From Bifidobacterium lemurum (lineage in GTDB: Bacteria; Actinomycetota; Actinomycetes; Actinomycetales; Bifidobacteriaceae), in NCBI RefSeq assembly GCF_014898175.1, contig NZ_CP062948.1:682001-746000 (forward strand): 64,000 bases of DNA, in the 5' to 3' direction. The notes under the pieces are model-generated. The model made no database searches. It worked only from the letters and a program-made list of their open reading frames with translations, and was not told where the DNA came from. The first letter of the stretch is position 1; the number at the start of each line of letters is the position of its first letter. This document shows, piece after piece, positions 1 through 64,000 of this stretch. The translations under genes were made by a program, and so were the position numbers.

Positions 1-528
1 ATCCGTATACAGCTCGCTCAATTCCGTATTGGTCTCGATACCTGCCTGCTCCAGGCCCTGCAGCAATGAGACCTTCTCATACTGGTCGCTGATGGATCCT
101 GATCCGGTGCCTCCATACACCGGATTCGTCGACCCCCAACCAAACACGTTGACGGCATCGTCCCCAAGCGGGAGGCTCTCGTCGTCGTTCTTCAACAGCG
201 TGATCGCTTCCGACTGAACATCCTCGGCCAGAACGTTCGCGTCCGCGACAGTGTCTTGCGACAGTTGATATCTGGTGATGGACGCATTGTTCAGCAGCGT
301 CGCCAGCGGACCGAACAACATCATGCAGACGGCTATGGTCGAGGCGACCAACACCATCAGCCAAGACTGCGAGTGGACTAGCTTACGCACCGCAACATTA
401 CGAACGCTCCTGCGATTCACTGCCAGTGTGACGATAGTCGCCAATATAATTGCGACGCCGATGGCAATCAGTTGCGGCATGACCGATTGCAACACCGAAA
501 TGACATCGCTGATATTGATGCCAATCAT
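1..528 (-). CDS. membrane-anchored glycoside hydrolase family 3 (beta-glucosidase-like), N-terminal part
   Basis: Only the first 176 codons are in the window; the gene runs off the left edge. The ATG at 528-526 has an AGAAAGG ribosome site just upstream. Residues about 17-37 and 56-79 are hydrophobic and should be two membrane segments. From about residue 103 the sequence has the opening of GH3 enzymes: EAITLLKND (107-115) and NVFGWGSTNP (127-136), followed by a GGTGSGS loop. GH3 members hydrolyse beta-glucosides, xylosides or N-acetylglucosaminides; the catalytic Asp and most of the substrate site lie outside the window, so specificity cannot be judged. It is divergent from the two-component pair starting at 738, which could regulate it (inference only). 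Confidence 0.85.
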   Translation of the reverse strand, partial: MIGINISDVISVLQSVMPQLIAIGVAIILATIVTLAVNRRSVRNVAVRKLVHSQSWLMVLVASTIAVCMMLFGPLATLLNNASITRYQLSQDTVADANVLAEDVQSEAITLLKNDDESLPLGDDAVNVFGWGSTNPVYGGTGSGSISDQYEKVSLLQGLEQAGIETNTELSELYTD

Positions 529-737
529 TGTGAGACCTTTCTCTGTTAAAACATTGCGGCGCTTCTTTGAAAGCCGTATCTCGATTTCAACAAAGACAAG
601 TCATCCACGAGAGCCAACAACATATCCGGCATAATTCGCAACATATCTCGCCGGTGTAAACAAACAACAGAATGCAACATGCAATACGGTCGAGAAACGC
701 GGACTAACAGTACAATCATGAACAAGCAAGGAGGGAC

Positions 738-1445
738 ATGCTGCGCATCGCCGTCATCGAAGACACACCGCTCGACCGCAATCAGCTACTGACAGTGTTG
801 CAGTCATATGCCGAATCTCACGCAATGGAATATCAGGTCAGCGAATTCGCAAATGCCGATATGTTCCTCGACCGCTACCGGCCTATCTGGGATTTGATTT
901 TCATGGATATCGAAATGCCCGGCAGCAATGGTATGCAGGCAGCTCATCTTCTACGACAAATGGATGCCGATGTTCCGCTGGTGTTCCTCACCAAAGTGGC
1001 CAGCCTGGCAACAGACGGATACGACGTCAATGCACTGGCTTACATCATCAAGCCAGTGACACCGGAAGTGTTCTCTTTGAAGATGCGCCATGTGCTTGCG
1101 CATATCGGCAAACGCACCGAAGCCTCACTCACCATTAGCGGGCGCAACAGCACCACACGTGTCTCAATATCCTCCATAGCCTATGTGGAAGTGAACAGGC
1201 ACACCATCATCTTTCATACCAATAAAGGCAACGTCACCTCCTACGGCACGCTCAGAACCATCGAAGAACAACTGTCTCCATACGGATTCCTCCGCTGCAG
1301 CCAGAGTTTTCTCGTCAATCCGCAATACGTAAGTGGCGTACAGGGCGATAACGTGCTTATCCATGATGAACGGCTGCCAATCAGTCGGTCACGCAAGCGC
1401 GAGTTCCTTCAGTCCTTAGCCGCTTATCTTGGTGCAATGCAGTGA
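738..1445 (+). CDS. LytTR-family response regulator (AgrA/ComE-like)
   Basis: A 235-residue response regulator. The receiver domain covers about residues 1-120, with the acidic pocket in IEDTPLD, the phospho-acceptor Asp57 in DLIFMDIEMPG and Lys105 in YIIKP. Residues about 130-230 form a LytTR DNA-binding domain, which usually binds pairs of short direct repeats. A strong ribosome site, AAGGAGGG at 728-735, fixes the start. The cognate kinase follows after 38 nt, giving an AgrCA-like pair. Such systems often answer peptide signals; no obvious peptide precursor gene was seen nearby. The family assignment is firm, the regulon is unknown. Confidence 0.9.
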   Translation: MLRIAVIEDTPLDRNQLLTVLQSYAESHAMEYQVSEFANADMFLDRYRPIWDLIFMDIEMPGSNGMQAAHLLRQMDADVPLVFLTKVASLATDGYDVNALAYIIKPVTPEVFSLKMRHVLAHIGKRTEASLTISGRNSTTRVSISSIAYVEVNRHTIIFHTNKGNVTSYGTLRTIEEQLSPYGFLRCSQSFLVNPQYVSGVQGDNVLIHDERLPISRSRKREFLQSLAAYLGAMQ

Positions 1446-1483
1446 TCTTCTTTGGACGACGACAGCCATAACAAGGATATGCG

Positions 1484-2784
1484 ATGGATCCACAAACCCT
1501 TCTTCCTCCATCATTCGCCGCAATCAACAGTTTCCCTTTGGAAATATTGTTCGTAGAGGCACTACTGCTGTATAAGAAACCTCGCAAGACATTGTTTGTC
1601 GCTCGTGCGCTGATAACCGTTGTGGCTTGTTTCCTTCTCAATATTGGTCTTTACATGCTCCAGCTGCCCGACTGGCTCGCTTTGTCACGGTTCGTCATTG
1701 TTTTTCTGCTTACTCTGGCCGGCATACGCTGGTGTTTCCACATCTCCGTGCAAGAAGTCTTGTTCCAAGGCGTTGCCGCATACGCGCTTCAATACTGTTC
1801 CGAAAGCATCATCTATTTAGTGAACATCGCGCTAGGCGTCGATTTGTTCAGCCAATACCCCGCAGCGGTGTCCGCTGAATTTCCAATCAGCGCATTGCCT
1901 CTCGGACTGTTGTTCTCATGGCTGTTCCGCCGTCATGAGGGCGAGCGAATTAGCGACACGGCGCTGCTCTGCGTCTCGGCCACAGTACTCGCCATCACCA
2001 TGGTTATCAGCTTCGCGCAATGGATGTATCTGCCGCTGGACAATCGCGCGACCCGCATCATCTGTCTTGTCTATGCAATCCTCTGCTCGCTACTTTCCTT
2101 AGTGATTCAATCTGGATTGCTAGTACAGTCACGGTGGCGTCATGAAGCTGAACTAGCCGATCGCATGCTGCGCCTCAACCAGCAGCAGTACGAACTCAGC
2201 CGCAACACCATCGACCTGATCAATGTCAAAAGCCACGATCTCAAGAAACAAATCAACCTGTTGAGGAACAGCTCCGCGACCATGCCCACCAGTCAGGCGT
2301 TGGATTCCATCGAGCAGGCTGTGGATCATTACGATTCGCTGGCCAAAACCGGAAATCCCGCCTTGGATACCATACTCACGGACAAACTGCTCTCGGCGCA
2401 ACATCAGAATGTCACATTGCATTATCTGGTGGACGGCAAGGCGTTCGGCCAGCTTGACGCCATTGATTTGTATGCGATATTCGGCAACATCCTCGACAAC
2501 GCGTTCGAGGCCGTCGCACCGTTGGATTCCCGGCTGCGGGTCATCGACCTCAAAGCCACCCGTTCCGGCAGCATGGCGGTGATTCGATGCAGCAACTACC
2601 GCGCTCCCTCCCCGTCCGTCTTATCGACGAGCATCTGCCGACGACCACCAAACCGGACAAGGACTGGCACGGATTCGGTCTCGCCAGCATTCGCATGACC
2701 GCGGAACGCCACGGCGGCAGCATGGCGACGGATATCGACGAAGACATGTTCACCATCACCGTGATGATTCCCCTCAACCAATAA
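1484..2784 (+). pseudogene. AgrC-like sensor histidine kinase, frameshifted near its C-terminus
   Basis: The N-terminal half (about residues 15-210) is a run of roughly six hydrophobic membrane segments. A dimerisation region follows with NVKSHDLKKQI, whose His is the likely phosphorylation site, and then an ATPase domain of the GHKL type with an N-box in FGNILDNAFEAV. The frame opened at 1484 leaves this homology at about 2605 and stops at 2698. The expected C-terminal G-box (DKDWHGFGLASIRM) continues one frame over to the TAA at 2784. One base appears to be missing in the C-rich stretch at 2605-2617. This may be a real null allele or a sequence error; programmed frameshifting is less likely. 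Confidence 0.8.
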
Positions 2785-2808
2785 TCCGTCCACCGCGCCC
2801 ATCACCCC

Positions 2809-2848
2809 GTATACAAAACTATTCTTAATTTGGAATAGTTTTGTATAC
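2809..2848. terminator. perfect AT-rich hairpin downstream of the kinase
   Basis: A perfect 16-bp inverted repeat (arms 2809-2824 and 2833-2848, beginning GTATACAAAACTATTC) encloses an 8-nt loop. It lies 25 bp after the kinase stop. The AT-rich stem is unlike the GC-rich terminators elsewhere in the window, so it could instead be a protein-binding site. Confidence 0.6.
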
Positions 2849-2904
2849 ATTAGGACTGTCGTCATCCTAGCGTTGCCCGCCATTCCAGCGTTGCCTGCCA
2901 TCCG

Positions 2905-3040
2905 GTGGAGATGCTTCGACTTCGCTGCGCTCCGCTCAGCATGACGAATAACCATTATCAACGGCACCCCGAGTTCCCTGCTCCTGTCATCCAGAGCTTC
3001 TTCTCCTGTCATCCCGAGCGGAGTCGAGGGATCTCGAGAT
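2905..3040. repeat. two copies of a dispersed GTCATCC-GAGCGGAG intergenic repeat
   Basis: The segment 2905-2963 contains TCCGCTCAGCATGACG followed by an AT-rich tail, and 3008-3040 contains GTCATCCCGAGCGGAGTCG. Both belong to a family found again at 29508-29636, 40664-40691, 42624-42651, 48026-48131, 56243-56326 and 62828-62924. The gap 2785-3159 holds nothing else that I recognise besides the hairpins listed separately. Confidence 0.75.
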
Positions 3041-3094
3041 GCCTTGGCCACGCCCCACTTCGCCCAGCACGACGAAAGCGGTCGCGGATATGCG

Positions 3095-3127
3095 AAGACC
3101 CCGACACCGGAAGGGTATCGGGGTCTT
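3095..3127 (-). terminator. rho-independent terminator of rplK-rplA
   Basis: Arms 3095-3108 and 3114-3127 pair over 14 positions with one wobble (AAGACCCCGA core) around a 5-nt loop. It lies 32 bp beyond the rplA stop in the direction of transcription. Confidence 0.8.
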
Positions 3128-3159
3128 GGTTTACGTCATCGATGCGACGCGAACCGCTC

Positions 3160-3852
3160 TCAGGCGAGAGTGTTCGGATCGACCGGAACGCCCGGGTTCA
3201 TCGTGGAGGTGATCGTCGCCTTGGTCAGGTAACGGCCCTTCACGGTGGACGGCTTGAGACGCTTGACTTCGTCGGCCACGGCCTTGAAGTTCTCGTCCAG
3301 AGCGGACTCATCGAAGCTCAGCTTGCCGATGAGGAAGCTCAGGTTGCCGTTCTTGTCCACGCGGAACTCGATCTTGCCGCCCTTGATGTCGGCGACGGCC
3401 TTGGCCACATCCATGGTCACGGTGCCGGTCTTCGGGTTCGGCATGAGGCCACGGGGGCCGAGCACGCGGCCGAGACGGCCGACCTTGCCCATCATGTCCG
3501 GGGTGGCGACGACGGCATCGAAGTCGAGGAAGCCGCCGGCGACCTTGGTGATCAGGTCGTCATCGCCGACGATGTCGGCGCCGGCCTCGATGGCCTCGGT
3601 GGCCTTCGGGCCGCGGGCGAACACGAGGACCTTGGCGGTCTTACCGGTGCCGTGGGGCAGGTTGACCGTGCCACGCACCAGCTGATCGGCCTTGCGCGGG
3701 TCCACGTTCAGACGGAACACCGCTTCGACGGTCTGGTCGAAGTTGTAGGCGGGCATGCTCTTGATCAGAGCGATGGCCTCATTGGCGGTGTAGAGGTTGT
3801 TGCGATCGATGCGCTCGGCAGCTTCGCGGTACTTCTTGGAACGCTTTACCAT
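3160..3852 (-). CDS. rplA: 50S ribosomal protein L1
   Basis: A 230-residue protein of the usual L1 length. It carries the L1 signature region around [20 protein letters not shown] and the RNA-contacting N-terminal part. L1 binds 23S rRNA in the mobile L1 stalk and in many bacteria represses its own operon at the mRNA level. The start has a strong AAGGAGAAGG site. It lies 15 nt after rplK on the same strand and is clearly co-transcribed with it. A hairpin terminator follows at 3095-3127. Confidence 0.97.
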
Positions 3853-3867
3853 CTGTCCTTCTCCTTA

Positions 3868-4299
3868 TCAGTCCGTGACCGTGATGCCCATCGAGCGGGC
3901 GGTGCCCTCGATGATCTTCATGCCGGCCTCGACGTCGCGGGCGGACAGGTCGGGCATCTTGATCTCGGCGATCTCGCGGACCTGGGCCTTGGTGACGGAG
4001 CCGACCTTGTGGGTCAGCGGGTTCTCGGTGCCCTTCTCAACACCGGCGGCCTTGAGCAGCAGAGCCGCGGCCGGCGGGGTCTTGAGGACGAAGGTGAAGG
4101 AGCGGTCTTCGTAGACGGTGATCTCAACCGGCACGACCTGGCCCATCTTGTCCTTCGTGGCGTCGTTGTACGCCTTGCAGAAGTCCATGATGTTCACGCC
4201 ATGGGAGCCGAGGGCCGGACCCAGCGGCGGGGCCGGGTTGGCCTTGCCAGCCTGAATCTGGAGCTTGATCAGCGCCGAGACTTTCTTCTTGGGAGCCAT
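3868..4299 (-). CDS. rplK: 50S ribosomal protein L11
   Basis: A 143-residue protein of standard length, beginning [14 protein letters not shown]. The proline-rich [10 protein letters not shown] segment of the N-terminal domain, where thiostrepton-type drugs and release factors act, is intact. L11 forms the GTPase-associated centre with 23S rRNA. It is followed by rplA. In most bacteria nusG lies immediately upstream; here an amide-utilisation cassette of about 6.5 kb separates them. rplK therefore needs its own promoter in 4300-4573 or depends on read-through. That spacer contains TATAAG on the minus strand at about 4428-4433, but no convincing -35 box. Confidence 0.97.
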
Positions 4300-4573
4300 A
4301 GTATGGTTCTTCTTTCTATAACGCGGTGCAATCGGTCGCCGTTCGCGCCTTGCCAGCCTCCCGCGCGACGCTTGACTCGTTTCTCGTCGCCGTGGGCTTG
4401 CAGAGCGCGGGCGGTCTCCTCCCGCAACTTATATTGCTGTGCTGTGATGGCGGGTCTCCCCTCCAGACACAAGCTTTCCCATTATGCCGATTCCAGTGGA
4501 CATCTCCGCGCTCTCACCTCACGTCCGAGCCCTCATCCCGTCACGTCGGGCGGAGCCGCCTCGAAGAAGAGCC

Positions 4574-6238
4574 TCAGACTGAGGCCAGTTCGCTCAAACG
4601 CCCGGCGAAGGCGATAAGTTCGACATCGCTGCCCGCAGGCCCCACGGCGCATACGCCGCAAGGCAATCCGTCGGCCGTACGCAATGGAATATTCACGGCT
4701 GGCAAGCCGGACAATCCCGCAATGCAGGTCAAACGCATGGTGGCAGTACGGCTGCGTTCGATGGATTCGCCGCCGATGGAGGCGTCGGCAATGCTCGGCG
4801 CGACGCCGGACGCGCTGGGGACCAGCAGCACGTCGCTGCCCAGCGCCAGCCGCACATCTTCGCGGTAGCGCGATTTGCGAGCGCACGCCGCATCATAATC
4901 GTCCCGTCCCAGCTTAGACGCGACGCGAAAACGCGATGCCACGTCGTCGCCCAGCGTCGGCCAATGCTTCGACACCCACTCGCCATGGTTGCACCAAGCT
5001 TCATACCCTTGGACCACTTTGAACGTGTTCAGCCAGCCGTCCAAACGATCGGCGGCGTCGCCGCCATGATCCGGCCCGAGCATGTCGCCCAGCGTCCTAT
5101 GCTCGATATGCACGTCGGCCTGCGCAAGATCGGGGCTGCCGCGCAGCCCATCGAACCATCGCCCCAACGCCTGGGCCATGTCATCGCTGACAAGATCCAG
5201 CAATTCATCCGCCCAAACCACATGGCCGGACAATCGCGGCTGCGGAACATGGCGACCGTCGCCCTTCGGAATCATGGCCTCAGCCACCCGCTCAAGCAGC
5301 CGCCAGTCGCGGGTCATCCACCCCACGGTGTCGAAAGACTGGGCCAGAGGCAGCACGCCTTCCATGGGGATCAGCCCGTGCGTGGTGCGGATGCCCCACA
5401 GATGCTGGTAGGACGAGGGCACCCTCACCGAGCCGCCCGTATCGCTGCCGAGACCGATGTCGACCTGCCCCATGGCAACGGCCGAAGCGGATCCGGATGA
5501 GGAGCCGCCCGAAATGCGGCCCGACGCCTGCGGATTGGGTGGCGTGCCGTAATGCACATTGGTGCCGGCGATCGAATAGGCGAACTCGTCCGTCCGTGCG
5601 ATGCCCAACACGTCCGCGCCGGCATCCAGCAGGCGTTGCACCGGCCAGGAGTTGCGCTGCTGCGGTGCGCCTTCCTCAAGGTACGCCTCACTGCCCGCGC
5701 CGATGATCTGCCCTTCCACTCCGTAAAGGTCCTTGACCGCCACGCTGAGCCCGGCCAAAGGCAGTCCGGTGTCATGTTGTTCCGTCCCGCGTTCATACTT
5801 CCCCGCGACAAGGGGCGAACCGGCAACGCGCCAGACGCGCGTATCCACGGCAGGGCGAGGATAAGTCAAATGCGCCGAGACGATCTTCCAATCGTCGTCA
5901 AGCAGCTGCCAGACCTGCGTCTGCAGGACGATGCCGCCGGTGGTCTTCTCGAATTCGCTGACCACCACGGCCGCGGCGGCACCCAGCATGCGATAGGTAC
6001 GCCGAAGCAGCGTGCGGGAGGGGGCGGCCGCCCTCGCCTTGCGGAACCCTGCGATGGACCGCCGCCCGTACAGCACGCCCGCATCATCGGCGCGTGTGAC
6101 GGGCGCGCCGTCCGAATCGTCGGCGAACATCACCGACAAACGCGCGGCATCATTGGCCATCAACGCCTGTTCATATGCTTCGACCGCTACGACGAGATCT
6201 CGTGGGATTCGCGGTCCGGCTGTGCTTTCTCCACTCAT
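4574..6238 (-). CDS. AtzH-like domain fused to an amidase-signature hydrolase
   Basis: A 554-residue protein with two parts. Residues about 12-125 resemble the small AtzH-like/DUF3225 (SnoaL-fold) family, with YGRRSIAGFR, VSEFEKTTGG and WKIVSAHLTYP. Residues about 155-550 are an amidase-signature enzyme: Lys169 in VAVKDLYGV, the cis-Ser in GGSSSGS (245-250) and the nucleophile Ser270 in DTGGSVR, so the Ser-cisSer-Lys triad is complete. Related enzymes act in cyanuric-acid and urea-derivative breakdown and release ammonia. It is the last gene of the cassette. Its start lies inside the 3' end of the ABC ATPase gene (68-bp overlap) with an AAGGGAG site. The substrate is unknown. Confidence 0.88.
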   Translation of the reverse strand: MSGESTAGPRIPRDLVVAVEAYEQALMANDAARLSVMFADDSDGAPVTRADDAGVLYGRRSIAGFRKARAAAPSRTLLRRTYRMLGAAAAVVVSEFEKTTGGIVLQTQVWQLLDDDWKIVSAHLTYPRPAVDTRVWRVAGSPLVAGKYERGTEQHDTGLPLAGLSVAVKDLYGVEGQIIGAGSEAYLEEGAPQQRNSWPVQRLLDAGADVLGIARTDEFAYSIAGTNVHYGTPPNPQASGRISGGSSSGSASAVAMGQVDIGLGSDTGGSVRVPSSYQHLWGIRTTHGLIPMEGVLPLAQSFDTVGWMTRDWRLLERVAEAMIPKGDGRHVPQPRLSGHVVWADELLDLVSDDMAQALGRWFDGLRGSPDLAQADVHIEHRTLGDMLGPDHGGDAADRLDGWLNTFKVVQGYEAWCNHGEWVSKHWPTLGDDVASRFRVASKLGRDDYDAACARKSRYREDVRLALGSDVLLVPSASGVAPSIADASIGGESIERSRTATMRLTCIAGLSGLPAVNIPLRTADGLPCGVCAVGPAGSDVELIAFAGRLSELASV

Positions 6239-7037
6239 TCGCTCGCCGCTCCCTTCGCCGTTTACCGTGAATCAATTCGGAGATGTCCCTGCGGTAGCGA
6301 TTGAACTCCACGGAGGTGGTGTCACGCGGCCCATCAAGCGAAATCGTTTCAATCTTCTTGATATTGCCCGCCACGCCGCTGGCCGCGCCATCTCCCATCA
6401 CCACCACACGATCTGCCAGATACACAGCCTCCTCGATGCTGTGGGTGACGAACACCACGGTGATGCCGAGGTCCTTCTGGATATAGGAAAGCTGGTTCTG
6501 CAGCTGTTCGCGGGTCAACGCATCCAGCGCGCCAAACGGCTCGTCCATCAGCATCACCGAAGGCGTGTTGGCCAGCACGCGCGCTATGGCCACGCGCTGC
6601 TGCATGCCGCCGGAAAGCTCGTGGGGGAACTTCTTGGCGAAGAGTTTCAATCCCACCAAATCGATGTACTTATCCACCAGCTCCTTCACTTGGCTGCGCG
6701 GGTAGCCCGCCTCCTTGGGGCCGTACGCGATGTTCTCCTCCACGGTGAGCCAGGGGAACAGACCGTAGTCCTGGAACACCACGCCACGGTCGGGACCCGG
6801 CCCGCTGACCGGCCGCGTCTCGACCAGAATCTGGCCTTCGGTGATGCTTTCGAATCCGGCGATCATACGCAGTAGAGTGCTTTTGCCGCATCCAGAAGGC
6901 CCTACGATGGCAAGGAACTCACCTGAGTCGATGTGGAGATTGACGTCTTTGACGGCATACGTTCCATTGCCATACTGCTTGCCGACGCCCTGAACATCGA
7001 TCATACCGGCGTGACGTTGAATTGCCCCTATACGCAT
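6171..7037 (-). CDS. SsuB/TauB-type ABC transporter ATPase
   Basis: A 288-residue ATPase with Walker [10 protein letters not shown], the Q-loop region [10 protein letters not shown], signature LSGGMQQR, Walker [13 protein letters not shown] and the switch His in FVTHS. These match importers of the nitrate/sulfonate/taurine class. It energises the permease encoded 17 nt upstream. The start has a GAAGGAGAG site. The last 30 or so residues are Arg-rich and overlap the downstream amidase gene, so the tail may be an extension rather than conserved sequence. Confidence 0.92.
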
Positions 7038-7054
7038 TGCTGCTCTCCTTCAAA

Positions 7055-7876
7055 TCACTTACTGGCCGGAAGCACCGGACGACGATGCGCCACGATTTTG
7101 ACGATCCATACGATGAGCCGATCGCTCAGAAAACCGAGAATGCCGATGATGAACATGCCAGCCACGATCAGGTCGGTTTTGGAGACTTCCTTGGCCTCGG
7201 TGATCATGGCGCCAAGGCCGACGGTGATGCCGGTCATCTCGCCGACGACGAGCAGCGCCCATGCTAGGCCGATCGCCACGCGCAGTCCGCCAATGATGCC
7301 AGGTAACGCGGCCGGGAACACGACCTTCCACAACGCCTTGGCTCTGGATGTGCCCAACATGGCGGAGGCCTCCAGCAGACGCTCCGGCACCTGTTCCACT
7401 GCGGTGACCGTGTTGAGGATGATGGGGAACAGCGCCGCGAGGAACACCAAGAAGATGGTGGAGCGGTCGCCGATGCCGATCATGATAAGGGTCAGCGGCA
7501 CCCAGGCCGTGACGGGGATTGGACGGATCAGATTCAACGTCGGTTCCAGCATCGACGAGGCGACTTTCGACCGACCCATCAGCACACCCAACGGCACGCC
7601 GATGACGGCGGCAAGACCGAAGCCACTGAACACGCGGACCAACGAAGCGTACATATGCTTCCACAACGTGGCGGAATACGGATCGTTGAGATAACCGCCG
7701 ACCGCGAGATCGGCGATGCGCTTGACAACCGACGAGGGCGAGGGCACCCGCGCCAAGCGGATGTCAAAAGGAAGCGTCCAACCGTACTTCACACCCTGAT
7801 TCCACAAAACCACTAGAAGAATCGGTACCGGCAACGCCAACAACACCTTTGGAACGATTTTCTTGACGCGGTGCAT
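7055..7876 (-). CDS. SsuC/TauC-type ABC transporter permease
   Basis: A 273-residue inner-membrane permease with about six hydrophobic segments. It has the cytoplasmic EAA loop that contacts the ATPase (around EASAMLGTSRAKALWKVVF, with the following P and G of the consensus). It forms one importer with the binding protein upstream and the ATPase downstream. A GAGG site precedes the ATG. The substrate is probably a small nitrogen compound, judging from the two amidohydrolases in the same operon; this is inferred from context. Confidence 0.9.
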   Translation of the reverse strand: MHRVKKIVPKVLLALPVPILLVVLWNQGVKYGWTLPFDIRLARVPSPSSVVKRIADLAVGGYLNDPYSATLWKHMYASLVRVFSGFGLAAVIGVPLGVLMGRSKVASSMLEPTLNLIRPIPVTAWVPLTLIMIGIGDRSTIFLVFLAALFPIILNTVTAVEQVPERLLEASAMLGTSRAKALWKVVFPAALPGIIGGLRVAIGLAWALLVVGEMTGITVGLGAMITEAKEVSKTDLIVAGMFIIGILGFLSDRLIVWIVKIVAHRRPVLPASK

Positions 7877-7947
7877 AATCCTCGAATCCCTTCCTCTCGA
7901 TTCCCAAATTCGATGCGTTACGTGACAATGGCTTGCTTGCCGGCGGA

Positions 7948-8928
7948 TTACTTGACGAATTGATCGTCAAGATACGCCGACGACTCCGGCGCGGTTTGGA
8001 TCGAACCGATGTCGACCATCTGCTTGGCCAGCTCCTCGCACTGCTTCTGGTATTCGTCATTCAGGTCCCAGTGGAGCCACATATTGTCGAGGGCCTTGTC
8101 GAGCGCATCGGAGTCGAAGGTGAATTGCTTCATCACGCCGTCCTTCCAAGCGGCCTTATCCGCGGACAGCGCCTCGGTGGACTTCTTATGCGCGGCGATC
8201 GCGATTTTGACCAGATCGGGATTGCCGCTGATGACCTTGTCGCTGGCCGCCAGCGCGATGTTCACCTTGCCGATCTGAGTGTTGTAGATCGAGTCGATTT
8301 CGTTGGCTCCCGCGAGTTTCGCGAGGGAGACGCCCATTTCGGCACCGGCGAAGGCATCGATATCCCCTCGCGCGAGCGCTTCGGACATCTCCGAATAGCC
8401 GATGTTGATCATCTGCACGTCGGAATCCGGATTCAGCCCAGCGGACTTCAGCAGCAATCGAAGCGCCATCTCCTGCGAGGAGTTCGGCACATAACCGATC
8501 TTCTTGCCTTTCAGCTGGTCCACCGTGGTGATGGACGAGGAGACCATCAGGCCGGATCCTCCATCCGCGCCGCCGGCGATGACCTTGATGCCGCCATCTT
8601 GAGAGGCCTGAGAGATAACCGTCGGCACGCCCATCAGAGCGAAGTCTACATCACCGGAAAGCAATGCGTCCTTCTCATCGTTGGAGTTGGCCATCGGCAC
8701 CACTTCGACCGAATAGCCCTCGGGCACGTACTTGGACCATTCATAGGCGGCGAACAGATGCGGCTGACGCTGCGTGGCCACACGAATCGTTGTGGAATCG
8801 GGATTATCCGCGGCGGAGCTATGATCCGGCTCACCCGTGCTGCAACCCGCAAGCGTCATCGTGCCTGCGACCGCGAGCATAACCGTGGCGGCCACGGCTA
8901 CTGTTTTTCTCACCATATTCCTGTTCAT
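7948..8928 (-). CDS. substrate-binding lipoprotein of the ABC importer (NMT1/SsuA-like)
   Basis: A 326-residue lipoprotein. The signal peptide ends in a lipobox, MTLAGCS, with the lipidated Cys at about residue 28. The mature part has the two-lobed periplasmic-binding fold of the NMT1/SsuA/TauA class, for example KKIGYVPNSSQEMALRLLL and the acidic loop GDIDAFAGAEMG. It captures the solute outside the cell for the permease 71 nt downstream. AAAGGA precedes the ATG. The ligand cannot be deduced from sequence. Confidence 0.9.
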   Translation of the reverse strand: MNRNMVRKTVAVAATVMLAVAGTMTLAGCSTGEPDHSSAADNPDSTTIRVATQRQPHLFAAYEWSKYVPEGYSVEVVPMANSNDEKDALLSGDVDFALMGVPTVISQASQDGGIKVIAGGADGGSGLMVSSSITTVDQLKGKKIGYVPNSSQEMALRLLLKSAGLNPDSDVQMINIGYSEMSEALARGDIDAFAGAEMGVSLAKLAGANEIDSIYNTQIGKVNIALAASDKVISGNPDLVKIAIAAHKKSTEALSADKAAWKDGVMKQFTFDSDALDKALDNMWLHWDLNDEYQKQCEELAKQMVDIGSIQTAPESSAYLDDQFVK

Positions 8929-8981
8929 TGTTGTTTCCTTTCTGTTCCTCTCATAGTTAGTTTTCGAAGGAAAGTCGTGTA

Positions 8982-10139
8982 TCAGCCGTTCGCGGATCGC
9001 ATCGCGCGGGCGATGCGATTGAGAAAGCCACCGGCGCCGCCGGGTAGCCTCGCGACGAAATCATCCAGCGGAATGCGAGCATGCACGCCGCTGACCAAAT
9101 CCACAGCCTGCGAGACATCGAAATCAGCGGCCGCGGAAAGATAAAGGTAAATGACTCGCTCCGGCAGGTGGAACATCGAGGCGAGCATCTCGATTGCACG
9201 GCGCACGCTGTGCCGCAGCGCCTCGTCGAGGTCCTTATCCAAGCCGAGCACCAGCAGTTTGCCCCGCGCATAGGCGAAGGGGACCGAGCATTCGCCGAAG
9301 AGTTCGTTGGCAATCCGCCGGGGGATCACGGTGAGTGTGAGCGTGGCGCGCAGCGGCGCTTCGAGTGCGGTCAGCGCCACCTCGCCATCCCCTTGCGCGA
9401 AATGCGGGTCGCCGACGTAGAATTTGGCGTCGTCCACCTGTACGGGCAGGAACAGCACGCTGCCCTCAGTCATGTCGTTGACATCGATATTGCCGCCGAA
9501 ACGATACGGCGGAATGGAGCATGGACGCTCGGGCAGGTCGGGGGCGACGCCCATAATGCCCAAGAAAGGATGCAGTGCGAAACGCGGGTAGCCGCTTGCG
9601 GCAAGCGCCGCATCGTCGTGGAAATCCACACCGTCGGGCACCATCTGTCCGTATTCGGTTCCGTCCGATTCCACGACTTTGCAGAGGGCACCGTAATCGC
9701 CCTCCCACTGGGAGCCGACCATGACGCCGCGGCCGTGGCGCGTGGAGATGACGCCGTAGTGTGTACGACGTTCGAGACAGTCGACGGATACCATAAGCAC
9801 ATCCCCCGGTTTGGCACCACGGACAGCGATGGGGCCCGTGATGATATGTGAACCGTCCCCTTCGCGGTGGGTTTTGTATTCCGGAACGGCGATCGTGTCG
9901 TCGAGTATCTCATCGCGTCGGATGCCTTTCGCACCGAAATACCGCACCGGGTCCGCCCCCTGATCCGGCATGATGCCTTCATGGCTGATGGTGTCGATCA
10001 CCACGGTCTGCCCCGATGCCACCGAAGCGATGGGTTGGTCCTTGCCGATTGGCAGCACGCCCCATAACGTGTTCTCCACGGATGCGGGAACGTGAACCAT
10101 CTGTTCCTGCATCTCGACCGTATCCGTTACGCAGCCCAT
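8982..10139 (-). CDS. acetamidase/formamidase family protein
   Basis: A FmdA/AmdA-type amidohydrolase of about 385 residues. Family members hydrolyse formamide or acetamide to ammonia and the acid. Recognisable stretches include ITGPIAVRGAKPGDVL, a metal-site-like PYRFGGNIDVNDMTEGS and GDPHFAQGDGEV. I chose the ATG at 10139 because AAGGTGG lies 8 nt upstream; an in-frame ATG at 10163 has no ribosome site and falls within the putative operator. It is the first gene of the operon, so its promoter region should control all five genes. Confidence 0.88.
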   Translation of the reverse strand: MGCVTDTVEMQEQMVHVPASVENTLWGVLPIGKDQPIASVASGQTVVIDTISHEGIMPDQGADPVRYFGAKGIRRDEILDDTIAVPEYKTHREGDGSHIITGPIAVRGAKPGDVLMVSVDCLERRTHYGVISTRHGRGVMVGSQWEGDYGALCKVVESDGTEYGQMVPDGVDFHDDAALAASGYPRFALHPFLGIMGVAPDLPERPCSIPPYRFGGNIDVNDMTEGSVLFLPVQVDDAKFYVGDPHFAQGDGEVALTALEAPLRATLTLTVIPRRIANELFGECSVPFAYARGKLLVLGLDKDLDEALRHSVRRAIEMLASMFHLPERVIYLYLSAAADFDVSQAVDLVSGVHARIPLDDFVARLPGGAGGFLNRIARAMRSANG

Positions 10140-10155
10140 GATCACAACCACCTTT

Positions 10156-10168
10156 TTGGTCATACCAA
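10156..10168. promoter_or_regulatory. FadR/GntR-type operator candidate
   Basis: TTGGTCATACCAA is a perfect 13-bp palindrome with the TGGT-N3-ACCA form typical of the FadR branch of GntR regulators. It lies just upstream of the chosen acetamidase start and covers the alternative ATG at 10163. Confidence 0.55.
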
Positions 10169-10289
10169 TCGTTGAATGCCTGCAAGAATAGGCGGCTCAC
10201 ATATCGGTTTTCGTTACATCCGCCAGCGGTTACCCACTTGTTACTGGCGGGAAACAAAGGGAAGACCAATCAGCGATTCTGGCTTGTAA

Positions 10290-10310
10290 TTGGTATGGCC
10301 ATCATGCCAA
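10290..10310. promoter_or_regulatory. second inverted repeat near the regulator start
   Basis: TTGGTATG-N5-CATGCCAA (8-bp arms, one mismatch) lies 10 bp before the regulator ATG. Its left part, TTGGTATGGCCA, resembles the site at 10156-10168, which suggests autoregulation. Confidence 0.45.
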
Positions 10311-10319
10311 TATGAGAGT

Positions 10320-11033
10320 ATGTCTGAATCCTCCGGTAACACGTTCATCCCTCCAATCGACCTGACCAGCCGCAGCATCAGCGCCCAATTCGCCAGTCAT
10401 CTGGAGCAGGCCATTATGAACGGCGTGGTGAAGCCCGGTTCGAGGCTGCCTTCGGAGCGACAGTTGGCCGCCGATTTCAACATTTCGCGCACGTCGGTGC
10501 GTGAGGCCCTTTCCGAATTGGAATCCAAGCATCTGATCGAACGTGTGCAAGGGCGGGGCAGCACCGTGCTCGATCCGATGTCGAACACACGGCGTCTCGC
10601 CTCCATGCTCGAATCCGTGGATACGGAATTGAACAACGCCTTCGAGCTTCGCGAATCCGTCGAACCGCAAATCGCCGCTCTGGCGGCGAAACGCGCGCGT
10701 CCCACCCATCTTGCGGCCTTGCGGGAGATCATCCAGCAGGAGGAGAACGAACGGTTAAGCCAGAAGGAATCCATGCGCCTCGATATACGCTTCCATCTCC
10801 TTCTGGCGCACGCCACCGGCAATCCGCTGTTGCTGACCGTGCTGCAATTCACTTTCAAATGCACGGAGCACGTACGCGAACGGTCGCATCATACGCCCAC
10901 CGGACGGCGCATCTCGCATATGGGGCATCAGCTCATCTTCGAAGCCATCACCTTGCATGACAGCGATAATGCCGAACACACCATGAAACGGCATCTGGCA
11001 GACGTGCGCGATGTCAGCGCCTTGTCACGTTGA
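10320..11033 (+). CDS. GntR-family transcriptional regulator, FadR subfamily
   Basis: About 237 residues. A winged-helix N-terminus (PGSRLPSERQLAADFNIS, then RTSVREAL) is followed by an all-helical FCD ligand domain containing ELRESVEPQIAALAAKRA and RFHLLLAHATGNP. It is divergent from the amide cassette and is its likely regulator. The ATG at 10320 gives a normal N-terminus; an upstream TTG at 10290 would add residues lying inside the palindrome. A bidirectional terminator follows at 11061-11089. Confidence 0.9.
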   Translation: MSESSGNTFIPPIDLTSRSISAQFASHLEQAIMNGVVKPGSRLPSERQLAADFNISRTSVREALSELESKHLIERVQGRGSTVLDPMSNTRRLASMLESVDTELNNAFELRESVEPQIAALAAKRARPTHLAALREIIQQEENERLSQKESMRLDIRFHLLLAHATGNPLLLTVLQFTFKCTEHVRERSHHTPTGRRISHMGHQLIFEAITLHDSDNAEHTMKRHLADVRDVSALSR

Positions 11034-11060
11034 GAAAACGATTCGGTCGGGCATATACAC

Positions 11061-11089
11061 GAAAACCCAGCCGGAGTGGCTGGGTTTTC
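11061..11089. terminator. bidirectional terminator between gntR and nusG
   Basis: Perfect 12-bp stem (arms 11061-11072 and 11078-11089, GAAAACCCAGCC) with a 5-nt loop. A T run follows the GC stem on both strands. It serves the convergent regulator and nusG genes. Confidence 0.9.
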
Positions 11090-11115
11090 ATAACGGGTTT
11101 GGTATGGGCTTAGGC

Positions 11116-11982
11116 TCAGGCGAGTTTTTCGACCTGGTTGAAGCCCAGCTCCACCGGCGTATCGCGGCCGAAGATGGACACGAGCACGGTGAGCTTCTGG
11201 GTGGTCGGCTCCACATCGGAGATGACGGCGGCCATCGTGGCGAAAGGACCATCGGTGACGGTGACCTGGTCGCCCACGGCGTAGGAGACCTCGACCGCGC
11301 GCTTCTTGGCGGCGGCGGGCTTGTCACCGGCGGCCTTGAGCGCCTCGGAGGCGATCATCGGCGCCATCATGGCCACGACTTCCTTGCGGCTGAGCGGCGC
11401 CGGATCCTTGGACGGGCCGACGAAGCCGGTCACGCCTTCGGTTTCGCGCACGATGCGGCGGGCGTTCTCGTCCGGCCACATGCGGATGAGCACATAGCCC
11501 GGCACGCGAACGCGGGTGATGACCTTCTTGCCCTTGTCGGTGTGCTTCTCGACCTCTTCCATCGGCACCTCGATCTGGAAGATCTGGTCCTCCATGCCGA
11601 AGGAGGCGACGCGGGACTCGATGTTGGCCTTCACGCGCTTCTCATAGCCGGAATAGGTGTGCAGCACATACCACTTGCCTTCCAAGGCCCGCAGGCTCTT
11701 GGAGAAATCGTCGATGGCCTTCTGGCCGGCGTCGACGGGTTCGTCGTCATCGGCGATCTCGCCGGTCTCCTCGTCGACGACGGGAGCGGCGTCCTCATCC
11801 TCATCGGATTCAGATTCGATTTCCGCGAACTCGACGGCCCCCTCAACCGTCTCGGCTTCAGCGGACTCATCAACGGGAGCTTCGGCGTCAATAGCCTCAA
11901 AATTCACGTCGGGAACCTCGACGGACTCCTCCTCGACAACCGGGGGGAGATCCAGATTCTCAAGATTCACTTCATCACTCAT
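11116..11982 (-). CDS. nusG: transcription termination/antitermination protein NusG
   Basis: A 288-residue NusG. Residues about 1-100 are a very acidic, probably disordered extension. The NGN domain starts at [19 protein letters not shown]. The C-terminal KOW domain contains [15 protein letters not shown]. NusG binds RNA polymerase and couples it to Rho and the ribosome. It follows secE by 44 nt. Its usual downstream partner rplK is displaced by the amide cassette, and a strong terminator at 11061-11089 ends this unit. Confidence 0.96.
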
Positions 11983-12026
11983 GCGTTTTATTCACCTTTT
12001 GTTGGGGTGGGTTCAGGGTTATTCGA

Positions 12027-12251
12027 TCAGCCGAACACCCACAGCACGAGCTTGCCCAGACCGAAGTCCATGCCCGTGACGAGGGCCATCAGCAGCAGCA
12101 CGAAAATAAACACGGCCAGCGACCAGAAGAACAGCTCCTTGGCGGTCGGGGTCACGACCTTGCGGAGCTCGTCGATGATCTGCTTGATGAACATGCCGAC
12201 GCGCATGAAGACATTCGGCTTGACTGCTTTGGTGCTGCTCTTCTTAGCCAT
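12027..12251 (-). CDS. secE: preprotein translocase subunit SecE
   Basis: A 74-residue SecE with one C-terminal membrane segment and the conserved amphipathic helix IKQIIDELRKVVTPT just before it. SecE clamps SecY in the translocon. It lies between tRNA-Trp and nusG on the same strand, the usual bacterial order. AAGGA precedes the ATG. Confidence 0.95.
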   Translation of the reverse strand: MAKKSSTKAVKPNVFMRVGMFIKQIIDELRKVVTPTAKELFFWSLAVFIFVLLLMALVTGMDFGLGKLVLWVFG

Positions 12252-12285
12252 ATCCGTCCTTCATGGTGCTCTGGGTTATCAAACT

Positions 12286-12361
12286 TGGCAGGGAAGGCGG
12301 GACTCGAACCCACAACCTACGGTTTTGGAGACCGTTGCGCTACCAATTGCGCCACTTCCCT
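12286..12361 (-). tRNA. tRNA-Trp (CCA anticodon)
   Basis: A complete cloverleaf. The acceptor stem AGGGAAG pairs with CTTCCCT, the T-loop is GGTTCGAGTC and the anticodon loop CTCCAAA reads CCA. The 3' CCA is encoded (12288-12286). It directly precedes secE. Confidence 0.96.
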
Positions 12362-12473
12362 AGGTGAACTCTGCCCATGCTACACGATGCGTGGAACGTA
12401 CGCGTTCGCATGGGGCAAAACCGCCAAGGAGTTACCTTAGCAGTACATCACGATTTCAGCAACCCGTGTGTCG

Positions 12474-13697
12474 CTACGCTTCGACGTAGGCCTTGAAACG
12501 GCGCATGCCCTCGGCCAGCTGGTCGTCGGCGAGCGCGTAGGAGAAGCGCAGATATCCGGGCGCGCCGAAGGCCTCGCCGGGCACGGCGGCCACATGGGCC
12601 TCATCGAGCAGGGCGGCGGCGAATTCGGCGGAAGTTTCGGACACGGTGCCGTTGGGGCCGAGCGGCTTGCCGAGCAGGCCGTGGATGTCGGCGAAGGCGT
12701 AGAACGCGCCGGTCGGCGTCGGGCAGACCACGCCGGGGATGTCGTTGAGCGCGGCGACGATGGCCTTGCGGCGCACGTCGAAGGCCTCGCGCATCGCATA
12801 CACCGCGTCCAGAGTGCCGGCCACGGCGGCCAGAGCGGCGCGCTGCGACACGTTGGCCACGTTGGAGGTCATATGTCCCTGCAGTTTGTTGGCCGCTTTG
12901 GCCACCTCGAGCGGGGCCACCATCCAGCCGACGCGCCAGCCGGGCATCGCGTAGGTTTTGGCCACGCCGTTGAGCACCACCAGCTGGTCGCGGCATTCGG
13001 GCACGGCCGCGCCGATGTACGTGGTGTGCGCGTCGTCGTAGTTCAGGTGCTCGTAGATCTCGTCGGAGATGATCCAGATGTGGTGTTCGACGGCCCATTC
13101 GCCGATGCGTTTGATGGTTTCGGGGCTCCACACGGCACCGGTCGGATTGTTGGGCGAGGTGACGATGATCGCCTTGGTGCGTTCGGTGCGCGCCGCCTCC
13201 AGCGCGTCCATGTCGGGCTCGAATCCGCGTTCGGCGCCGACGAACACTTCGACGGGCACGCCGCCGGCCAGTTTCACGGCCTCCGGATAGCTGGTCCAGT
13301 ACGGCGCGGGGATGATCACCTCGTCGCCCTCGTTGAGCAGCACTTGGAAGATGGAATACACGGCCTGCTTGCCGCCGTTGGTCACCACCACCTGGGCGGG
13401 GTCGACCTCGTAGCCGGAGTCGCGCAGCGTTTTGGCGGCGATCGCCTCACGCAGCTCGGGCAGGCCGGGGGTGGGCGTGTAGCGGTAGTTCTTCGGATCG
13501 CGCACGGCCTCGGCCGCGGCGTCCACCACGTAGTCGGGGGTGGGGAAATTCGGCTCGCCCGCGCCGAATCCGACGACGTCGATACCGGCGGCCTTCATCG
13601 CCTTGGCTTTGGAATCGACGGCCAGCGTCGCGCTGGGAGCCACTTGGTTGATACGGTCGGAAAGGGTCTGCCACTGAGCCATAGTCATGCGCACCAT
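12474..13697 (-). CDS. pyridoxal-phosphate aminotransferase (aspartate aminotransferase-like)
   Basis: About 407 residues, class I/II aminotransferase fold. The N-terminal substrate region reads [16 protein letters not shown], the Asn/Pro loop is [10 protein letters not shown], and the PLP-binding Lys lies in [19 protein letters not shown]. This pattern fits the bacterial Ib aspartate aminotransferases, which make aspartate from oxaloacetate and glutamate. Starts at 13697, 13688 or 13682 are all possible; I chose 13697 because a weak AGGGG precedes it. It lies between tRNA-Trp and the divergent deacetylase gene. Confidence 0.9.
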
Positions 13698-13836
13698 GCT
13701 AACCCCTGACCCCAACCAGAGGGAACCCCATGCCCGACATGCGACACCCCTCGCATGGCCATGCCATATCGACGGGGGTGATGCAATAATTAAGGGCGAG
13801 AGAAGAACGCGTCGAAGCGGAATACCAGGGGGAGCT

Positions 13837-15174
13837 ATGGCCGCGAAAGGTTCACATCGCGCATCAAACGGACGTCGCGCAACGGGCGGGGATCACACGA
13901 CGGACAAGAATCGCACGACGGGCGGGAATCGCACAACGGACGGGCGTCGGCGTTCCGGAGAACACCGCTATGCGGGCGCGCACCGGCATTCGTCCGATTC
14001 GCGCGCCTACAGCCATGGCGGCCACGTCAGCCGCAGATCCGCACGGGCGGCCGTCAGACAGGCCCGCACCCAACGTCTGGCGGCGCTGGCCGTCGTCGTC
14101 GCGTGCGCGCTGGCGGCGCTGACTCTGGTAATCGCGCCTTTCGCCGCACCGACGCTGATGCGAGGCCGCGACACGACGACCGGAACCGGCTCGCCAAATC
14201 CGCCCACCGTCACGCATGCCACGCTGGAACGCACGGCAGCCCCGGAGCTCAGCCCCGGCGGCATCGTCATCGGAGTGAACGGCAGCCCCACCACCATCAT
14301 GCTCAAAGGCGAGGAGTATGTGGAGGGCGGCGCGCATGCCATCGATCCGGACGACGGCGTGCTCACCGCCGCCATCCAAACCTCCGGCACGGTGGATGCC
14401 GACACGGCGGGCGACTACACCGTGACGTACTCGGTGCGCAATTCCAAGGGCAATCTGGCCACGGCGACCCGCACCGTGCGCGTGGTCGACTCGATGGAGA
14501 CGCAAAACGGCGGAATCCCGGTGTTGATGTACCACTATGTGTACGACGACGCGACCCCGCCCGCGGACCTCAACAACAACTACATCGCCGCAAGCGCGCT
14601 GGAACAGCAGCTACGGTATCTGACCGACAACGGCTTCTACTATCCGTCCTGGCATGAGGTGCGCGCGTTCATCGACGGCACGCACAGTCTGCCGAAACGC
14701 AGCGTCGTGCTCACCTTCGACGACGGCGAGCCCGGATTCATGAGCGTGGGCGGCGCGCTGCTGGCGCGTTACCAAGTGCCGGCCACGTCGTTCATCATCG
14801 CGAACGACGGCAATGCGCCGCAGCGCATGAAGGATTACGCCACGCCGTATCTGGAATACCAGTCGCATTCCTACGCCATGCATCAGGCCGGCGGCAATGT
14901 GGGGCACGGCGGGCGGATCAGCGCGATGACCAAGCAGGAGATCATCGACGATCTCAAGCAGTCCGCGGCGGTCACGGGCGCGCTCGACGCGCTGGCATAC
15001 CCCTTCGGAGACACCACGCCCGACGCGATCGAGGCCGTGCGCGAGGCCGGCGTGCTGTGCGCGTTCACCACGCAGTACGGTTGGGCGAACATCGGCGACG
15101 ATCCGATGGTGCTCGACCGTGTGCGCATCCAAGGCACCGGGTCGTTGGAGACGTTCATCGGGGCGATTCAGTAG
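13837..15174 (+). CDS. secreted polysaccharide deacetylase with Ig-like domain
   Basis: 445 residues. A His/Arg-rich cytoplasmic N-terminus of about 80 residues precedes one membrane anchor ([18 protein letters not shown]). Residues about 145-215 look like a DUF5011/HYR-type beta-sandwich ([22 protein letters not shown]). The C-terminal half is a NodB-type deacetylase with the TFDDG motif and SHSYAMH metal-binding histidines in the wider-spaced form. Such enzymes deacetylate peptidoglycan or surface polysaccharide. The start at 13837 has a GGGGGAG site. Confidence 0.88.
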
Positions 15175-15188
15175 GGCGGGTTGTCGAT

Positions 15189-15265
15189 TACAACGCTTTA
15201 ACCATAGGGGGCATAACGCTACCGCCGTTAAGCCATTTTGAGTGCGGAGTGGTTAAATCGTTGTA
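15189..15265. repeat. 16-bp inverted repeat pair between convergent genes
   Basis: TACAACGCTTTAACCA (15189-15204) and its reverse complement with one mismatch (15250-15265) enclose 45 bp. It sits between the deacetylase and proB and may act as a terminator or a small mobile or binding element. Confidence 0.65.
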
Positions 15266-15306
15266 AAACGAGTACGACGAACGCGAGCGCGGGACGAGCG
15301 AGAGCG

Positions 15307-16440
15307 TCACAACACGACGAGATTGTCGCGATGCACCAGCGGATGCGCGTACTGGTCGCCCAAGAACCGCTTGAGCTGGGCGGTGTTGCGCCCCAGCATC
15401 TGCGGAATCTCCTCGGAATCGTATCCGGCCAGCCCTCGCGCCAGATGCGCGCCGGCCTCGTCGTCGACCCACACGGGATCGCCCGCGGAGAACGCGCCCC
15501 TGACCTCCACCGCGCCGGCGGCGAGCAGCGAGGCCCGTCCCCCACGCACGGCCTGGGCCGCGCCGGAATCCACCACGATCGTGCCGCGCGGCTCAGCGGC
15601 GAACCCGATCCACAGTCGCCTCGACGAACCCCGCTGCTTGACCGGCGCGAACACGGTGCCGACGGGATCGCCCATCAACGCCGGTCCCGCATTGGCGGCG
15701 CAGGTGAGCACGGCGGGGATGCCGGAGACGGCGGCCACACGCGCGGCCTCAAGTTTGGTGACCATGCCGCCGGTGCCGACCTTCGACCCGGCACCGGAGA
15801 CCCGGATGTCGCCCAGCGCGTCGATCACGTTCGGCACGTAGGCGATGCGCCGCGAATCCGGCTGCGAGGGCGGAGCGGTGTAGAGCGCGTCCACGTCGGT
15901 GAGCAGCACCAGCGCGTCCGCGCGCACCAGATTGGCGATGAGCGCGGAAAGCCGGTCGTTGTCGCCGAAGCGGATCTCGTTGGACGCCAGCGAATCGTTC
16001 TCGTTGACGATCGGCACCACACCGAGGTCGAGCAGTCGTTCCAGCGTGCGCTGCACATTGCGGTATTGGGTGGCGCGGATCGTGTCTTCCGCGGTGATGA
16101 GGATTTGCCCCACACGAATGCCGTAGCGCGCGAACGACGTCTCATAACGTGCCATGAGCAGGCCTTGGCCCACGGCCGCGGTGGCCTGCTGCGTGGCCAC
16201 GTCGGCGGGGCGCGAGTCGAAACCGAGCAGGCCGAAACCGGCGGCGATGGCGCCGGACGAGACGAGCACGACGCGCGCGCCCATCAGCCGCACCTGCGCC
16301 AAAGCCGTCACCAGCGAGTCCAGACGCTCCGGATCCAAATGGCCGCTGGGGCCGGTCAGCGAGCTGGATCCGACCTTGACGACCACGGTCTGCGCGGCGG
16401 CGATGGCGCGGCGCACGTCGGCCTGCGATGGTGTGGACAT
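15307..16440 (-). CDS. proB: glutamate 5-kinase
   Basis: 377 residues. The amino-acid kinase domain carries VVVKVGSSSLTG, VLVSSGAIAAGF and the NENDSLA loop. A C-terminal PUA domain begins at about residue 280. It phosphorylates glutamate as the first step of proline synthesis and is usually feedback-inhibited by proline. GAGGAGAA precedes the ATG. It lies downstream of obgE on the same strand, as in the common rplU-rpmA-obg-proB order. Confidence 0.95.
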   Translation of the reverse strand: MSTPSQADVRRAIAAAQTVVVKVGSSSLTGPSGHLDPERLDSLVTALAQVRLMGARVVLVSSGAIAAGFGLLGFDSRPADVATQQATAAVGQGLLMARYETSFARYGIRVGQILITAEDTIRATQYRNVQRTLERLLDLGVVPIVNENDSLASNEIRFGDNDRLSALIANLVRADALVLLTDVDALYTAPPSQPDSRRIAYVPNVIDALGDIRVSGAGSKVGTGGMVTKLEAARVAAVSGIPAVLTCAANAGPALMGDPVGTVFAPVKQRGSSRRLWIGFAAEPRGTIVVDSGAAQAVRGGRASLLAAGAVEVRGAFSAGDPVWVDDEAGAHLARGLAGYDSEEIPQMLGRNTAQLKRFLGDQYAHPLVHRDNLVVL

Positions 16441-16644
16441 TCGCGTTCTCCTCTTACGATCCTCCGCCGCGCGTCCGGCGATCGGCTACTCGGTCACACT
16501 GTACGCCGACTTCGCTGCGTAAGCACCGCGGCATTCCACCCTCTGACTGCACGGTCCACGGGACGGGACGGCCTGGCCGCGGGCGGACCAGCGGCGCTAG
16601 GCCTGCGCGGACCGGCGGCGCGAGCAGGTGCGGCTACGCCGGAA

Positions 16645-18327
<1,683 letters not shown>

Positions 18328-18404
18328 CTACCTTACATGCCGGGGTTGCCGGGTTCGCCGCGATGCGCCCTACGCGCGACCCGCAGACCGGATGTGGATC
18401 GTCG

Positions 18405-18484
18405 GCCAGTTATCCACAATTCGTCGGCGTTCCGTCGCTGGATGCACATTCACCATTCGCGCTGGACATGGGGCTTTGTGTCTT
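18405..18484. repeat. duplicated leader, copy 1, with a DnaA-box match
   Basis: About 75 bp upstream of the first island gene are clearly similar to 19309-19385. Both contain GCCAGTTATCCACAA and TGGATGCACATTC. TTATCCACA at 18410-18418 is an exact DnaA-box consensus. This copy probably carries the promoter of the gene at 18528. Confidence 0.7.
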
Positions 18485-18527
18485 TCTACCGTTGTGCATA
18501 GCGGTCAGCACACGAAAGGATGATGCC

Positions 18528-18848
18528 ATGCATGAACAGGGTTCGGCGTATGACAATAGTCATACAGGCGGTTATACTGGACATGTCGTGGACGTTCATC
18601 CGCACGCGATGAAAGCCCACGGCATCACCAGACAGCAGATCGAGTCAGCTATCGTCAGCCGCATCGGAGTGGCGAAGATTCGCAGCCGCGATGCGCAGGC
18701 GGAGCCGGCACGGTGGGCCGCGGTTGGATTCGACGCGCAACTCCGCCCCATCGAGTTGGTGTATGTGCAGACCTCCGACGCGCCGCCTCTGGTGATACAC
18801 GCCAATTATCTGACGAAAGGGTTCTACGAGGAATGGAGGAAAGCATGA
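18528..18848 (+). CDS. putative toxin of a toxin-antitoxin pair
   Basis: 106 residues. I do not recognise a named family with certainty. The core HPHAMKAHGITRQQIESAI and the C-terminal strand-rich LVYVQTSDAPPLVIHANY recall small RelE/BrnT- or DUF4258-like toxins. The gene order supports this: it overlaps the next gene by 4 bp (ATGA), and that gene encodes a ribbon-helix-helix protein, the arrangement of BrnTA-like modules. AAAGGA at 18515-18520 supports the start. Confidence 0.6.
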   Translation: MHEQGSAYDNSHTGGYTGHVVDVHPHAMKAHGITRQQIESAIVSRIGVAKIRSRDAQAEPARWAAVGFDAQLRPIELVYVQTSDAPPLVIHANYLTKGFYEEWRKA

Positions 18849-19216
18849 GCAAGCAATACCTGGCCAAAGACGGCACGCCGATCACCGAGGAACAGATCGC
18901 CGCATGGGCGAAGCAGGCCGAAGAAGGATTCAGCTCACCAGACGTCACCCTGCACCGCGAACCCGATCCTTTCGTCATCCGCCGCAACGACATGCGCGCG
19001 CATACCATTCGCGTTCCCGAATCGCTTTGGCGCATGGTTGAACGGGTCGCGCAGGAACGGAACATCACCGCCAGCGAATTCACCAGACAGGCGTTGGACC
19101 AAAGCCTCGCACGCACGCCACTCACACGCGACCAGAAAATCGACCTTTACGCCGAAGCGCACGGGCTCTCCCGCGAAGAGGCCATCAACCGTCTGCTTGA
19201 CTCCGCCTTATCGTAA
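18845..19216 (+). CDS. ribbon-helix-helix protein, likely antitoxin
   Basis: 123 residues. The middle part, HTIRVPESLWRMVERVA followed by ERNITASEFTRQALDQSL, reads as a ribbon-helix-helix DNA-binding unit: the beta strand carries THE pattern HTIRVP and two helices follow. The N-terminal 45 residues could bind the toxin. It overlaps the preceding gene by 4 bp, so translation is coupled. As in other such modules it probably represses its own promoter, located in the duplicated leader. Confidence 0.7.
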   Translation: MSKQYLAKDGTPITEEQIAAWAKQAEEGFSSPDVTLHREPDPFVIRRNDMRAHTIRVPESLWRMVERVAQERNITASEFTRQALDQSLARTPLTRDQKIDLYAEAHGLSREEAINRLLDSALS

Positions 19217-19308
19217 AGCCATTCATAGATGTTCACGGCCAAACACAAACCGCATCCCAACGTGGCGAAGAACACCGTGTCATCACTGCGGATGCTTATA
19301 TCCCGCCT

Positions 19309-19385
19309 GCCAGTTATCCACAACTCGCCGACGGCCCATCGTTGGATGCACATTCGCCGTTCTCTCTGGACACAGCGATTTGACA
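19309..19385. repeat. duplicated leader, copy 2, with a DnaA-box match
   Basis: Second copy of the sequence at 18405-18484, upstream of the gene at 19429. TTATCCACA at 19314-19322 is again an exact DnaA-box match. Confidence 0.7.
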
Positions 19386-19428
19386 CTCCTTACCGTGTGT
19401 TCAACAGACACGCAGGAAAGGAGACATC

Positions 19429-19962
19429 ATGAACGGCAAGTTTTCCCCGAAATACCTGCCGCCCCTCACAGGGCAATCAATCTGTTCACGGCATGGCAGT
19501 AAGAACCATATGTTCTGGTATCCGCAACCCGACGTGGAAACTTTGGAGAAAGCGTTTCTGCGATATGTCGCGCCCCAGTTCTTCAGCAAATACCAGGCGG
19601 CACAGGCGACGGAGGATTTCATCGAAACTTTAAACAGGGCCAAACAAGGCGACCTTGAGCCCGTTTATGAAATTCGGCTGATCAACCCGGCCACAACGAA
19701 GCCGGAACGTATCTTTGAGATTAAAAACCATTGGAACAATGCAAAACGCTCTTCCAAAACCGCCGGATATGTGGGCTCACGATTGTTTCATGGCGAACCT
19801 TATGAGATTCCGAATGGCATAGTCGCCACATGGTTGATGTGCAAGGTCAGGGACCCGGACGCGGACTCCACGTGGAACAAACAAAGCGCGGCAGCGAAAC
19901 AGGCCGCTTTCCGATTGGACGAATGTCGTCGGCACAACTGGAAGGGTCTTGTCGAGATGTGA
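19429..19962 (+). CDS. hypothetical protein of the accessory island
   Basis: 177 residues, soluble, no family recognised. The N-terminus has SICSRHGSKNHMFWYPQPD, the middle is basic (EIKNHWNNAKRSSKTAGY) and the C-terminus ends CRRHNWKGLVEM. AAAGGAG precedes the ATG. Its leader is a copy of the one before the toxin-antitoxin pair, which suggests shared control or a common origin. An Xre regulator follows after 81 nt with its own operators. It could be a toxin partner of that regulator; this is only inference. Confidence 0.6.
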   Translation: MNGKFSPKYLPPLTGQSICSRHGSKNHMFWYPQPDVETLEKAFLRYVAPQFFSKYQAAQATEDFIETLNRAKQGDLEPVYEIRLINPATTKPERIFEIKNHWNNAKRSSKTAGYVGSRLFHGEPYEIPNGIVATWLMCKVRDPDADSTWNKQSAAAKQAAFRLDECRRHNWKGLVEM

Positions 19963-19998
19963 CTCGTTTCCTGCGCCGATCTTACGCCAGACACAAAA

Positions 19999-20032
19999 TA
20001 TAAGCTATAGTTTATATAAACCTAGGTTTATA
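19999..20032 (+). promoter_or_regulatory. two tandem palindromic operators before the Xre gene
   Basis: TATAAACCTAGGTTTATA (20015-20032) is a perfect 18-bp palindrome. TATAAGCTATAGTTTATA (19999-20016) matches its own reverse complement at 16 of 18 positions. Their centres are 16 bp apart, and the second site touches the ribosome site AAGGAG (20032-20037). Confidence 0.65.
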
Positions 20033-20043
20033 AGGAGTTGGGG

Positions 20044-20379
20044 ATGGAACAGGCAAACGACATGGACTATGAGTCGTTGCGCGCACAGGCGCGATGGCAG
20101 ATTCAGGAAAACAAAAGGCTCATACAGTCGCTGAAAGAGTTGCGCCGCCGGTCAAACGTCAGCCAGGAGGAACTCGCGTTCCGTATGGGCATCACCCAAC
20201 CCGCCGTGTCCGCCATCGAAAAGGGAAACGCCGATTCCAGCCTCGGCACCATCCGCCGCTACGCCAACGCATTGGGCTATGTAATCTCCTACGAGATACT
20301 GCCTTCGACAACCGTCATGTCTTCCAATCCCTCAGCGCACGCCACCGTAACCGAAGAGCACGCCTCCATGGCCCAATAA
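20044..20379 (+). CDS. Xre-family helix-turn-helix regulator
   Basis: 111 residues. The HTH lies at about residues 40-90: LRRRSNVSQEELAFRMGITQ, then PAVSAIEKGNADSSLGTIRRYA. Preceding coiled-coil-like helices resemble antitoxins of HigA type. AAGGAG lies 6 nt before the ATG. The tandem palindromes overlapping its leader argue for autorepression. It may be the antitoxin or regulator for the gene at 19429. Confidence 0.8.
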   Translation: MEQANDMDYESLRAQARWQIQENKRLIQSLKELRRRSNVSQEELAFRMGITQPAVSAIEKGNADSSLGTIRRYANALGYVISYEILPSTTVMSSNPSAHATVTEEHASMAQ

Positions 20380-20393
20380 GACATTCCCGCATC

Positions 20394-21575
20394 TCACCGC
20401 GGCCAGCGGGAGGCGTGGCGGATCTGACGCCAGGGGGCGGTGCGGCGGCGGTTGAACACCACGGCGAAGATCAGGCCGGGAACGGCGACGATGGCCACGG
20501 CCCACACCACCAGAGTGCGCACGTCGGGCGGCGCGTCCTGCGGATCCGGAATCGGCATCGGAATCTCCTGCCGCACGCCCGACACGAGCAGCCGCTGCGT
20601 GTTCACGCCGTATGGCGTGCACGTCATCAGCGTGACGCGGTCCTCCCCCTCGACGACCTTGAGTTGGCTCGTGTCGTCGGGATCGATCACGGTGATGCGG
20701 TCCACGCGGTAGCCCAGCGTCTCCCCCATCACCTCGATGTAGAAGAAGTCCCCCACCTCCATCTCGTCGAGCCGCGTGAACATCAGCGCCTCGACCAGGC
20801 CGCGATGCCCGGTCAGCACCGCGTGCGTGTTCTCGCCGCCCACCGGCAGGCTCGAACCGTACAGATGCCCCGCGCCGGACGCCAGCGCGCTTTCCGATGT
20901 GCCGTGGTAGATCGGCAGGTCCACGGAGATGCTGGGGATGAGGATGGAGCCCATCACCCCGCCGCCCGTATCCAGCAGGCCTTGGTATTCCTCGTCTTTC
21001 GACGCCTCCGAATCCTCTTCGTTCGAGGCGCGCGAGCCGCCCTGCACCTGCGCGAACGGGTCGACGGCCTCGCCCATCACCGGCTGCCCCGACTGGGCGA
21101 GCCGCTCGTTGTATGCGCGCGCCGCCGCCAGTGATTCCTCCGCTTGCGGATACGGCCATTCCGCCACGGTCTGCGCCGCCTGCGACGCCGTGGATTCCAG
21201 CTGACGGTCCGACCGGTATTGCAGAACCAGCGGATATCCGCCGATGCATAGCGCCGCCGCCAGCAGCACCGCCACCACCGCCCGCATCGCCAGCAGTTGG
21301 CGCGCCATGTTCCGCCGTCTGCGCATCAGATCCGCGACGTCGGTGGCTTCCTCGAATGGGATGGGAGCCCATTGGGAGGGCGTATCCGACTGGGGTAGCC
21401 GTTCTAGTTGGTCCGACTGGAGGGGCTGAGCTGCCGGCTGGGATGGCTGTTGCGCCGGGCGTATGTGATGCGCCCGGTACGGCCGACGTATCCGGAGCGA
21501 TAAAGGCGACAGGGACGATAAAAACGGCAGGGACCGCAAGGAATGTAAGGATGGCAGGAATGGCAGGCGTTTCAT
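20394..21575 (-). CDS. class C (pilin-polymerising) sortase
   Basis: 393 residues. A long N-terminus with a Leu/Ser/Pro low-complexity opening precedes a membrane segment at about 97-115, then the sortase domain: the catalytic His in LTGHRG, the Cys in LMTCTPYGVN and the Arg in TQRLLVSGVR. A second C-terminal membrane segment (VVWAVAIVAVPGLIFAVVF) is typical of class C enzymes that link pilins through LPxTG signals. It lies in the same cluster as two LPLTG pilins. The ATG at 21575 is 4 nt after the preceding gene; a later start closer to the membrane segment is also possible. Confidence 0.9.
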   Translation of the reverse strand: MKRLPFLPSLHSLRSLPFLSSLSPLSLRIRRPYRAHHIRPAQQPSQPAAQPLQSDQLERLPQSDTPSQWAPIPFEEATDVADLMRRRRNMARQLLAMRAVVAVLLAAALCIGGYPLVLQYRSDRQLESTASQAAQTVAEWPYPQAEESLAAARAYNERLAQSGQPVMGEAVDPFAQVQGGSRASNEEDSEASKDEEYQGLLDTGGGVMGSILIPSISVDLPIYHGTSESALASGAGHLYGSSLPVGGENTHAVLTGHRGLVEALMFTRLDEMEVGDFFYIEVMGETLGYRVDRITVIDPDDTSQLKVVEGEDRVTLMTCTPYGVNTQRLLVSGVRQEIPMPIPDPQDAPPDVRTLVVWAVAIVAVPGLIFAVVFNRRRTAPWRQIRHASRWPR

Positions 21576-21579
21576 GAGT

Positions 21580-22023
21580 TCACTGCTGCTGTTGCTGCCG
21601 CAGTCCGTCCGCCTCGGCGGTGAGCCGCTTGACGGTTTCGCGCAGCTTGGTGTTTTCCTGTTGCAGGACTTGGGTGTAGTTCGACTGCTGCATCAGCAGT
21701 TGCAGCAGCATGCGATTGTCATCGACGGGGTCGCGGCGCATGTTGAAGATTTCGTCGCCTTCGTCGCCGTCTTCGCCGTCGGACAGATGGTCGAGCTGCT
21801 TCCAGCGCGCGATGCACCGTTCGATACGCTTATGTCCGATGATTTGGGGGCTTAGGCCCGCGTCGCGGAAGATTTTGGAGGGACGCTCCCCTTGCGCGTA
21901 CCGGCGCATGCATTCTTTTTGGAACTGCGATGAATAATAGATATGCGAGCCGTTCACACTTTTCACGGCCGGCAGCATGCGAAGATATTCGAGCTGTTCA
22001 GGGGTGAATGAAGTGTCTGTCAT
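21580..22023 (-). CDS. helix-turn-helix and coiled-coil protein of the pilus cluster
   Basis: 147 residues. The first half contains CMRRYAQGERPSKIFRDAGL and RIERCIARWK, a transposase-like helix-turn-helix. The C-terminal third is a coiled coil (LQQENTKLRETVKRLTAEAD) ending in a run of Gln. It lies between the pilin terminator and the sortase and is probably co-transcribed with the sortase. The function is unknown; a regulatory role in the pilus cluster is an inference from position. Confidence 0.7.
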   Translation of the reverse strand: MTDTSFTPEQLEYLRMLPAVKSVNGSHIYYSSQFQKECMRRYAQGERPSKIFRDAGLSPQIIGHKRIERCIARWKQLDHLSDGEDGDEGDEIFNMRRDPVDDNRMLLQLLMQQSNYTQVLQQENTKLRETVKRLTAEADGLRQQQQQ

Positions 22024-22134
22024 GAGCGTTGACCTTCCTATAAGCTGATGACGCGGTGCGGGCGGAGTGGGGTGGAGATGGCGTCGACCGCATTGTGCCG
22101 TTCGACGGTTCGGAGAACTCTCCAGATGTGCGAA

Positions 22135-22172
22135 AAGATTGGGCCCTTCCTATGAATGAAGAGCCCAATCTT
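22135..22172 (-). terminator. terminator of the pilin genes
   Basis: Ten-bp stem (arms 22135-22144 and 22163-22172, AAGATTGGGC) with an 18-nt loop, followed by TTTT on the minus strand. It lies just after the major pilin gene. Confidence 0.8.
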
Positions 22173-22207
22173 CATGTGTCACTGACGAAGTGCGTCAGCA
22201 ATCACGC

Positions 22208-23713
22208 TCAGGCCATCATGGCCTTGGCGGTCTTGCGGGACTTCGCGTAGACCGTGACGGCGGCGCCCGCGACGAGCAGCGCGATCACAGTGAACAGCGC
22301 CGTGCCGGCCGCACCGGTCAACGGCAGCTGGGTGATGGACTTGACGTTCTTGACCGTCTTGTCCGTGGTGTTAACCAGACCGAAGGTGTCCGCACCGAAA
22401 GCGATTGTGCCATTGGCATAGATGGTCACGGTGAAGCTCGGCTTCACGGACTGCAGGAAGCCTTCGGGCACCTCGGTTTCTTCAACGGTGTATTCACCGG
22501 CAGCCAAACCTTCGAAAACAACCTTACCGGTGTCTTGAGCGGAGGTAAATGACGTCGCATCGGCGACATTGGTAACCTCTGACCAAGCCTTAGTGTCTTC
22601 ATCTTGCTTGAGGTACTTATTACCAGACCTGATGACGAATTTGGCACCAGCCAAAGCGCCACCATCAGCGTTCTGCTTGGTGAAGTCGAAGGTGAAGGTC
22701 TTCACAGTCACTTTACCTTCACCGGACGTCTTGCCATCATGCTTGGCGATAACACTGTTTGTCACGCCAGAGTTGTCCGCCTTGATAGCATCCTTAGTGA
22801 CAGTGGCATCATAGGTGACAGTAATATCGGCACCAATCGTCAGTTTGGTCACATCATTGAAGGCCACGGTCAACTTGCCATTATCAACAGTCGCTGTGTA
22901 GTCAGTGAAGGAATTAACGCCGGATACAGCAACGGTCACCGAAGACTGATCAATGGTCAACCCCGCGGAAGGAGTATCCTCAATCTGCCAGTCATAAGTG
23001 TTAAAGCCAGTGTAATTCGGCACAGCGGAGGTCACTTTGAACCTAACAGTGGAGCCAACCAAAGCACTCGGATCATCAACTTTGTGACCCTCAGCGTCAA
23101 TTACTTCTTTTACCGGGGTCGGAATCGTGGTCGGCTTGGCGACAGCGGTACCCAAAGTGGTGTCATTCAGCTTGTCGAAGACCCCACCTTGAGGATTCGC
23201 AATCTTGGTACCCACCAGAATCGGAGCACCCGTGGAGTCGGTCACGAGATACCAGCCCTCAGTCGGCACATCCAGAACGGCCTGAGTATCAGTATCGCGA
23301 GTAGTGACTGTAGTCGGAGGTTCAGGCTTATCAGTTGCGGTGGCCAATGTCTCAGCGAACTTACGAAGCTCTTCACCATCCATAGTCTGGTTCAGGGTTG
23401 CGATATACGCCAACTCATTACCGGTGTACTCAGCAGGAACGTCACCGACAGCTGCCTTCGCAGCGTCAGCGATTGTTGGATTCCAGGCCGTATTCTGAGT
23501 GAAGTCCACAGAAGTGGCTTTCGTGCCATCATTCACCACATTCGTGTACGTGCCCAGCAGATACGCGGTGAATGTACGATTCGCGACATCGCCGGTGATG
23601 GTGATCGTCGAAGCGTCACCCTCGATTGCATTGGCGGTGGTGACGCCTAGGGCGAGACCACCGAGCATCGTCGCGGCGGCGGCGATACCCGCAAAAAGTT
23701 TCCTCATCTTCAT
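22208..23713 (-). CDS. LPLTG-anchored major pilin subunit
   Basis: 501 residues. The signal peptide runs to about TTANA, giving a mature start near residue 31. The body has beta-rich pilin domains, and the segment TIPTPVKEV may hold the Lys used for cross-linking. A SpaA/Cna-B-like domain carries the E-box YTVEETEVPEGF. The C-terminus has LPLTG, a hydrophobic stretch and a basic tail. GGAAGGG lies just before the ATG at 23713. It is downstream of the large pilin and upstream of the sortase, a standard sortase-dependent pilus operon. Confidence 0.9.
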   Translation of the reverse strand: MKMRKLFAGIAAAATMLGGLALGVTTANAIEGDASTITITGDVANRTFTAYLLGTYTNVVNDGTKATSVDFTQNTAWNPTIADAAKAAVGDVPAEYTGNELAYIATLNQTMDGEELRKFAETLATATDKPEPPTTVTTRDTDTQAVLDVPTEGWYLVTDSTGAPILVGTKIANPQGGVFDKLNDTTLGTAVAKPTTIPTPVKEVIDAEGHKVDDPSALVGSTVRFKVTSAVPNYTGFNTYDWQIEDTPSAGLTIDQSSVTVAVSGVNSFTDYTATVDNGKLTVAFNDVTKLTIGADITVTYDATVTKDAIKADNSGVTNSVIAKHDGKTSGEGKVTVKTFTFDFTKQNADGGALAGAKFVIRSGNKYLKQDEDTKAWSEVTNVADATSFTSAQDTGKVVFEGLAAGEYTVEETEVPEGFLQSVKPSFTVTIYANGTIAFGADTFGLVNTTDKTVKNVKSITQLPLTGAAGTALFTVIALLVAGAAVTVYAKSRKTAKAMMA

Positions 23714-23875
23714 GAGAACCCTTCCTTTCGTTTTCTTCTTGATACTTTTCTTGCAATCGCGGAGGGGGAGAAGGAAACACATCCTCCGCGATCCGCAAAT
23801 CTGTGGGTGGTGTTGCGGAAGCGACCGTCATCGGCCGCGTTCCGCAACATCGTTGGGCTCCTTATGGAGCGGGGG

Positions 23876-26800
23876 CTACTGCACCACGTGACGGTTGCGC
23901 CACCGGTTCACGCTCAGCCAGCCGAGCACACCGATACCGGCGATGCACAGGGCGAGCCATGTGTAGTTCATCGAGGACGGACCACCAGTCAACGGCAACG
24001 AAGACACCGCCACATAGTGATTGGTGAATGCAGCGACCTTGTCCTTCACATCTGAGGAAGGATCGAGCTTTTCGCCATTGAAGTCCTTGGTCTTCTGGAC
24101 CGAATCCACCGATGCGGACCATGTGCCGTCTGAGCCTTTGGACAATTTGACCGTCACCGTATATTCGGATTGGTCATATTTCCAACCTGATGGCGGAGAT
24201 GAAGCTCCTTCTTCTGCGACCGTGAAAGTGTATGTCACTGCGTCGCCGCTAGTCGGCACTTTGAACTTCAATGCCCCAAATGATGCTTCCTTGGAGGTAC
24301 CAACTTGCTGCAAATCAGTCTTCGCGATCTGAATCTGCGCCTTTTTATCCGTCAATCCGCTGATAATGTTCTCGGCGGCATTCTCGTCAGCAGTCAGCGT
24401 GAAGCTGAAGTCCCCGGCTGCCGCAGCACCCTTCACGGTCTTGCTGACCTTGATGGAGTCTCCCGCCAAGGTAACGCCTTCATGCTCATTGGTCACCTGC
24501 ACCATCACCGAACCGGTAACGATGGATGACAACACCTGATCAGATTCCAGAGGAGTACGCGATTCCGCCTCCGTTGCACCGCTCGGGCGTCCGGCCTGAT
24601 ACGTTCGGATAATCGGCCAATCCGTATCCGAAATGAACATGTAATCACCACTCTCAAAGCGAGCACCATACTGCAGAGCCGCGCCGGAGCCGCCATACGT
24701 GAGTTCCAACGAATCGGCTGCAGTGTTTGAGACCTTAAGTTTGCCGTCAATGGCTTTCGCAGTGTTGAGGGCAGTCTTGAAGCCTGCAGACGGCGCCGTC
24801 AAAGCCGCATTACATTTAGAAGCGTTGCACGACGCGTCAAGCGCCACGTCAGTCGCCGAGCCAGCAACAGATTCTACATAACGCAACGTGTCATCAAACG
24901 AACCAGTGGAACCAAACGTGGACATGGTCGCTACCAGCTGTCCAACGCCTCGCACGACTTTGATACCATCGTCAGCTTCACCAGCGTCTGCGAAGATGCC
25001 ATCGTCCGACACCACAATCTTGCTTACATTGGATGTTTTCTGATATCCAGCAGGGGCTTCCATCTCGACAAGGTAGTAGACGCCGTTTGTCAATGCTGTG
25101 CCACTGATACCTTGCGCCTTAGACTTAATCTGGTCAGCACTCTTTATAGCGAACATCGCCGCGCCCTTAAAAGAAGGCGTTGCAGGATCGTTATCGTCTA
25201 TCCAGCTGTTCGTCGTCATCACCTGCCCGCCAGCAGGATTAACAGGATTATTTTCAGCATCCTTCTTCACGGTTACCGTGTCGTTGCCGCTCACCTCGAC
25301 TTGATCTGCCTTATACAGACCAAAAGTCGCGCCGGCAACAGGATCGCCGTTCTCGTCCACCTTCTGCACGAACAGTTCGTTCTTGATGTTGGGCACGTTG
25401 AGGCGAGAGGCGAACGTACGTTCGAAGCCACTGTCAGTAACGCGGTATGTGTTATCCGTGGACACATCCTTTGGGTCTTTCGCAGTGGAGTAGTACACTG
25501 ACACAACGTATCTGGCAGCTGACTTTTTATCGTTATCCAGCATGTAGTAGTAGTCACCGGCATATCCCGGCAACTCTTCGATTGTCGCCTTCCATTTGCC
25601 TCCCTCATCTTTAGTGAACTTATGAGAACTGGATTTGGATTGGATGGCTTCAACAACGCCTTCCATGGCCGTGCCCTGCGTGATGCTCCACCCATCAGCA
25701 GTGCTTCCGGTGACCGCATGCCAAGCATTTTCATCTGTTGCGGTTGTATTACCCACGCGTCGCAGCACCACGGCATACATCGTTCCCGTTCCTGTTGTCG
25801 TATCCAATGCGCTGTCGGTCGTGCAAGTATTCCCGGTGTAACAGTCCGGAATTTGATTCACACCACTGAATGTGGATGGAGCGGTGATCGACTCCTTGCT
25901 TCGCGCTATGGCACCGGTATCCCACACTGAACTATCCGACTCATACGTCGATGGCCAAGAAACCAGTGTGCCGGAAGGCGTTCCAGAAGCGCTCGGACGT
26001 ATATATTTCAGTTTCATGTAATTCAACATGCGACTGTAACCGTCAGGAGCCTTGGTCTCCTTTAACGCATAGTACGTGCTGTTATTGTGGTTGTCCGAAG
26101 TGTCGTTGCTCCAGAGTTTATCAAAATTGATAATGGACTGATCTTCCACCGAAGTCAGCACCAGTTTCCCATCGACGCTGCTTCCCGTCGCCAGTCGCTT
26201 GCTTGAAGTAGGCAAGTCAGTGGCGTTCTTGAAATTGTCCTCAGTGTAACCATCGCTAAGTGGGACCTGATACAGTTCAAACTCCGCACCGTCTAGTGAC
26301 TCACCATTCTGATCAACCTTGATGATTTCGCTGCTCATCGGCTGCACCAGGTTGTACTGCAGCTTCATATTGGAGTTGCCGGCGCCACGTTCCAGATAGA
26401 AGAAGTCCAGCGTGTGATAGGTGCCGTCAGCGAAGGTGTCGCCCTTGAAAACGCCCGACACCTTGGCATCATCAAATGCTCTCTTGATAGTCGTAGTTTT
26501 TTTGTAACCAGAGATGCCTGACTGAGGATCGTAAGAGGCACCGCTTTGCACCGTGACTTGACCCGTCGCAAAGTTGATGCTGAGCTCCAAACGATCATGC
26601 AGACCACCTGCGTCACCAACAAGTACGCCATCGATGAACACCCACACATCGTCATCCCCGGAGAACTCAAAGGTCATGTCCTGATTCTCGTTGACCTTGC
26701 CATTATTGGGCTGCACAAACGTGGACTGTGAATGGACACCGAAGAAATGATTCAGAACCTCATTGTCTTGGCTTACCTTGCTCTGCAAAGTTCCGTTATT

Positions 26801-27436
26801 TTCCGTAAACACATCACTAGCTGTGTTAAAGGGATAGAACTGTCCATTCTGGACATCAGCCACAGAAATGCTGTTTGCAGTCACTGCGCTCGCATTATAA
26901 AGAACGAAACTGTTGCTGTTCTCATCGTATGAGGCAAAATTCTTTTGGCTGTCGTATTCGTAATAGCCATTGTCATTAAGCTGGAAAAGCCCACCGACAT
27001 TCAAATGAGATTCTTTGTAAGCCCCGGAATCCGCATTGAACAAATAATCAAGGCTTTGGCGGTTCGTAGTTTCAGACGTATCTGTCGACAGAGTATTGTC
27101 TCCGGTGCTAGCAGTTCCCGTGTAATAATTTCCACTTGCCACCACCGGATAGCCGTTTTCAAGCGTGTTCTCCACAATGCCGGTAAAGGCACCACCGTTC
27201 ACATTGGCAACCATTTGATTATTGCGTTTAACCGCCGTTCTTCCCGTCCAAGCGTTTATACTGCCGCCAGTGATTCCAGGACGATTGCCTAATTCCGCTC
27301 CAATACTTCCCGGGGTGAATTTCAAATACTTTCCGTCATTGATGCCAGCACTTTTAAGTTCCTCACCTTTCTTGATGCTGTCATTAACACCAGTCTGTGA
27401 CTCCAGCCAATAATCGAACAGGTCCAAGGTGCTACC
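23876..27436 (-). pseudogene. large LPLTG pilin/adhesin, 3' fragment cut by an insertion sequence
   Basis: About 1185 codons remain. The N-terminal part has a fibro-slime domain: DDDVWVFIDGVLVGDAGGLH and HTLDFFYLERGAGNSNMKL. SpaA-like domains with E-box-type sequences (YYALKETKAPDGY, YYLVEMEAPAGY) follow. The C-terminus has LPLTGG, a membrane segment and RWRNRH. Proteins of this design form the pilus tip or minor subunit and may bind host or mucus ligands. The first 120 codons, including the signal peptide, are on the other side of the insertion sequence, so this fragment cannot be exported from its own start. Confidence 0.88.
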
Positions 27437-28912
27437 CGAGGTTCGTCATTAATAAGTGAGCGCGTAATCGTTGTTCGTTTGTCGTAATGGGTGAGCGCGA
27501 AACGGTGCCTGCGATCTATTTGTCGTTTTGTCCGGCGTCGGCGCGCATGCGTTCGATCGCCTTTCCCAAGTATCCCATGTCCAGGCCGGCGCGGCGGGCC
27601 ATCGCCTCGGTGCGGTCCCGGCTGACGCGTTCGAGTTCGTCCTGGATGACGGCGATCTCGCGGTTGAGGCGGGCGGGGTTGGTGGCGGCGATGATCCCCT
27701 CGATGCGGCGGCGGGCGTCGTCGACGACGTATCCGCCGCCCCCGGCGGCGCGGTCGGCGGCGTCGTGCTCCAGCACGCGCGCCCACGGGGTGCGGGGCTC
27801 GTCGTACACGGTCTTCCTGCGCCCGTCGCGCCCCTGGTCGACGCGCACGGGCTTGCGGGTGGGCGTGAACAGGTTCAGCAGCACGTAGGTCTTCGCCCAC
27901 AGCCGGTTGAGCAGCTCGCGCTGCTGCGCGGTGTCGTAGCGCCAGTGGAACGCGTATTTCCTGACGACGTGGTTGTTGCGCGACTCGACGGTGGCCTGGT
28001 CGTTCTTCCTGTACGGGCGGCTGCGGGTCTGTTCGATGTCCTGTTCGAGCAGCCAGTCGACGAGCTCGTCGTTGATGAACTCGACGCCGTTGTCGGAGTC
28101 GAAGCAGGTGACGGGAAACGGGAAGAGCGGCAGGGCGGTGGCGACCGCTGCCTTGATGTTGGATTTGGCATTGTTGCGGGCGGTGACGTTCACGGTCCAG
28201 TTCGTCGCGTAGTCCACCATCGTCAGGGTGCGGGCGAACTCGCCCTTCATGCTGGGCCCGCAGTGGGCCACGGTGTCTGCCTCGGCCAGGCCGGGAACGC
28301 GGATTGTCTCGTCGGTGCATTTGCGGATCCTGATCGAGTTGCGCATGTGCTCCGCGGCCGGCCGGGTCAGCGACGCGCCCTTCGGCATGGCGGCCTGTTT
28401 GAGCGGTCTGAGCCGCCGGTCGATGGTCGACGGACTCATCGCCAGCACCTGGTCCAGCGCGTCGCCGTCGATGCCGTCGAGCTCGCCGTTCGCCAGGAGC
28501 GCGGGAATCCACTGGTCGAACATGGCCTTCATGTACGGGCCGCACGGCATGCCCATGAGCAGCCACAGGCGCTCCAGCAGCCGCTGCGCGCCCGCGTCGT
28601 ACTTCGGCCGCCTGCCCCGCGCCGCGCCTTTCACGGGTTTCTCCCTCTCCGCCTGCGTGAGCAGCCGCCGGGCGGTGGACCTGCCCATCCCGACGGCCTC
28701 GAGGCGGTCGAGGATCTCGCCCTTCTGTTTCTTGTCGCCCTTGGCGTACTCCGCCTTGAACCTGTTCGTCAGCCGTTTTCTCGTGGCCATGTCCAGTCTG
28801 CCTTCCATAAGGCAAGCATCCCCGCGAACGACGCGGGCCGCGCGGGATTTCGCGCTCATTATTTATGACGAACGGAATCCAATTTCGCGCTCAAACATTA
28901 CGACGAACGTCG
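27437..28912 (-). mobile_element. 1476-bp insertion sequence inside the large pilin gene
   Basis: The ends are imperfect inverted repeats: CGAGGTTCGTCATTAAT at the left, and CGACGTTCGTCGTAAT read inward from the right. Each end carries two copies of a motif like GTTCGTCRT-N5-GAGCGCG. It is flanked by a 5-bp duplication, CTACC at 27432-27436 and 28913-28917. It carries one transposase gene. Joining the flanks over one CTACC restores a continuous pilin reading frame (protein PAGSTLDLFDYW). Confidence 0.88.
27516..28790 (-). CDS. DDE (rve-fold) transposase
   Basis: About 424 residues. The N-terminal helix-turn-helix region (about residues 1-100) is followed by an integrase-type core. The acidic triad is an Asp in the EADTVAHCG strand, the Asp of FDSDNGVEF and the Glu of NDQATVESRNN, with exactly 35 residues between the last two. 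The single-gene organisation, with no IstB-like ATPase, fits IS481-type or related elements better than IS21; I am not certain of the family. The ATG at 28790 has GGAAGG upstream. No frameshift is seen, so the element may be active. Confidence 0.88.
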   Translation of the reverse strand: MATRKRLTNRFKAEYAKGDKKQKGEILDRLEAVGMGRSTARRLLTQAEREKPVKGAARGRRPKYDAGAQRLLERLWLLMGMPCGPYMKAMFDQWIPALLANGELDGIDGDALDQVLAMSPSTIDRRLRPLKQAAMPKGASLTRPAAEHMRNSIRIRKCTDETIRVPGLAEADTVAHCGPSMKGEFARTLTMVDYATNWTVNVTARNNAKSNIKAAVATALPLFPFPVTCFDSDNGVEFINDELVDWLLEQDIEQTRSRPYRKNDQATVESRNNHVVRKYAFHWRYDTAQQRELLNRLWAKTYVLLNLFTPTRKPVRVDQGRDGRRKTVYDEPRTPWARVLEHDAADRAAGGGGYVVDDARRRIEGIIAATNPARLNREIAVIQDELERVSRDRTEAMARRAGLDMGYLGKAIERMRADAGQNDK

Positions 28913-29275
28913 CTACCGGCAGGGGTCAGACCTTTGACTGTATAATTCGAGTATGCGGCGGTGCTGATGCCGTCGTCGGCATTTTGGGCGGCGATATCGT
29001 CGGTTTGGTCGTCGATGTTTTGGGCGTCCGTGTTTTGGGTATCGACGTCCGTGCCTTGCGAAGCGTCCATGCTTTGCGTGGTGTCTGTGCTCTGATCGGA
29101 GTCGTCGGTGTTCTGCACCAGCTGCACGCTTTGGGAGGCATCGGCATCGCCCTGGGAAGAGGGATCGGCGATGGCGATGTTCGTCACCGCAAGCGACCCC
29201 AGCGTCGCGACGGCAACTGTTGCGGCGATCAGCCTAAATAGGGAGCCCCCCCCCCCGTTTCGGAGTATTCAACAT
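28913..29275 (-). pseudogene. large pilin, 5' fragment with signal peptide, out of frame at a G tract
   Basis: The ATG at 29275-29273 has GAGGTGG upstream. Codons 1-7 read MLNTPKR, then the G tract (29246-29256) follows. With 11 G the frame meets TAG at 29236-29234. With 10 G it continues into LFRLIAATVAVATLGSLAV and then IAIADPSS, a normal signal peptide, and on to VKGLTPAGS at the insertion site. A Ser/Thr/Asp/Gln-rich linker (about residues 38-100) follows the signal. The gene therefore carries two lesions in this sequence. Confidence 0.85.
29246..29256. repeat. homopolymeric tract C11 (G11 in the pilin gene)
   Basis: Eleven consecutive C on the plus strand, inside codons 7-10 of the large pilin gene. 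Tracts of this kind slip during replication; G-tract slippage is an established way of switching sortase-dependent pili in Bifidobacterium breve. Eleven is the OFF length and ten would be ON. Confidence 0.9.
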
Positions 29276-29507
29276 TTTCCACCTCTGTTTTTGTCTCTTC
29301 GTTTCAGTCAACCGCAAAGAATACACCCATCATTCTTCCCTTTACGGTTTCCATCACCTCGCCGCCCGCGGAATCTCAGGGGACACGCCGAAAAAGCTTA
29401 CCCCCTTCATAGAGCTTTTTCATTGGAATTTCAGCCTATAACAACAAAAATAGAGGTTTTGACGATACGCCCCCTGTCCCCCGTTTATGCTTTGGAGTCT
29501 TGGGGAT

Positions 29508-29636
29508 GAGATCCTTCGACTGCGCACTTCGTGCTCCGCTCAGGATGACGAAAAAGAAACAAGTCCGCTCAGGATGACGTTGATAATGGTTATTCGTCAT
29601 GTTGAGCGGAGTGCAACGAAATCAAAACATCTCCAC
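29508..29636. repeat. dispersed GTCATCC-GAGCGGAG repeats
   Basis: One copy at 29508-29549 and a partial copy at 29563-29578. At 29578-29636 there is an inverted copy of 2905-2963 that differs from it only by six transitions. The rest of 29276-29507 is AT-rich and probably holds the pilin promoter; I could not fix -35 and -10 boxes. Confidence 0.75.
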
Positions 29637-29661
29637 AGGATGACGAGGAAAGGCAACAGAA

Positions 29662-29696
29662 AGACCGCATCGGCGCGGGTGCGCACGATGCGGTCT
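29662..29696 (-). terminator. terminator of rplU-rpmA
   Basis: Perfect 11-bp stem (AGACCGCATCG, arms 29662-29672 and 29686-29696), 13-nt loop, then TTTC on the minus strand. It is 24 bp after the rpmA stop. Confidence 0.85.
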
Positions 29697-29719
29697 GAAA
29701 GCAGTTAAGCTCGGGTGGT

Positions 29720-29971
29720 TCAGGCGGTGACCACGTCGACAACCTTGCGGTCACGACGCACGCCGAACTTCACATTGCCGTCCGCGAGGGCGAACAGGGT
29801 GTGGTCCTTGCCGACGCCCACGTTCTGGCCCGGGTGGAACTTGGTGCCACGCTGGCGAACGATGATGTTGCCGGCCACGACGGCCTCGCCGCCGAACTTC
29901 TTCACACCAAGGTACTGAGGCGATGAATCGCGACCGTTGCGCGAGCTGGATGCGCCCTTCTTATGTGCCAT
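29720..29971 (-). CDS. rpmA: 50S ribosomal protein L27
   Basis: 83 residues, beginning [16 protein letters not shown] with the classic GGxxxV-free short N-terminus and the conserved [17 protein letters not shown] segment. L27 reaches toward the peptidyl-transferase centre. It follows rplU by 39 nt. The usual next gene, obgE, is displaced by the accessory island. Confidence 0.97.
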
Positions 29972-30010
29972 TTCTGGTCCTTTCGGTTCTGACTAACGTT
30001 TATGGAAAGC

Positions 30011-30319
30011 TCAGGCGATCGCCGTGACCTTGACGGCGGTCAGCGGCTGACGGTGGCCCTTGCGGCGGGCGACGCCAGTCTTGTTCTTGTACTTCTGGAT
30101 GTTGATCTTCGGGCCCTTGGCCTCGTCGTCGACGACTTCGGCCTTGACGGACACCTTCGCCAAATCGGCGGCGGCCATGGTCACCTTGGCACCATCGACC
30201 ACGAGCGCGACCGGGAACTCCACGGTCTCACCCTTCTTCGCCTCGAGACGGTTGACGAGGATGACGTCGCCGACCTCGACCTTTTCCTGATGGCCACCGG
30301 CCTTCACAATCGCGTACAT
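30011..30319 (-). CDS. rplU: 50S ribosomal protein L21
   Basis: 102 residues, full length, starting [18 protein letters not shown] and ending with the RNA-binding [14 protein letters not shown] segment. L21 binds 23S rRNA next to L20. It lies 133 nt downstream of the RNase E/G gene and directly upstream of rpmA. Confidence 0.97.
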
Positions 30320-30452
30320 AATCCTACCTTGCTACTGTTTGGTAAAGCTTTCTCGTCCGGCATGGCAGAACCACGTGTCCAGACACCGACTATCAAAGAT
30401 ACACCCACCCGTGTACTTACGCAACTGCGTGTCAAGCTCGACACGCAGTCGC

Positions 30453-33392
30453 CTACTTCTCCTCGCTCTCACCGTCCTCGTCGTCCGCGTTGTTCGCGGC
30501 GATGGCGGCGGCCGCGACCTGCGCGAGCTTGGCCTTCACGTCCGGCGAAGAGCCCTGCGGGGCGGAGACGTCCGATCCGCGGCCATGCTTGTTCGTCTTG
30601 ACGAACGGGTCGCCGCCGCGCAGCGCGTACGGATCGTCGTAGTCGGCCGAGACGGTGGGATGGTCGTGCAGGATGAAGCCGCGGCCTTTGCAGGTCGGGC
30701 ATTCCTCGGAGAACGCCTCGACCAGGCCCTGACCGATGCGCTTGCGCGTCATCTGCACCAGACCCAGCGAGGTGACCTCGGCCACCTGATGCTTGGTGCG
30801 GTCGCGCGCCAGGCATTCCACCAAGCGGCGCAGCACGAGGTCGCGGTTGGCGGGCATGACCATATCCACATAGTCGATCATCACCATGCCGCCGATGTCG
30901 CGCAGCCGCAGCTGGCGCGCGATCTCCTCGGAAGCCTCGAGATTGCATCGGGTGACCGTCTCCTCCAACGACTTGCCCTTGCCGATGAAACGGCCGGTGT
31001 TCACGTCGATGGTGGTCATCGCCTCGGTGCGGTCGATCACGATCGAACCGCCCGACGGCAGGTAGACCTGGCGTTCCATGCCCTTGCGCAGCTGAGAGTC
31101 GATCTGCCAGCGGTCGAACACGTCCTTGCCCTCATGTTCGGCCGGATCCCAACGCTCCAGCTTGTCCTTCAGATCCGGGGCCATGGTGTCGAGGTACTCC
31201 TCGATACGCTCGTACACCTTCGAGCCCTCGACGATGAGCTTGTTGAAATCGTCATTGAAGATGTCGCGCACCACGCGGATCGCCACATCCGGCTCGCCCT
31301 GCAGCAGCTTGGGGCGCTTGCCGTGCCAGAACTCCTCACGCTTGGCGTTGATGCGCTCCCACTGGCGCACCAGGCTTTCGAGGTCCTTGACGATGGCCTC
31401 CTCGGAGGCGCCCTCGGCGGCGGTGCGGATGATCACGCCCATATCCTTCGGCGCGATCTTCGAGACGATGTTCTTCAGGCGGCTGCGTTCGCGCTCGCTC
31501 AGCTTGCGGCTCACGCCGGTCATGCCGCCGGAGGGCACCAGCACGAGGAAGCGGCCGGCCAGCGTGACCTGCGAGGTCAGACGGGCGCCCTTATGCCCGA
31601 TCGGGTCCTTGGTGACCTGCACCAGCACCGGGTCGCCGCTTTTGAACGCGAGTTCGATGCGGCGCGGCTGGCCCTCGAGACGCGCGGCGTCCCAGTTCAC
31701 CTCGCCCGCGTACAGCACGCCGTTGCGCGCCTGGCCGATGTCGACGAAGGCGGCCTCCATGCTGGGCAGCACGTTCTGCACGCGGCCCAGATAGATGTTG
31801 CCCACCGTCTGCACCTCCTGGATGTCGGAGACGTAATGCTCGACGAGCACATTGTCTTCGACCACGGAGATCTGCGTGTGGCGTTCGCGTTCGCGCACCA
31901 CCATCAGGCGGTCCACGTTCTCGCGGCGTGCGAGGAAATCCTGCTCCATGAGCTGGCTCTGACGGCTGCGTTCGCGGCGGTTGTCGCGGCGGCGCTGCTT
32001 CTTGGCCTCAAGTCGGGTCGAGCCTTCGACGTCGGTGATCTCGTCGATGTACTGCTGCTTGCGCGAACGGCGCACCAGCGGCTGCTCCTGATCGTCGGAA
32101 TCGGCCTTGGAGCGGCGGCGACGGCGGCGACGGGTGACGGTTTCGGCCTCATCGTCCGCGTCGTCATGATCGTCGCGCTCATCGCGGGAATCACGGGACT
32201 CGCGGGAGTCGCGCGATTCGCGGGCCTCCTGCGACTGGTCGGACTTGGAGCGGGAACGGCGGCGACGGCGCGAACGCGAACGCGGCTCGTCGATCTCCGG
32301 CTCCTCCTCGTCGATCGGCGTGTAGGAGATGTCGTCGAGCTCGAGGTCCTCCTCGATCTGCTCGACCTCGGCGGCGGCGCGGCGCTCCTGCGCGTTCAGA
32401 CGGCGGTTGCGGCGCGAACGCGAACGGGAACCGCCTTCCAGCAGCTCGTCATCGTCACGCTCGTCGCGATTATCGCGATCATCACGGTCGGCACGATTGT
32501 CCCGGCCATCCCGGCCGTCACGGCCACCGCGCTCGTCCCTCTCGTCGCGGTCGTCACGATCATCGCGACGCGAGCCGCGGGAGGCGCGACCGGCGCGCTC
32601 GTCATCGCGGAAATCCTCATCGTCGTTCGCTTTGCCACGGCGGCGGCGCGAACGCGAACGGGTGGGACGATCCTCATCATCCTCGTCATCATCCCGCGAA
32701 GCGCGGCGGGACGGGCGGTCATCGTCGGCATCATCGAAAGGAATCACCGGCTCCTGGAACAGCAGCGACGTCATCGGACGCGAGCGGCGGGGCGTCTCAT
32801 GGCCCTCCGGCAGCTCGTCGACCACCTCAAACGCGCGCTCGATGAACGAATCATCCTCAACGCGGACGCGCGAACGCGAACGGGAGCGGCGGACCGGACG
32901 CTCGTCGGCATCCTCGTCGTCATCACGGGAATCAACAACCGGCGGCGCGGGCGGATCCAGCGGATCCAACTCGGCGGGCGCGGCGGCCGTGCGACGGCGC
33001 GTGCGGCGGACCGGACGATCCTGCTTGGCGTCGTCATCCTCAACAGGCGACGCGGCGACCTCGACGGACTCGACGGGCTCGGCCTCGGCCTTCGCGGCCT
33101 TGGCCTGCCTCGTGCGGCCGGCGGTCCTCGTCGTCTTGGCGGCGGGCTCGGGCAGCACCGGCTCCTCGAACAGCGGCGTGGAATGGTCCTCCACCTTCAG
33201 TTCCACCGAAGCGCCGGCGGCACCGGTGCCACGCACCACGCGACGGCCGCCGCGGCGGCGACGGGGCGCGGGCGAGGCGGCGGGCTGGGCCGATGCGTCG
33301 GCAGGCTCGCCCGAAACGGACGCGGATGATACGGATACGTTGGTCTCAGGGGTTGCGACCTCGTCGGCCCCATCATGATTCACAGTGGGCAC
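30453..33392 (-). CDS. rne: ribonuclease E/G
   Basis: About 979 residues. The first half is a disordered Arg/Asp/Glu-rich extension (repeated RDDRDERD, RRSRSRSR). The catalytic part begins near residue 490 with an S1 domain (VGNIYLGRVQNVLPSMEAAF), followed by the DNase-like core with VIDRTEAMTTIDVNTG and MIDYVDMV carrying the metal-binding Asp residues. The Zn-link CPTCKGRGF follows. It processes rRNA and mRNA. I chose GTG at 33392 because TAAGGAG lies just before it; longer starts are open but lack a site. Confidence 0.93.
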   Translation of the reverse strand: MPTVNHDGADEVATPETNVSVSSASVSGEPADASAQPAASPAPRRRRGGRRVVRGTGAAGASVELKVEDHSTPLFEEPVLPEPAAKTTRTAGRTRQAKAAKAEAEPVESVEVAASPVEDDDAKQDRPVRRTRRRTAAAPAELDPLDPPAPPVVDSRDDDEDADERPVRRSRSRSRVRVEDDSFIERAFEVVDELPEGHETPRRSRPMTSLLFQEPVIPFDDADDDRPSRRASRDDDEDDEDRPTRSRSRRRRGKANDDEDFRDDERAGRASRGSRRDDRDDRDERDERGGRDGRDGRDNRADRDDRDNRDERDDDELLEGGSRSRSRRNRRLNAQERRAAAEVEQIEEDLELDDISYTPIDEEEPEIDEPRSRSRRRRRSRSKSDQSQEARESRDSRESRDSRDERDDHDDADDEAETVTRRRRRRRSKADSDDQEQPLVRRSRKQQYIDEITDVEGSTRLEAKKQRRRDNRRERSRQSQLMEQDFLARRENVDRLMVVRERERHTQISVVEDNVLVEHYVSDIQEVQTVGNIYLGRVQNVLPSMEAAFVDIGQARNGVLYAGEVNWDAARLEGQPRRIELAFKSGDPVLVQVTKDPIGHKGARLTSQVTLAGRFLVLVPSGGMTGVSRKLSERERSRLKNIVSKIAPKDMGVIIRTAAEGASEEAIVKDLESLVRQWERINAKREEFWHGKRPKLLQGEPDVAIRVVRDIFNDDFNKLIVEGSKVYERIEEYLDTMAPDLKDKLERWDPAEHEGKDVFDRWQIDSQLRKGMERQVYLPSGGSIVIDRTEAMTTIDVNTGRFIGKGKSLEETVTRCNLEASEEIARQLRLRDIGGMVMIDYVDMVMPANRDLVLRRLVECLARDRTKHQVAEVTSLGLVQMTRKRIGQGLVEAFSEECPTCKGRGFILHDHPTVSADYDDPYALRGGDPFVKTNKHGRGSDVSAPQGSSPDVKAKLAQVAAAAIAANNADDEDGESEEK

Positions 33393-33629
33393 AATGCTCC
33401 TTACGACACGCTGCATCGCGTCGTATCTCAGGCCTGCGGCGATGCTCACACCACGCTCTCACCGTGGCCGCGCAACGACTGCGCTCGCGCAGGAAACTCA
33501 TCAAAGTCCATGTGTGCAGACGGCGGACACCAGCGCTCGCGTTGTCAAGTCGAAGAACCGCGAGGGGATCGACGCCATCAGGCACGTCGGCGGTTTTGCA
33601 GAACCACCGTCTCTCAGTATGCCACACTT

Positions 33630-34901
33630 TTACCGGCAAAGCCACGTCTGCAGCAGGTCGGCCATCAGCGCAAGGTCGCTTTCGGGCACCTGCTCGTCGT
33701 GTTTGTGGGCGAGCAGCGGGTCTCCTGCGCCAAGATTGACGGCCGGAATTCCCAGGATCGCGAAGCGCGCCACGTCGGTCCAACCGAGTTTGGCCAGCGG
33801 GTCGCGGCCGGTACGCTCCTTGACCAGCGCGGCCAGCGAGGCGGCCAGCGGCGAACTCAGGCCGGGGCGGGCGGAAGGGCTTTCGTCCTTCATCTCGATG
33901 CCGTAGCCTTCGAACACGCCGCCGGTGGCCACATGCTCGCCGTTGCCGAGCTGGGCGCCCGCGTCCGCGCCCATCATCAGCGCCTTGGCCTCGGGCAGCG
34001 ACTTGTCCGGCGCGAAACGGTAGTTCACATGCACGCGGCATTCGTCGGGGATCACGTTCGTGCCCTTGCCTCCGGAGATCAGCGTGGCGTTGAGGCCCTC
34101 GCGGTAGACCAGGCCGTCCACCTCGATATCCTGCGGCTCGTAGGCGTTCAGGCGGGTCAGGATGTCGGCGGCCGCGTGGATGGCGTTCCTGCCCATCCAC
34201 GCGCGGGCGGAATGCGCGGCCACGCCGTGCGCCACCACGTCGAAGCGCATCGTGCCGTTGCAGCCGCCCTCGATGCCGCAGTTCGTCGGCTCGCCGATGA
34301 TGGCGAAATCGCCTTCGATCCAGTCGGGGTGGGCCTCGACCACCTTGCGCAGGCCGTTCTTCTCGGCCACGACCTCCTCATGGTCGTAGAACACGTAGGT
34401 CAGGTCCGCCTTGGCGTTGGCTTGCGTGAGGGTGGCGGCGAGGTAGAGCATCACCGCGTCGGAGGCCTTCATGTCGGTGGCGCCGCGCCCCCACATCACG
34501 CGGGCGCCCGGCGCGGTCTTGGCGGCGACGTCATGGCGCACCTTGGCCACGCCGGGCTCGACCTCGCCGGACGTTTCGGCCAGGTCCGCGGCCGGGTCGA
34601 GCCAGCGCGGCGGGAAGTTGTCAATCACGGGCACGGTGTCGAGATGCCCGGCGAGAATCACGCGCTGCCCGCGGCCGAAATCGGTGGAGGCCACCAGCGT
34701 GTCGCCGTGGCGGCACACGGTCAGATGCGGCTGTTTGGTGAGGAACGCCTCGACCATATCGGTAAGCGGCTTCTCCTCGTCGCTCACCGAATACACACCC
34801 ATGATCTGCTCGAGCAGCGCGGCGAGCGCCGTCTCGCGGGGAGACGTGGAATCGAAAAAGAGCTCGGAAGCAGCGGGGATGATGGTCCGTTCATTCGTCA
34901 T
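33630..34901 (-). CDS. dapE: succinyl-diaminopimelate desuccinylase
   Basis: About 423 residues, M20 metallopeptidase family. Zinc-binding residues are seen in AGHLDTVP, WGRGATDMK and FYDHEEV, and the dimerisation domain begins near GTMRFDVVAHGVAAHSARAW. It makes LL-diaminopimelate for peptidoglycan and lysine, and so feeds lysA at 48151. Starts at 34901 and 34910 are both possible; AGGATG precedes the first. The spacer to rne (33393-33629) shows nothing distinctive. Confidence 0.93.
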   Translation of the reverse strand: MTNERTIIPAASELFFDSTSPRETALAALLEQIMGVYSVSDEEKPLTDMVEAFLTKQPHLTVCRHGDTLVASTDFGRGQRVILAGHLDTVPVIDNFPPRWLDPAADLAETSGEVEPGVAKVRHDVAAKTAPGARVMWGRGATDMKASDAVMLYLAATLTQANAKADLTYVFYDHEEVVAEKNGLRKVVEAHPDWIEGDFAIIGEPTNCGIEGGCNGTMRFDVVAHGVAAHSARAWMGRNAIHAAADILTRLNAYEPQDIEVDGLVYREGLNATLISGGKGTNVIPDECRVHVNYRFAPDKSLPEAKALMMGADAGAQLGNGEHVATGGVFEGYGIEMKDESPSARPGLSSPLAASLAALVKERTGRDPLAKLGWTDVARFAILGIPAVNLGAGDPLLAHKHDEQVPESDLALMADLLQTWLCR

Positions 34902-34959
34902 ATAGTTCATCCTAACGCCCGCATCATCCAGAGGCGAGCCGATTGCCCGCTCACGAACG

Positions 34960-35022
34960 GCGAATAGGAAAAGCCGGTGGTCGCCACGTATTCGTTTCGT
35001 GACGGCCACCGGCCTTATTCGC
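34960..35022 (-). terminator. terminator of the surface-protein gene
   Basis: A long imperfect hairpin: outer arms GCGAATA and TATTCGC, inner pairing CCGGTGG with CCACCGG. On the minus strand CCGGCTTTTCC gives a short T run. It lies between the surface-protein stop and dapE. Confidence 0.7.
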
Positions 35023-35084
35023 TCCGCTTTTGACAGTCCTTTATATGTCTTCAGTCATTCTCGGCGGAGAATCGTCGTACGCGC

Positions 35085-36188
35085 TCAGGCGACGCGACGC
35101 TTGAGAATGACACCAGTCACGGCAGCAGCAACCGCCACCATGACGACGAAGGACACGGCGATACCAGTCTGCGCAAGGCTGGCACCACCGGACTGAGTGG
35201 TGTCGGACTTGGAATCGGTCTTGTTGGTATCGACCGGGTCGTCGACACCCATGTTGTCCTGGTCGGAACCGTCACCCGAGGTGGAATCGGCCTCCCACAC
35301 GGCCTCCAGCACCATATTCTTCACCAACGGGGCATCCTTTTCATCGCCCACGAAGGTGCCGTTGTAGCTGTAGCCCTTGAACACATAGCCGGCCTTGGCG
35401 GCGGGCTCGATGGTCTTAAGCCAGATCTGGGACAGGGTGTACTTCTGGAAGGTGGCCTCGCCGATGATCTTGCCATCGGACTTGTAGGTCACGGTGAAGT
35501 ATTGCGTGACCGGGTCGTCGACACCCATGTTGTCCTGGTCGGAACCGTCACCCGAGGTGGAATCGGCCTCCCACACGGCCTCCAGCACCATATCCTTCAT
35601 CAACGGGGCGTTCTCTTCGTTGCCCACGAAGGTGCCGTTGTAGCTGTAGCCCTTGAACACATAGCCGGCCTTGGCGGCGGGCTCGATGGTCTTAAGCCAG
35701 ACCTGGGACAGGGTGCCCTTCTGGAAGGTGGCCTCGCCGATTGTGGCACCGTCGGACTTGTAGGTCACGGTGAAGTATTGCGTGACCGGGTCGTCGACAC
35801 CCATGTTGTCCTGGTCGGAACCGTCACCCGAGGTGGAATCGGCCTCCCACACGGCCTCCAGCACCATATCCATCCTCAACGGGGCGTTCTCTTCGTCGCC
35901 CACGAAGGTGCCGTTGTAGCTGTAGCCCTTGAACACATAGCCGGCCTTGGCGGCGGGCTCGACACCCTTGAGCCAGACCTGGGACAGAGTGCCCTGCTGG
36001 TAGGTCGCCGTACCGATGACGACGCCATCGGACTTGTAGGTCACGGTGAAGAACTTAGTTTCCTGAATGACCTGAGCGGAGCCGTCTCCGTCGGTCGGAG
36101 CGGCCACGGCGGTTCCCGGCATGAAGGTGAGCAACATCGCCGCTGCAAGAACGCCTCCGCCAAGCACTTTCTTGAGATCTCTCTTCAT
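35085..36188 (-). CDS. LAxTG-anchored surface protein with three InlB_B/Flg_new repeats
   Basis: 367 residues. The signal peptide ends near GTAVAAP (about residue 33). Three nearly identical 92-residue units follow, each with YFTVTYKSDG, WLK-EPAAKAGYVFKGYSYNG and an acidic linker DSTSGDGSDQDNMGVDDP. This is the Listeria-Bacteroides (InlB_B/Flg_new) repeat of cell-surface adhesins. The C-terminus has SLAQTG, a membrane segment and KRRVA; LAxTG signals are usually served by class E housekeeping sortases. AGAAAGG precedes the ATG at 36188. A C10 tract lies about 97 bp upstream. Confidence 0.88.
   Translation of the reverse strand: MKRDLKKVLGGGVLAAAMLLTFMPGTAVAAPTDGDGSAQVIQETKFFTVTYKSDGVVIGTATYQQGTLSQVWLKGVEPAAKAGYVFKGYSYNGTFVGDEENAPLRMDMVLEAVWEADSTSGDGSDQDNMGVDDPVTQYFTVTYKSDGATIGEATFQKGTLSQVWLKTIEPAAKAGYVFKGYSYNGTFVGNEENAPLMKDMVLEAVWEADSTSGDGSDQDNMGVDDPVTQYFTVTYKSDGKIIGEATFQKYTLSQIWLKTIEPAAKAGYVFKGYSYNGTFVGDEKDAPLVKNMVLEAVWEADSTSGDGSDQDNMGVDDPVDTNKTDSKSDTTQSGGASLAQTGIAVSFVVMVAVAAAVTGVILKRRVA
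35232..36059. repeat. three tandem 276-bp coding repeats
   Basis: Units begin at about 35232, 35508 and 35784, and are highly similar at the DNA level. The period is 276 bp, exactly 92 codons, so recombination would change copy number without breaking the frame. Confidence 0.88.
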
Positions 36189-36284
36189 GAGATCCAACCT
36201 TTCTCTAGAAACGCTTACGCGCACTAGTTCCTTATTGCACAATATGAATTCCTTGAAAACCCCTGGAATCCATACTTGAAAATA

Positions 36285-36294
36285 CCCCCCCCCC
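36285..36294. repeat. homopolymeric C10 tract upstream of the surface-protein gene
   Basis: Ten C on the plus strand, about 97 bp before the ATG at 36188. The rest of the gap 36189-36614 has AT-rich promoter-like sequence (for example CATATTGTGCAATAAGG near 36230-36247 read on the minus strand) but no box I can assign with confidence. Confidence 0.75.
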
Positions 36295-36614
36295 GGGACG
36301 AGAATGGCGCGGGCGGATTCTAGTGATCGTTGCAACGCCCGGCCTACCGCGAGGAGGATTGAATGGCGGACAACCATGGCGACGGCGAAAAAACAGGAAC
36401 AACTTAAACCAACAACATAAACGCCAGACGCCACAACCACCACTAGAATCCGCCGGCTCCGTCATTTTCAAGGATTTTAAGCACTGAAATCAAACCGGTT
36501 CGACAAGCCTGTCGCATGAACGATTCATTCCGCCGGCCGTCTGATGAGAATCGTTCGACGTAGAAGCGTCCTCTATGCCACACTGGTGGGGTTGCAAAGG
36601 AATGAGTGAGGATT

Positions 36615-37559
36615 ATGCCAGGTTTGGTCAGTGCGATGCAGGGCTTCTGCGTGATCGGCATCGTCATCGCGGTGGGCTATGTGGCCGCGCGTATGCGCAT
36701 CGGCGGCGCGAGCGCGCAGATGGTGCTCAACCGCTTCTCCTTCTTCGTCTCCAGCCCCTGCCTGATGTTCGCGATCCTCTCCAAAGAGCCACTGTTCGAC
36801 ATCTTCCATCCGTCGATCGTGGTCGCGTTCCTCTCCGCCGTGCTGGTCGGCGTGGTGTTCCTGGTGCTCAACCGCCTGTTCTTCCATCTCAAAGCGGCCG
36901 ACGCGATCATCGGCGCGCTGAACTCGCTGTATCTCAACTCGAACAACATCGGTCTGCCGATCGCCACCTACATCCTCGGCAATCCCGCCCTGGTCGCGCC
37001 GATCCTCGTCATGCAGCAGGCGTTGTTCACACCGGTGGCGCTCACCGCGCTCGACGTGACCGCCAAAGGCAAGGTCTCATTGAAGGAGATCGTCAAGCAG
37101 CCGCTGCATCAGCCGCTGCTGATCGCCTCCCTCGCCGGCATTCTCGTCTCTCTGGTCTCGCAGCTCACGGGAACGTTCATCATCCCCAATTTCATCTTCG
37201 ACCCCATCGACATGATCGGCGACTCGGCCGTGCCGATGATCCTCATGGCGTTCGGCATGTCCCTGTACGGCACCCGCCCCATGCAGGAGAAGGGCGACCG
37301 CCCGGCCGTGATCACCGTGGCCGTGCTGAAGAACGTGGTGATGCCGGCGATCGCCTTCCTGGTGGCCTACTTCCTGATGGGATTCCGCGGCGCGGAGCTC
37401 TACGCCTGCGTGGTGCTCGCCGCCCTGCCCACCGGCCAGAACGTCTACAACTACGCGGCCCGCTACAACGTGGGCCTCACCTTCGCCCGCGACGGCATCC
37501 TGCTGAGCACCATGACCTCGCCGATCTTCATCGCCATCATCGCCGTCCTGCTCGGCTGA
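36615..37559 (+). CDS. AEC-family transporter (auxin efflux carrier-like permease)
   Basis: About 314 residues with some ten hydrophobic segments. It has the AEC pattern: two halves of five helices, NSLYLNSNNIGLPIATYILG in the first and LAALPTGQNVYNYAARYN in the second. Bacterial members export or import small organic acids such as malate or other metabolites; the substrate is unknown. A GTG at 36606 is an alternative start. It is followed by a minisatellite instead of an obvious terminator. Confidence 0.88.
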   Translation: MPGLVSAMQGFCVIGIVIAVGYVAARMRIGGASAQMVLNRFSFFVSSPCLMFAILSKEPLFDIFHPSIVVAFLSAVLVGVVFLVLNRLFFHLKAADAIIGALNSLYLNSNNIGLPIATYILGNPALVAPILVMQQALFTPVALTALDVTAKGKVSLKEIVKQPLHQPLLIASLAGILVSLVSQLTGTFIIPNFIFDPIDMIGDSAVPMILMAFGMSLYGTRPMQEKGDRPAVITVAVLKNVVMPAIAFLVAYFLMGFRGAELYACVVLAALPTGQNVYNYAARYNVGLTFARDGILLSTMTSPIFIAIIAVLLG

Positions 37560-37560
37560 G

Positions 37561-37798
37561 ACCAACGGCCGGTTGGAACCGACGGTCAGCTGGGACCAAC
37601 AGTCGGATGAAACCAACAGTCGGATGAAACCAACAGTCGGATGAAACCAACGGTCGGATGAAACCAACGGCTGGTTGGGGCCGACAGCCGGACGGGGCCG
37701 CCGGCCCACTGGAGCCGACGACCGAATGAAGCCAACGGTCGGCTGGAACCGACGGTCAGCTGAGGCCGACGGTCGGTTGGGACTGACGGTCGGCTGGG
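37561..37798. repeat. 17-bp minisatellite, 14 units
   Basis: Fourteen head-to-tail units with consensus near ACCAACGGTCGGATGAA. Units 3-5 are identical and the outer ones have drifted. There are no spacers and no flanking cas genes. Confidence 0.9.
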
Positions 37799-37806
37799 AC
37801 CACCGA

Positions 37807-37928
37807 CCCAAACGTCGTGCCTTTCGCACTTCGACGGACCTTGTGCGAAAAATACGACGTCTGTCTTATCCCAAACGTCGTCGTTTTCGCACATCCTTCG
37901 TCGAAGTGCGAAATGCACGACGTTTGGG
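37807..37928. repeat. 122-bp imperfect palindrome
   Basis: Outer arms 37807-37836 and 37899-37928 pair over 30 bp with one mismatch (CCCAAACGTCGTGC start). A second pair of related arms lies inside (37842-37859 and 37872-37892). It ends 20 bp beyond the permease stop and may terminate that operon. Confidence 0.85.
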
Positions 37929-37947
37929 GTACAGGCATCCCCGCACC

Positions 37948-39402
37948 TCAGTCGTCGGCGCGATAGTCTGTGAGGTTGAGGCTGGCAGCCACGCGGTTCG
38001 AGGCGAACGCACCAATCGAGACCAACGCGAAACACAGGGCGACGCCGCCCGCGAAACTGATCAACGTGGCCGGCGCGGTCATCGACTGCGAGAACAGCGG
38101 CAGCATCAGCGCGAAGGAGCAGCCCGCGGCCACGACCACCACGACGGTCAGCGGGGTCAGCACCTCGATGAACCGCGCGCGATTCAGGGTGCGCACATCC
38201 GTACCCTCCAACACCAGCAGACGGTACTCGTTCGCCTGGTCGTAGACGCTGCCGGCCTGCATCACACCGCAGCTGACCGCCGCAAGCACGGCCGCGAAGG
38301 CGAGCGTGAGCAGTCCGCCGGTGCCGATATCGCGCGCGAACAGCAGATTGGGGTCGTTGGGGTCGGCACCCATCGGCGTCGCGGAATCGCCGAACAGCGA
38401 GGCCACCGACGTGATGCCAGCGATGAACACCGCCAGCGCGATGCCGCTCACATTGCGCCAGGCGCGCTTGGGATTGTCGAGAATGCGACGCATCGCGATC
38501 ATCGTGGCCGCATCCTTCGGCCGACGCGCCTTGGCTCGGGCACGGGCCGCGACCACCCATGATCCAATCAGATTGACCAGCGCGAACGGCAGGGCAATCA
38601 TCGCGAAAATCATCGCATACAGCACGCCCGCGCCCAGTCCGGAGAACAGCTGCATATTCCCCAGCACAGCCAGCGCGCCCACGAACACCACAACGAAAAT
38701 CACCACGCGCCAACCCGTCGGCAACGGCTGCGACTGGCGGGCGGTCACCCCCAGCGGAGTGATGGCCACACGGCGCAGGGTGATCAGCGAGGAGACCAGC
38801 GCGAGCGCGATCACGCCCACAATCACGGCCGCCAACGCCGGCGACCCCACCCACAGTTGCTCGAAGGTGAAATGCTGGTTTTGGAAATTGAGCAGCATCA
38901 CCACCGGCATCAGCGCGAAATAGCCGACCACTCCGGCCAACGCGCCGACCAGGGCCTGACCGGCGGCGTCGAGCGCGGTGAGCCGCATCACCTGCGCCTG
39001 CGAGACGCCGATCAGACGCAGCGCCGCCAACCGTGCGTCGCGGCGCGAGGCGGCGAGGCGGGCGGCGGATCCGGCGAGCGCGACGAACGGCACGATCAGC
39101 AGAATGCAGGCGAAAACGGCGAGCACCACGTAACTGGAGGCGTATTGGGCGGGATCGTTCGAGTCGGTCAGCCGCCTCATCCAAACCTCGTAGGTGCCGG
39201 GCGCGCAGGAGGCGGAGTCGAACATGCAGGCGAAGGTGTGGTCGGCGGAGGCGCGCCAGACGAATCCGTGTACGCCGCCGAGCACGGTGAGGAAAATCGC
39301 GGTGGCCGCGGCGAAGGCGATGATGGCGAGCATCGAGGTGTGGCCGGCCGTGCCGCGGGTGCCGGGGCGGTGGAAGAGGCGCCATAGCGCGAAGGTGCTC
39401 AT
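37948..39402 (-). CDS. FtsX/MacB-like ABC transporter permease
   Basis: 484 residues with a membrane segment near the N-terminus, an extracytoplasmic part, and about six further hydrophobic stretches. The family's characteristic loop after the domain is seen in RLAASRRDARLAALRLIGVS. Such permeases pair with MacB/LolD-type ATPases for export of antimicrobial peptides or lipids, or to drive cell-wall enzymes. Its ATG overlaps the ATPase stop by 4 bp (ATGA), so the two are translationally coupled. Confidence 0.87.
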   Translation of the reverse strand: MSTFALWRLFHRPGTRGTAGHTSMLAIIAFAAATAIFLTVLGGVHGFVWRASADHTFACMFDSASCAPGTYEVWMRRLTDSNDPAQYASSYVVLAVFACILLIVPFVALAGSAARLAASRRDARLAALRLIGVSQAQVMRLTALDAAGQALVGALAGVVGYFALMPVVMLLNFQNQHFTFEQLWVGSPALAAVIVGVIALALVSSLITLRRVAITPLGVTARQSQPLPTGWRVVIFVVVFVGALAVLGNMQLFSGLGAGVLYAMIFAMIALPFALVNLIGSWVVAARARAKARRPKDAATMIAMRRILDNPKRAWRNVSGIALAVFIAGITSVASLFGDSATPMGADPNDPNLLFARDIGTGGLLTLAFAAVLAAVSCGVMQAGSVYDQANEYRLLVLEGTDVRTLNRARFIEVLTPLTVVVVVAAGCSFALMLPLFSQSMTAPATLISFAGGVALCFALVSIGAFASNRVAASLNLTDYRADD

Positions 39403-40400
39403 CGTGCGGCCTCCTGCGTCATATGAGGCGCGGCGGGTGTGCCCGCGGCCATGCCTGCCGCACCGGCCGTGCCGATCGTGCCAGGCATACCAGCAGCCGT
39501 GCCGGTCACGCCAGCCGCACCTGTGGTCGTGCTCATATCACCGGCCATGACGGCAGCGCTGGGTATGCCGGCCGCGCCGACCACACCAGCCGCGCCGGGA
39601 GCACCGGTCCCCCTAGTCGCACCGGCCGCTCTGACCGCACCAACCGCACCGCCGGCGGCACCTTGCGGCGCGGTCAGCACGCCATCCTGCATGGTCACGG
39701 TGCGCCCGCAGAAGGCGGCCACATTCGGATCATGGGTGACGACCACCACGGACGAGCCGTTGTCGCGGGCGGCCTGGGTGAGGATGCCCATCACCTCGCG
39801 GCCTGTGGTCTGATCGAGCGCGCCGGTGGGTTCGTCGGCGAACACGACGGCCGGGCGCATGGCGAGCGCTCGGGCGATGGCGATGCGCTGCATCTGGCCG
39901 CCGCTCATCTCGCCGGGGCGTTGCGTGGCGAGCGCGCGCAAGCCGAGCCGCTCCAGCCACAGAATCGCCGTGTCGGTGGCCTGCCGGTAGTCGACGCCGC
40001 TGAGCATCATCGGCAAGGCGATGTTCTCCACCGCCGGCAGTTCGGGCAGCAGTTGGCCGGACTGGAAGACGAAGCCGAAGGCGGTGCGGCGCAGCGCGGT
40101 GCGATCGGCGTCGTTCATGCGGGTGATGTCGGCGCCGCGGAACACCACACTGCCCGAGGTCGGCTGGATGACGCCGGCGAGCGCGTGCAGCAGTGTGGAT
40201 TTGCCGGAGCCGGAGGGGCCCATCACGGCCACGGATTCGCCGGCGTTCAGCTGGAAGTTCACGTGGTTGAGAGCGAGCGTGTGGAAGCTCGGAGCGGGCA
40301 CGGCGACGACCGGCTCGCGGTTGGTCGGCGCGGCGGAGGAGCGTGCGGAGTAGTCCATCACCAGATCGGTGGCAGTGAGTACGGGAATCATTGTGTTCAT
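39399..40400 (-). CDS. MacB/LolD-type ABC transporter ATPase with an Ala/Gly-rich tail
   Basis: 333 residues. Walker A GPSGSGKSTLLHAL, signature MSGGQMQRIAIARAL, Walker B VVFADEPTGALD and switch His VVTHD are intact within the first 235 residues. The last 85 or so residues are a low-complexity Ala/Gly/Thr/Met tail (for example AAGMPGTIGTAGAAGMAAG), which normal family members lack. No strong ribosome site is seen before the ATG at 40400; an ATG at 40391 is also possible. Confidence 0.88.
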   Translation of the reverse strand: MNTMIPVLTATDLVMDYSARSSAAPTNREPVVAVPAPSFHTLALNHVNFQLNAGESVAVMGPSGSGKSTLLHALAGVIQPTSGSVVFRGADITRMNDADRTALRRTAFGFVFQSGQLLPELPAVENIALPMMLSGVDYRQATDTAILWLERLGLRALATQRPGEMSGGQMQRIAIARALAMRPAVVFADEPTGALDQTTGREVMGILTQAARDNGSSVVVVTHDPNVAAFCGRTVTMQDGVLTAPQGAAGGAVGAVRAAGATRGTGAPGAAGVVGAAGIPSAAVMAGDMSTTTGAAGVTGTAAGMPGTIGTAGAAGMAAGTPAAPHMTQEAAR

Positions 40401-40663
40401 ACCCGTAACGCTACGGTCCGCGCGCGGCGGCGGCCATCAGGCATAGGGACGATTCGCGCCGGCCCTGCGTCTCATTCCTGCGGAGGACATATCGTCCCGG
40501 AGAATACGCGGGCCAGCAACGCGCGCCAATGTCACGTGTCAGCGTCACGGGTTCGCGCACGGGACAACGACACGAGCCAGTGGCACGAGCCGCCAACCCG
40601 CCTGCCGCGCCAAACCTCACCATACCGAGTGTCTCGACCCGCCATACCGCGCGTCATCAACCC

Positions 40664-40691
40664 GTCATGCCGAGCGAAGTCGAGGCATCTC
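40664..40691. repeat. dispersed GTCATGCCGAGC-type repeat
   Basis: A single half-site of the family described at 2905-3040. The rest of 40401-40788 shows no gene and no further structure that I recognise. Confidence 0.65.
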
Positions 40692-40788
40692 CGCCGGAAC
40701 CCGACCGCACAAGCCCCAGCCGCGAACCGCGCCTTGAGGGACGGGGTGTCTCCCGCCCTTACGGAACGGGAATCCGGCCGCCAGCGGC

Positions 40789-42378
40789 TCACCGCGCCTG
40801 CGCGGCTAGCTCACGCAGACGGGCGGCGAAATTCGGCCAGTCGGTGCGCATGGCGGTCAGCAGTTTGCGGTTGGGCACGTCGTCGACCGGCACCCATTCG
40901 ATCTCCATGCTTTCATCGTCGTTGGCCTTAGGCTCCACGCGGTGACCGGGCTTTTCGAACGCGAACACCGTGGTGTAGGCCCACGGGCCGTGGTCCTCGC
41001 GGTATGCGCCCACCACTTCGATGTCTTCCGGGGTGATGTTCGCCTCTTCGTAGGATTCGCGCAGCGCGCCTTCGATCGGATTCTCCCCGTCGGCGGTCGC
41101 GCCGCCCGGAATGCCCCAAGTGCCGCCTTCGGCGCTCCACATCGCGCGATGCTGCATCACCACATGGGTCACCTCGCCGCTGGCCTCGTCGCGGCGGGCC
41201 AACAGGATGCCGGACGCGCCGTTGGTTCCCCAATGCTTGCGGCCGCACGCGCACTCGATCCATCCGTCGCCGGGCTGGTGCACGTTCTCCTTCGGAGGGA
41301 TGATGACGGCGTTTTTGGGGGTGCCGCCCAGTCCGTTTTGTTGCGCCGATTCGGCATGCGCCACGCCGCTGGCCTTGTCTTCGGGCTCTTTGACGCCGCG
41401 GCCCACATTCCACAGATCGGTCCAGGAGACGCCGAGTTCGGCGCACAGCCTGCGCGCCAACGGCAAGCTCAGGCCGATGATGCCGTGCGGGTCGCCTTCG
41501 ATGCCGTCGATGAACGCGCCGCCGAAGCCTTCCAACGTAAAGGATCCGGCCACTTCCAACGGCTCGCCGGTGGCGATGTAGCGTTCGATGTCGTCATCCG
41601 TGTAGTCGCAGAAATGCACCTTCGCGTGACTGGTGCCGCGCGCCACACGGCCGGTGGCGAAGTCGATCAGGCAGTGGCCGGTCCACAATTCGCCGGTATG
41701 GCCGCGCATCGCGCGCAGACGTTCGCGGGCCACCTCCACGCTGTGCGGCTTGCCGTAGCATTCGCCGTTCATCAGGAACATCGAATCGCAGCCAAGAATC
41801 AGCGGACCGACCGCGCTACGCGACAATCCGGCCTGTTCTCCGACGATCACGCTGATCGGCTCGGTTTCGGTGGGGATGCTCACACCGGAGAAATCGCGTG
41901 TGGTGGCCACGGAGGCCTTCGAGTAATCGAGCTGCGGGCCGGCGAGGATGCTGGAAGGTTCAGCGTTCTTGGAGATGCCACCATCGGTATCGGTACCCGC
42001 ACCCGCACCCGCATTGCCGCCGGCGTGCGCGACGTGCTCAGCGCCCTTGGAGTCATCGCCGTCGGCGGACATGCCGGCTTCGGCGACTTCCGCCGCCCGC
42101 AGCGGATATCCGGTCACACGCTCGCCATGGGCCGCGGCCGCGGTGGCGGCGACGTCCCGATATGCCTGATGCACGGCCTGCGCCTTGGCTTCGGCGAGAA
42201 TCATCACACGCTGGTCGACGCTCAGATCAGCGACTGCGACGCCCGCCTCGCGCGCGGCGCGCTCCAATGCGGCCGGCTCGTCGACATGCGAGACCCGAAT
42301 CGTCGGGCATACGCCGGCCGAGTTGAGCACATTGCGGCGCGGAACGGATTTCGAGGCAAGAATCAGCGGAACACTCAT
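40789..42378 (-). CDS. Maf-like nucleotide pyrophosphatase fused to a Nudix hydrolase
   Basis: 529 residues. The Maf domain starts LILASKSVPRRNVL and continues with LILGCDSMFLMNG, GKPHS and FCDYTDDDIERYIATGEPL. A poorly conserved insert rich in Ala/Gly/Asp (about 85-145) interrupts it. The Nudix domain occupies about 370-520, with the box GGATADGENPIEGALRESYE followed by EANI. Both domains hydrolyse nucleotide pyrophosphates: Maf removes non-canonical or UTP/dTTP nucleotides, and Nudix cleans up oxidised or other NDP-X compounds. AAGGTG precedes the ATG at 42378. Confidence 0.88.
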   Translation of the reverse strand: MSVPLILASKSVPRRNVLNSAGVCPTIRVSHVDEPAALERAAREAGVAVADLSVDQRVMILAEAKAQAVHQAYRDVAATAAAAHGERVTGYPLRAAEVAEAGMSADGDDSKGAEHVAHAGGNAGAGAGTDTDGGISKNAEPSSILAGPQLDYSKASVATTRDFSGVSIPTETEPISVIVGEQAGLSRSAVGPLILGCDSMFLMNGECYGKPHSVEVARERLRAMRGHTGELWTGHCLIDFATGRVARGTSHAKVHFCDYTDDDIERYIATGEPLEVAGSFTLEGFGGAFIDGIEGDPHGIIGLSLPLARRLCAELGVSWTDLWNVGRGVKEPEDKASGVAHAESAQQNGLGGTPKNAVIIPPKENVHQPGDGWIECACGRKHWGTNGASGILLARRDEASGEVTHVVMQHRAMWSAEGGTWGIPGGATADGENPIEGALRESYEEANITPEDIEVVGAYREDHGPWAYTTVFAFEKPGHRVEPKANDDESMEIEWVPVDDVPNRKLLTAMRTDWPNFAARLRELAAQAR

Positions 42379-42418
42379 ATCCGACACCTTATCAGCAGCC
42401 CACCGCTCATGTCGATGA

Positions 42419-42578
42419 CAACCAGTTGGCACTTGGGGCCTCCAGTTGGCACCCGGATCGCTTGACCTTGCAGATGGCCGGTGGTGGGAATCTTGATTTC
42501 TCAAGCTTCTTCGCCGCCGGCCATTGCCGTGGCTCCAAGAGCGGGTGCCAACTGGAGGCCCCAAGTGCCAACTGGTTG
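42419..42578. repeat. 160-bp long-hairpin element with 37-bp perfect inverted arms
   Basis: Arms 42419-42455 and 42542-42578 are perfectly complementary over 37 bp. Each arm contains CCAGTTGGCAC twice. The 86-bp centre also folds (TGGCCGGTGG with CCGCCGGCCA, GAATCTTGA with TCAAGCTTC). No open frame is present. Confidence 0.9.
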
Positions 42579-42623
42579 CGGAGACGCTGAACGACGTCCT
42601 TCGTCATACCAAGCGATGACTGC

Positions 42624-42651
42624 GTCATACCGAGCGTAGTCGAGGCATCTC
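42624..42651. repeat. dispersed GTCATACCGAGC-type repeat
   Basis: One half-site with a partial copy just before it (42603-42620). With the long hairpin it fills the gap 42379-42741. Confidence 0.6.
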
Positions 42652-42741
42652 AGTCACGTCCCGCACGCGCAACAGTAACGCACGCCAAGCATTGGCTCCC
42701 GTCGAACGCCGATTCACGTCTCACACGCTCAACAGCACCGT

Positions 42742-43782
42742 CTAGGCACGCTCCACTTCGACGCCGCGGGCGTTGATGGGCAGGTGCAGCACGCGCCAGT
42801 GACCTGACGCAAGCTGTTCGGCGGCCACCTCGTCGATGGCCTCACGCGCGTCGCCGTAATGCAGCACCAGCACGCACGGCCCCGCGCCGGAGACGGCGGC
42901 CGCGTAGCCCTTGGCGCGGAAGGTTTCGATCAGTTCCCACGAGGGGGCCATCAACGGCGCGCGATACGGCTGGTGCAGCTTGTCCTGCGTGGCGCTGAAC
43001 AGCAGCGCGTTCGCCTCGCGCGCGGCCCGCTCCAACGCTTCGGCGTTCTCGCCGTCGCCTGAGGTCTGGGCGAGCACGCGCGGATTCATCGCGGCCGGCA
43101 GCAAACCCACACGCGAGACGTTGTAGATCGCGTCACGGTAAGGCAGCTGCCCAGGCAGCGCCTGCCGCGCCTTTTCCGTGGAGAGTTCGTAGTCGGGCAC
43201 GAACACGGCGGCCGTAACGGCTCCATCCACCGGATAGTTCACGGTGTGGAATCCGCCGTGCAGCGGCTCACCGCCGGGAATCGGCACGGAGCCGACGCCT
43301 TCGCCGGTTTCGAAATCCCACGAGACGGTGAGTCCTCCGTACACGGCCGGCGCCACATTGTCGGGGTGGCCCTCGATATTCGCGGCCAGCTCGAAAATGG
43401 CGTCGCGGTTGAGCTCACCGCTTTGCGCGAAGGCGGCCGCCGCCGCGATGCCCGCGACGATCGCCTCGGCGGACGATCCCATGCCGCGCGCCTGCGGAAT
43501 ATTGTTGGTCGCCTCCAACGTGAAGCCGAAACGACCAAGCCCGAAGGTGGAGCAGGCGCGCCGGAAGGTGGAGACCACCAGATGCGTCTCGTCGCGCGGC
43601 AGCGTGTCCTCGCCCTCGCCGTGGATGATCACATGCGCGCTCGTGTCGGCCGGGTCGTCGGACACCGTGAACACGAGTTCGTCGTGGTAGTCGAGCGCCA
43701 GACCGACGGTGTCGAAACCGGAGCCGAGGTTGGCGCTGGTGGCGGGCACGCGCACGGTGACGCGGTTGGTTACAGGTCGCAT
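42742..43782 (-). CDS. thrB: homoserine kinase
   Basis: 346 residues, GHMP kinase family. RVPATSANLGSGFDTVGLAL is the N-terminal signature and the ATP loop is PQARGMGSSAEAIVAG. The C-terminal motif is AAVSGAGPCVLVL. It phosphorylates homoserine for threonine synthesis. GAGGAAACC precedes the ATG at 43782. It lies downstream of hom on the same strand, separated by 223 nt of repeats and a hairpin, so co-transcription may be attenuated. Confidence 0.95.
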   Translation of the reverse strand: MRPVTNRVTVRVPATSANLGSGFDTVGLALDYHDELVFTVSDDPADTSAHVIIHGEGEDTLPRDETHLVVSTFRRACSTFGLGRFGFTLEATNNIPQARGMGSSAEAIVAGIAAAAAFAQSGELNRDAIFELAANIEGHPDNVAPAVYGGLTVSWDFETGEGVGSVPIPGGEPLHGGFHTVNYPVDGAVTAAVFVPDYELSTEKARQALPGQLPYRDAIYNVSRVGLLPAAMNPRVLAQTSGDGENAEALERAAREANALLFSATQDKLHQPYRAPLMAPSWELIETFRAKGYAAAVSGAGPCVLVLHYGDAREAIDEVAAEQLASGHWRVLHLPINARGVEVERA

Positions 43783-43816
43783 GGTTTCCTCACAGACATT
43801 GTTATGGCGGCGTTTT

Positions 43817-44000
43817 ATTCCCATGGGACGCCCACTGGGGCGTTGTCGGTCACGGTTCGGTTTCATTCCCGCCGGGCGTTGACGAACACAATTCACAGCA
43901 TTGCGCTCACGGAACGCCCACCGGGTCGGGGTCACGGTTCGCGGCTTCATTCCCACGGAACGCCCCACCGGAGCGTTCCGTCGGTCACGGCTCGCGGTTT
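43817..44000. repeat. threefold GC-rich repeat with a hairpin between hom and thrB
   Basis: Three imperfect copies of a unit like ATTCCCACGGAACGCCC with a shared end TCGGTCACGGTTCGCGG, at about 43817-43863, 43907-43948 and 43949-44000. The last contains a 9-bp stem (ACGGAACGC, 43955-43963 with 43973-43981) that could terminate transcription after hom. Confidence 0.7.
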
Positions 44001-44005
44001 GCCCG

Positions 44006-45322
44006 TCAGTCCATCACGCGCAGGATCGACGGCTCGCCGGTCACGCAGTCGAGCTGGCAGACGGCCTGCACGGTCTCGCGCAGCGTCACCTCGTCGGTCA
44101 GATGGGTCACCAGACGCAGCTGCTGAATCTCGCCGTCATAGCCCGGATCGGTCATGGTGGGCTTCAAATCCTGGTTCACGCCGTTAATGGACACGCCGTG
44201 GTCGGCGAATTCCTTGGCGATCGCGGCGAGCACGCCCGGCTTGTCGTGGATGAGGAAGCGCACGGCGAAGGCCGCCTTGGAGGCGTTGATCGGCGCCTTG
44301 GGCAGGTCCTTGTACAGCGGGATGGACGGGCCGGTGGTGCCGGCGGCGATGTGGCGCGCCACGGTGACCACGTCGCCCACCACGGCGGAGGCGGTGGGCG
44401 CGCCGCCCGCGCCGCGTCCGTAGAACATCAGGTCGTCGGCGGCCTCGGCCTTGACGAACACGGCGTTGAACGAGCCGCGCACGGAGGCGAGCGGATGCGA
44501 TTCGTCGATCAGCGCCGGGTAGACGCGCGCGGAGACGCCGGCCTCGCCGTTCTCGACCACGGCGAGCAGCTTGATGACCTTGCCTTCGGCGGTGGCGGCG
44601 GCGATGTCGTCGGCGGTGATCTTGGTGATGCCCTCGACGGTCACGTCGTCGATGCCCACAGCGGTGTGGAAGCCGAGCGTGGCCATGATGGCGGCCTTGT
44701 TGGCGGCATCATAGCCTTCGATGTCGCCGGTCGGATCGGCTTCGGCGTACCCCTTGGCCTGGGCGTCCTTGAGCACGTCGTCGAATTGCAGGCCCTTGGT
44801 GGTCATCTCGTCGAGGATGTAGTTGGTGGTGCCGTTGACGATGCCGAGCATGCTGGTCACCTTGTCGCCCACAAGGGATTCGCGCAGGGGGCGCAGGAAC
44901 GGGATCGCGCCGCCCACGGACGCCTCGAAGTAGATGTCGACGCCCTTGGCTTCGGCCGCGGCGTAGATCTCCGGGCCGTACTTGGCGAGCAGCGCCTTGT
45001 TGGCGGTCACGACGGACGCGCCGGATTCGATGGCGGCGAGCACGAAGGCGCGAGCCACGTTGGTGCCGCCGATGAGCTCGATGACGATGTCGGAATTGGT
45101 CGCCACATGCATGGTGTCGGTGGTGACGATGGACTTGTCGATCCACGGGAAGGGATCGGTTTCGGCCGGATCGAGGCAGGCGACGCCGGTCAGTTCGATC
45201 GGGCGTCCGACGCGGGCCGCGAGCTCGTCGCGCTGTTCGACGATAAGGCGGGCGGTCTGCGAGCCGACGGTGCCGGCGCCGAGCAGTCCTACACGGATCG
45301 GGGTTTCGTTCTCAAATGCCAC
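44006..45322 (-). CDS. hom: homoserine dehydrogenase
   Basis: 438 residues starting at GTG (AAGGAAGG site). The Rossmann domain is VGLLGAGTVGSQTARLI. The substrate-binding region has ANKALLAKYG, and GYAEADPTGDIEGYDAANKA carries the catalytic region. A C-terminal ACT domain (VRFLIHDKPGVLAAIAKEFA) should bind threonine for feedback control. It reduces aspartate semialdehyde to homoserine. thrB follows. Confidence 0.96.
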   Translation of the reverse strand: MAFENETPIRVGLLGAGTVGSQTARLIVEQRDELAARVGRPIELTGVACLDPAETDPFPWIDKSIVTTDTMHVATNSDIVIELIGGTNVARAFVLAAIESGASVVTANKALLAKYGPEIYAAAEAKGVDIYFEASVGGAIPFLRPLRESLVGDKVTSMLGIVNGTTNYILDEMTTKGLQFDDVLKDAQAKGYAEADPTGDIEGYDAANKAAIMATLGFHTAVGIDDVTVEGITKITADDIAAATAEGKVIKLLAVVENGEAGVSARVYPALIDESHPLASVRGSFNAVFVKAEAADDLMFYGRGAGGAPTASAVVGDVVTVARHIAAGTTGPSIPLYKDLPKAPINASKAAFAVRFLIHDKPGVLAAIAKEFADHGVSINGVNQDLKPTMTDPGYDGEIQQLRLVTHLTDEVTLRETVQAVCQLDCVTGEPSILRVMD

Positions 45323-45676
45323 AAGGGGTCCTTCCTTCGCATCCGGCGTTTACCTGGGCCATTCTACGGTCCGAATCCGACACGCCGTATATATAAGAAC
45401 TCTAACAAAAATACAGCGCACCCCCATAACCCCCCGGAACCCAACTGCCCGTTACGTTAAGCGGCTCAAGGGATGTCTCGCCTCCAACACAAATCGGAAA
45501 GAATCTTAACGAATTGGATGACACGAGCCTTTCGGTGCCGTACCATTGTCAATTGAAGCGGTGCTGCTTGGCACGCCCGTCCGTTGAATCCAAAGGCGGA
45601 GGAGACGCGACGGACAGAGAGAAAGGTCATGCGAGAACAATTCACCGCTCATAACCCTCAAGAGGGAGGATTAGGA
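45323..45676. other. intergenic region between hom and the PTS gene
   Basis: 354 bp. It contains an AT-rich stretch near 45389-45416 (TATATATAAG), probably the hom promoter. A short hairpin GTGCTGCTTGGCAC lies at about 45562-45575, and GTCCGTTG can pair with CGACGGAC further on, in the PTS leader. These could belong to an antiterminator-controlled leader, but I cannot show a RAT sequence. Confidence 0.4.
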
Positions 45677-47236
45677 ATGAAAGCATACGTTCAGCGGCTT
45701 GGTCGCGCGCTTATGCTGCCCGTTGCGTGCCTGCCTGCGGCTGCACTCTTCCTGGGCATCGGTTACTGGATCGACCCGAGCGGATGGGGCGGCAATAACG
45801 TCGTCGCCGCGTATCTGTGCAAGACGGGCTCCGCGATCCTCGACAACCTGGGTCTGCTGTTCGCCGTTGGCGTCGCCATCGGCATGGCCCGCGACAAGGA
45901 CGGCGCCTCCGCGCTTTCCGGTCTCGTCGGCTTTATGACCGTCACCACGATCATGGGCTCCGCGAGCATGTTCCTCGGCTTCGACGCCGAAACCGTCGCC
46001 ACTGAGAACCCGGCCTTCGCCGCCGGCGCCATCGGCAACAAGAACGTGTTCTTCGGCATCATGGTCGGCTGCGTGGCCGGCGCGCTCTACAACAGGTTCG
46101 GCAAGACGAAACTGCCCGACTTCCTGGCGTTCTTCTCCGGCCGCCGCTGCGTGCCGATCCTGACCGCCGCGATCATGTCGGTCATCTCGCTCATCCTGCT
46201 GTTCGTGTGGCCGGTCGTCTACAACGGCCTGGTCTGGTTCGGCGAGTCCCTGATGGGCATGGGTGCCGTGGGCGCCGCCATCTACGCGTTCTTCAACCGC
46301 CTGCTCATCCCGACCGGCCTGCACCACGCGCTGAACAACGTGTTCTGGTTCAACCTGGCCGGCATCGACGACATCACCAAGTTCTGGAACGGCGTCGGCG
46401 GCCTTGACGGCACCACCCCGGCGGCCCTCGCCACCGGCGGATTCCATCCGTGGGGCGTGTACGTCACCGGTATGTACCAGGCCGGCTTCTTCCCGATCAT
46501 GATGTTCGGTCTGCCCGCGGGCGCGTTCGCCATCTACCGCTGCGCCAAGCCCGAGAACAAGAAGGCCGTCGGCTCCCTGATGCTGGCCGGTGGTCTCGCC
46601 GCCTTCCTCACCGGCGTGACCGAGCCGCTCGAGTTCTCCTTCATGTTCGCCGCCTTCCCGCTGTACGTGGTGCACGCGCTGCTCACCGCCCTGTCGGTGT
46701 TCATCGCCGCCGCCTTCCAGTGGATCGCAGGCTTCAACTTCTCCGCAGGCTTCATCGACTGGTTCCTGTCCCTGCGCGTGCCGCAGGCGAATATGCCGTG
46801 GATGCTGATCCTGCAGGGCATCGTCTTCGCCTTCATCTACTACTTCCTGTTCACCTTCCTGATCAAGAAGTTCGATATGAAGACCCCGGGCCGTGGCGAT
46901 GACGACGACGCGGCGACCGCCGCCGTGGCCGGCATCATGGACACCGGCGCCGAGGAGAAGAAGCCCGCCGCCGCTCCCGCCGGCGACAAGTACGCCTCGC
47001 TCGCCAGCACGCTCTACAACGCGCTCGGCGGCAAGGAGAACGTCGTGGACATCGAGAACTGTGTGACCCGTCTGCGCATGGGCGTGCACGACACCTCGAA
47101 GGTCGATCTCGACGCCATCCGCAAGGCCGGTGTTCCGGGCGTCAAGGTGCTTGACGCGAAGAACATCCAGGTCGTGGTCGGCACCCAGGTGCAGGCCGTG
47201 GCCGACGCCATGGAGGAGATCCATCAGAAAGCCTGA
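45677..47236 (+). CDS. ptsG: PTS glucose/N-acetylglucosamine-family EIICB permease
   Basis: 519 residues. The EIIC domain (about 1-400) has roughly ten hydrophobic segments and the family signatures RALMLPVACLPAAALFLGIG, IPTGLHHALNNVFW and GVTEPLEFSFMF. A charged linker leads to EIIB with the phospho-Cys462 in DIENCVTRLRM. It imports and phosphorylates a hexose, most likely glucose. GGGAGGA precedes the ATG; an ATG at 45629 is also open. The EIIA partner follows after 114 nt. The symbol is based on family similarity. Confidence 0.88.
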   Translation: MKAYVQRLGRALMLPVACLPAAALFLGIGYWIDPSGWGGNNVVAAYLCKTGSAILDNLGLLFAVGVAIGMARDKDGASALSGLVGFMTVTTIMGSASMFLGFDAETVATENPAFAAGAIGNKNVFFGIMVGCVAGALYNRFGKTKLPDFLAFFSGRRCVPILTAAIMSVISLILLFVWPVVYNGLVWFGESLMGMGAVGAAIYAFFNRLLIPTGLHHALNNVFWFNLAGIDDITKFWNGVGGLDGTTPAALATGGFHPWGVYVTGMYQAGFFPIMMFGLPAGAFAIYRCAKPENKKAVGSLMLAGGLAAFLTGVTEPLEFSFMFAAFPLYVVHALLTALSVFIAAAFQWIAGFNFSAGFIDWFLSLRVPQANMPWMLILQGIVFAFIYYFLFTFLIKKFDMKTPGRGDDDDAATAAVAGIMDTGAEEKKPAAAPAGDKYASLASTLYNALGGKENVVDIENCVTRLRMGVHDTSKVDLDAIRKAGVPGVKVLDAKNIQVVVGTQVQAVADAMEEIHQKA

Positions 47237-47350
47237 GTGAGATAGGTTCAGTTCTCCGCGGCCGGGCCGAACGGATTTCGTATCCGATCCGCCCGGCCGT
47301 GGAATATCCCATCCCACCATCCGTACGCACACAGCCGAAAGGACCCATTC

Positions 47351-47872
47351 ATGGCCGGCTTATTCTCTTCCCTGTTCCACCGCGACGACACGCCCGAAAC
47401 CCCGGCGGCTCCCGCCGGCGAACCGGTCGTCGCCCCCGTAGACGGCGCGCTCAAGCCCGTCACCGAAGTGCCCGATGAGACCTTCGCCGCCAAGATCCTC
47501 GGCGATGGTTTCGCCGTCGTGCCGACCTCGGGCACGGTGCTCGCGCCGGTCGCCGGCACGGTGACCACCGTGGCGGACGCCAAGCACGCCGTGGGCATCA
47601 CCACCCCCAGCGGAGTCGAAGTGCTGGTGCATATCGGCGTCGACACCGTGCAGCTGGGCGGCGCGCCGTTCGAGATGCTGGTCTCCCAAGGGCAGACGGT
47701 CACCGCCGGAGAGCCCGTCGAGAAGGTCGACCTCGAGGCGGTGAAGGCCGCCGGCAAGCCCACCGACGTGATCGTGGTGTTCACCAATCCGGACACCATC
47801 GCCGCGCTCGACCTCACCACGTCCGGCGATACCACCGCCGGCGCCGCGCTAGGCACGATGACCACCAAGTAG
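47351..47872 (+). CDS. crr: PTS glucose-type EIIA protein
   Basis: 173 residues, soluble. VVAPVDGALKPVTEVPDETF begins the domain, His79 is the conserved first His, and His94 in VEVLVHIGVDTVQLGG is the phosphorylation site. It transfers phosphate from HPr to the EIIB domain of the preceding gene. GAAAGGA precedes the ATG. A very strong hairpin terminator follows at 47918-47961. Confidence 0.93.
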   Translation: MAGLFSSLFHRDDTPETPAAPAGEPVVAPVDGALKPVTEVPDETFAAKILGDGFAVVPTSGTVLAPVAGTVTTVADAKHAVGITTPSGVEVLVHIGVDTVQLGGAPFEMLVSQGQTVTAGEPVEKVDLEAVKAAGKPTDVIVVFTNPDTIAALDLTTSGDTTAGAALGTMTTK

Positions 47873-47917
47873 CCGCGTCTCGCTGCGAGACTACTCCCAG
47901 CGAAAGCCTGCTTCCAT

Positions 47918-47961
47918 ACGAAACGGGGTTCCTTCTCAGTTGAGAAGGAACCCCGTTTCGT
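47918..47961 (+). terminator. terminator of ptsG-crr
   Basis: Perfect 21-bp stem (arms 47918-47938 and 47941-47961) starting ACGAAACGGGGTTCC; the centre opens to give a small loop. It is 46 bp after the EIIA stop. Confidence 0.9.
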
Positions 47962-48025
47962 CATCACGGACGGAGACCATCAGACCGCTTCACCCGTCAT
48001 CCCGAGCGGAGCGCTCCTTTTTCTT

Positions 48026-48131
48026 GTCATCCTGAGCGGAGGGCGTAGCCCGTAGTCGAAGGATCTCACGCTTTTTGCTGGGGCCAAGGGCGTGAGATCC
48101 TTCGACTACGCTGCGCTCCGCTCAGGATGAC
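48026..48131. repeat. paired dispersed repeats forming a long inverted repeat
   Basis: GTCATCCTGAGCGGAG at 48026 and its reverse complement ending at 48131. The arms, about 45 nt each, meet at GCGTGAGATCC. A further partial copy lies at 47996-48016. Confidence 0.8.
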
Positions 48132-48150
48132 GGAAGACGGAAACGCGCGT

Positions 48151-49830
48151 CTATTCGCTGACATCCAAAGCGAGCAGGTCGTCGACGGTCTGGCGGCGCA
48201 GCATGACATGCGCGTCGGCGTGCGAGACGGCGACGACGGCGGGGATCAGCGCCTGGTTGTAGTTGCTGGCCATCGTGCGGCCGTACGCGCCGGTGACCGG
48301 CACGGCGAGGATGTCGCCGCGCGTCACGTCGGCAGGCAGCCGCACCTCATGCACGACGATGTCGCCGGATTCGCAGTGCATGCCGACCACGCGCGCCAGC
48401 ATCGTCTCGGCCGCCCCACGCCGGTTCGCGAGCCGCGCGGTGTAGTCGGCGCCGTACAGGGCCGGGCGGATGTTGTCGCTCATGCCGCCGTCGACGGAGA
48501 CGTACACGCGCTCGTCGATCGGCTCGCCGGCGGCGTCGCGCGCGTCGGCCAGATGCACGTGCTTGACGGTGCCGACGCGGTACAGCGTCACGCCCGCGGG
48601 CGCGACGATCCAACGTCCCGGCTCGAAGCTGACGGCCGGCATGGGCATGCCGAGCGCGCGGTTCGTCGCCAGCACGGCCTCGGCCAGACGTTTGAGCTCG
48701 GCCTCGACGTCCATACGGTCCTCGCCGTCCGTGTAGGCCACGGAGTAGCCGCCGCCGAGATCCACCTCGGGCAGCGTGTAGGCGTCGGTCGCGTAGAAGG
48801 TTTTGCGCAGCAGCATCATGCGCTTGGCGGCTTGGATGAACGCGTCGGCCTCGTGGATATTGGAGCCGATATGCGAGTGGATGCCCACAAGCTCCAGATC
48901 GGCCTGCCGCGCGAGGATGTCCTTGAGCACGGCGAGCGCCGGTCCGTCGGCCACGGTCTCCATGGCGGCGGCGAGGGCGCGGTCGGACTCGGGGATCTCC
49001 TCATGGCTCAGGTCGTACGGGTATTTCACGTCGTACTGCAGTTCGCGCGCGCCGGAATCCCGCGAGGTCGAATCTCCCTGTCGGGCGGCGTGCGCGGAGT
49101 CGGACGATTCGGCGGACTGCCCGGCGGCGGAACCATCCGCTTCTCCGCTCGCGACCCCACTCGCGACGACACCCGTGGTCTGGGCAAGCCGCGCATTGGC
49201 CACGGCGGGCGTGATTCCCGCCAGATCGTCGAGCACGTCGAGCACGCCCGCGTCGGCACCGGCGGCCAGCAGCGGCACGCCGAATTTCTGGTCCTCATGC
49301 GCGGTGGAGATGTATTCGTGTCCGCCCGCGTGGATGCCGGCGGTGACGCGCAGCATCACGCGCGCGCGTCTGCCGAGCGAACGGGCGATGCGGGCGATGC
49401 GTTCGGGCTCGTCGGGCTCGTCGACCACGATTTTCGCGAATCCCTCTTCGATGGCGAGCGCGATCTCCTCGTCGGATTTGTTGTTGCCGTGCAGCACGAG
49501 ACGGCGGCCGGGCACACCGGCGGCGAGGGCGATGCGCATCTCGCCCATGGTGCAGGTGTCGACGAGCATGCCCGCTTCGGTGACGATGCGCGCGATCTCT
49601 TTGCTCAGGAACGCTTTGCCGGCGAAGCTCACATGCGTGGTCGAGGTGGTGAAGGCGTCAGCCGCGGCGCGCACGAAGCGGCGGGCGCGGACGGCTACCT
49701 CGTCGGTGTCGATGAGGTAGAGCGGCGAGCCGAATTCATCAAGCAGGCTGGAGGCTGTGCGGCCATGGAAAGTCAGTTCGCCGGTTTCATTCACGGCCGT
49801 GGCTTCGGGCCAGATGGGGGTGATGGGCAT
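48151..49830 (-). CDS. lysA: diaminopimelate decarboxylase
   Basis: 559 residues, longer than the usual 420-450. The PLP barrel has THVSFAGKAFLSKEIA with the Schiff-base Lys, HGNNKSDEE and GVHSHIGSN-like GIHSHIGSNI. The second domain has SVDGGMSDNIRPALY and HCESGDIV. The extra length is mainly a low-complexity insert at about residues 220-265 (Ala/Ser/Gly/Asp). It makes lysine from meso-diaminopimelate. It follows argS by 122 nt on the same strand. Confidence 0.94.
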   Translation of the reverse strand: MPITPIWPEATAVNETGELTFHGRTASSLLDEFGSPLYLIDTDEVAVRARRFVRAAADAFTTSTTHVSFAGKAFLSKEIARIVTEAGMLVDTCTMGEMRIALAAGVPGRRLVLHGNNKSDEEIALAIEEGFAKIVVDEPDEPERIARIARSLGRRARVMLRVTAGIHAGGHEYISTAHEDQKFGVPLLAAGADAGVLDVLDDLAGITPAVANARLAQTTGVVASGVASGEADGSAAGQSAESSDSAHAARQGDSTSRDSGARELQYDVKYPYDLSHEEIPESDRALAAAMETVADGPALAVLKDILARQADLELVGIHSHIGSNIHEADAFIQAAKRMMLLRKTFYATDAYTLPEVDLGGGYSVAYTDGEDRMDVEAELKRLAEAVLATNRALGMPMPAVSFEPGRWIVAPAGVTLYRVGTVKHVHLADARDAAGEPIDERVYVSVDGGMSDNIRPALYGADYTARLANRRGAAETMLARVVGMHCESGDIVVHEVRLPADVTRGDILAVPVTGAYGRTMASNYNQALIPAVVAVSHADAHVMLRRQTVDDLLALDVSE

Positions 49831-49952
49831 GTCTTCGGTCCTTCCTGCGTTCTCTTGCGCTCTTCAGTGGGACGATTACGGCATCGCCGCGGACGGTTGG
49901 GACCGTTGCCCGCGGCGACGTTCGAAGGTTGTTGGCTGGCGGTGGTCCGCCG

Positions 49953-51779
49953 TCACATCTTTTCCGGCGCTTCGACGCCGAGCAGATCAAGCCCGGCCGC
50001 GATGACGGTCTGGACCGCGTCGTTGAGCTTGAGTCGGGCGGCGGCGCGGGCCGGTTCGGGATTCTTGGCGATGCGCAGCGCCTCACGTTCGGCCTCGGCC
50101 AGGCGTTCCTCGGGTTCGGTCAGGGCCATCGGCACGACGCGCTCGACGTTGTACCACTTGTGGTAGGCGGCGGCCAGATCCTCGAGGTAGTGGGCCACGC
50201 GGTGCGGGGCGCGCTTGTCGCCGGCTTCGCGCAGCACGGCGGGCCATTGGGCGAGCGCGGCGAGCACCTCGCCGTCGGCTTCGGTGTCGAGCAGGGACAG
50301 GTCGGCCACGTCGGCGCTCACGCCGGCGGCGGCCGCGTTGCGGTCCACGTTGCAGGAGCGGGCGTGCGCGTACTGCACGTAGTACACCGGGTTTTCGTTG
50401 GTGTGGCTGGCGAGCAGGTTCAGGTCGATGTCGACCGGCGAATTGTAGTCGGTGCGGGCCAGCGAGTAGCGGGCGGCGTCCACGCCGACGGCCTCGACGA
50501 GGTCGTCCAGGGTCACGACGTTGCCGGCGCGCTTGGACATGCGCACGGCCTTGCCGTCCTTCATCACGTTGACGAGCTGGCCGATGAGGATCTGCATGTT
50601 CTTGCCCGGCTCGTCGCCGAAGGCGGCGCACATGGCCATCATGCGGCCGATGTAGCCGTGGTGGTCGGCGCCGAGCATGTAGATCGCCACGTCGGCCGGA
50701 TCGTTCTCGCGCTTGCGCTTGTTGCGGTAGTAGGCGATGTCGGCGGCGAAGTAGGCGTATTCGCCGTTGGATTTCAGAATCACGCGGTCCTTGTCGTCGC
50801 CGTGCTTGGTGGATTCGAACCAGGTGGCGCCGTCCTTCTCGTAGATGTCGCCGCGCTCGCGCAGGTCGTCGATGGCGCGCTCCACCTCGCCGGCCTCGTA
50901 CAGGCTGTTCTCATGGAACCACACGTCGAAGCGCACGCGGAAGTCCTTCATGGACTTGCGGATCTCGTCGAACATCATCGGCACGGCGCGTTTGCGGAAC
51001 TCCTCACGCAGGGCGGAGTCGCCCTCGCCGACGGGCAGGCCGTCGTCGTCCAGGCCGCCGTCGCTGTGTTCGAGCGCGGTGAGTTCCACGCCGTCGGCCT
51101 TGGCCTCCTCCTGCACGCGGGCGGCGATCTCGTTGATGTAGGCGCCCTTGTAGCCGTCGCCGGGGGTTTCGGTGTTGTAGCCGAGCGCGCCGAGGTCGTT
51201 GTCGTGCGCCCAGGCGGCGACCAGCGACTTGGCGAAGCGGTTGATCTGCTCGCCGTGGTCGTTGAAGTAGTATTCGCGCACGACCTTGGCGCCGTTGGCC
51301 TCGAGCACGCGGGCCATCGAATCGCCGACGGCCGCCCAGCGGGTGCCGCCGATGTGGATCGGGCCGGTGGGGTTGGCGGAGACGAACTCGAGATTGAGCG
51401 TCTCGCCTCCCAGATGGTCGTTCTTGCCGAAGGCCTGGCCGGCCTCGAGCACGGAATCCACCACGGCGGCGGCCGAGGCGGAGTCGAGGGTGATGTTGAT
51501 GAAGCCGGGACCGGCCACCTCGACGGACTTGATGCCGGGGTCGGCGGTCAGTTCGGCGGCGAAAAGCTCGGCCAGATCATGGGGCTTCATGCCGGCTTTT
51601 TTGGCCAGCTGCATGGCGATGTTGGAGGCCCAGTCGCCGTGCGCGCGATCCTTGGGGCGCATGACGGCGAGCTTGTCGACCGGGGGGATGAGGTCGTCGG
51701 TGAGCTGGCCGGCCTGTCCGGCGGCGACCAGGTTGTGGGCAATCGTGGAAATCAGTGCACTTAACGCTTCAGGACTCAT
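49953..51779 (-). CDS. argS: arginyl-tRNA synthetase
   Basis: 608 residues, class I. The N-terminal Add-1 domain starts MSPEALSALISTIAHNLV. The HIGH-type motif is ANPTGPIHIGGTRWAAVGD, the catalytic region has MLGADHHGYIGRMMAM, the KMSK-type loop is RMSKRAGNVV and the anticodon domain is all-helical. GGGGAGA precedes the ATG at 51779. argS followed by lysA is a common actinobacterial order. Confidence 0.96.
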   Translation of the reverse strand: MSPEALSALISTIAHNLVAAGQAGQLTDDLIPPVDKLAVMRPKDRAHGDWASNIAMQLAKKAGMKPHDLAELFAAELTADPGIKSVEVAGPGFINITLDSASAAAVVDSVLEAGQAFGKNDHLGGETLNLEFVSANPTGPIHIGGTRWAAVGDSMARVLEANGAKVVREYYFNDHGEQINRFAKSLVAAWAHDNDLGALGYNTETPGDGYKGAYINEIAARVQEEAKADGVELTALEHSDGGLDDDGLPVGEGDSALREEFRKRAVPMMFDEIRKSMKDFRVRFDVWFHENSLYEAGEVERAIDDLRERGDIYEKDGATWFESTKHGDDKDRVILKSNGEYAYFAADIAYYRNKRKRENDPADVAIYMLGADHHGYIGRMMAMCAAFGDEPGKNMQILIGQLVNVMKDGKAVRMSKRAGNVVTLDDLVEAVGVDAARYSLARTDYNSPVDIDLNLLASHTNENPVYYVQYAHARSCNVDRNAAAAGVSADVADLSLLDTEADGEVLAALAQWPAVLREAGDKRAPHRVAHYLEDLAAAYHKWYNVERVVPMALTEPEERLAEAEREALRIAKNPEPARAAARLKLNDAVQTVIAAGLDLLGVEAPEKM

Positions 51780-51857
51780 TCTCCCCAGTCTACCGAGACA
51801 AGCGACACCGCCGCTCCGACCGCCCGCCCGTTGTGCCCGCCAACCCAACCCATCACA

Positions 51858-52058
51858 GCCAGCGTCACAAATTACGCGGCAAAAGGCGGATTTCCACAAA
51901 TTCCGCCGCTGAGTTTCAGTCAACGGCATGTTTTACGCGGCAAACAGGGGACTTCCGTAATTTGCGACACTGACGAATGCCCAGCGTCGCATTTTACGGA
52001 AGTTCCCCATCTGCCATGTAATTTACGACGCTGAGCATTCGTCAGCGTCGTAAATTAC
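51858..52058. repeat. palindromic repeats upstream of the TetR gene
   Basis: Several related inverted repeats built on TTTACGGAAGT and CGACGCTGA. The best is a perfect 17-bp stem, GTAATTTACGACGCTGA (52018-52034) with 52042-52058. Related structures occur at 54550-54716 on the other side of the TetR-MFS pair. Confidence 0.75.
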
Positions 52059-52061
52059 ACG

Positions 52062-52082
52062 ACATACCGACCGTCGGTATGT
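52062..52082. promoter_or_regulatory. TetR operator overlapping a promoter
   Basis: ACATACCGAC-C-GTCGGTATGT is a perfect palindrome of 10-bp arms. It abuts TATAAT at 52082-52087, a consensus -10 box. The regulator should repress its own promoter here. Confidence 0.8.
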
Positions 52083-52135
52083 ATAATGAGATCAAACGTC
52101 AACAAAAACGAAGCGCATCCATAGGAGCGAGGAAC

Positions 52136-52837
52136 ATGGCACGCAACGCGCATCCCGAAGTCACACGACGCCGCATTCTCGACGCCGCGCAGAAGCTGTT
52201 CTTCACCAAGGGCTACGAGCACACCACCATGCGCGACATCCTCGATGAGCTTGGCGACCTTTCCAAAGGCGCGATCTACCACCATTTCGCCTCCAAAGAG
52301 ACGATCCTCGACGCCTTGTGCGAGGAGGACGGCCAGCGCATGAAGGCCTCCCCCATCCGCAATGACGACTCGCTGGACGGCCTGCACAAAATGCGCGCGC
52401 TGATCGCCAACTCGGTGGCGAACATGCCGCATATGCGACTGATGGGCGAGGCCTACCCCACTCTGGAGGACCCCACGACACTGGCCGCCAACCTCAGGGC
52501 ATGGCGCACCACCGTGGCCGACATGTTCCTCGAACTGATCGACGCGGGAATCGAGGACGGCTCGATCACCACCGATTATCCGCGCGAGGCGGCGGAGATC
52601 ATCTCGTTGCTCACCAACTACTGGCTGGCGCCGACGTTCTACCCGGGCACGCAGGCTGAACTGCGGCATCGCGTCAAAGCGCTCGCCCTGATGTGCGATT
52701 CGCTTGGCGTGCCGCTGCTCACCGACGAACTCTCCGACCAGCTCGCCGACGGCTACGCGGCGTTCCTCAGCGTGGACGAATCACACACCGGCGAAGCAAC
52801 GCAGCGGTCTGGCGATGACGGATCGGCGGCGCAATAA
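52136..52837 (+). CDS. TetR-family transcriptional regulator
   Basis: 233 residues. The N-terminal HTH is RRRILDAAQKLFFTKGYEHT followed by TMRDILDELGDLSKGAIYHHF, a textbook TetR domain. The rest is an all-helical ligand domain. AGGAGCGAGG precedes the ATG at 52136. Near-identical palindromes lie before this gene (52062) and before the exporter (52939), so it most likely represses both and releases them on binding a drug or metabolite. Confidence 0.92.
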   Translation: MARNAHPEVTRRRILDAAQKLFFTKGYEHTTMRDILDELGDLSKGAIYHHFASKETILDALCEEDGQRMKASPIRNDDSLDGLHKMRALIANSVANMPHMRLMGEAYPTLEDPTTLAANLRAWRTTVADMFLELIDAGIEDGSITTDYPREAAEIISLLTNYWLAPTFYPGTQAELRHRVKALALMCDSLGVPLLTDELSDQLADGYAAFLSVDESHTGEATQRSGDDGSAAQ

Positions 52838-52938
52838 ACGTCCCACGTCCCGACCGCACCCATACAGATAACCCGCAGCCGATAATCCACAACCGATACC
52901 ACCATCACGATCACCCGGCCATAACCATGGCCATTATT

Positions 52939-52957
52939 CATACCGTCGGTCGGTATG
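52939..52957. promoter_or_regulatory. TetR operator of the exporter gene
   Basis: CATACCGTCGGTCGGTATG matches the site at 52062-52082 at 16 of 19 positions, keeping both CATACCG and CGGTATG arms. It lies directly before the AAGGAGG site of the exporter. Confidence 0.78.
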
Positions 52958-52970
52958 TAAGGAGGCAGCC

Positions 52971-54512
52971 ATGAACCGCGATTCCGCACATCCCACAGAA
53001 AGTCGTAATATCCGCGACAGCCTTAACAGGTATGCAGCCCACAGCACCCGCATCTGTCACGACGGTCACGACAATCGCAACCATCGCAACAGCAATCGAA
53101 ACAACACCAGCCCGCTGCGCTCGCGCGATTTCGTGCTGCTGGTCGCGGGCCAAGGCATCTCGTTGTTCGGCAATATGACGCTGCGATTCGCCATGTCGAT
53201 GTGGGTGCTCGACGAAACCGGCTCGGCCACCGCCTTCGCCACCGTGCTGGCCGTCTCCATCGTGCCGACGATTCTGCTCTCCCCTCTCGGCGGCGTGCTC
53301 GCCGACCGCGTCAACCGACGCACCATCATGGTGGCGCTCGACGCGGCCTCCGGCGCGCTGGTGCTGGCGTGCGCGCTGGTGTTCGCGGCGCTCGGCTTCA
53401 ACATCGCCGCCGTGGCCGCCATGCAGATATTGCTCGCGGTGCTCGGCGCGTTCGAAACCCCGACCGTGCAGGCCGCGCTCCCCCAACTGCTACGTGGACA
53501 AGACTCCGGCACGCTGCGCCAAGGCATGGCCGTCGTCAACCAGGTGCAGCAGCTCGCCTCGCTGCTGCCCAGCTTTCTCGGCGGCGTGCTGTATTCATTC
53601 TTCGGCATCCACCTGATGATGTGCATCGCCGTCGCGAGCTTCGTCCTCGCCGCCGCGCTCGAATGCTTCATCCGCCTCGGCAACCCGCGCGGCGCCGCCG
53701 ATGCGGCAGTCACGGACGCGACAACCACGCACATGACAGCCACAGGCACCGCGGCCGAAGCCGCCAACCATGCCGAATCCGCCAATCTCCTCAATCAGAC
53801 CAATCTCCCTGTTCAGCCCGACCAAACCGACCAAACCATTCCAGACGGAACTGCTCCAAACGTCACCGTCATGAACACCCCACTGCCCTCGGTGCTTGAC
53901 GACCTCAAGGCCGGCGTGCGCTTCCTCATATACGAACGACCGAACATCCTCAAACTCATGATGTTCGCCGCCATACTCAACTTCGTCGTCGCTGGCTATT
54001 CGGCGGTCGGATTCCCTTACATCATCCGCACCGTGCTCGGCTTCGACGCCACCGTCTACGGATTCAGCGACGGAATACTCGGCGTGGCGGGCGTGGCAGG
54101 CGCGTTCATCGCCGGCACTGTCGCGGCCAGACTCACCATCGACCATATGGCCCCGTCGCTGTACGCGCTGGCCCTCGCCCTGATCCCGCAGGGCATCGCC
54201 TTCGTGCTGCCGATCGGCAACTGGGCGAAACTCGCGGTTCTGGTCGCATTCAGCTGCGCCGTGGTGATCGCCTGCAGCTTCACCAATCTCATCGCCATCC
54301 CCGCCATCCAACTGCGCACACCGCAGGAGATGACCGGCAAGGTGATGTCGCTGGCCAGTTCGCTAGCCATGTGCGCGCAGCCACTCGGCCAGATGCTGTA
54401 CGGCTGGGCCTACGACCGGTTCCCGGTCGCGGCCGTGCTGCTCGTCTCCGGTCTGGCCATGATCGCGCTGACCCTCATCGGCACCCCGATCTTCCACCAT
54501 TTCGACGACTGA
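52971..54512 (+). CDS. MFS efflux transporter
   Basis: 513 residues. After a polar 45-residue N-terminus there are about twelve membrane segments. The MFS loop motif is GGVLADRVNRRTIM. The central loop (about 235-300) is long and Thr/Asn-rich. The family resembles drug or siderophore exporters of the EntS/MefA kind. A consensus AAGGAGG precedes the ATG. The TetR gene upstream and the shared operator imply induced efflux; the substrate is unknown. Confidence 0.9.
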   Translation: MNRDSAHPTESRNIRDSLNRYAAHSTRICHDGHDNRNHRNSNRNNTSPLRSRDFVLLVAGQGISLFGNMTLRFAMSMWVLDETGSATAFATVLAVSIVPTILLSPLGGVLADRVNRRTIMVALDAASGALVLACALVFAALGFNIAAVAAMQILLAVLGAFETPTVQAALPQLLRGQDSGTLRQGMAVVNQVQQLASLLPSFLGGVLYSFFGIHLMMCIAVASFVLAAALECFIRLGNPRGAADAAVTDATTTHMTATGTAAEAANHAESANLLNQTNLPVQPDQTDQTIPDGTAPNVTVMNTPLPSVLDDLKAGVRFLIYERPNILKLMMFAAILNFVVAGYSAVGFPYIIRTVLGFDATVYGFSDGILGVAGVAGAFIAGTVAARLTIDHMAPSLYALALALIPQGIAFVLPIGNWAKLAVLVAFSCAVVIACSFTNLIAIPAIQLRTPQEMTGKVMSLASSLAMCAQPLGQMLYGWAYDRFPVAAVLLVSGLAMIALTLIGTPIFHHFDD

Positions 54513-54549
54513 GTCGGGAGAACGTTTCAACCCCGCCACATCGCCTCGC

Positions 54550-54716
54550 GTAAAACCTATCGCTGACGCACACTCAGTGAATGTTTTTACACGGCAAACG
54601 GCGGACTTCCGTAAAAAACGCCGCTGATTGCGAGTCAGCGGCGTTTTTTACGGAGGTCGGGCGATGTCCGCGTAATTTGCGTCGCTGACTAAAACTCAGC
54701 GACAGCTTTTACGCGA
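54550..54716. repeat. palindromic repeats between the exporter and murA
   Basis: Three stem-loops of the same family as 51858-52058. The central one pairs 54604-54627 with 54635-54658 (24 bp, one wobble, GACTTCCGTAAAAAACG start) and would work as a bidirectional terminator. Confidence 0.8.
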
Positions 54717-54736
54717 GCGACTTCAAGACCCAAGAA

Positions 54737-56062
54737 TCAGTCGACTTCGGCACCGAGGGCGGCGAGCTTGCCGCGGAAGTCGGCGTAGCCGCGGTCGATC
54801 AGGGAGATGCCGCGCACATTCGACGGGCCGGAGGCCGTCAGCGCCGCGATCAGATGGCTGAAGCCGCCGCGCAGATCCGGCACCTCGATATCGCGTCCGG
54901 TCAGCGGCGTGGGGCCGAAGATCACCGCGGAATGCTTGTAGTTGCGCTGTTGGAAGCGGCAGGGCAGGGATCCCAGGCATTCGCGGTACAGCTGGATCGT
55001 CGCGCCCATCTGCACCAGCGGCTTGGTGAATCCGAATCGGTTCTCGTACACGGTTTCATGCACGATCGACAGGCCGTTCGCCTGGGTGAGCGCCACCACC
55101 AGCGGCTGCTGCCAATCGGTCATGAAGCCGGGATGCACGTCGGTTTCGATGGCCACGGGCTTCAGGTCGCCGCCCGGATGCCAGAATCGGATGCCCTTGT
55201 CCGTGATGTCGAATTCGCCGCCGATTTTGCGGAACACGTTCAGGAAGGTCATCATCTCGGGCTGCGTGGCACCCTTGACGAAGATGTCGCCATGCGTGGC
55301 CAGCGCCGCCGAAGCCCAGGACGCGGCCTCGATGCGGTCGGTGAGCGCGGTGTGCGTGTAGCCCTTGAGCTCCTTGACGCCTTCGATACGGAAGGTGCGG
55401 TCCACGTCCACGGAGATGATCGCGCCCATCTTCTGCAGCACGGCCACCAGATCCATGATCTCCGGCTCGGTCGCGGCACCGGACAGTTCGGTTTTGCCTT
55501 TGGCGAGCACCGCGGCGAGCAGCGTCTGCTCGGTCGCGCCCACGGAGGGGTACGGCAGGTGGATCTTCGCGCCGGTCAAGCCGTTCGGCGCGGTGATGTG
55601 GATGCCGTCCTTATGCTCCTTGTCCACGTTCGCGCCCAGCTTGCGCAGCGTCTCCAGATGGAAGTCGATCGGTCGGCCGCCGATGTTGCAGCCGCCCAAC
55701 GCCGGAATGAACGCCTCGCCCAAACGGTGCAGCAGCGGTCCGGAGAACAGGATCGGAATGCGGGAGGAGCCCGAGAGCGTATCCACGTCGGCGACATCGG
55801 CCAACTGCACGTTCGTCGCGTTGATGGTGACGATGCCCTTGTCTCCGTTCACGTCCACGTCAACGCCGTGCAGGCGCAGCAGGTCCGACACCACATGCAC
55901 GTCGCGGATCTCCGGCACGTTCTTCAACACCGATGTGCCCGGAGCCAGCAACGCGGCCACCATCGCCTTGCTCACGAAATTCTTCGCGCCACGCACCTTG
56001 ATCTTGCCGTTCAGCGGCTTGCCGCCCACCACATGCAGCACGTCATTTTCGTTCTCGACCAC
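54737..56062 (-). CDS. murA: UDP-N-acetylglucosamine 1-carboxyvinyltransferase
   Basis: About 441 residues. GGKPLNGKIKVRGAKNFVSKAM is interrupted only by normal substitutions, with the UDP-GlcNAc Lys/Asn pair present. The active-site loop is GGCNIGGRPIDFH, with Cys125 in the position that fosfomycin alkylates. Mycobacteria have Asp here, so this enzyme keeps the sensitive residue. It starts peptidoglycan synthesis. I chose GTG at 56062 because AAGAGGTAG precedes it; an ATG at 56125 is open but lacks a site. Confidence 0.93.
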   Translation of the reverse strand: MVENENDVLHVVGGKPLNGKIKVRGAKNFVSKAMVAALLAPGTSVLKNVPEIRDVHVVSDLLRLHGVDVDVNGDKGIVTINATNVQLADVADVDTLSGSSRIPILFSGPLLHRLGEAFIPALGGCNIGGRPIDFHLETLRKLGANVDKEHKDGIHITAPNGLTGAKIHLPYPSVGATEQTLLAAVLAKGKTELSGAATEPEIMDLVAVLQKMGAIISVDVDRTFRIEGVKELKGYTHTALTDRIEAASWASAALATHGDIFVKGATQPEMMTFLNVFRKIGGEFDITDKGIRFWHPGGDLKPVAIETDVHPGFMTDWQQPLVVALTQANGLSIVHETVYENRFGFTKPLVQMGATIQLYRECLGSLPCRFQQRNYKHSAVIFGPTPLTGRDIEVPDLRGGFSHLIAALTASGPSNVRGISLIDRGYADFRGKLAALGAEVD

Positions 56063-56242
56063 AGCTACCTCTTTCGACTCTCGGGCTTTCGCGAAAACAC
56101 TGGTTCTCAGTTTGCCATATCGCATGTGTTAGCCCCGTGAAATGCGCCATCGGATGAACCTTTTGAGGATATTCCGGGCGTTTCGAGCCGCCACCCGCAG
56201 TGGAACATCCCTCCTTTCATCGCCCCAAGCGCAGCACCTGCC

Positions 56243-56326
56243 GTCATCCAGAGCGGAGCGAAGCGGAGACGCAAGAATCTCAGTGCGGCAAAGGCTCTCA
56301 GATCCCTCGACTGCGCTCGGGATGAC
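56243..56326. repeat. paired dispersed repeats
   Basis: GTCATCCAGAGCGGAGCG at the left and CTGCGCTCGGGATGAC at the right face each other. Partial repeats (GGGATGACGATGGGG) follow at 56320-56356. The rest of 56063-56457 shows no gene. Confidence 0.7.
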
Positions 56327-56457
56327 GATGGGGACGGAAAAGGGATGACGATGGGGAAACGGAAAAGGAACGACAAGGATGCGAAATAGCCCACAACGTC
56401 GGTGGGAGGGATGATCCGCTCGGAATAAGAACGGGAACCGGACGGCGGGGCGTCGGA

Positions 56458-57672
56458 CTAGCGGGAGGCTTTGATGCGGCGGGCGAGCGTCGCATCCCAC
56501 ATGGCGCCGGTTGCGGACATGACGGCGTTCGCGCCGACCTTCCGATAGGCGTCGTAGTCTTCGGGTTCGATGACTCCGCCCACGCCGACGATCGCGAAGT
56601 CCAGTCCGAGACGTTCGCGGATCGCGGCGAGACGCCCCACCATGTCGAGTCCGGCGCCGCGGATCGCGTTGCCGCACACGCCGGAACGCTCACGTCCCGC
56701 GCCGGGCAGCGCCTGATTGCCGTCGGCGTCGACCAGACGCGCGGAGATGGTGTTGATCGTCGAGAACCCCTGCACACGGCCACGCGCGGCGGTTTCGCAC
56801 ACCATGGTCTCCAAAGCGCCGTCGTCGGGGATGTAGGCGAGTTTGATGACCAACGGCCGCTCGCCGATTTCATTCTTCACGGCTTCGGTGATGCGCCCGA
56901 CCAGTTGCGGATCATGGCACAGCAACCGGTTGTGCCCTTCGTTCGGACAGCTCGTGTTCATCTCCATCAGTCCCGCGCCGGTCTCGCACACCAGCCGGGC
57001 GGTCGTGACATGGTCGGCGATGTACGCGGCCTCATCCATCCCCTCGACGCGCGATCCCTGGAAGCTCGGCACCAGCAGTTGCCCCGTCCCGGCGGCGGCG
57101 ATGGCCTTGCGCATATCCGGCTGCCATTCGTCGGGATCGCGGCTGGGCACGCCGAAGGAGTTCGAAATGGAGATCGGCAGCTCGTAATTGGTGTCGGCGA
57201 GCACGCCTTCGTCCAATTCCGCCGACCCCGGCGTCAGCGAGCCATCGGCCGAACGCGGATGCACGGCCAGCACGTTCGGAAAGGCGTTGCAGCCCCACGC
57301 CCGCGAGCGCACGGTTTTGTAGACGGCCAGATCGAAGCCCATGAGAAACGCGGCCGTGGTGAACTTCTCGTTGAGCAGGGGCCCCGCGGGGATGCCGAAC
57401 GGCAGGTTCACGGGGAAGCCGAGGAACGATTCGGCGGGCATGCCAACTGCATCCGCGTCACCGCCCTGCGTTTCAGAAACCTGCGTTTCCAAAACTGGCA
57501 TGACGGCCGAAACGTTGGAACCGTCGGTATCGGCGGATGCTCCGGATCCGGCCCGGATTCCCGCCTCTTCCCCTTGTCCGGCGAGCGCTTCGGCGAACGC
57601 GCCGAACGGCCCGCGCCGGTAGTTGTCCTCATAGGTCAGATTGACGTCATAAAACGGCTGAAAATCGCTCAT
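56458..57672 (-). CDS. dihydroorotate dehydrogenase-family protein
   Basis: 404 residues. FGIPAGPLLNEKFTTAAFLM and YKTVRSRAWG form the FMN-binding start, LMEMNTSCPN carries the catalytic-loop Asn/Ser/Cys region, LVIKLAYIPDD has the FMN Lys, and DFAIVGVGGV is the phosphate-binding end. The family oxidises dihydroorotate or related pyrimidines. An extra N-terminal segment of about 70 residues (GAFAEALAGQGEEAG) separates the start from the barrel. No other pyrimidine genes are next to it. Confidence 0.85.
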   Translation of the reverse strand: MSDFQPFYDVNLTYEDNYRRGPFGAFAEALAGQGEEAGIRAGSGASADTDGSNVSAVMPVLETQVSETQGGDADAVGMPAESFLGFPVNLPFGIPAGPLLNEKFTTAAFLMGFDLAVYKTVRSRAWGCNAFPNVLAVHPRSADGSLTPGSAELDEGVLADTNYELPISISNSFGVPSRDPDEWQPDMRKAIAAAGTGQLLVPSFQGSRVEGMDEAAYIADHVTTARLVCETGAGLMEMNTSCPNEGHNRLLCHDPQLVGRITEAVKNEIGERPLVIKLAYIPDDGALETMVCETAARGRVQGFSTINTISARLVDADGNQALPGAGRERSGVCGNAIRGAGLDMVGRLAAIRERLGLDFAIVGVGGVIEPEDYDAYRKVGANAVMSATGAMWDATLARRIKASR

Positions 57673-57974
57673 AGTGGTGTCCCAAAGTCAGTCGGTTCCG
57701 TTGCTTCCACGATACGTCAGCCACGCAACAAACCGACCCGTGACGCGCCCCGCGTCAGCCCGCCCGCATGGGTGGCGATCCGGCGCTCATGCCGCCACCG
57801 CTCCGGCAAACGGAAACAGCACGACCGCGCGTATGGCACGGTGGCGTTCGCGAAGCGGCAGGAAAAACAAGGATCGGCCAGTGCTCATACCGCCACCATA
57901 CGTCTCGTTTGCATAAGCTGACGGCGCTTGTGAGCATACGTCGAATCCAACGCGCCGCCAGTACACTGGAGCGT
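57673..57974. other. intergenic region between divergent genes
   Basis: 302 bp between the dihydroorotate dehydrogenase gene and the response regulator. It should hold both promoters. I see no clear boxes, palindromes or small genes. Confidence 0.4.
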
Positions 57975-58706
57975 ATGAGTGAAGCGAAGGGAGCGACCGC
58001 CCTGCCGGTTCCGGTGGCGGCGGTGGACAACGACCGTATGGCGCTGCTGGCGATCAAGGGGATTCTGCCGCAGCTGCTGCCCGGCGCGCAGTGGATGTGG
58101 GGCGCGGCCGCCGCGCAGGAGGCCATCGCCAAGGCGCTCGATCCCGACACCCGTCCCCGTCTGCTGATGGTGGATATGTCGCTGGGCGAGTCGACCGGCG
58201 TGAGCGTGTGCCGCAAGATCCGCGCCCGCACCAGTCGCGTGCGCCTGCTGGCGATCACCGCTTTCGCAACGAACACCTATGCCGAGCAGGTCGCCGAGGC
58301 CGGCGCGCAAGGCATCGCGTCCAAAGCGGATGTTCCGCAGCTCGCCCAAGCGCTGCGTGCGGTCGCGTCAGGAGGCGTCTTCAATCCGGATCCCACGCGT
58401 CCGGCCACGTTCCTCACCGCCGAGCGCGCGCACGAGCGGCTGACGCACGGCCCATCCGCAGGGCGGTCCGATTCGGCGGATGCCGGATCGTTCGACGATG
58501 CGCGGGAGGCCGCCGCCCCCAAGTTGGGCGCGAAGGAAGCGGAGACGCTGCATCTGCTGTCGCGCGGCATGTCGTACGAGCAGATCGCCGCGCAGTGGGG
58601 CGTCGCCACGTCGACCGTGCGTACGCACGCGCACCGTGCGGTGGACAAGCTGGGCGCGAACTCGCTCGCCCACGCCATCGCTATCTGGTTGGAATCCGGG
58701 CGTTGA
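57975..58706 (+). CDS. NarL/LuxR-type response regulator
   Basis: 243 residues. The receiver domain has VDND at the acidic pocket and Asp67 in LLMVDMSLGES. The C-terminal HTH is LGAKEAETLHLLSRGMSYEQ, then IAAQWGVATSTVRTHAHRAV. GGAG lies 4 nt before the ATG. It converges on its kinase gene, with the coding sequences overlapping by 26 bp at their 3' ends. The receiver lacks the usual Thr-Ala spacing in its middle, reading ITAFATNTYAEQ, but this is within family range. Confidence 0.9.
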   Translation: MSEAKGATALPVPVAAVDNDRMALLAIKGILPQLLPGAQWMWGAAAAQEAIAKALDPDTRPRLLMVDMSLGESTGVSVCRKIRARTSRVRLLAITAFATNTYAEQVAEAGAQGIASKADVPQLAQALRAVASGGVFNPDPTRPATFLTAERAHERLTHGPSAGRSDSADAGSFDDAREAAAPKLGAKEAETLHLLSRGMSYEQIAAQWGVATSTVRTHAHRAVDKLGANSLAHAIAIWLESGR

Positions 58707-59958
58707 GAATCCACACGCCGTCCTGCACGCCGGTGGCGAGCATGCCGCCCAGCGACTCGACGGCCGTGCGGTGCAGCGACAGCCCCCGACCGTGGCGGAT
58801 GCCGCGCAATACCGCGGGTTTGCGCGAAATCGGATTGGTCGCGGTGATGCGGATCACGTCGCCATCGAGATCGACGGCGACGCCGTAGCCGTCCCCTCCT
58901 TCGACGGGCGGGCAATGGCGCACGATATTCGCATAGGATTCCTCAAGCAGCGCCATCACCGTCTCGCGTAGAGAATCGTCCGTCTCCACGTCGGCGTGCA
59001 AGTCGCCCTCGATATGCGACGAGCCGACGAAGCCCAGCATATGCAGCAGTCGGTCCTGCTCATCCATGAGATTCTCGATGGCGACGTCCAACGCGGGCGC
59101 TTCGGCGGCGGGGCGCGGCGGATCCAGTTCACGTTTGCCGTTGAGGATGTCGATGACCTCGTGCACGCGGTTGAGCGCGTGATGCGAGCGTTCGTAGATC
59201 GCGTCGAGGATCTGCGTGTCGTCTTCGACGCCTTTGGCGCGCCAGGTGAGCATCGCGATGGTGGACATATCATTGGCCACCGAATCGTGAATCATATGGG
59301 CGATCTCCTGCTCGCGGGTGATGCGCCCGAGCATCGCCTCCTCGCGGGCGAGCCGGGCGTTGGCCGTCGCGTTCGAGCTGAACGAATAGCCCAGAATCAC
59401 GGCGAATCCGCTGACCATCATGGAGATAAGCGTTCCGCTGACCATCAAAGCCAACGGCCCGGGCTGATCGGCCGCGTTCGGCGGCGGCACCGTACCCATC
59501 TCGCGCCCCGCATCGATCCACCCCTGCACGAAGCCGCGTACGCCGCTCACCGCCGCGCTGTGCGCGCCGAAGTACACGGAACAGACGGTTTCCACCAGCG
59601 CATACACAACCACCACCGCGGCGCTGACCCATCCGGAAAGCGCATAGCCGATCGCGATGAACAGGCAGAAGGAGACGATCACCACGCCGACATCCATCGG
59701 CGACGTGCCGCTCATCCAAGTCGCCGCAAGACATAGCGGCAAACCGGCCGGCCCCACCACCTGCGGCATATACGGCAGGGCCGCAAGCAATGCGATGCCG
59801 GCGAGCATTCCCAGCATGTCGCCGGGGGTTTTCGGCGGGGCGAGCGCCATCAGCGGCAGCATCGCCACGATGCCGACCGCGCATGCGTTGGAGAGGAGGC
59901 CCGTCTCGCGCCACCATCGTTTCAGCCGTCGCCAGCCGTCCGCCACACGCACATCCAT
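58681..59958 (-). CDS. sensor histidine kinase (HisKA_3/NarX-like)
   Basis: 425 residues. About six membrane segments fill residues 20-210. The phospho-acceptor region is EQEIAHMIHDSVANDMSTI, with the His followed by Asp as in the DesK/NarX class. The ATPase domain has a weak N-box (EESYANIVRHC) and GIRHGRGLSLH. CAGGAGG precedes the ATG at 59958. It is the partner of the response regulator at 57975; the signal is unknown. Confidence 0.88.
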   Translation of the reverse strand: MDVRVADGWRRLKRWWRETGLLSNACAVGIVAMLPLMALAPPKTPGDMLGMLAGIALLAALPYMPQVVGPAGLPLCLAATWMSGTSPMDVGVVIVSFCLFIAIGYALSGWVSAAVVVVYALVETVCSVYFGAHSAAVSGVRGFVQGWIDAGREMGTVPPPNAADQPGPLALMVSGTLISMMVSGFAVILGYSFSSNATANARLAREEAMLGRITREQEIAHMIHDSVANDMSTIAMLTWRAKGVEDDTQILDAIYERSHHALNRVHEVIDILNGKRELDPPRPAAEAPALDVAIENLMDEQDRLLHMLGFVGSSHIEGDLHADVETDDSLRETVMALLEESYANIVRHCPPVEGGDGYGVAVDLDGDVIRITATNPISRKPAVLRGIRHGRGLSLHRTAVESLGGMLATGVQDGVWILNARIPTR

Positions 59959-60043
59959 GTCCGGCCTCCTGTTCTTGCGGACCGTTCTTGCGGACCGTCC
60001 GCCCGCCCCTCCCACCTTATCCGCAGGATCGTCCGCGAACCCA

Positions 60044-60136
60044 CGCTGTCCACGCACGTGTACAACCGCATGCGTTTCCGCCCCGCCAACGTTTGCGGCC
60101 GGACGGTTTCGCGCTGTCCACGCACGTGTACAACCG
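60044..60136. repeat. 25-bp direct repeat in the divergent promoter region
   Basis: CGCTGTCCACGCACGTGTAC followed by AACCG occurs at 60044-60068 and again, identical, at 60112-60136. It lies between the kinase start and the gene at 60222. Confidence 0.85.
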
Positions 60137-60221
60137 GGCGGGTTGGCCGTCGGACGCACATACAGTGAATCCTATGAAACACACGCAGCAATCCGACAAC
60201 CGCATCGCCCGAGGAGAGGCC

Positions 60222-60896
60222 ATGCGCAACCCACAGTCCCAGCCGCAGACGCAGCCGCCGGTCCAACCGCAGTCGCAATCGCTGGCCCAACCGCAGTCGC
60301 AGCCATCGTCCCAACGTCCGCTCCAACGGTCGACCCGTCCGCAGGAATGGCCGACCGCGTGGGATTCGCCGGAAACGAACGGGGCTGGTACGGAGGGTTC
60401 CACGGGTGAACAGTCGCGTCAATGGCGAGCGCTGCCACCTCGCGTGAAGCGGGTGTGGCTGCTCAACCAGGCGATTGCGACGGTTGTGGTATTGGCATGT
60501 TGCGCCGCGGCCGTCGCGGTCTGTCTGATCAATGATTGGTGGGGATTCTGGCCGGGGCTGATCATCGGCGTCGTCGCCGCGGTGGATATCGTCTCGCTGG
60601 CCGTGCAACCGCTGCAGACGGCCTACCAGTACGCGTTCAACCGCTTCGCCATCGGCGAGCGCGAGTTGGTGCTCAAGAAGGGCTGGCTGCTGCGCTCGAC
60701 CACCACGGTGCCGTTCAACCGCGTGCAGCATGTGGACACCAAGCAGGGGCCGGTGCTGCGCGCCTTCGATCTGATGGCGGTGATCGTGCATACCGCGGTG
60801 GGCGAGCACACCATCGAGGCGTTGGATGTCGACGAGGCGCAGCGGGTGGTGGAGCTCATCACCGCGCGCGTGCTCGCCGCGAAGGAGGACCTGTGA
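60222..60896 (+). CDS. PH-domain (bPH2/DUF304) membrane protein, YdbS-like
   Basis: 224 residues. A Gln/Pro-rich cytoplasmic N-terminus of about 65 residues comes first (QSQPQTQPPVQPQSQS), then two membrane segments and one bacterial PH domain: RELVLKKGWLLRSTTTVPF, then NRVQHVDTKQGPVLRAFDLM. GAGGAGAGG precedes the ATG at 60222; an ATG at 60174 is open without a site. It overlaps the next gene by one base. YdbS/YdbT pairs are linked to membrane stress and lantibiotic-type resistance in Bacillus. Confidence 0.88.
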   Translation: MRNPQSQPQTQPPVQPQSQSLAQPQSQPSSQRPLQRSTRPQEWPTAWDSPETNGAGTEGSTGEQSRQWRALPPRVKRVWLLNQAIATVVVLACCAAAVAVCLINDWWGFWPGLIIGVVAAVDIVSLAVQPLQTAYQYAFNRFAIGERELVLKKGWLLRSTTTVPFNRVQHVDTKQGPVLRAFDLMAVIVHTAVGEHTIEALDVDEAQRVVELITARVLAAKEDL

Positions 60897-62743
60897 TGGA
60901 CGGGCGGTTCGACTCCGCGCCGGACCTCACACAGCCCGGTCCCGCATGGCGCCGTCTGCATCCGACCGCGCTGGTTGTGGAATCGGTCGATTCCATAACG
61001 ACGATGGTGAGTCTGACGCTGTCGCTGCTGGTGACGATTAGGATCATCGTGCGGGATTTCGGCCCGTGGGTGTGGGCGCTGCTCGTGCTGGCCGCGGTGG
61101 CGGTGCTCGTCCGTCCGGCGATCATCTGGCTGAACACGCGCTACCGGCTGGATGCCGACGGCCTGTCGTTCAGGTCCGGACTGTTCTTCCGCAAGCGCCG
61201 CGCGATCGGATACGACCGGATCCACGCGATCAGCGCGACGACCCCATGGTATATGCGTCCGTTCAACGTGGTTCGGCTCACCGTCGCGTCCGGCGGCACG
61301 GCCGACGTCGACATCACGCTGGACGCGGTGCCCGTGGCGCTGCAACTCGAATTGGAACGGCTGCGGCAGACGGCGACGAACCAAGGCGTTCCGGCTGATG
61401 TCGGGATGCGGGATGCCGCATCAATCAGCATGCCAGCCGTCCGCGGCGATGCGGCCACCGGCAAGGCGGGTGCGTCCGCTGGCATGGCGGGTGGGCCCGC
61501 TGGCATGGCCGGCGGCACGACCGACAGCGCATCTGGCGGAAGCACCGGCAAAGAATCAGCCGCCTCGAATCGCACCAATCCCATACTCCTGACACCTCAT
61601 GCACTCAATCCCCACACGACCGAACCACACACGACCGAACCACACACGGGCGACTCCCACACGACCGGCCTGCATGCGCCCAATCGGCCGGTGTTCCGCG
61701 CGTCGGTGCGCGACATCATCCTGTTCGCGACCACCGATATCGGCGTCTTCGCCGCCGCATTGGTCGTCTTGGGATTCGTGCAGCAACTGGAGGATCTTGT
61801 GCCGTCGCATTGGGTCGACGTGGCCACGGATTCCGTCGGAGGCTTCGTCGCGCGCGGCGCGTTCGCCATCGCGGCATTGGCCTTGGCGGTGGCCGCGGCC
61901 CTGCTGGCGGTCAGCATCGTCACCTCGATGCTGCGCTTCTACGGGTTTGAAGTATGGCGGCGCGGCGACGACCTGGTGGTGACGCGCGGCCTGCTCACCC
62001 GCCGCACCATGACCATCCCCGTCAGCCGCATCCAGACCATCACCATCAAACAATCGCTGCCGCGCAAGGCGCTGCACCTCTGCTCGGCGGCGGTGGGACT
62101 CAGCACCAGCACCGCAGCCTCCGGCGACGCCGAAGCCATGATGGGAACGAACGTGCTGCCCGTCATCAGCGACAAGCGGGTGTGGGACGCGCTGCGGGAC
62201 ATGCTGCCCGAATGGGATGTGCGCGAGCCGGAGGTCATCCGCACCGGCCGGGGGCTGGAACGTTACTATCTGATCACGCCTGCCGTTCTCGGCACACTGG
62301 TCACGCTGGTCTTCCTCGCCGCCGCGCTGGTCACCTTCCCTGACCTGCCGGCATATGCCAATCCATGGTGGTGGGCCGTGGCGGCCGGGGTGGTGGCGAC
62401 CGTCTGGTGGCTCGCCTGCCGTTGGCTCAAGGCCCGCACGGAAGGCTATGAGCTGCGGTCCGACGGCACGGGCGCGTTGGATGGCAAGGTGAGCCATGCA
62501 CGCCATACCCCCATGCGCATCGCGGTCACCGGCGCAAGCGCGCTCAGCGAACGCACGATGTTCACCCGACGGTCACGCGTGCAAAGCGTGCGGCGCACCA
62601 CCACGCCGTGGCGTATGGCGAACGGCGTCGAACAGGTGTCCATGCCGTTGTTCGTGATGAACGGACAGAGTGAATTGCGCTTCCACGCCATCCGTAGCAA
62701 ACACGTCGCCGAACTGGCCGAATGGGCGGCTCCGGAAGTCTGA
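60896..62743 (+). CDS. membrane protein with several bPH2 domains, YdbT-like
   Basis: 615 residues. Pairs of membrane segments alternate with PH-type domains: RYRLDADGLSFRSGLFFRKR (about residues 80-100), FEVWRRGDDLVVTRGLLTRR (about 350-370) and a third C-terminal unit. A poorly conserved Ala/Gly/Thr/His-rich linker (about 185-265) includes TTEPHTTEPHTGDSHTTG-like repeats. AAGGAGG precedes the ATG, which shares its A with the preceding stop codon. Confidence 0.88.
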   Translation: MDGRFDSAPDLTQPGPAWRRLHPTALVVESVDSITTMVSLTLSLLVTIRIIVRDFGPWVWALLVLAAVAVLVRPAIIWLNTRYRLDADGLSFRSGLFFRKRRAIGYDRIHAISATTPWYMRPFNVVRLTVASGGTADVDITLDAVPVALQLELERLRQTATNQGVPADVGMRDAASISMPAVRGDAATGKAGASAGMAGGPAGMAGGTTDSASGGSTGKESAASNRTNPILLTPHALNPHTTEPHTTEPHTGDSHTTGLHAPNRPVFRASVRDIILFATTDIGVFAAALVVLGFVQQLEDLVPSHWVDVATDSVGGFVARGAFAIAALALAVAAALLAVSIVTSMLRFYGFEVWRRGDDLVVTRGLLTRRTMTIPVSRIQTITIKQSLPRKALHLCSAAVGLSTSTAASGDAEAMMGTNVLPVISDKRVWDALRDMLPEWDVREPEVIRTGRGLERYYLITPAVLGTLVTLVFLAAALVTFPDLPAYANPWWWAVAAGVVATVWWLACRWLKARTEGYELRSDGTGALDGKVSHARHTPMRIAVTGASALSERTMFTRRSRVQSVRRTTTPWRMANGVEQVSMPLFVMNGQSELRFHAIRSKHVAELAEWAAPEV

Positions 62744-62827
62744 ACGGACGAAGCGCTTCTCGATGGGGCCTTGCCTGTCATCCCGAGCACCCCTTATCCC
62801 ACCGTTCCAAGCGAAGCATCTCTCTCC

Positions 62828-62924
62828 GTCATCCTGAGCGAAGCGGAGCGGAGTCGAGGGATCTCTGAACGACTATCGCTACGAGATCCCTCGACTCCGC
62901 ACTTCGTGCTCCGCTCAGGATGAC
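62828..62924. repeat. paired dispersed repeats forming a long hairpin
   Basis: GTCATCCTGAGCGAAGCG on the left faces CGTGCTCCGCTCAGGATGAC on the right. About 40-bp arms surround a short centre with GAACGACTATCGC. A further partial copy lies at 62778-62822. Confidence 0.8.
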
Positions 62925-63005
62925 CAACAAATGAGATGCTCTGGCGCGAGCCGACAACGGACCCGGTCCTGCAATTAGGGACGGCCTGCGGCCGGCTCAA
63001 TACTG

Positions 63006-63105
63006 GCTGGGGGCACCCGTTGTCACGGGTGCCCCCAGCTCAGGTCCTGGTGGACAGCACACTGTGCTGTCCACCAGTCTTCTCGCAACACTAGTTGCAA
63101 GAAGA
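63006..63105 (-). terminator. three consecutive hairpins at the end of leuD
   Basis: In the direction of leuD transcription: 63105-63078 (12-bp arms, one mismatch, containing the last codons and the stop), 63077-63047 (perfect 15-bp arms, CTGGTGGACAGCACA) and 63039-63006 (15-bp arms, GCTGGGGGCACCCGT). They are contiguous or nearly so. No long T run follows. Confidence 0.85.
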
Positions 63106-63771
63106 CAACGGACCTGACCATTCATATTCCACGTCCCGGGCGGATTCGATGCGCTGCTCGGGCAGATGCTTGGCGGGCAGCGTCTTGGGCTTGAAGGGGA
63201 ACTTCTCGGCGCGCATCGCCTCGTAGGCGGCGATGTCGTCCTCATGCTGCAGCGTCAGGTCGATGTCGTCGTAGCCGTTCATCAAACGCCAGCGGGTGTA
63301 GTCGTTGACTTCGAAGGGCAGGGTCACGTCGCCGCAGGTCACCGTGCGCTGCTCCAGATCCACGGTCATCTCGCGGCCGGGCTCCTCTTCGAGCAGCTTC
63401 CACAGCAGCTCGACCGACTCCTGCGGCATAAGAGCCGCCAGCACGCCGTTCTTGGCGGTGTTGCCGTAGAAGATGTCGGCGAAGCTCGGCGCGATCACCA
63501 CGCGGAATCCATAGTCGTGCAGCGCCCACACCGCATGCTCGCGGGATGAGCCGATGCCGAATTCCGGTCCGGCCACCAGAATCTGGCCTTTGGCGAACTC
63601 GCTCTGGTTGAGCACGAATTCCGGATCGCGGCGCCAGGCGTAGAACAGGGCGTCGTCGAAGCCCGTCTTAGTGACGCGCTTCAAGAACACGGCGGGGATG
63701 ATCTGGTCGGTATCGACGTTCGAACGGCGCAGCGGCACGCCCACACCCGTCAGCGTAGTCAGTTTTTCCAT
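63091..63771 (-). CDS. leuD: 3-isopropylmalate dehydratase small subunit
   Basis: 226 residues. [18 protein letters not shown] and [19 protein letters not shown] are the LeuD signatures. It forms the [4Fe-4S] isomerase with LeuC in leucine synthesis. AAGGAC precedes the ATG at 63771. The final codons TCTTCTTGCAACTAG form the first arm of a hairpin, so the stop codon sits in its loop. leuC is 182 nt upstream. Confidence 0.96.
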
Positions 63772-63812
63772 GGGTTTGTCCTTGCTTTCGGGCCCCACGC
63801 GGGGGCCTTGCT

Positions 63813-63927
63813 GAGTTTGGTGTGCCCGAATCGGAAACCAGACGGAATCCGAACATCAGAAACGGCGGAATTAAGCCATTTCCATTTTCGGTTTTCGCCC
63901 GGTTTTCCAACCGTGCGCACCAAACTC
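63813..63927. repeat. inverted repeat in the leuC-leuD spacer
   Basis: GAGTTTGGTGTGC (63813-63825) pairs with 63915-63927 over 13 bp with one mismatch. A smaller hairpin (GGCCCC with GGGGCC, 63791-63807) lies just before the leuD ribosome site. Confidence 0.65.
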
Positions 63928-63952
63928 GCATATGCGGGTTTTCGGGTTGGGT

Positions 63953-64000
63953 TTAGAGGTCGGCGGGGCTTGAGATCGTGCCGCGGATGGCGGTCGCGGC
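63953..64000 (-). CDS. leuC: 3-isopropylmalate dehydratase large subunit, C-terminal end
   Basis: The last 15 codons and stop TAA, reading AATAIRGTISSPADL. This ending and the position just upstream of leuD fit LeuC; the rest lies beyond the window edge. Confidence 0.8.
   Translation of the reverse strand, partial: AATAIRGTISSPADL

Follow-up and report, generated by a model that had tools for sequence, protein, structure and literature searches.

A run of eleven G lies close to the start of a large pilin gene in Bifidobacterium lemurum, and the question it raises is whether the tract acts as a switch for the pilus or whether something else has disabled the gene. An initial annotation of the window, by which we mean the whole 64,000-nucleotide stretch of DNA that was analysed, proposed that the tract holds the pilin in the OFF frame and that it switches by replication slippage. 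The reading preferred here is that the G11 tract places the leader of the large pilin out of frame, and that it is probably a replication-slippage switch of the kind found in B. breve, now overridden by an insertion sequence. The features at the start of the gene are the following.

29280..29285, minus strand: Shine-Dalgarno-like GAGGTG, 5' of the leader ATG (from sequence)
29234..29275, minus strand: leader reading frame as assembled, 13 residues, MLNTPKRGGGLPI, then TAG (from sequence)
29246..29256, minus strand: G11 tract, in the signal-peptide n-region (from sequence, frame reading and shuffles)
28913..29244, minus strand: pilin frame between the tract and the insertion, with the signal-peptide core and the start of the mature protein

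The eleven G are present on the minus strand where they had been reported, and begin 19 bases after the leader ATG (29275-29273). The tract had been placed after codon 7; the codon is the right one, but the tract starts inside it, and its first two G complete CGG. With 11 G the frame from the ATG reads MLNTPKRGGGLPI and is ended, as originally described, by the TAG at 29236-29234. The GAGGTG upstream is presumably a Shine-Dalgarno (SD) site, judged against the SD consensus. Only four codons of the pilin frame are open 5' of the tract, none of them a start, and 3' of the tract the frame continues as SLFRLIAATVAVATLGSLAVTNIAIADP, a stretch that resembles a signal-peptide core. Between the tract and the insertion there are four in-frame starts, all past the signal-peptide core and with SD matches of only 3 or 4 bases. 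The arrangement is that of a slippage switch, in that the first gene is divided by the G tract into an SD-led leader and a remainder with a Sec signal, and the second frame lacks a competent start, its best SD match being 4 bases. A scan upstream of the leader found no sigma-70-type promoter. An alternative GTG located 26 bases 5' of the tract meets a stop in the window. In B. eulemuris, the relative considered below, the corresponding GTG would enter the pilin frame; it was set aside because it overlaps the SD site and passed no SD test itself.

Tracts of this length are rare by chance, with a mean of 0.03 G11 expected per shuffled window and at least one G11 in 2 of 100 shuffles. The genome, a single contig of 2,965,103 bases, contains 20 separate G runs of at least 9, and five of at least 11. 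Since long G runs occur elsewhere in the genome, it is the position of the tract, rather than its existence, that is telling.

Three further features, again on the minus strand, make up the rest of the pilus cluster.

23876..27431, minus strand: rest of the large pilin, with fibro-slime, SpaA and FctA domains and an LPLTG signal at 23998-23984
22208..23782, minus strand: major pilin, 524 aa, intact, with an LPLTG signal
20394..21575, minus strand: class C (pilus) sortase, 393 aa, intact

In one pilus cluster, LPXTG pilins thus occur with a sortase of their own, which is the genetic setting looked for in a slippage switch of this type. The major pilin scores below the cut-off of the NCBIfam SpaH/EbpB model, and a pilin search across named genomes returned no confirmed relative. 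Between the major pilin and the sortase (window 21580-22023) lies a frame of 147 aa that contains an HTH_Tnp_2 domain, in a region that is 88% identical to B. eulemuris.

The integrity of the large pilin gene is broken a second time, by an insertion sequence and the duplication that flanks it.

27437..28912, minus strand: insertion sequence, 1476 bp, with ends CGACGTTCGTC / GACGAACCTCG (from sequence)
27516..28859, minus strand: transposase with an integrase core (rve; from a domain match)
28913..28917, minus strand: target duplication GGTAG, copy 1 (from sequence)
27432..27436, minus strand: target duplication GGTAG, copy 2 (from sequence)

The transposase reaches 40 bits against the curated IS481 model, whose cut-off is 224, and is assigned only to the general rve domain. 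The element begins 321 bp beyond the leader stop. From the ATG to the stop of the pilin the span is 5400 bases; removal of the 1476-bp element and the 5-bp duplication leaves 3919, and removal of one G leaves 3918 bp, or 1306 codons including the stop, a figure that the initial annotation had given and that recomputation confirms. The pilin frame is open on either side of the insertion, over about 1300 codons, and no other stop or frame break occurs in it once the tract and the insertion are allowed for. The longest reading from the ATG with 10, 11 or 12 G in silico is nevertheless 127 residues, against 1305 for the whole protein. The expectation that with 10 G the frame would reach a complete signal peptide and then run on through the gene is borne out for the signal peptide, but the insertion blocks the remainder, with 127 residues as the maximum. 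The view that the pilin is kept OFF by the tract has accordingly to be corrected, as the insertion also truncates the product, at 10, 11 and 12 G alike. A change in tract length does not by itself restore a full-length pilin, and slippage at the tract alone cannot at present turn the pilin on. Because the insertion caps the product at 127 residues, the gene of the window is a disabled copy, with no working switch in the assembled genome. The element would make the OFF state lasting unless it were precisely excised.

Full identical copies of the element number three in the window's genome and nine in B. eulemuris, and all 12 sites were examined. The lesions in the window appear to be recent, since the flanking pilin frames are still open and the sister copies of the element show no difference from it. 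Large-pilin genes are the site of four of the 12 copies, which lie inside them or a short way 5'; besides that of the window, these are in B. eulemuris (G031).

C1:1355780-1357255: element copy inside a pilin that has its own G10 tract at 1357952-1357961, out of frame
C1:1435393-1436868: element copy inside another LPXTG pilin, which has no signal peptide and already looks truncated
C1:2104962-2106437: element copy 77 bp 5' of the leader, in the orthologue of the window's pilin gene

The chance of at least four of 12 copies at large-pilin genes is 5e-6 to 3e-4, a calculation that assumes a share of 1 to 3% of the genome for large-pilin genes, which is our own estimate. Because the gene class was picked after the matches had been seen, and because tolerance lies outside the calculation, the bias is treated as a lead only. 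A fixed target site was considered and rejected, as the 12 duplications, of 4-5 bases, are all different but for one TTCC pair; since they differ, tolerance or selection is likelier than a target site.

The system that the tract most resembles is that of B. breve, for which the accessible text of Penno et al. 2022 (PMC9187656) describes slippage in pilus genes. In strain UCC2003, Bbr_0113 and Bbr_1889 belong, like the gene of the window, to class C-type pilus clusters in which the first gene is split by 10-11 G. The annotated G11 of Bbr_0113 begins 21 bases after the start, and at G10 the leader is fused with the second frame; a short leader therefore precedes the tract in both organisms (21 versus 19 bases), and in both G11 is one base out. 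The likeness that the initial annotation had drawn to the B. breve switch is upheld, with layout, place and length all in agreement with this account. In culture the Bbr_0113 tract was 37% G11, 59% G12 and 3% G10, whereas in mouse faeces about 30% was G10 (PMC9187656). The same text gives further tracts of 8-13 G in the pilus clusters of five species, and those of B. longum, B. dentium, B. pseudocatenulatum and B. bifidum have 8-13 G near the start of the first gene, as here, in the portions available of PMC9187656, PMC10757668 and PMC12104195. The lineage of the window is absent from the species in the available text of Table 1 of Penno et al. Slippage was measured in B. breve, whereas in the window the system is known from sequence alone and the pilin is also split by the insertion sequence. 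It is from the B. breve likeness that we infer replication slippage at the window's tract. A G gained or lost during replication would shift the pilin into frame or out of it, and expression of the downstream genes would be lowered by a leader that is out of frame. The placement of the tract in the signal-peptide n-region may reflect a tolerance there for the gain or loss of glycines.

Slippage can also control pili from a promoter. In the fimbriae of H. influenzae, named in the available text of PMC9187656, it acts through a tract in the promoter spacer, whereas the tract of the window lies in a coding leader; B. breve is reported in the same text to have tracts in promoter spacers as well. 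Non-coding G runs at other pilus clusters include a G10 at 1166435 in the window's genome and, in B. eulemuris, G11 at 1677279, G13 at 1375133 and G12 at 2114117. A further non-coding G10 in B. eulemuris, at 250901, is placed between TTGACA and TACTGT. Two G10 runs that look non-coding, at window 36285-36294 (minus strand) and at G000:C1:911850 (L005), both have GTTGCAACGATCACTAGAA upstream and are followed by the TA-rich hexamers TATTTT and TACTCT, and these are possibly promoter-spacer tracts. Elsewhere in the genome, a G10 at G000:C1:342057 (L001) lies a few codons past a lipoprotein-like signal and its frame continues for about 1 kb, and a very long surface protein has an in-frame G9 within its signal peptide, at G000:C1:2025574 (L014).

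An alternative to a switch overtaken by an insertion is a dead pseudogene, in which the frame was lost by ordinary decay, the tract has ceased to switch and the insertion came after. Decay would suit a gene with an insertion inside it, and a second B. eulemuris pilin combines an out-of-frame tract with the same element; still, about 1300 codons have passed without a further stop or frame break, the identical element copies point to recent loss, and the tract sits exactly at the position described in the available text of Penno et al. 2022, so that we regard this explanation as unlikely. The tract might instead have been miscounted in assembly, its true main length being in frame and the insertion alone disabling the gene. 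The accessible text of Penno et al. 2022 does caution about database tract lengths, and the annotated G11 of B. breve was not the commonest length (PMC9187656). The assembled tract of the window itself bears no sign of error, and a miscount seems improbable.

Long G runs could also favour slippage by RNA polymerase, which would yield some in-frame messages at any DNA length and no strict switch. Within the available text of PMC9187656 the term transcriptional slippage occurs twice, in one case in a reference title, but transcription in B. breve is stated to drop past the leader stop, and pili to be formed only in in-frame derivatives, which also bore a new promoter; there is little to recommend this explanation for the window. 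Against the preferred reading, that of a slippage switch overridden by the element, count the absence of such tracts from most of the homologues surveyed, an out-of-frame share no higher than chance, the failure to find a sigma-70-type promoter upstream and the possibility that the G11 was miscounted in assembly.

Large-pilin homologues were surveyed from 50 loci (47 together with L006, L008 and L009). Frames of fewer than 500 codons inside the locus and frames without a preceding stop were dropped, which left 44 rows, none of them from L155-L161, L006 or L008, and a total of 45 with the window. A tract was scored where the beginning of the pilin frame contained a run of at least 7 G. Such tracts are found in nine of the 45, namely seven rows, the window and L051, which was masked by an element and read separately; the other 36 are without one, several of these rows having no clear 5' end. 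Eight of the nine tracts are out of frame, with two tracts of only 8 G and with the frame of L054 hinging on the start codon chosen, and this share does not exceed the two in three given by chance (P = 0.14). The single in-frame tract is a G10 in a paralogue at 1519841 in the window's own genome.

When 112 genomes of the genus were searched for GGAG, ATG and G9 closely spaced in this order, 120 overlapping matches were obtained in 40 genomes, as against 12 matches in 10 genomes for the reversed pattern. The tract of the window is not among the matches because its SD site differs from GGAG. From thirty of the matching loci, 25 leaders passed the filter; in 17 of the 25, as a raw share, a hydrophobic stretch (an 11-residue Kyte-Doolittle mean of at least 1.9) follows within 45 residues of the tract. 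These leaders belong to mixed genes, and 19 of the 25 read out of frame, no significant excess over chance (P = 0.22). Tract leaders at L104, L106, L083 and L090 stand ahead of genes that lack a signal peptide and in some cases have Ig-like ends; these may be prophage tail genes. In B. eulemuris a solute-binding lipoprotein gene (G031:C1:1843286, L107) has a leader with an out-of-frame G10.

The named relatives of the pilin, and the same-genus set of the genome, likewise place it in Bifidobacterium. The nearest relative found at the pilin locus is that of B. eulemuris, whose pilin is record P0002 over 1278/1278 residues. Identity is 91.6% in the DNA next to the locus (5,096 aligned columns) and 54-59% in the pilin protein. 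The orthologue shares the leader and has a G11 that is likewise out of frame, with an indel beside the tract. Record P0002 (BEUL_2227) starts at a GTG 3' of the tract and lacks a signal peptide; the start of another public record, P0003, resembles it. A homologue starting downstream of the tract had been named in advance as an observation that would count against a switch, and P0002 is recorded in just this way, but we judge its start to be an annotation artefact because the signal peptide is lost by it. As the record starts past the tract, the switch is hidden in the annotation. That the pilin truly starts 3' of an untranslated tract, as this record has it, is scarcely credible, given that starts past the tract lose the signal peptide, that the in-frame starts before the insertion have such short SD matches, and that most tract-free homologues with a printed start run from SD site to start to hydrophobic segment.

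The largest set of such tracts is that of B. callitrichidarum TRI 5 (G016, C23 and C27; L099-L103), with 21 tract leaders on two contigs. The genes have a common leader, a tract of G9-G11 and a signal-like start, the hydrophobic character of which was judged by eye. Nineteen of the 20 decidable tracts read out of frame, more than the two in three of chance (P = 0.003), in a draft genome whose tract lengths may be off; the only one in frame is a G11 in L099, and one further tract lies at a contig end. A sorting signal is present in 18 of 19 proteins examined, as an MPTTG or MPSTG end, with one VPSSG. Sequence patches are common to many pairs of the proteins, and five of seven tested gave Pfam matches (up to 0.1) that include Ig-like, Flg_new and RCC1 domains, some of them weak and under the cut-off. 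These genes look like a phase-variable surface-protein repertoire. Titles and abstract openings in the literature searched held nothing on the window's locus or on the B. callitrichidarum tract genes, which form the best lead and the part most deserving of follow-up.

A broader proposal, put forward tentatively, is that the tract of the window is a copy of a portable bifidobacterial cassette, composed of SD site, ATG, a few codons, G tract and signal-peptide core, that would bring sortase-anchored proteins under slippage control. In B. callitrichidarum the cassette would have multiplied to 21 genes, one of them in frame, giving a commensal something like antigen variation, and in the lineage of the window one insertion sequence would repeatedly make a lasting OFF state in the same gene class.

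This locus would extend the pilus switch of B. breve, a mechanism already known in the genus, to another of its lineages. The locus also demonstrates that a tract read alone can mislead, the gene being out of action for a second and less reversible reason. The comparison suggests that the tract occupies a rule-like place, the n-region of the signal peptide, and that one species, B. callitrichidarum, has many surface genes under such tracts. If many surface genes are controlled in this way, phase variation in a commensal would become directly testable by sequencing.
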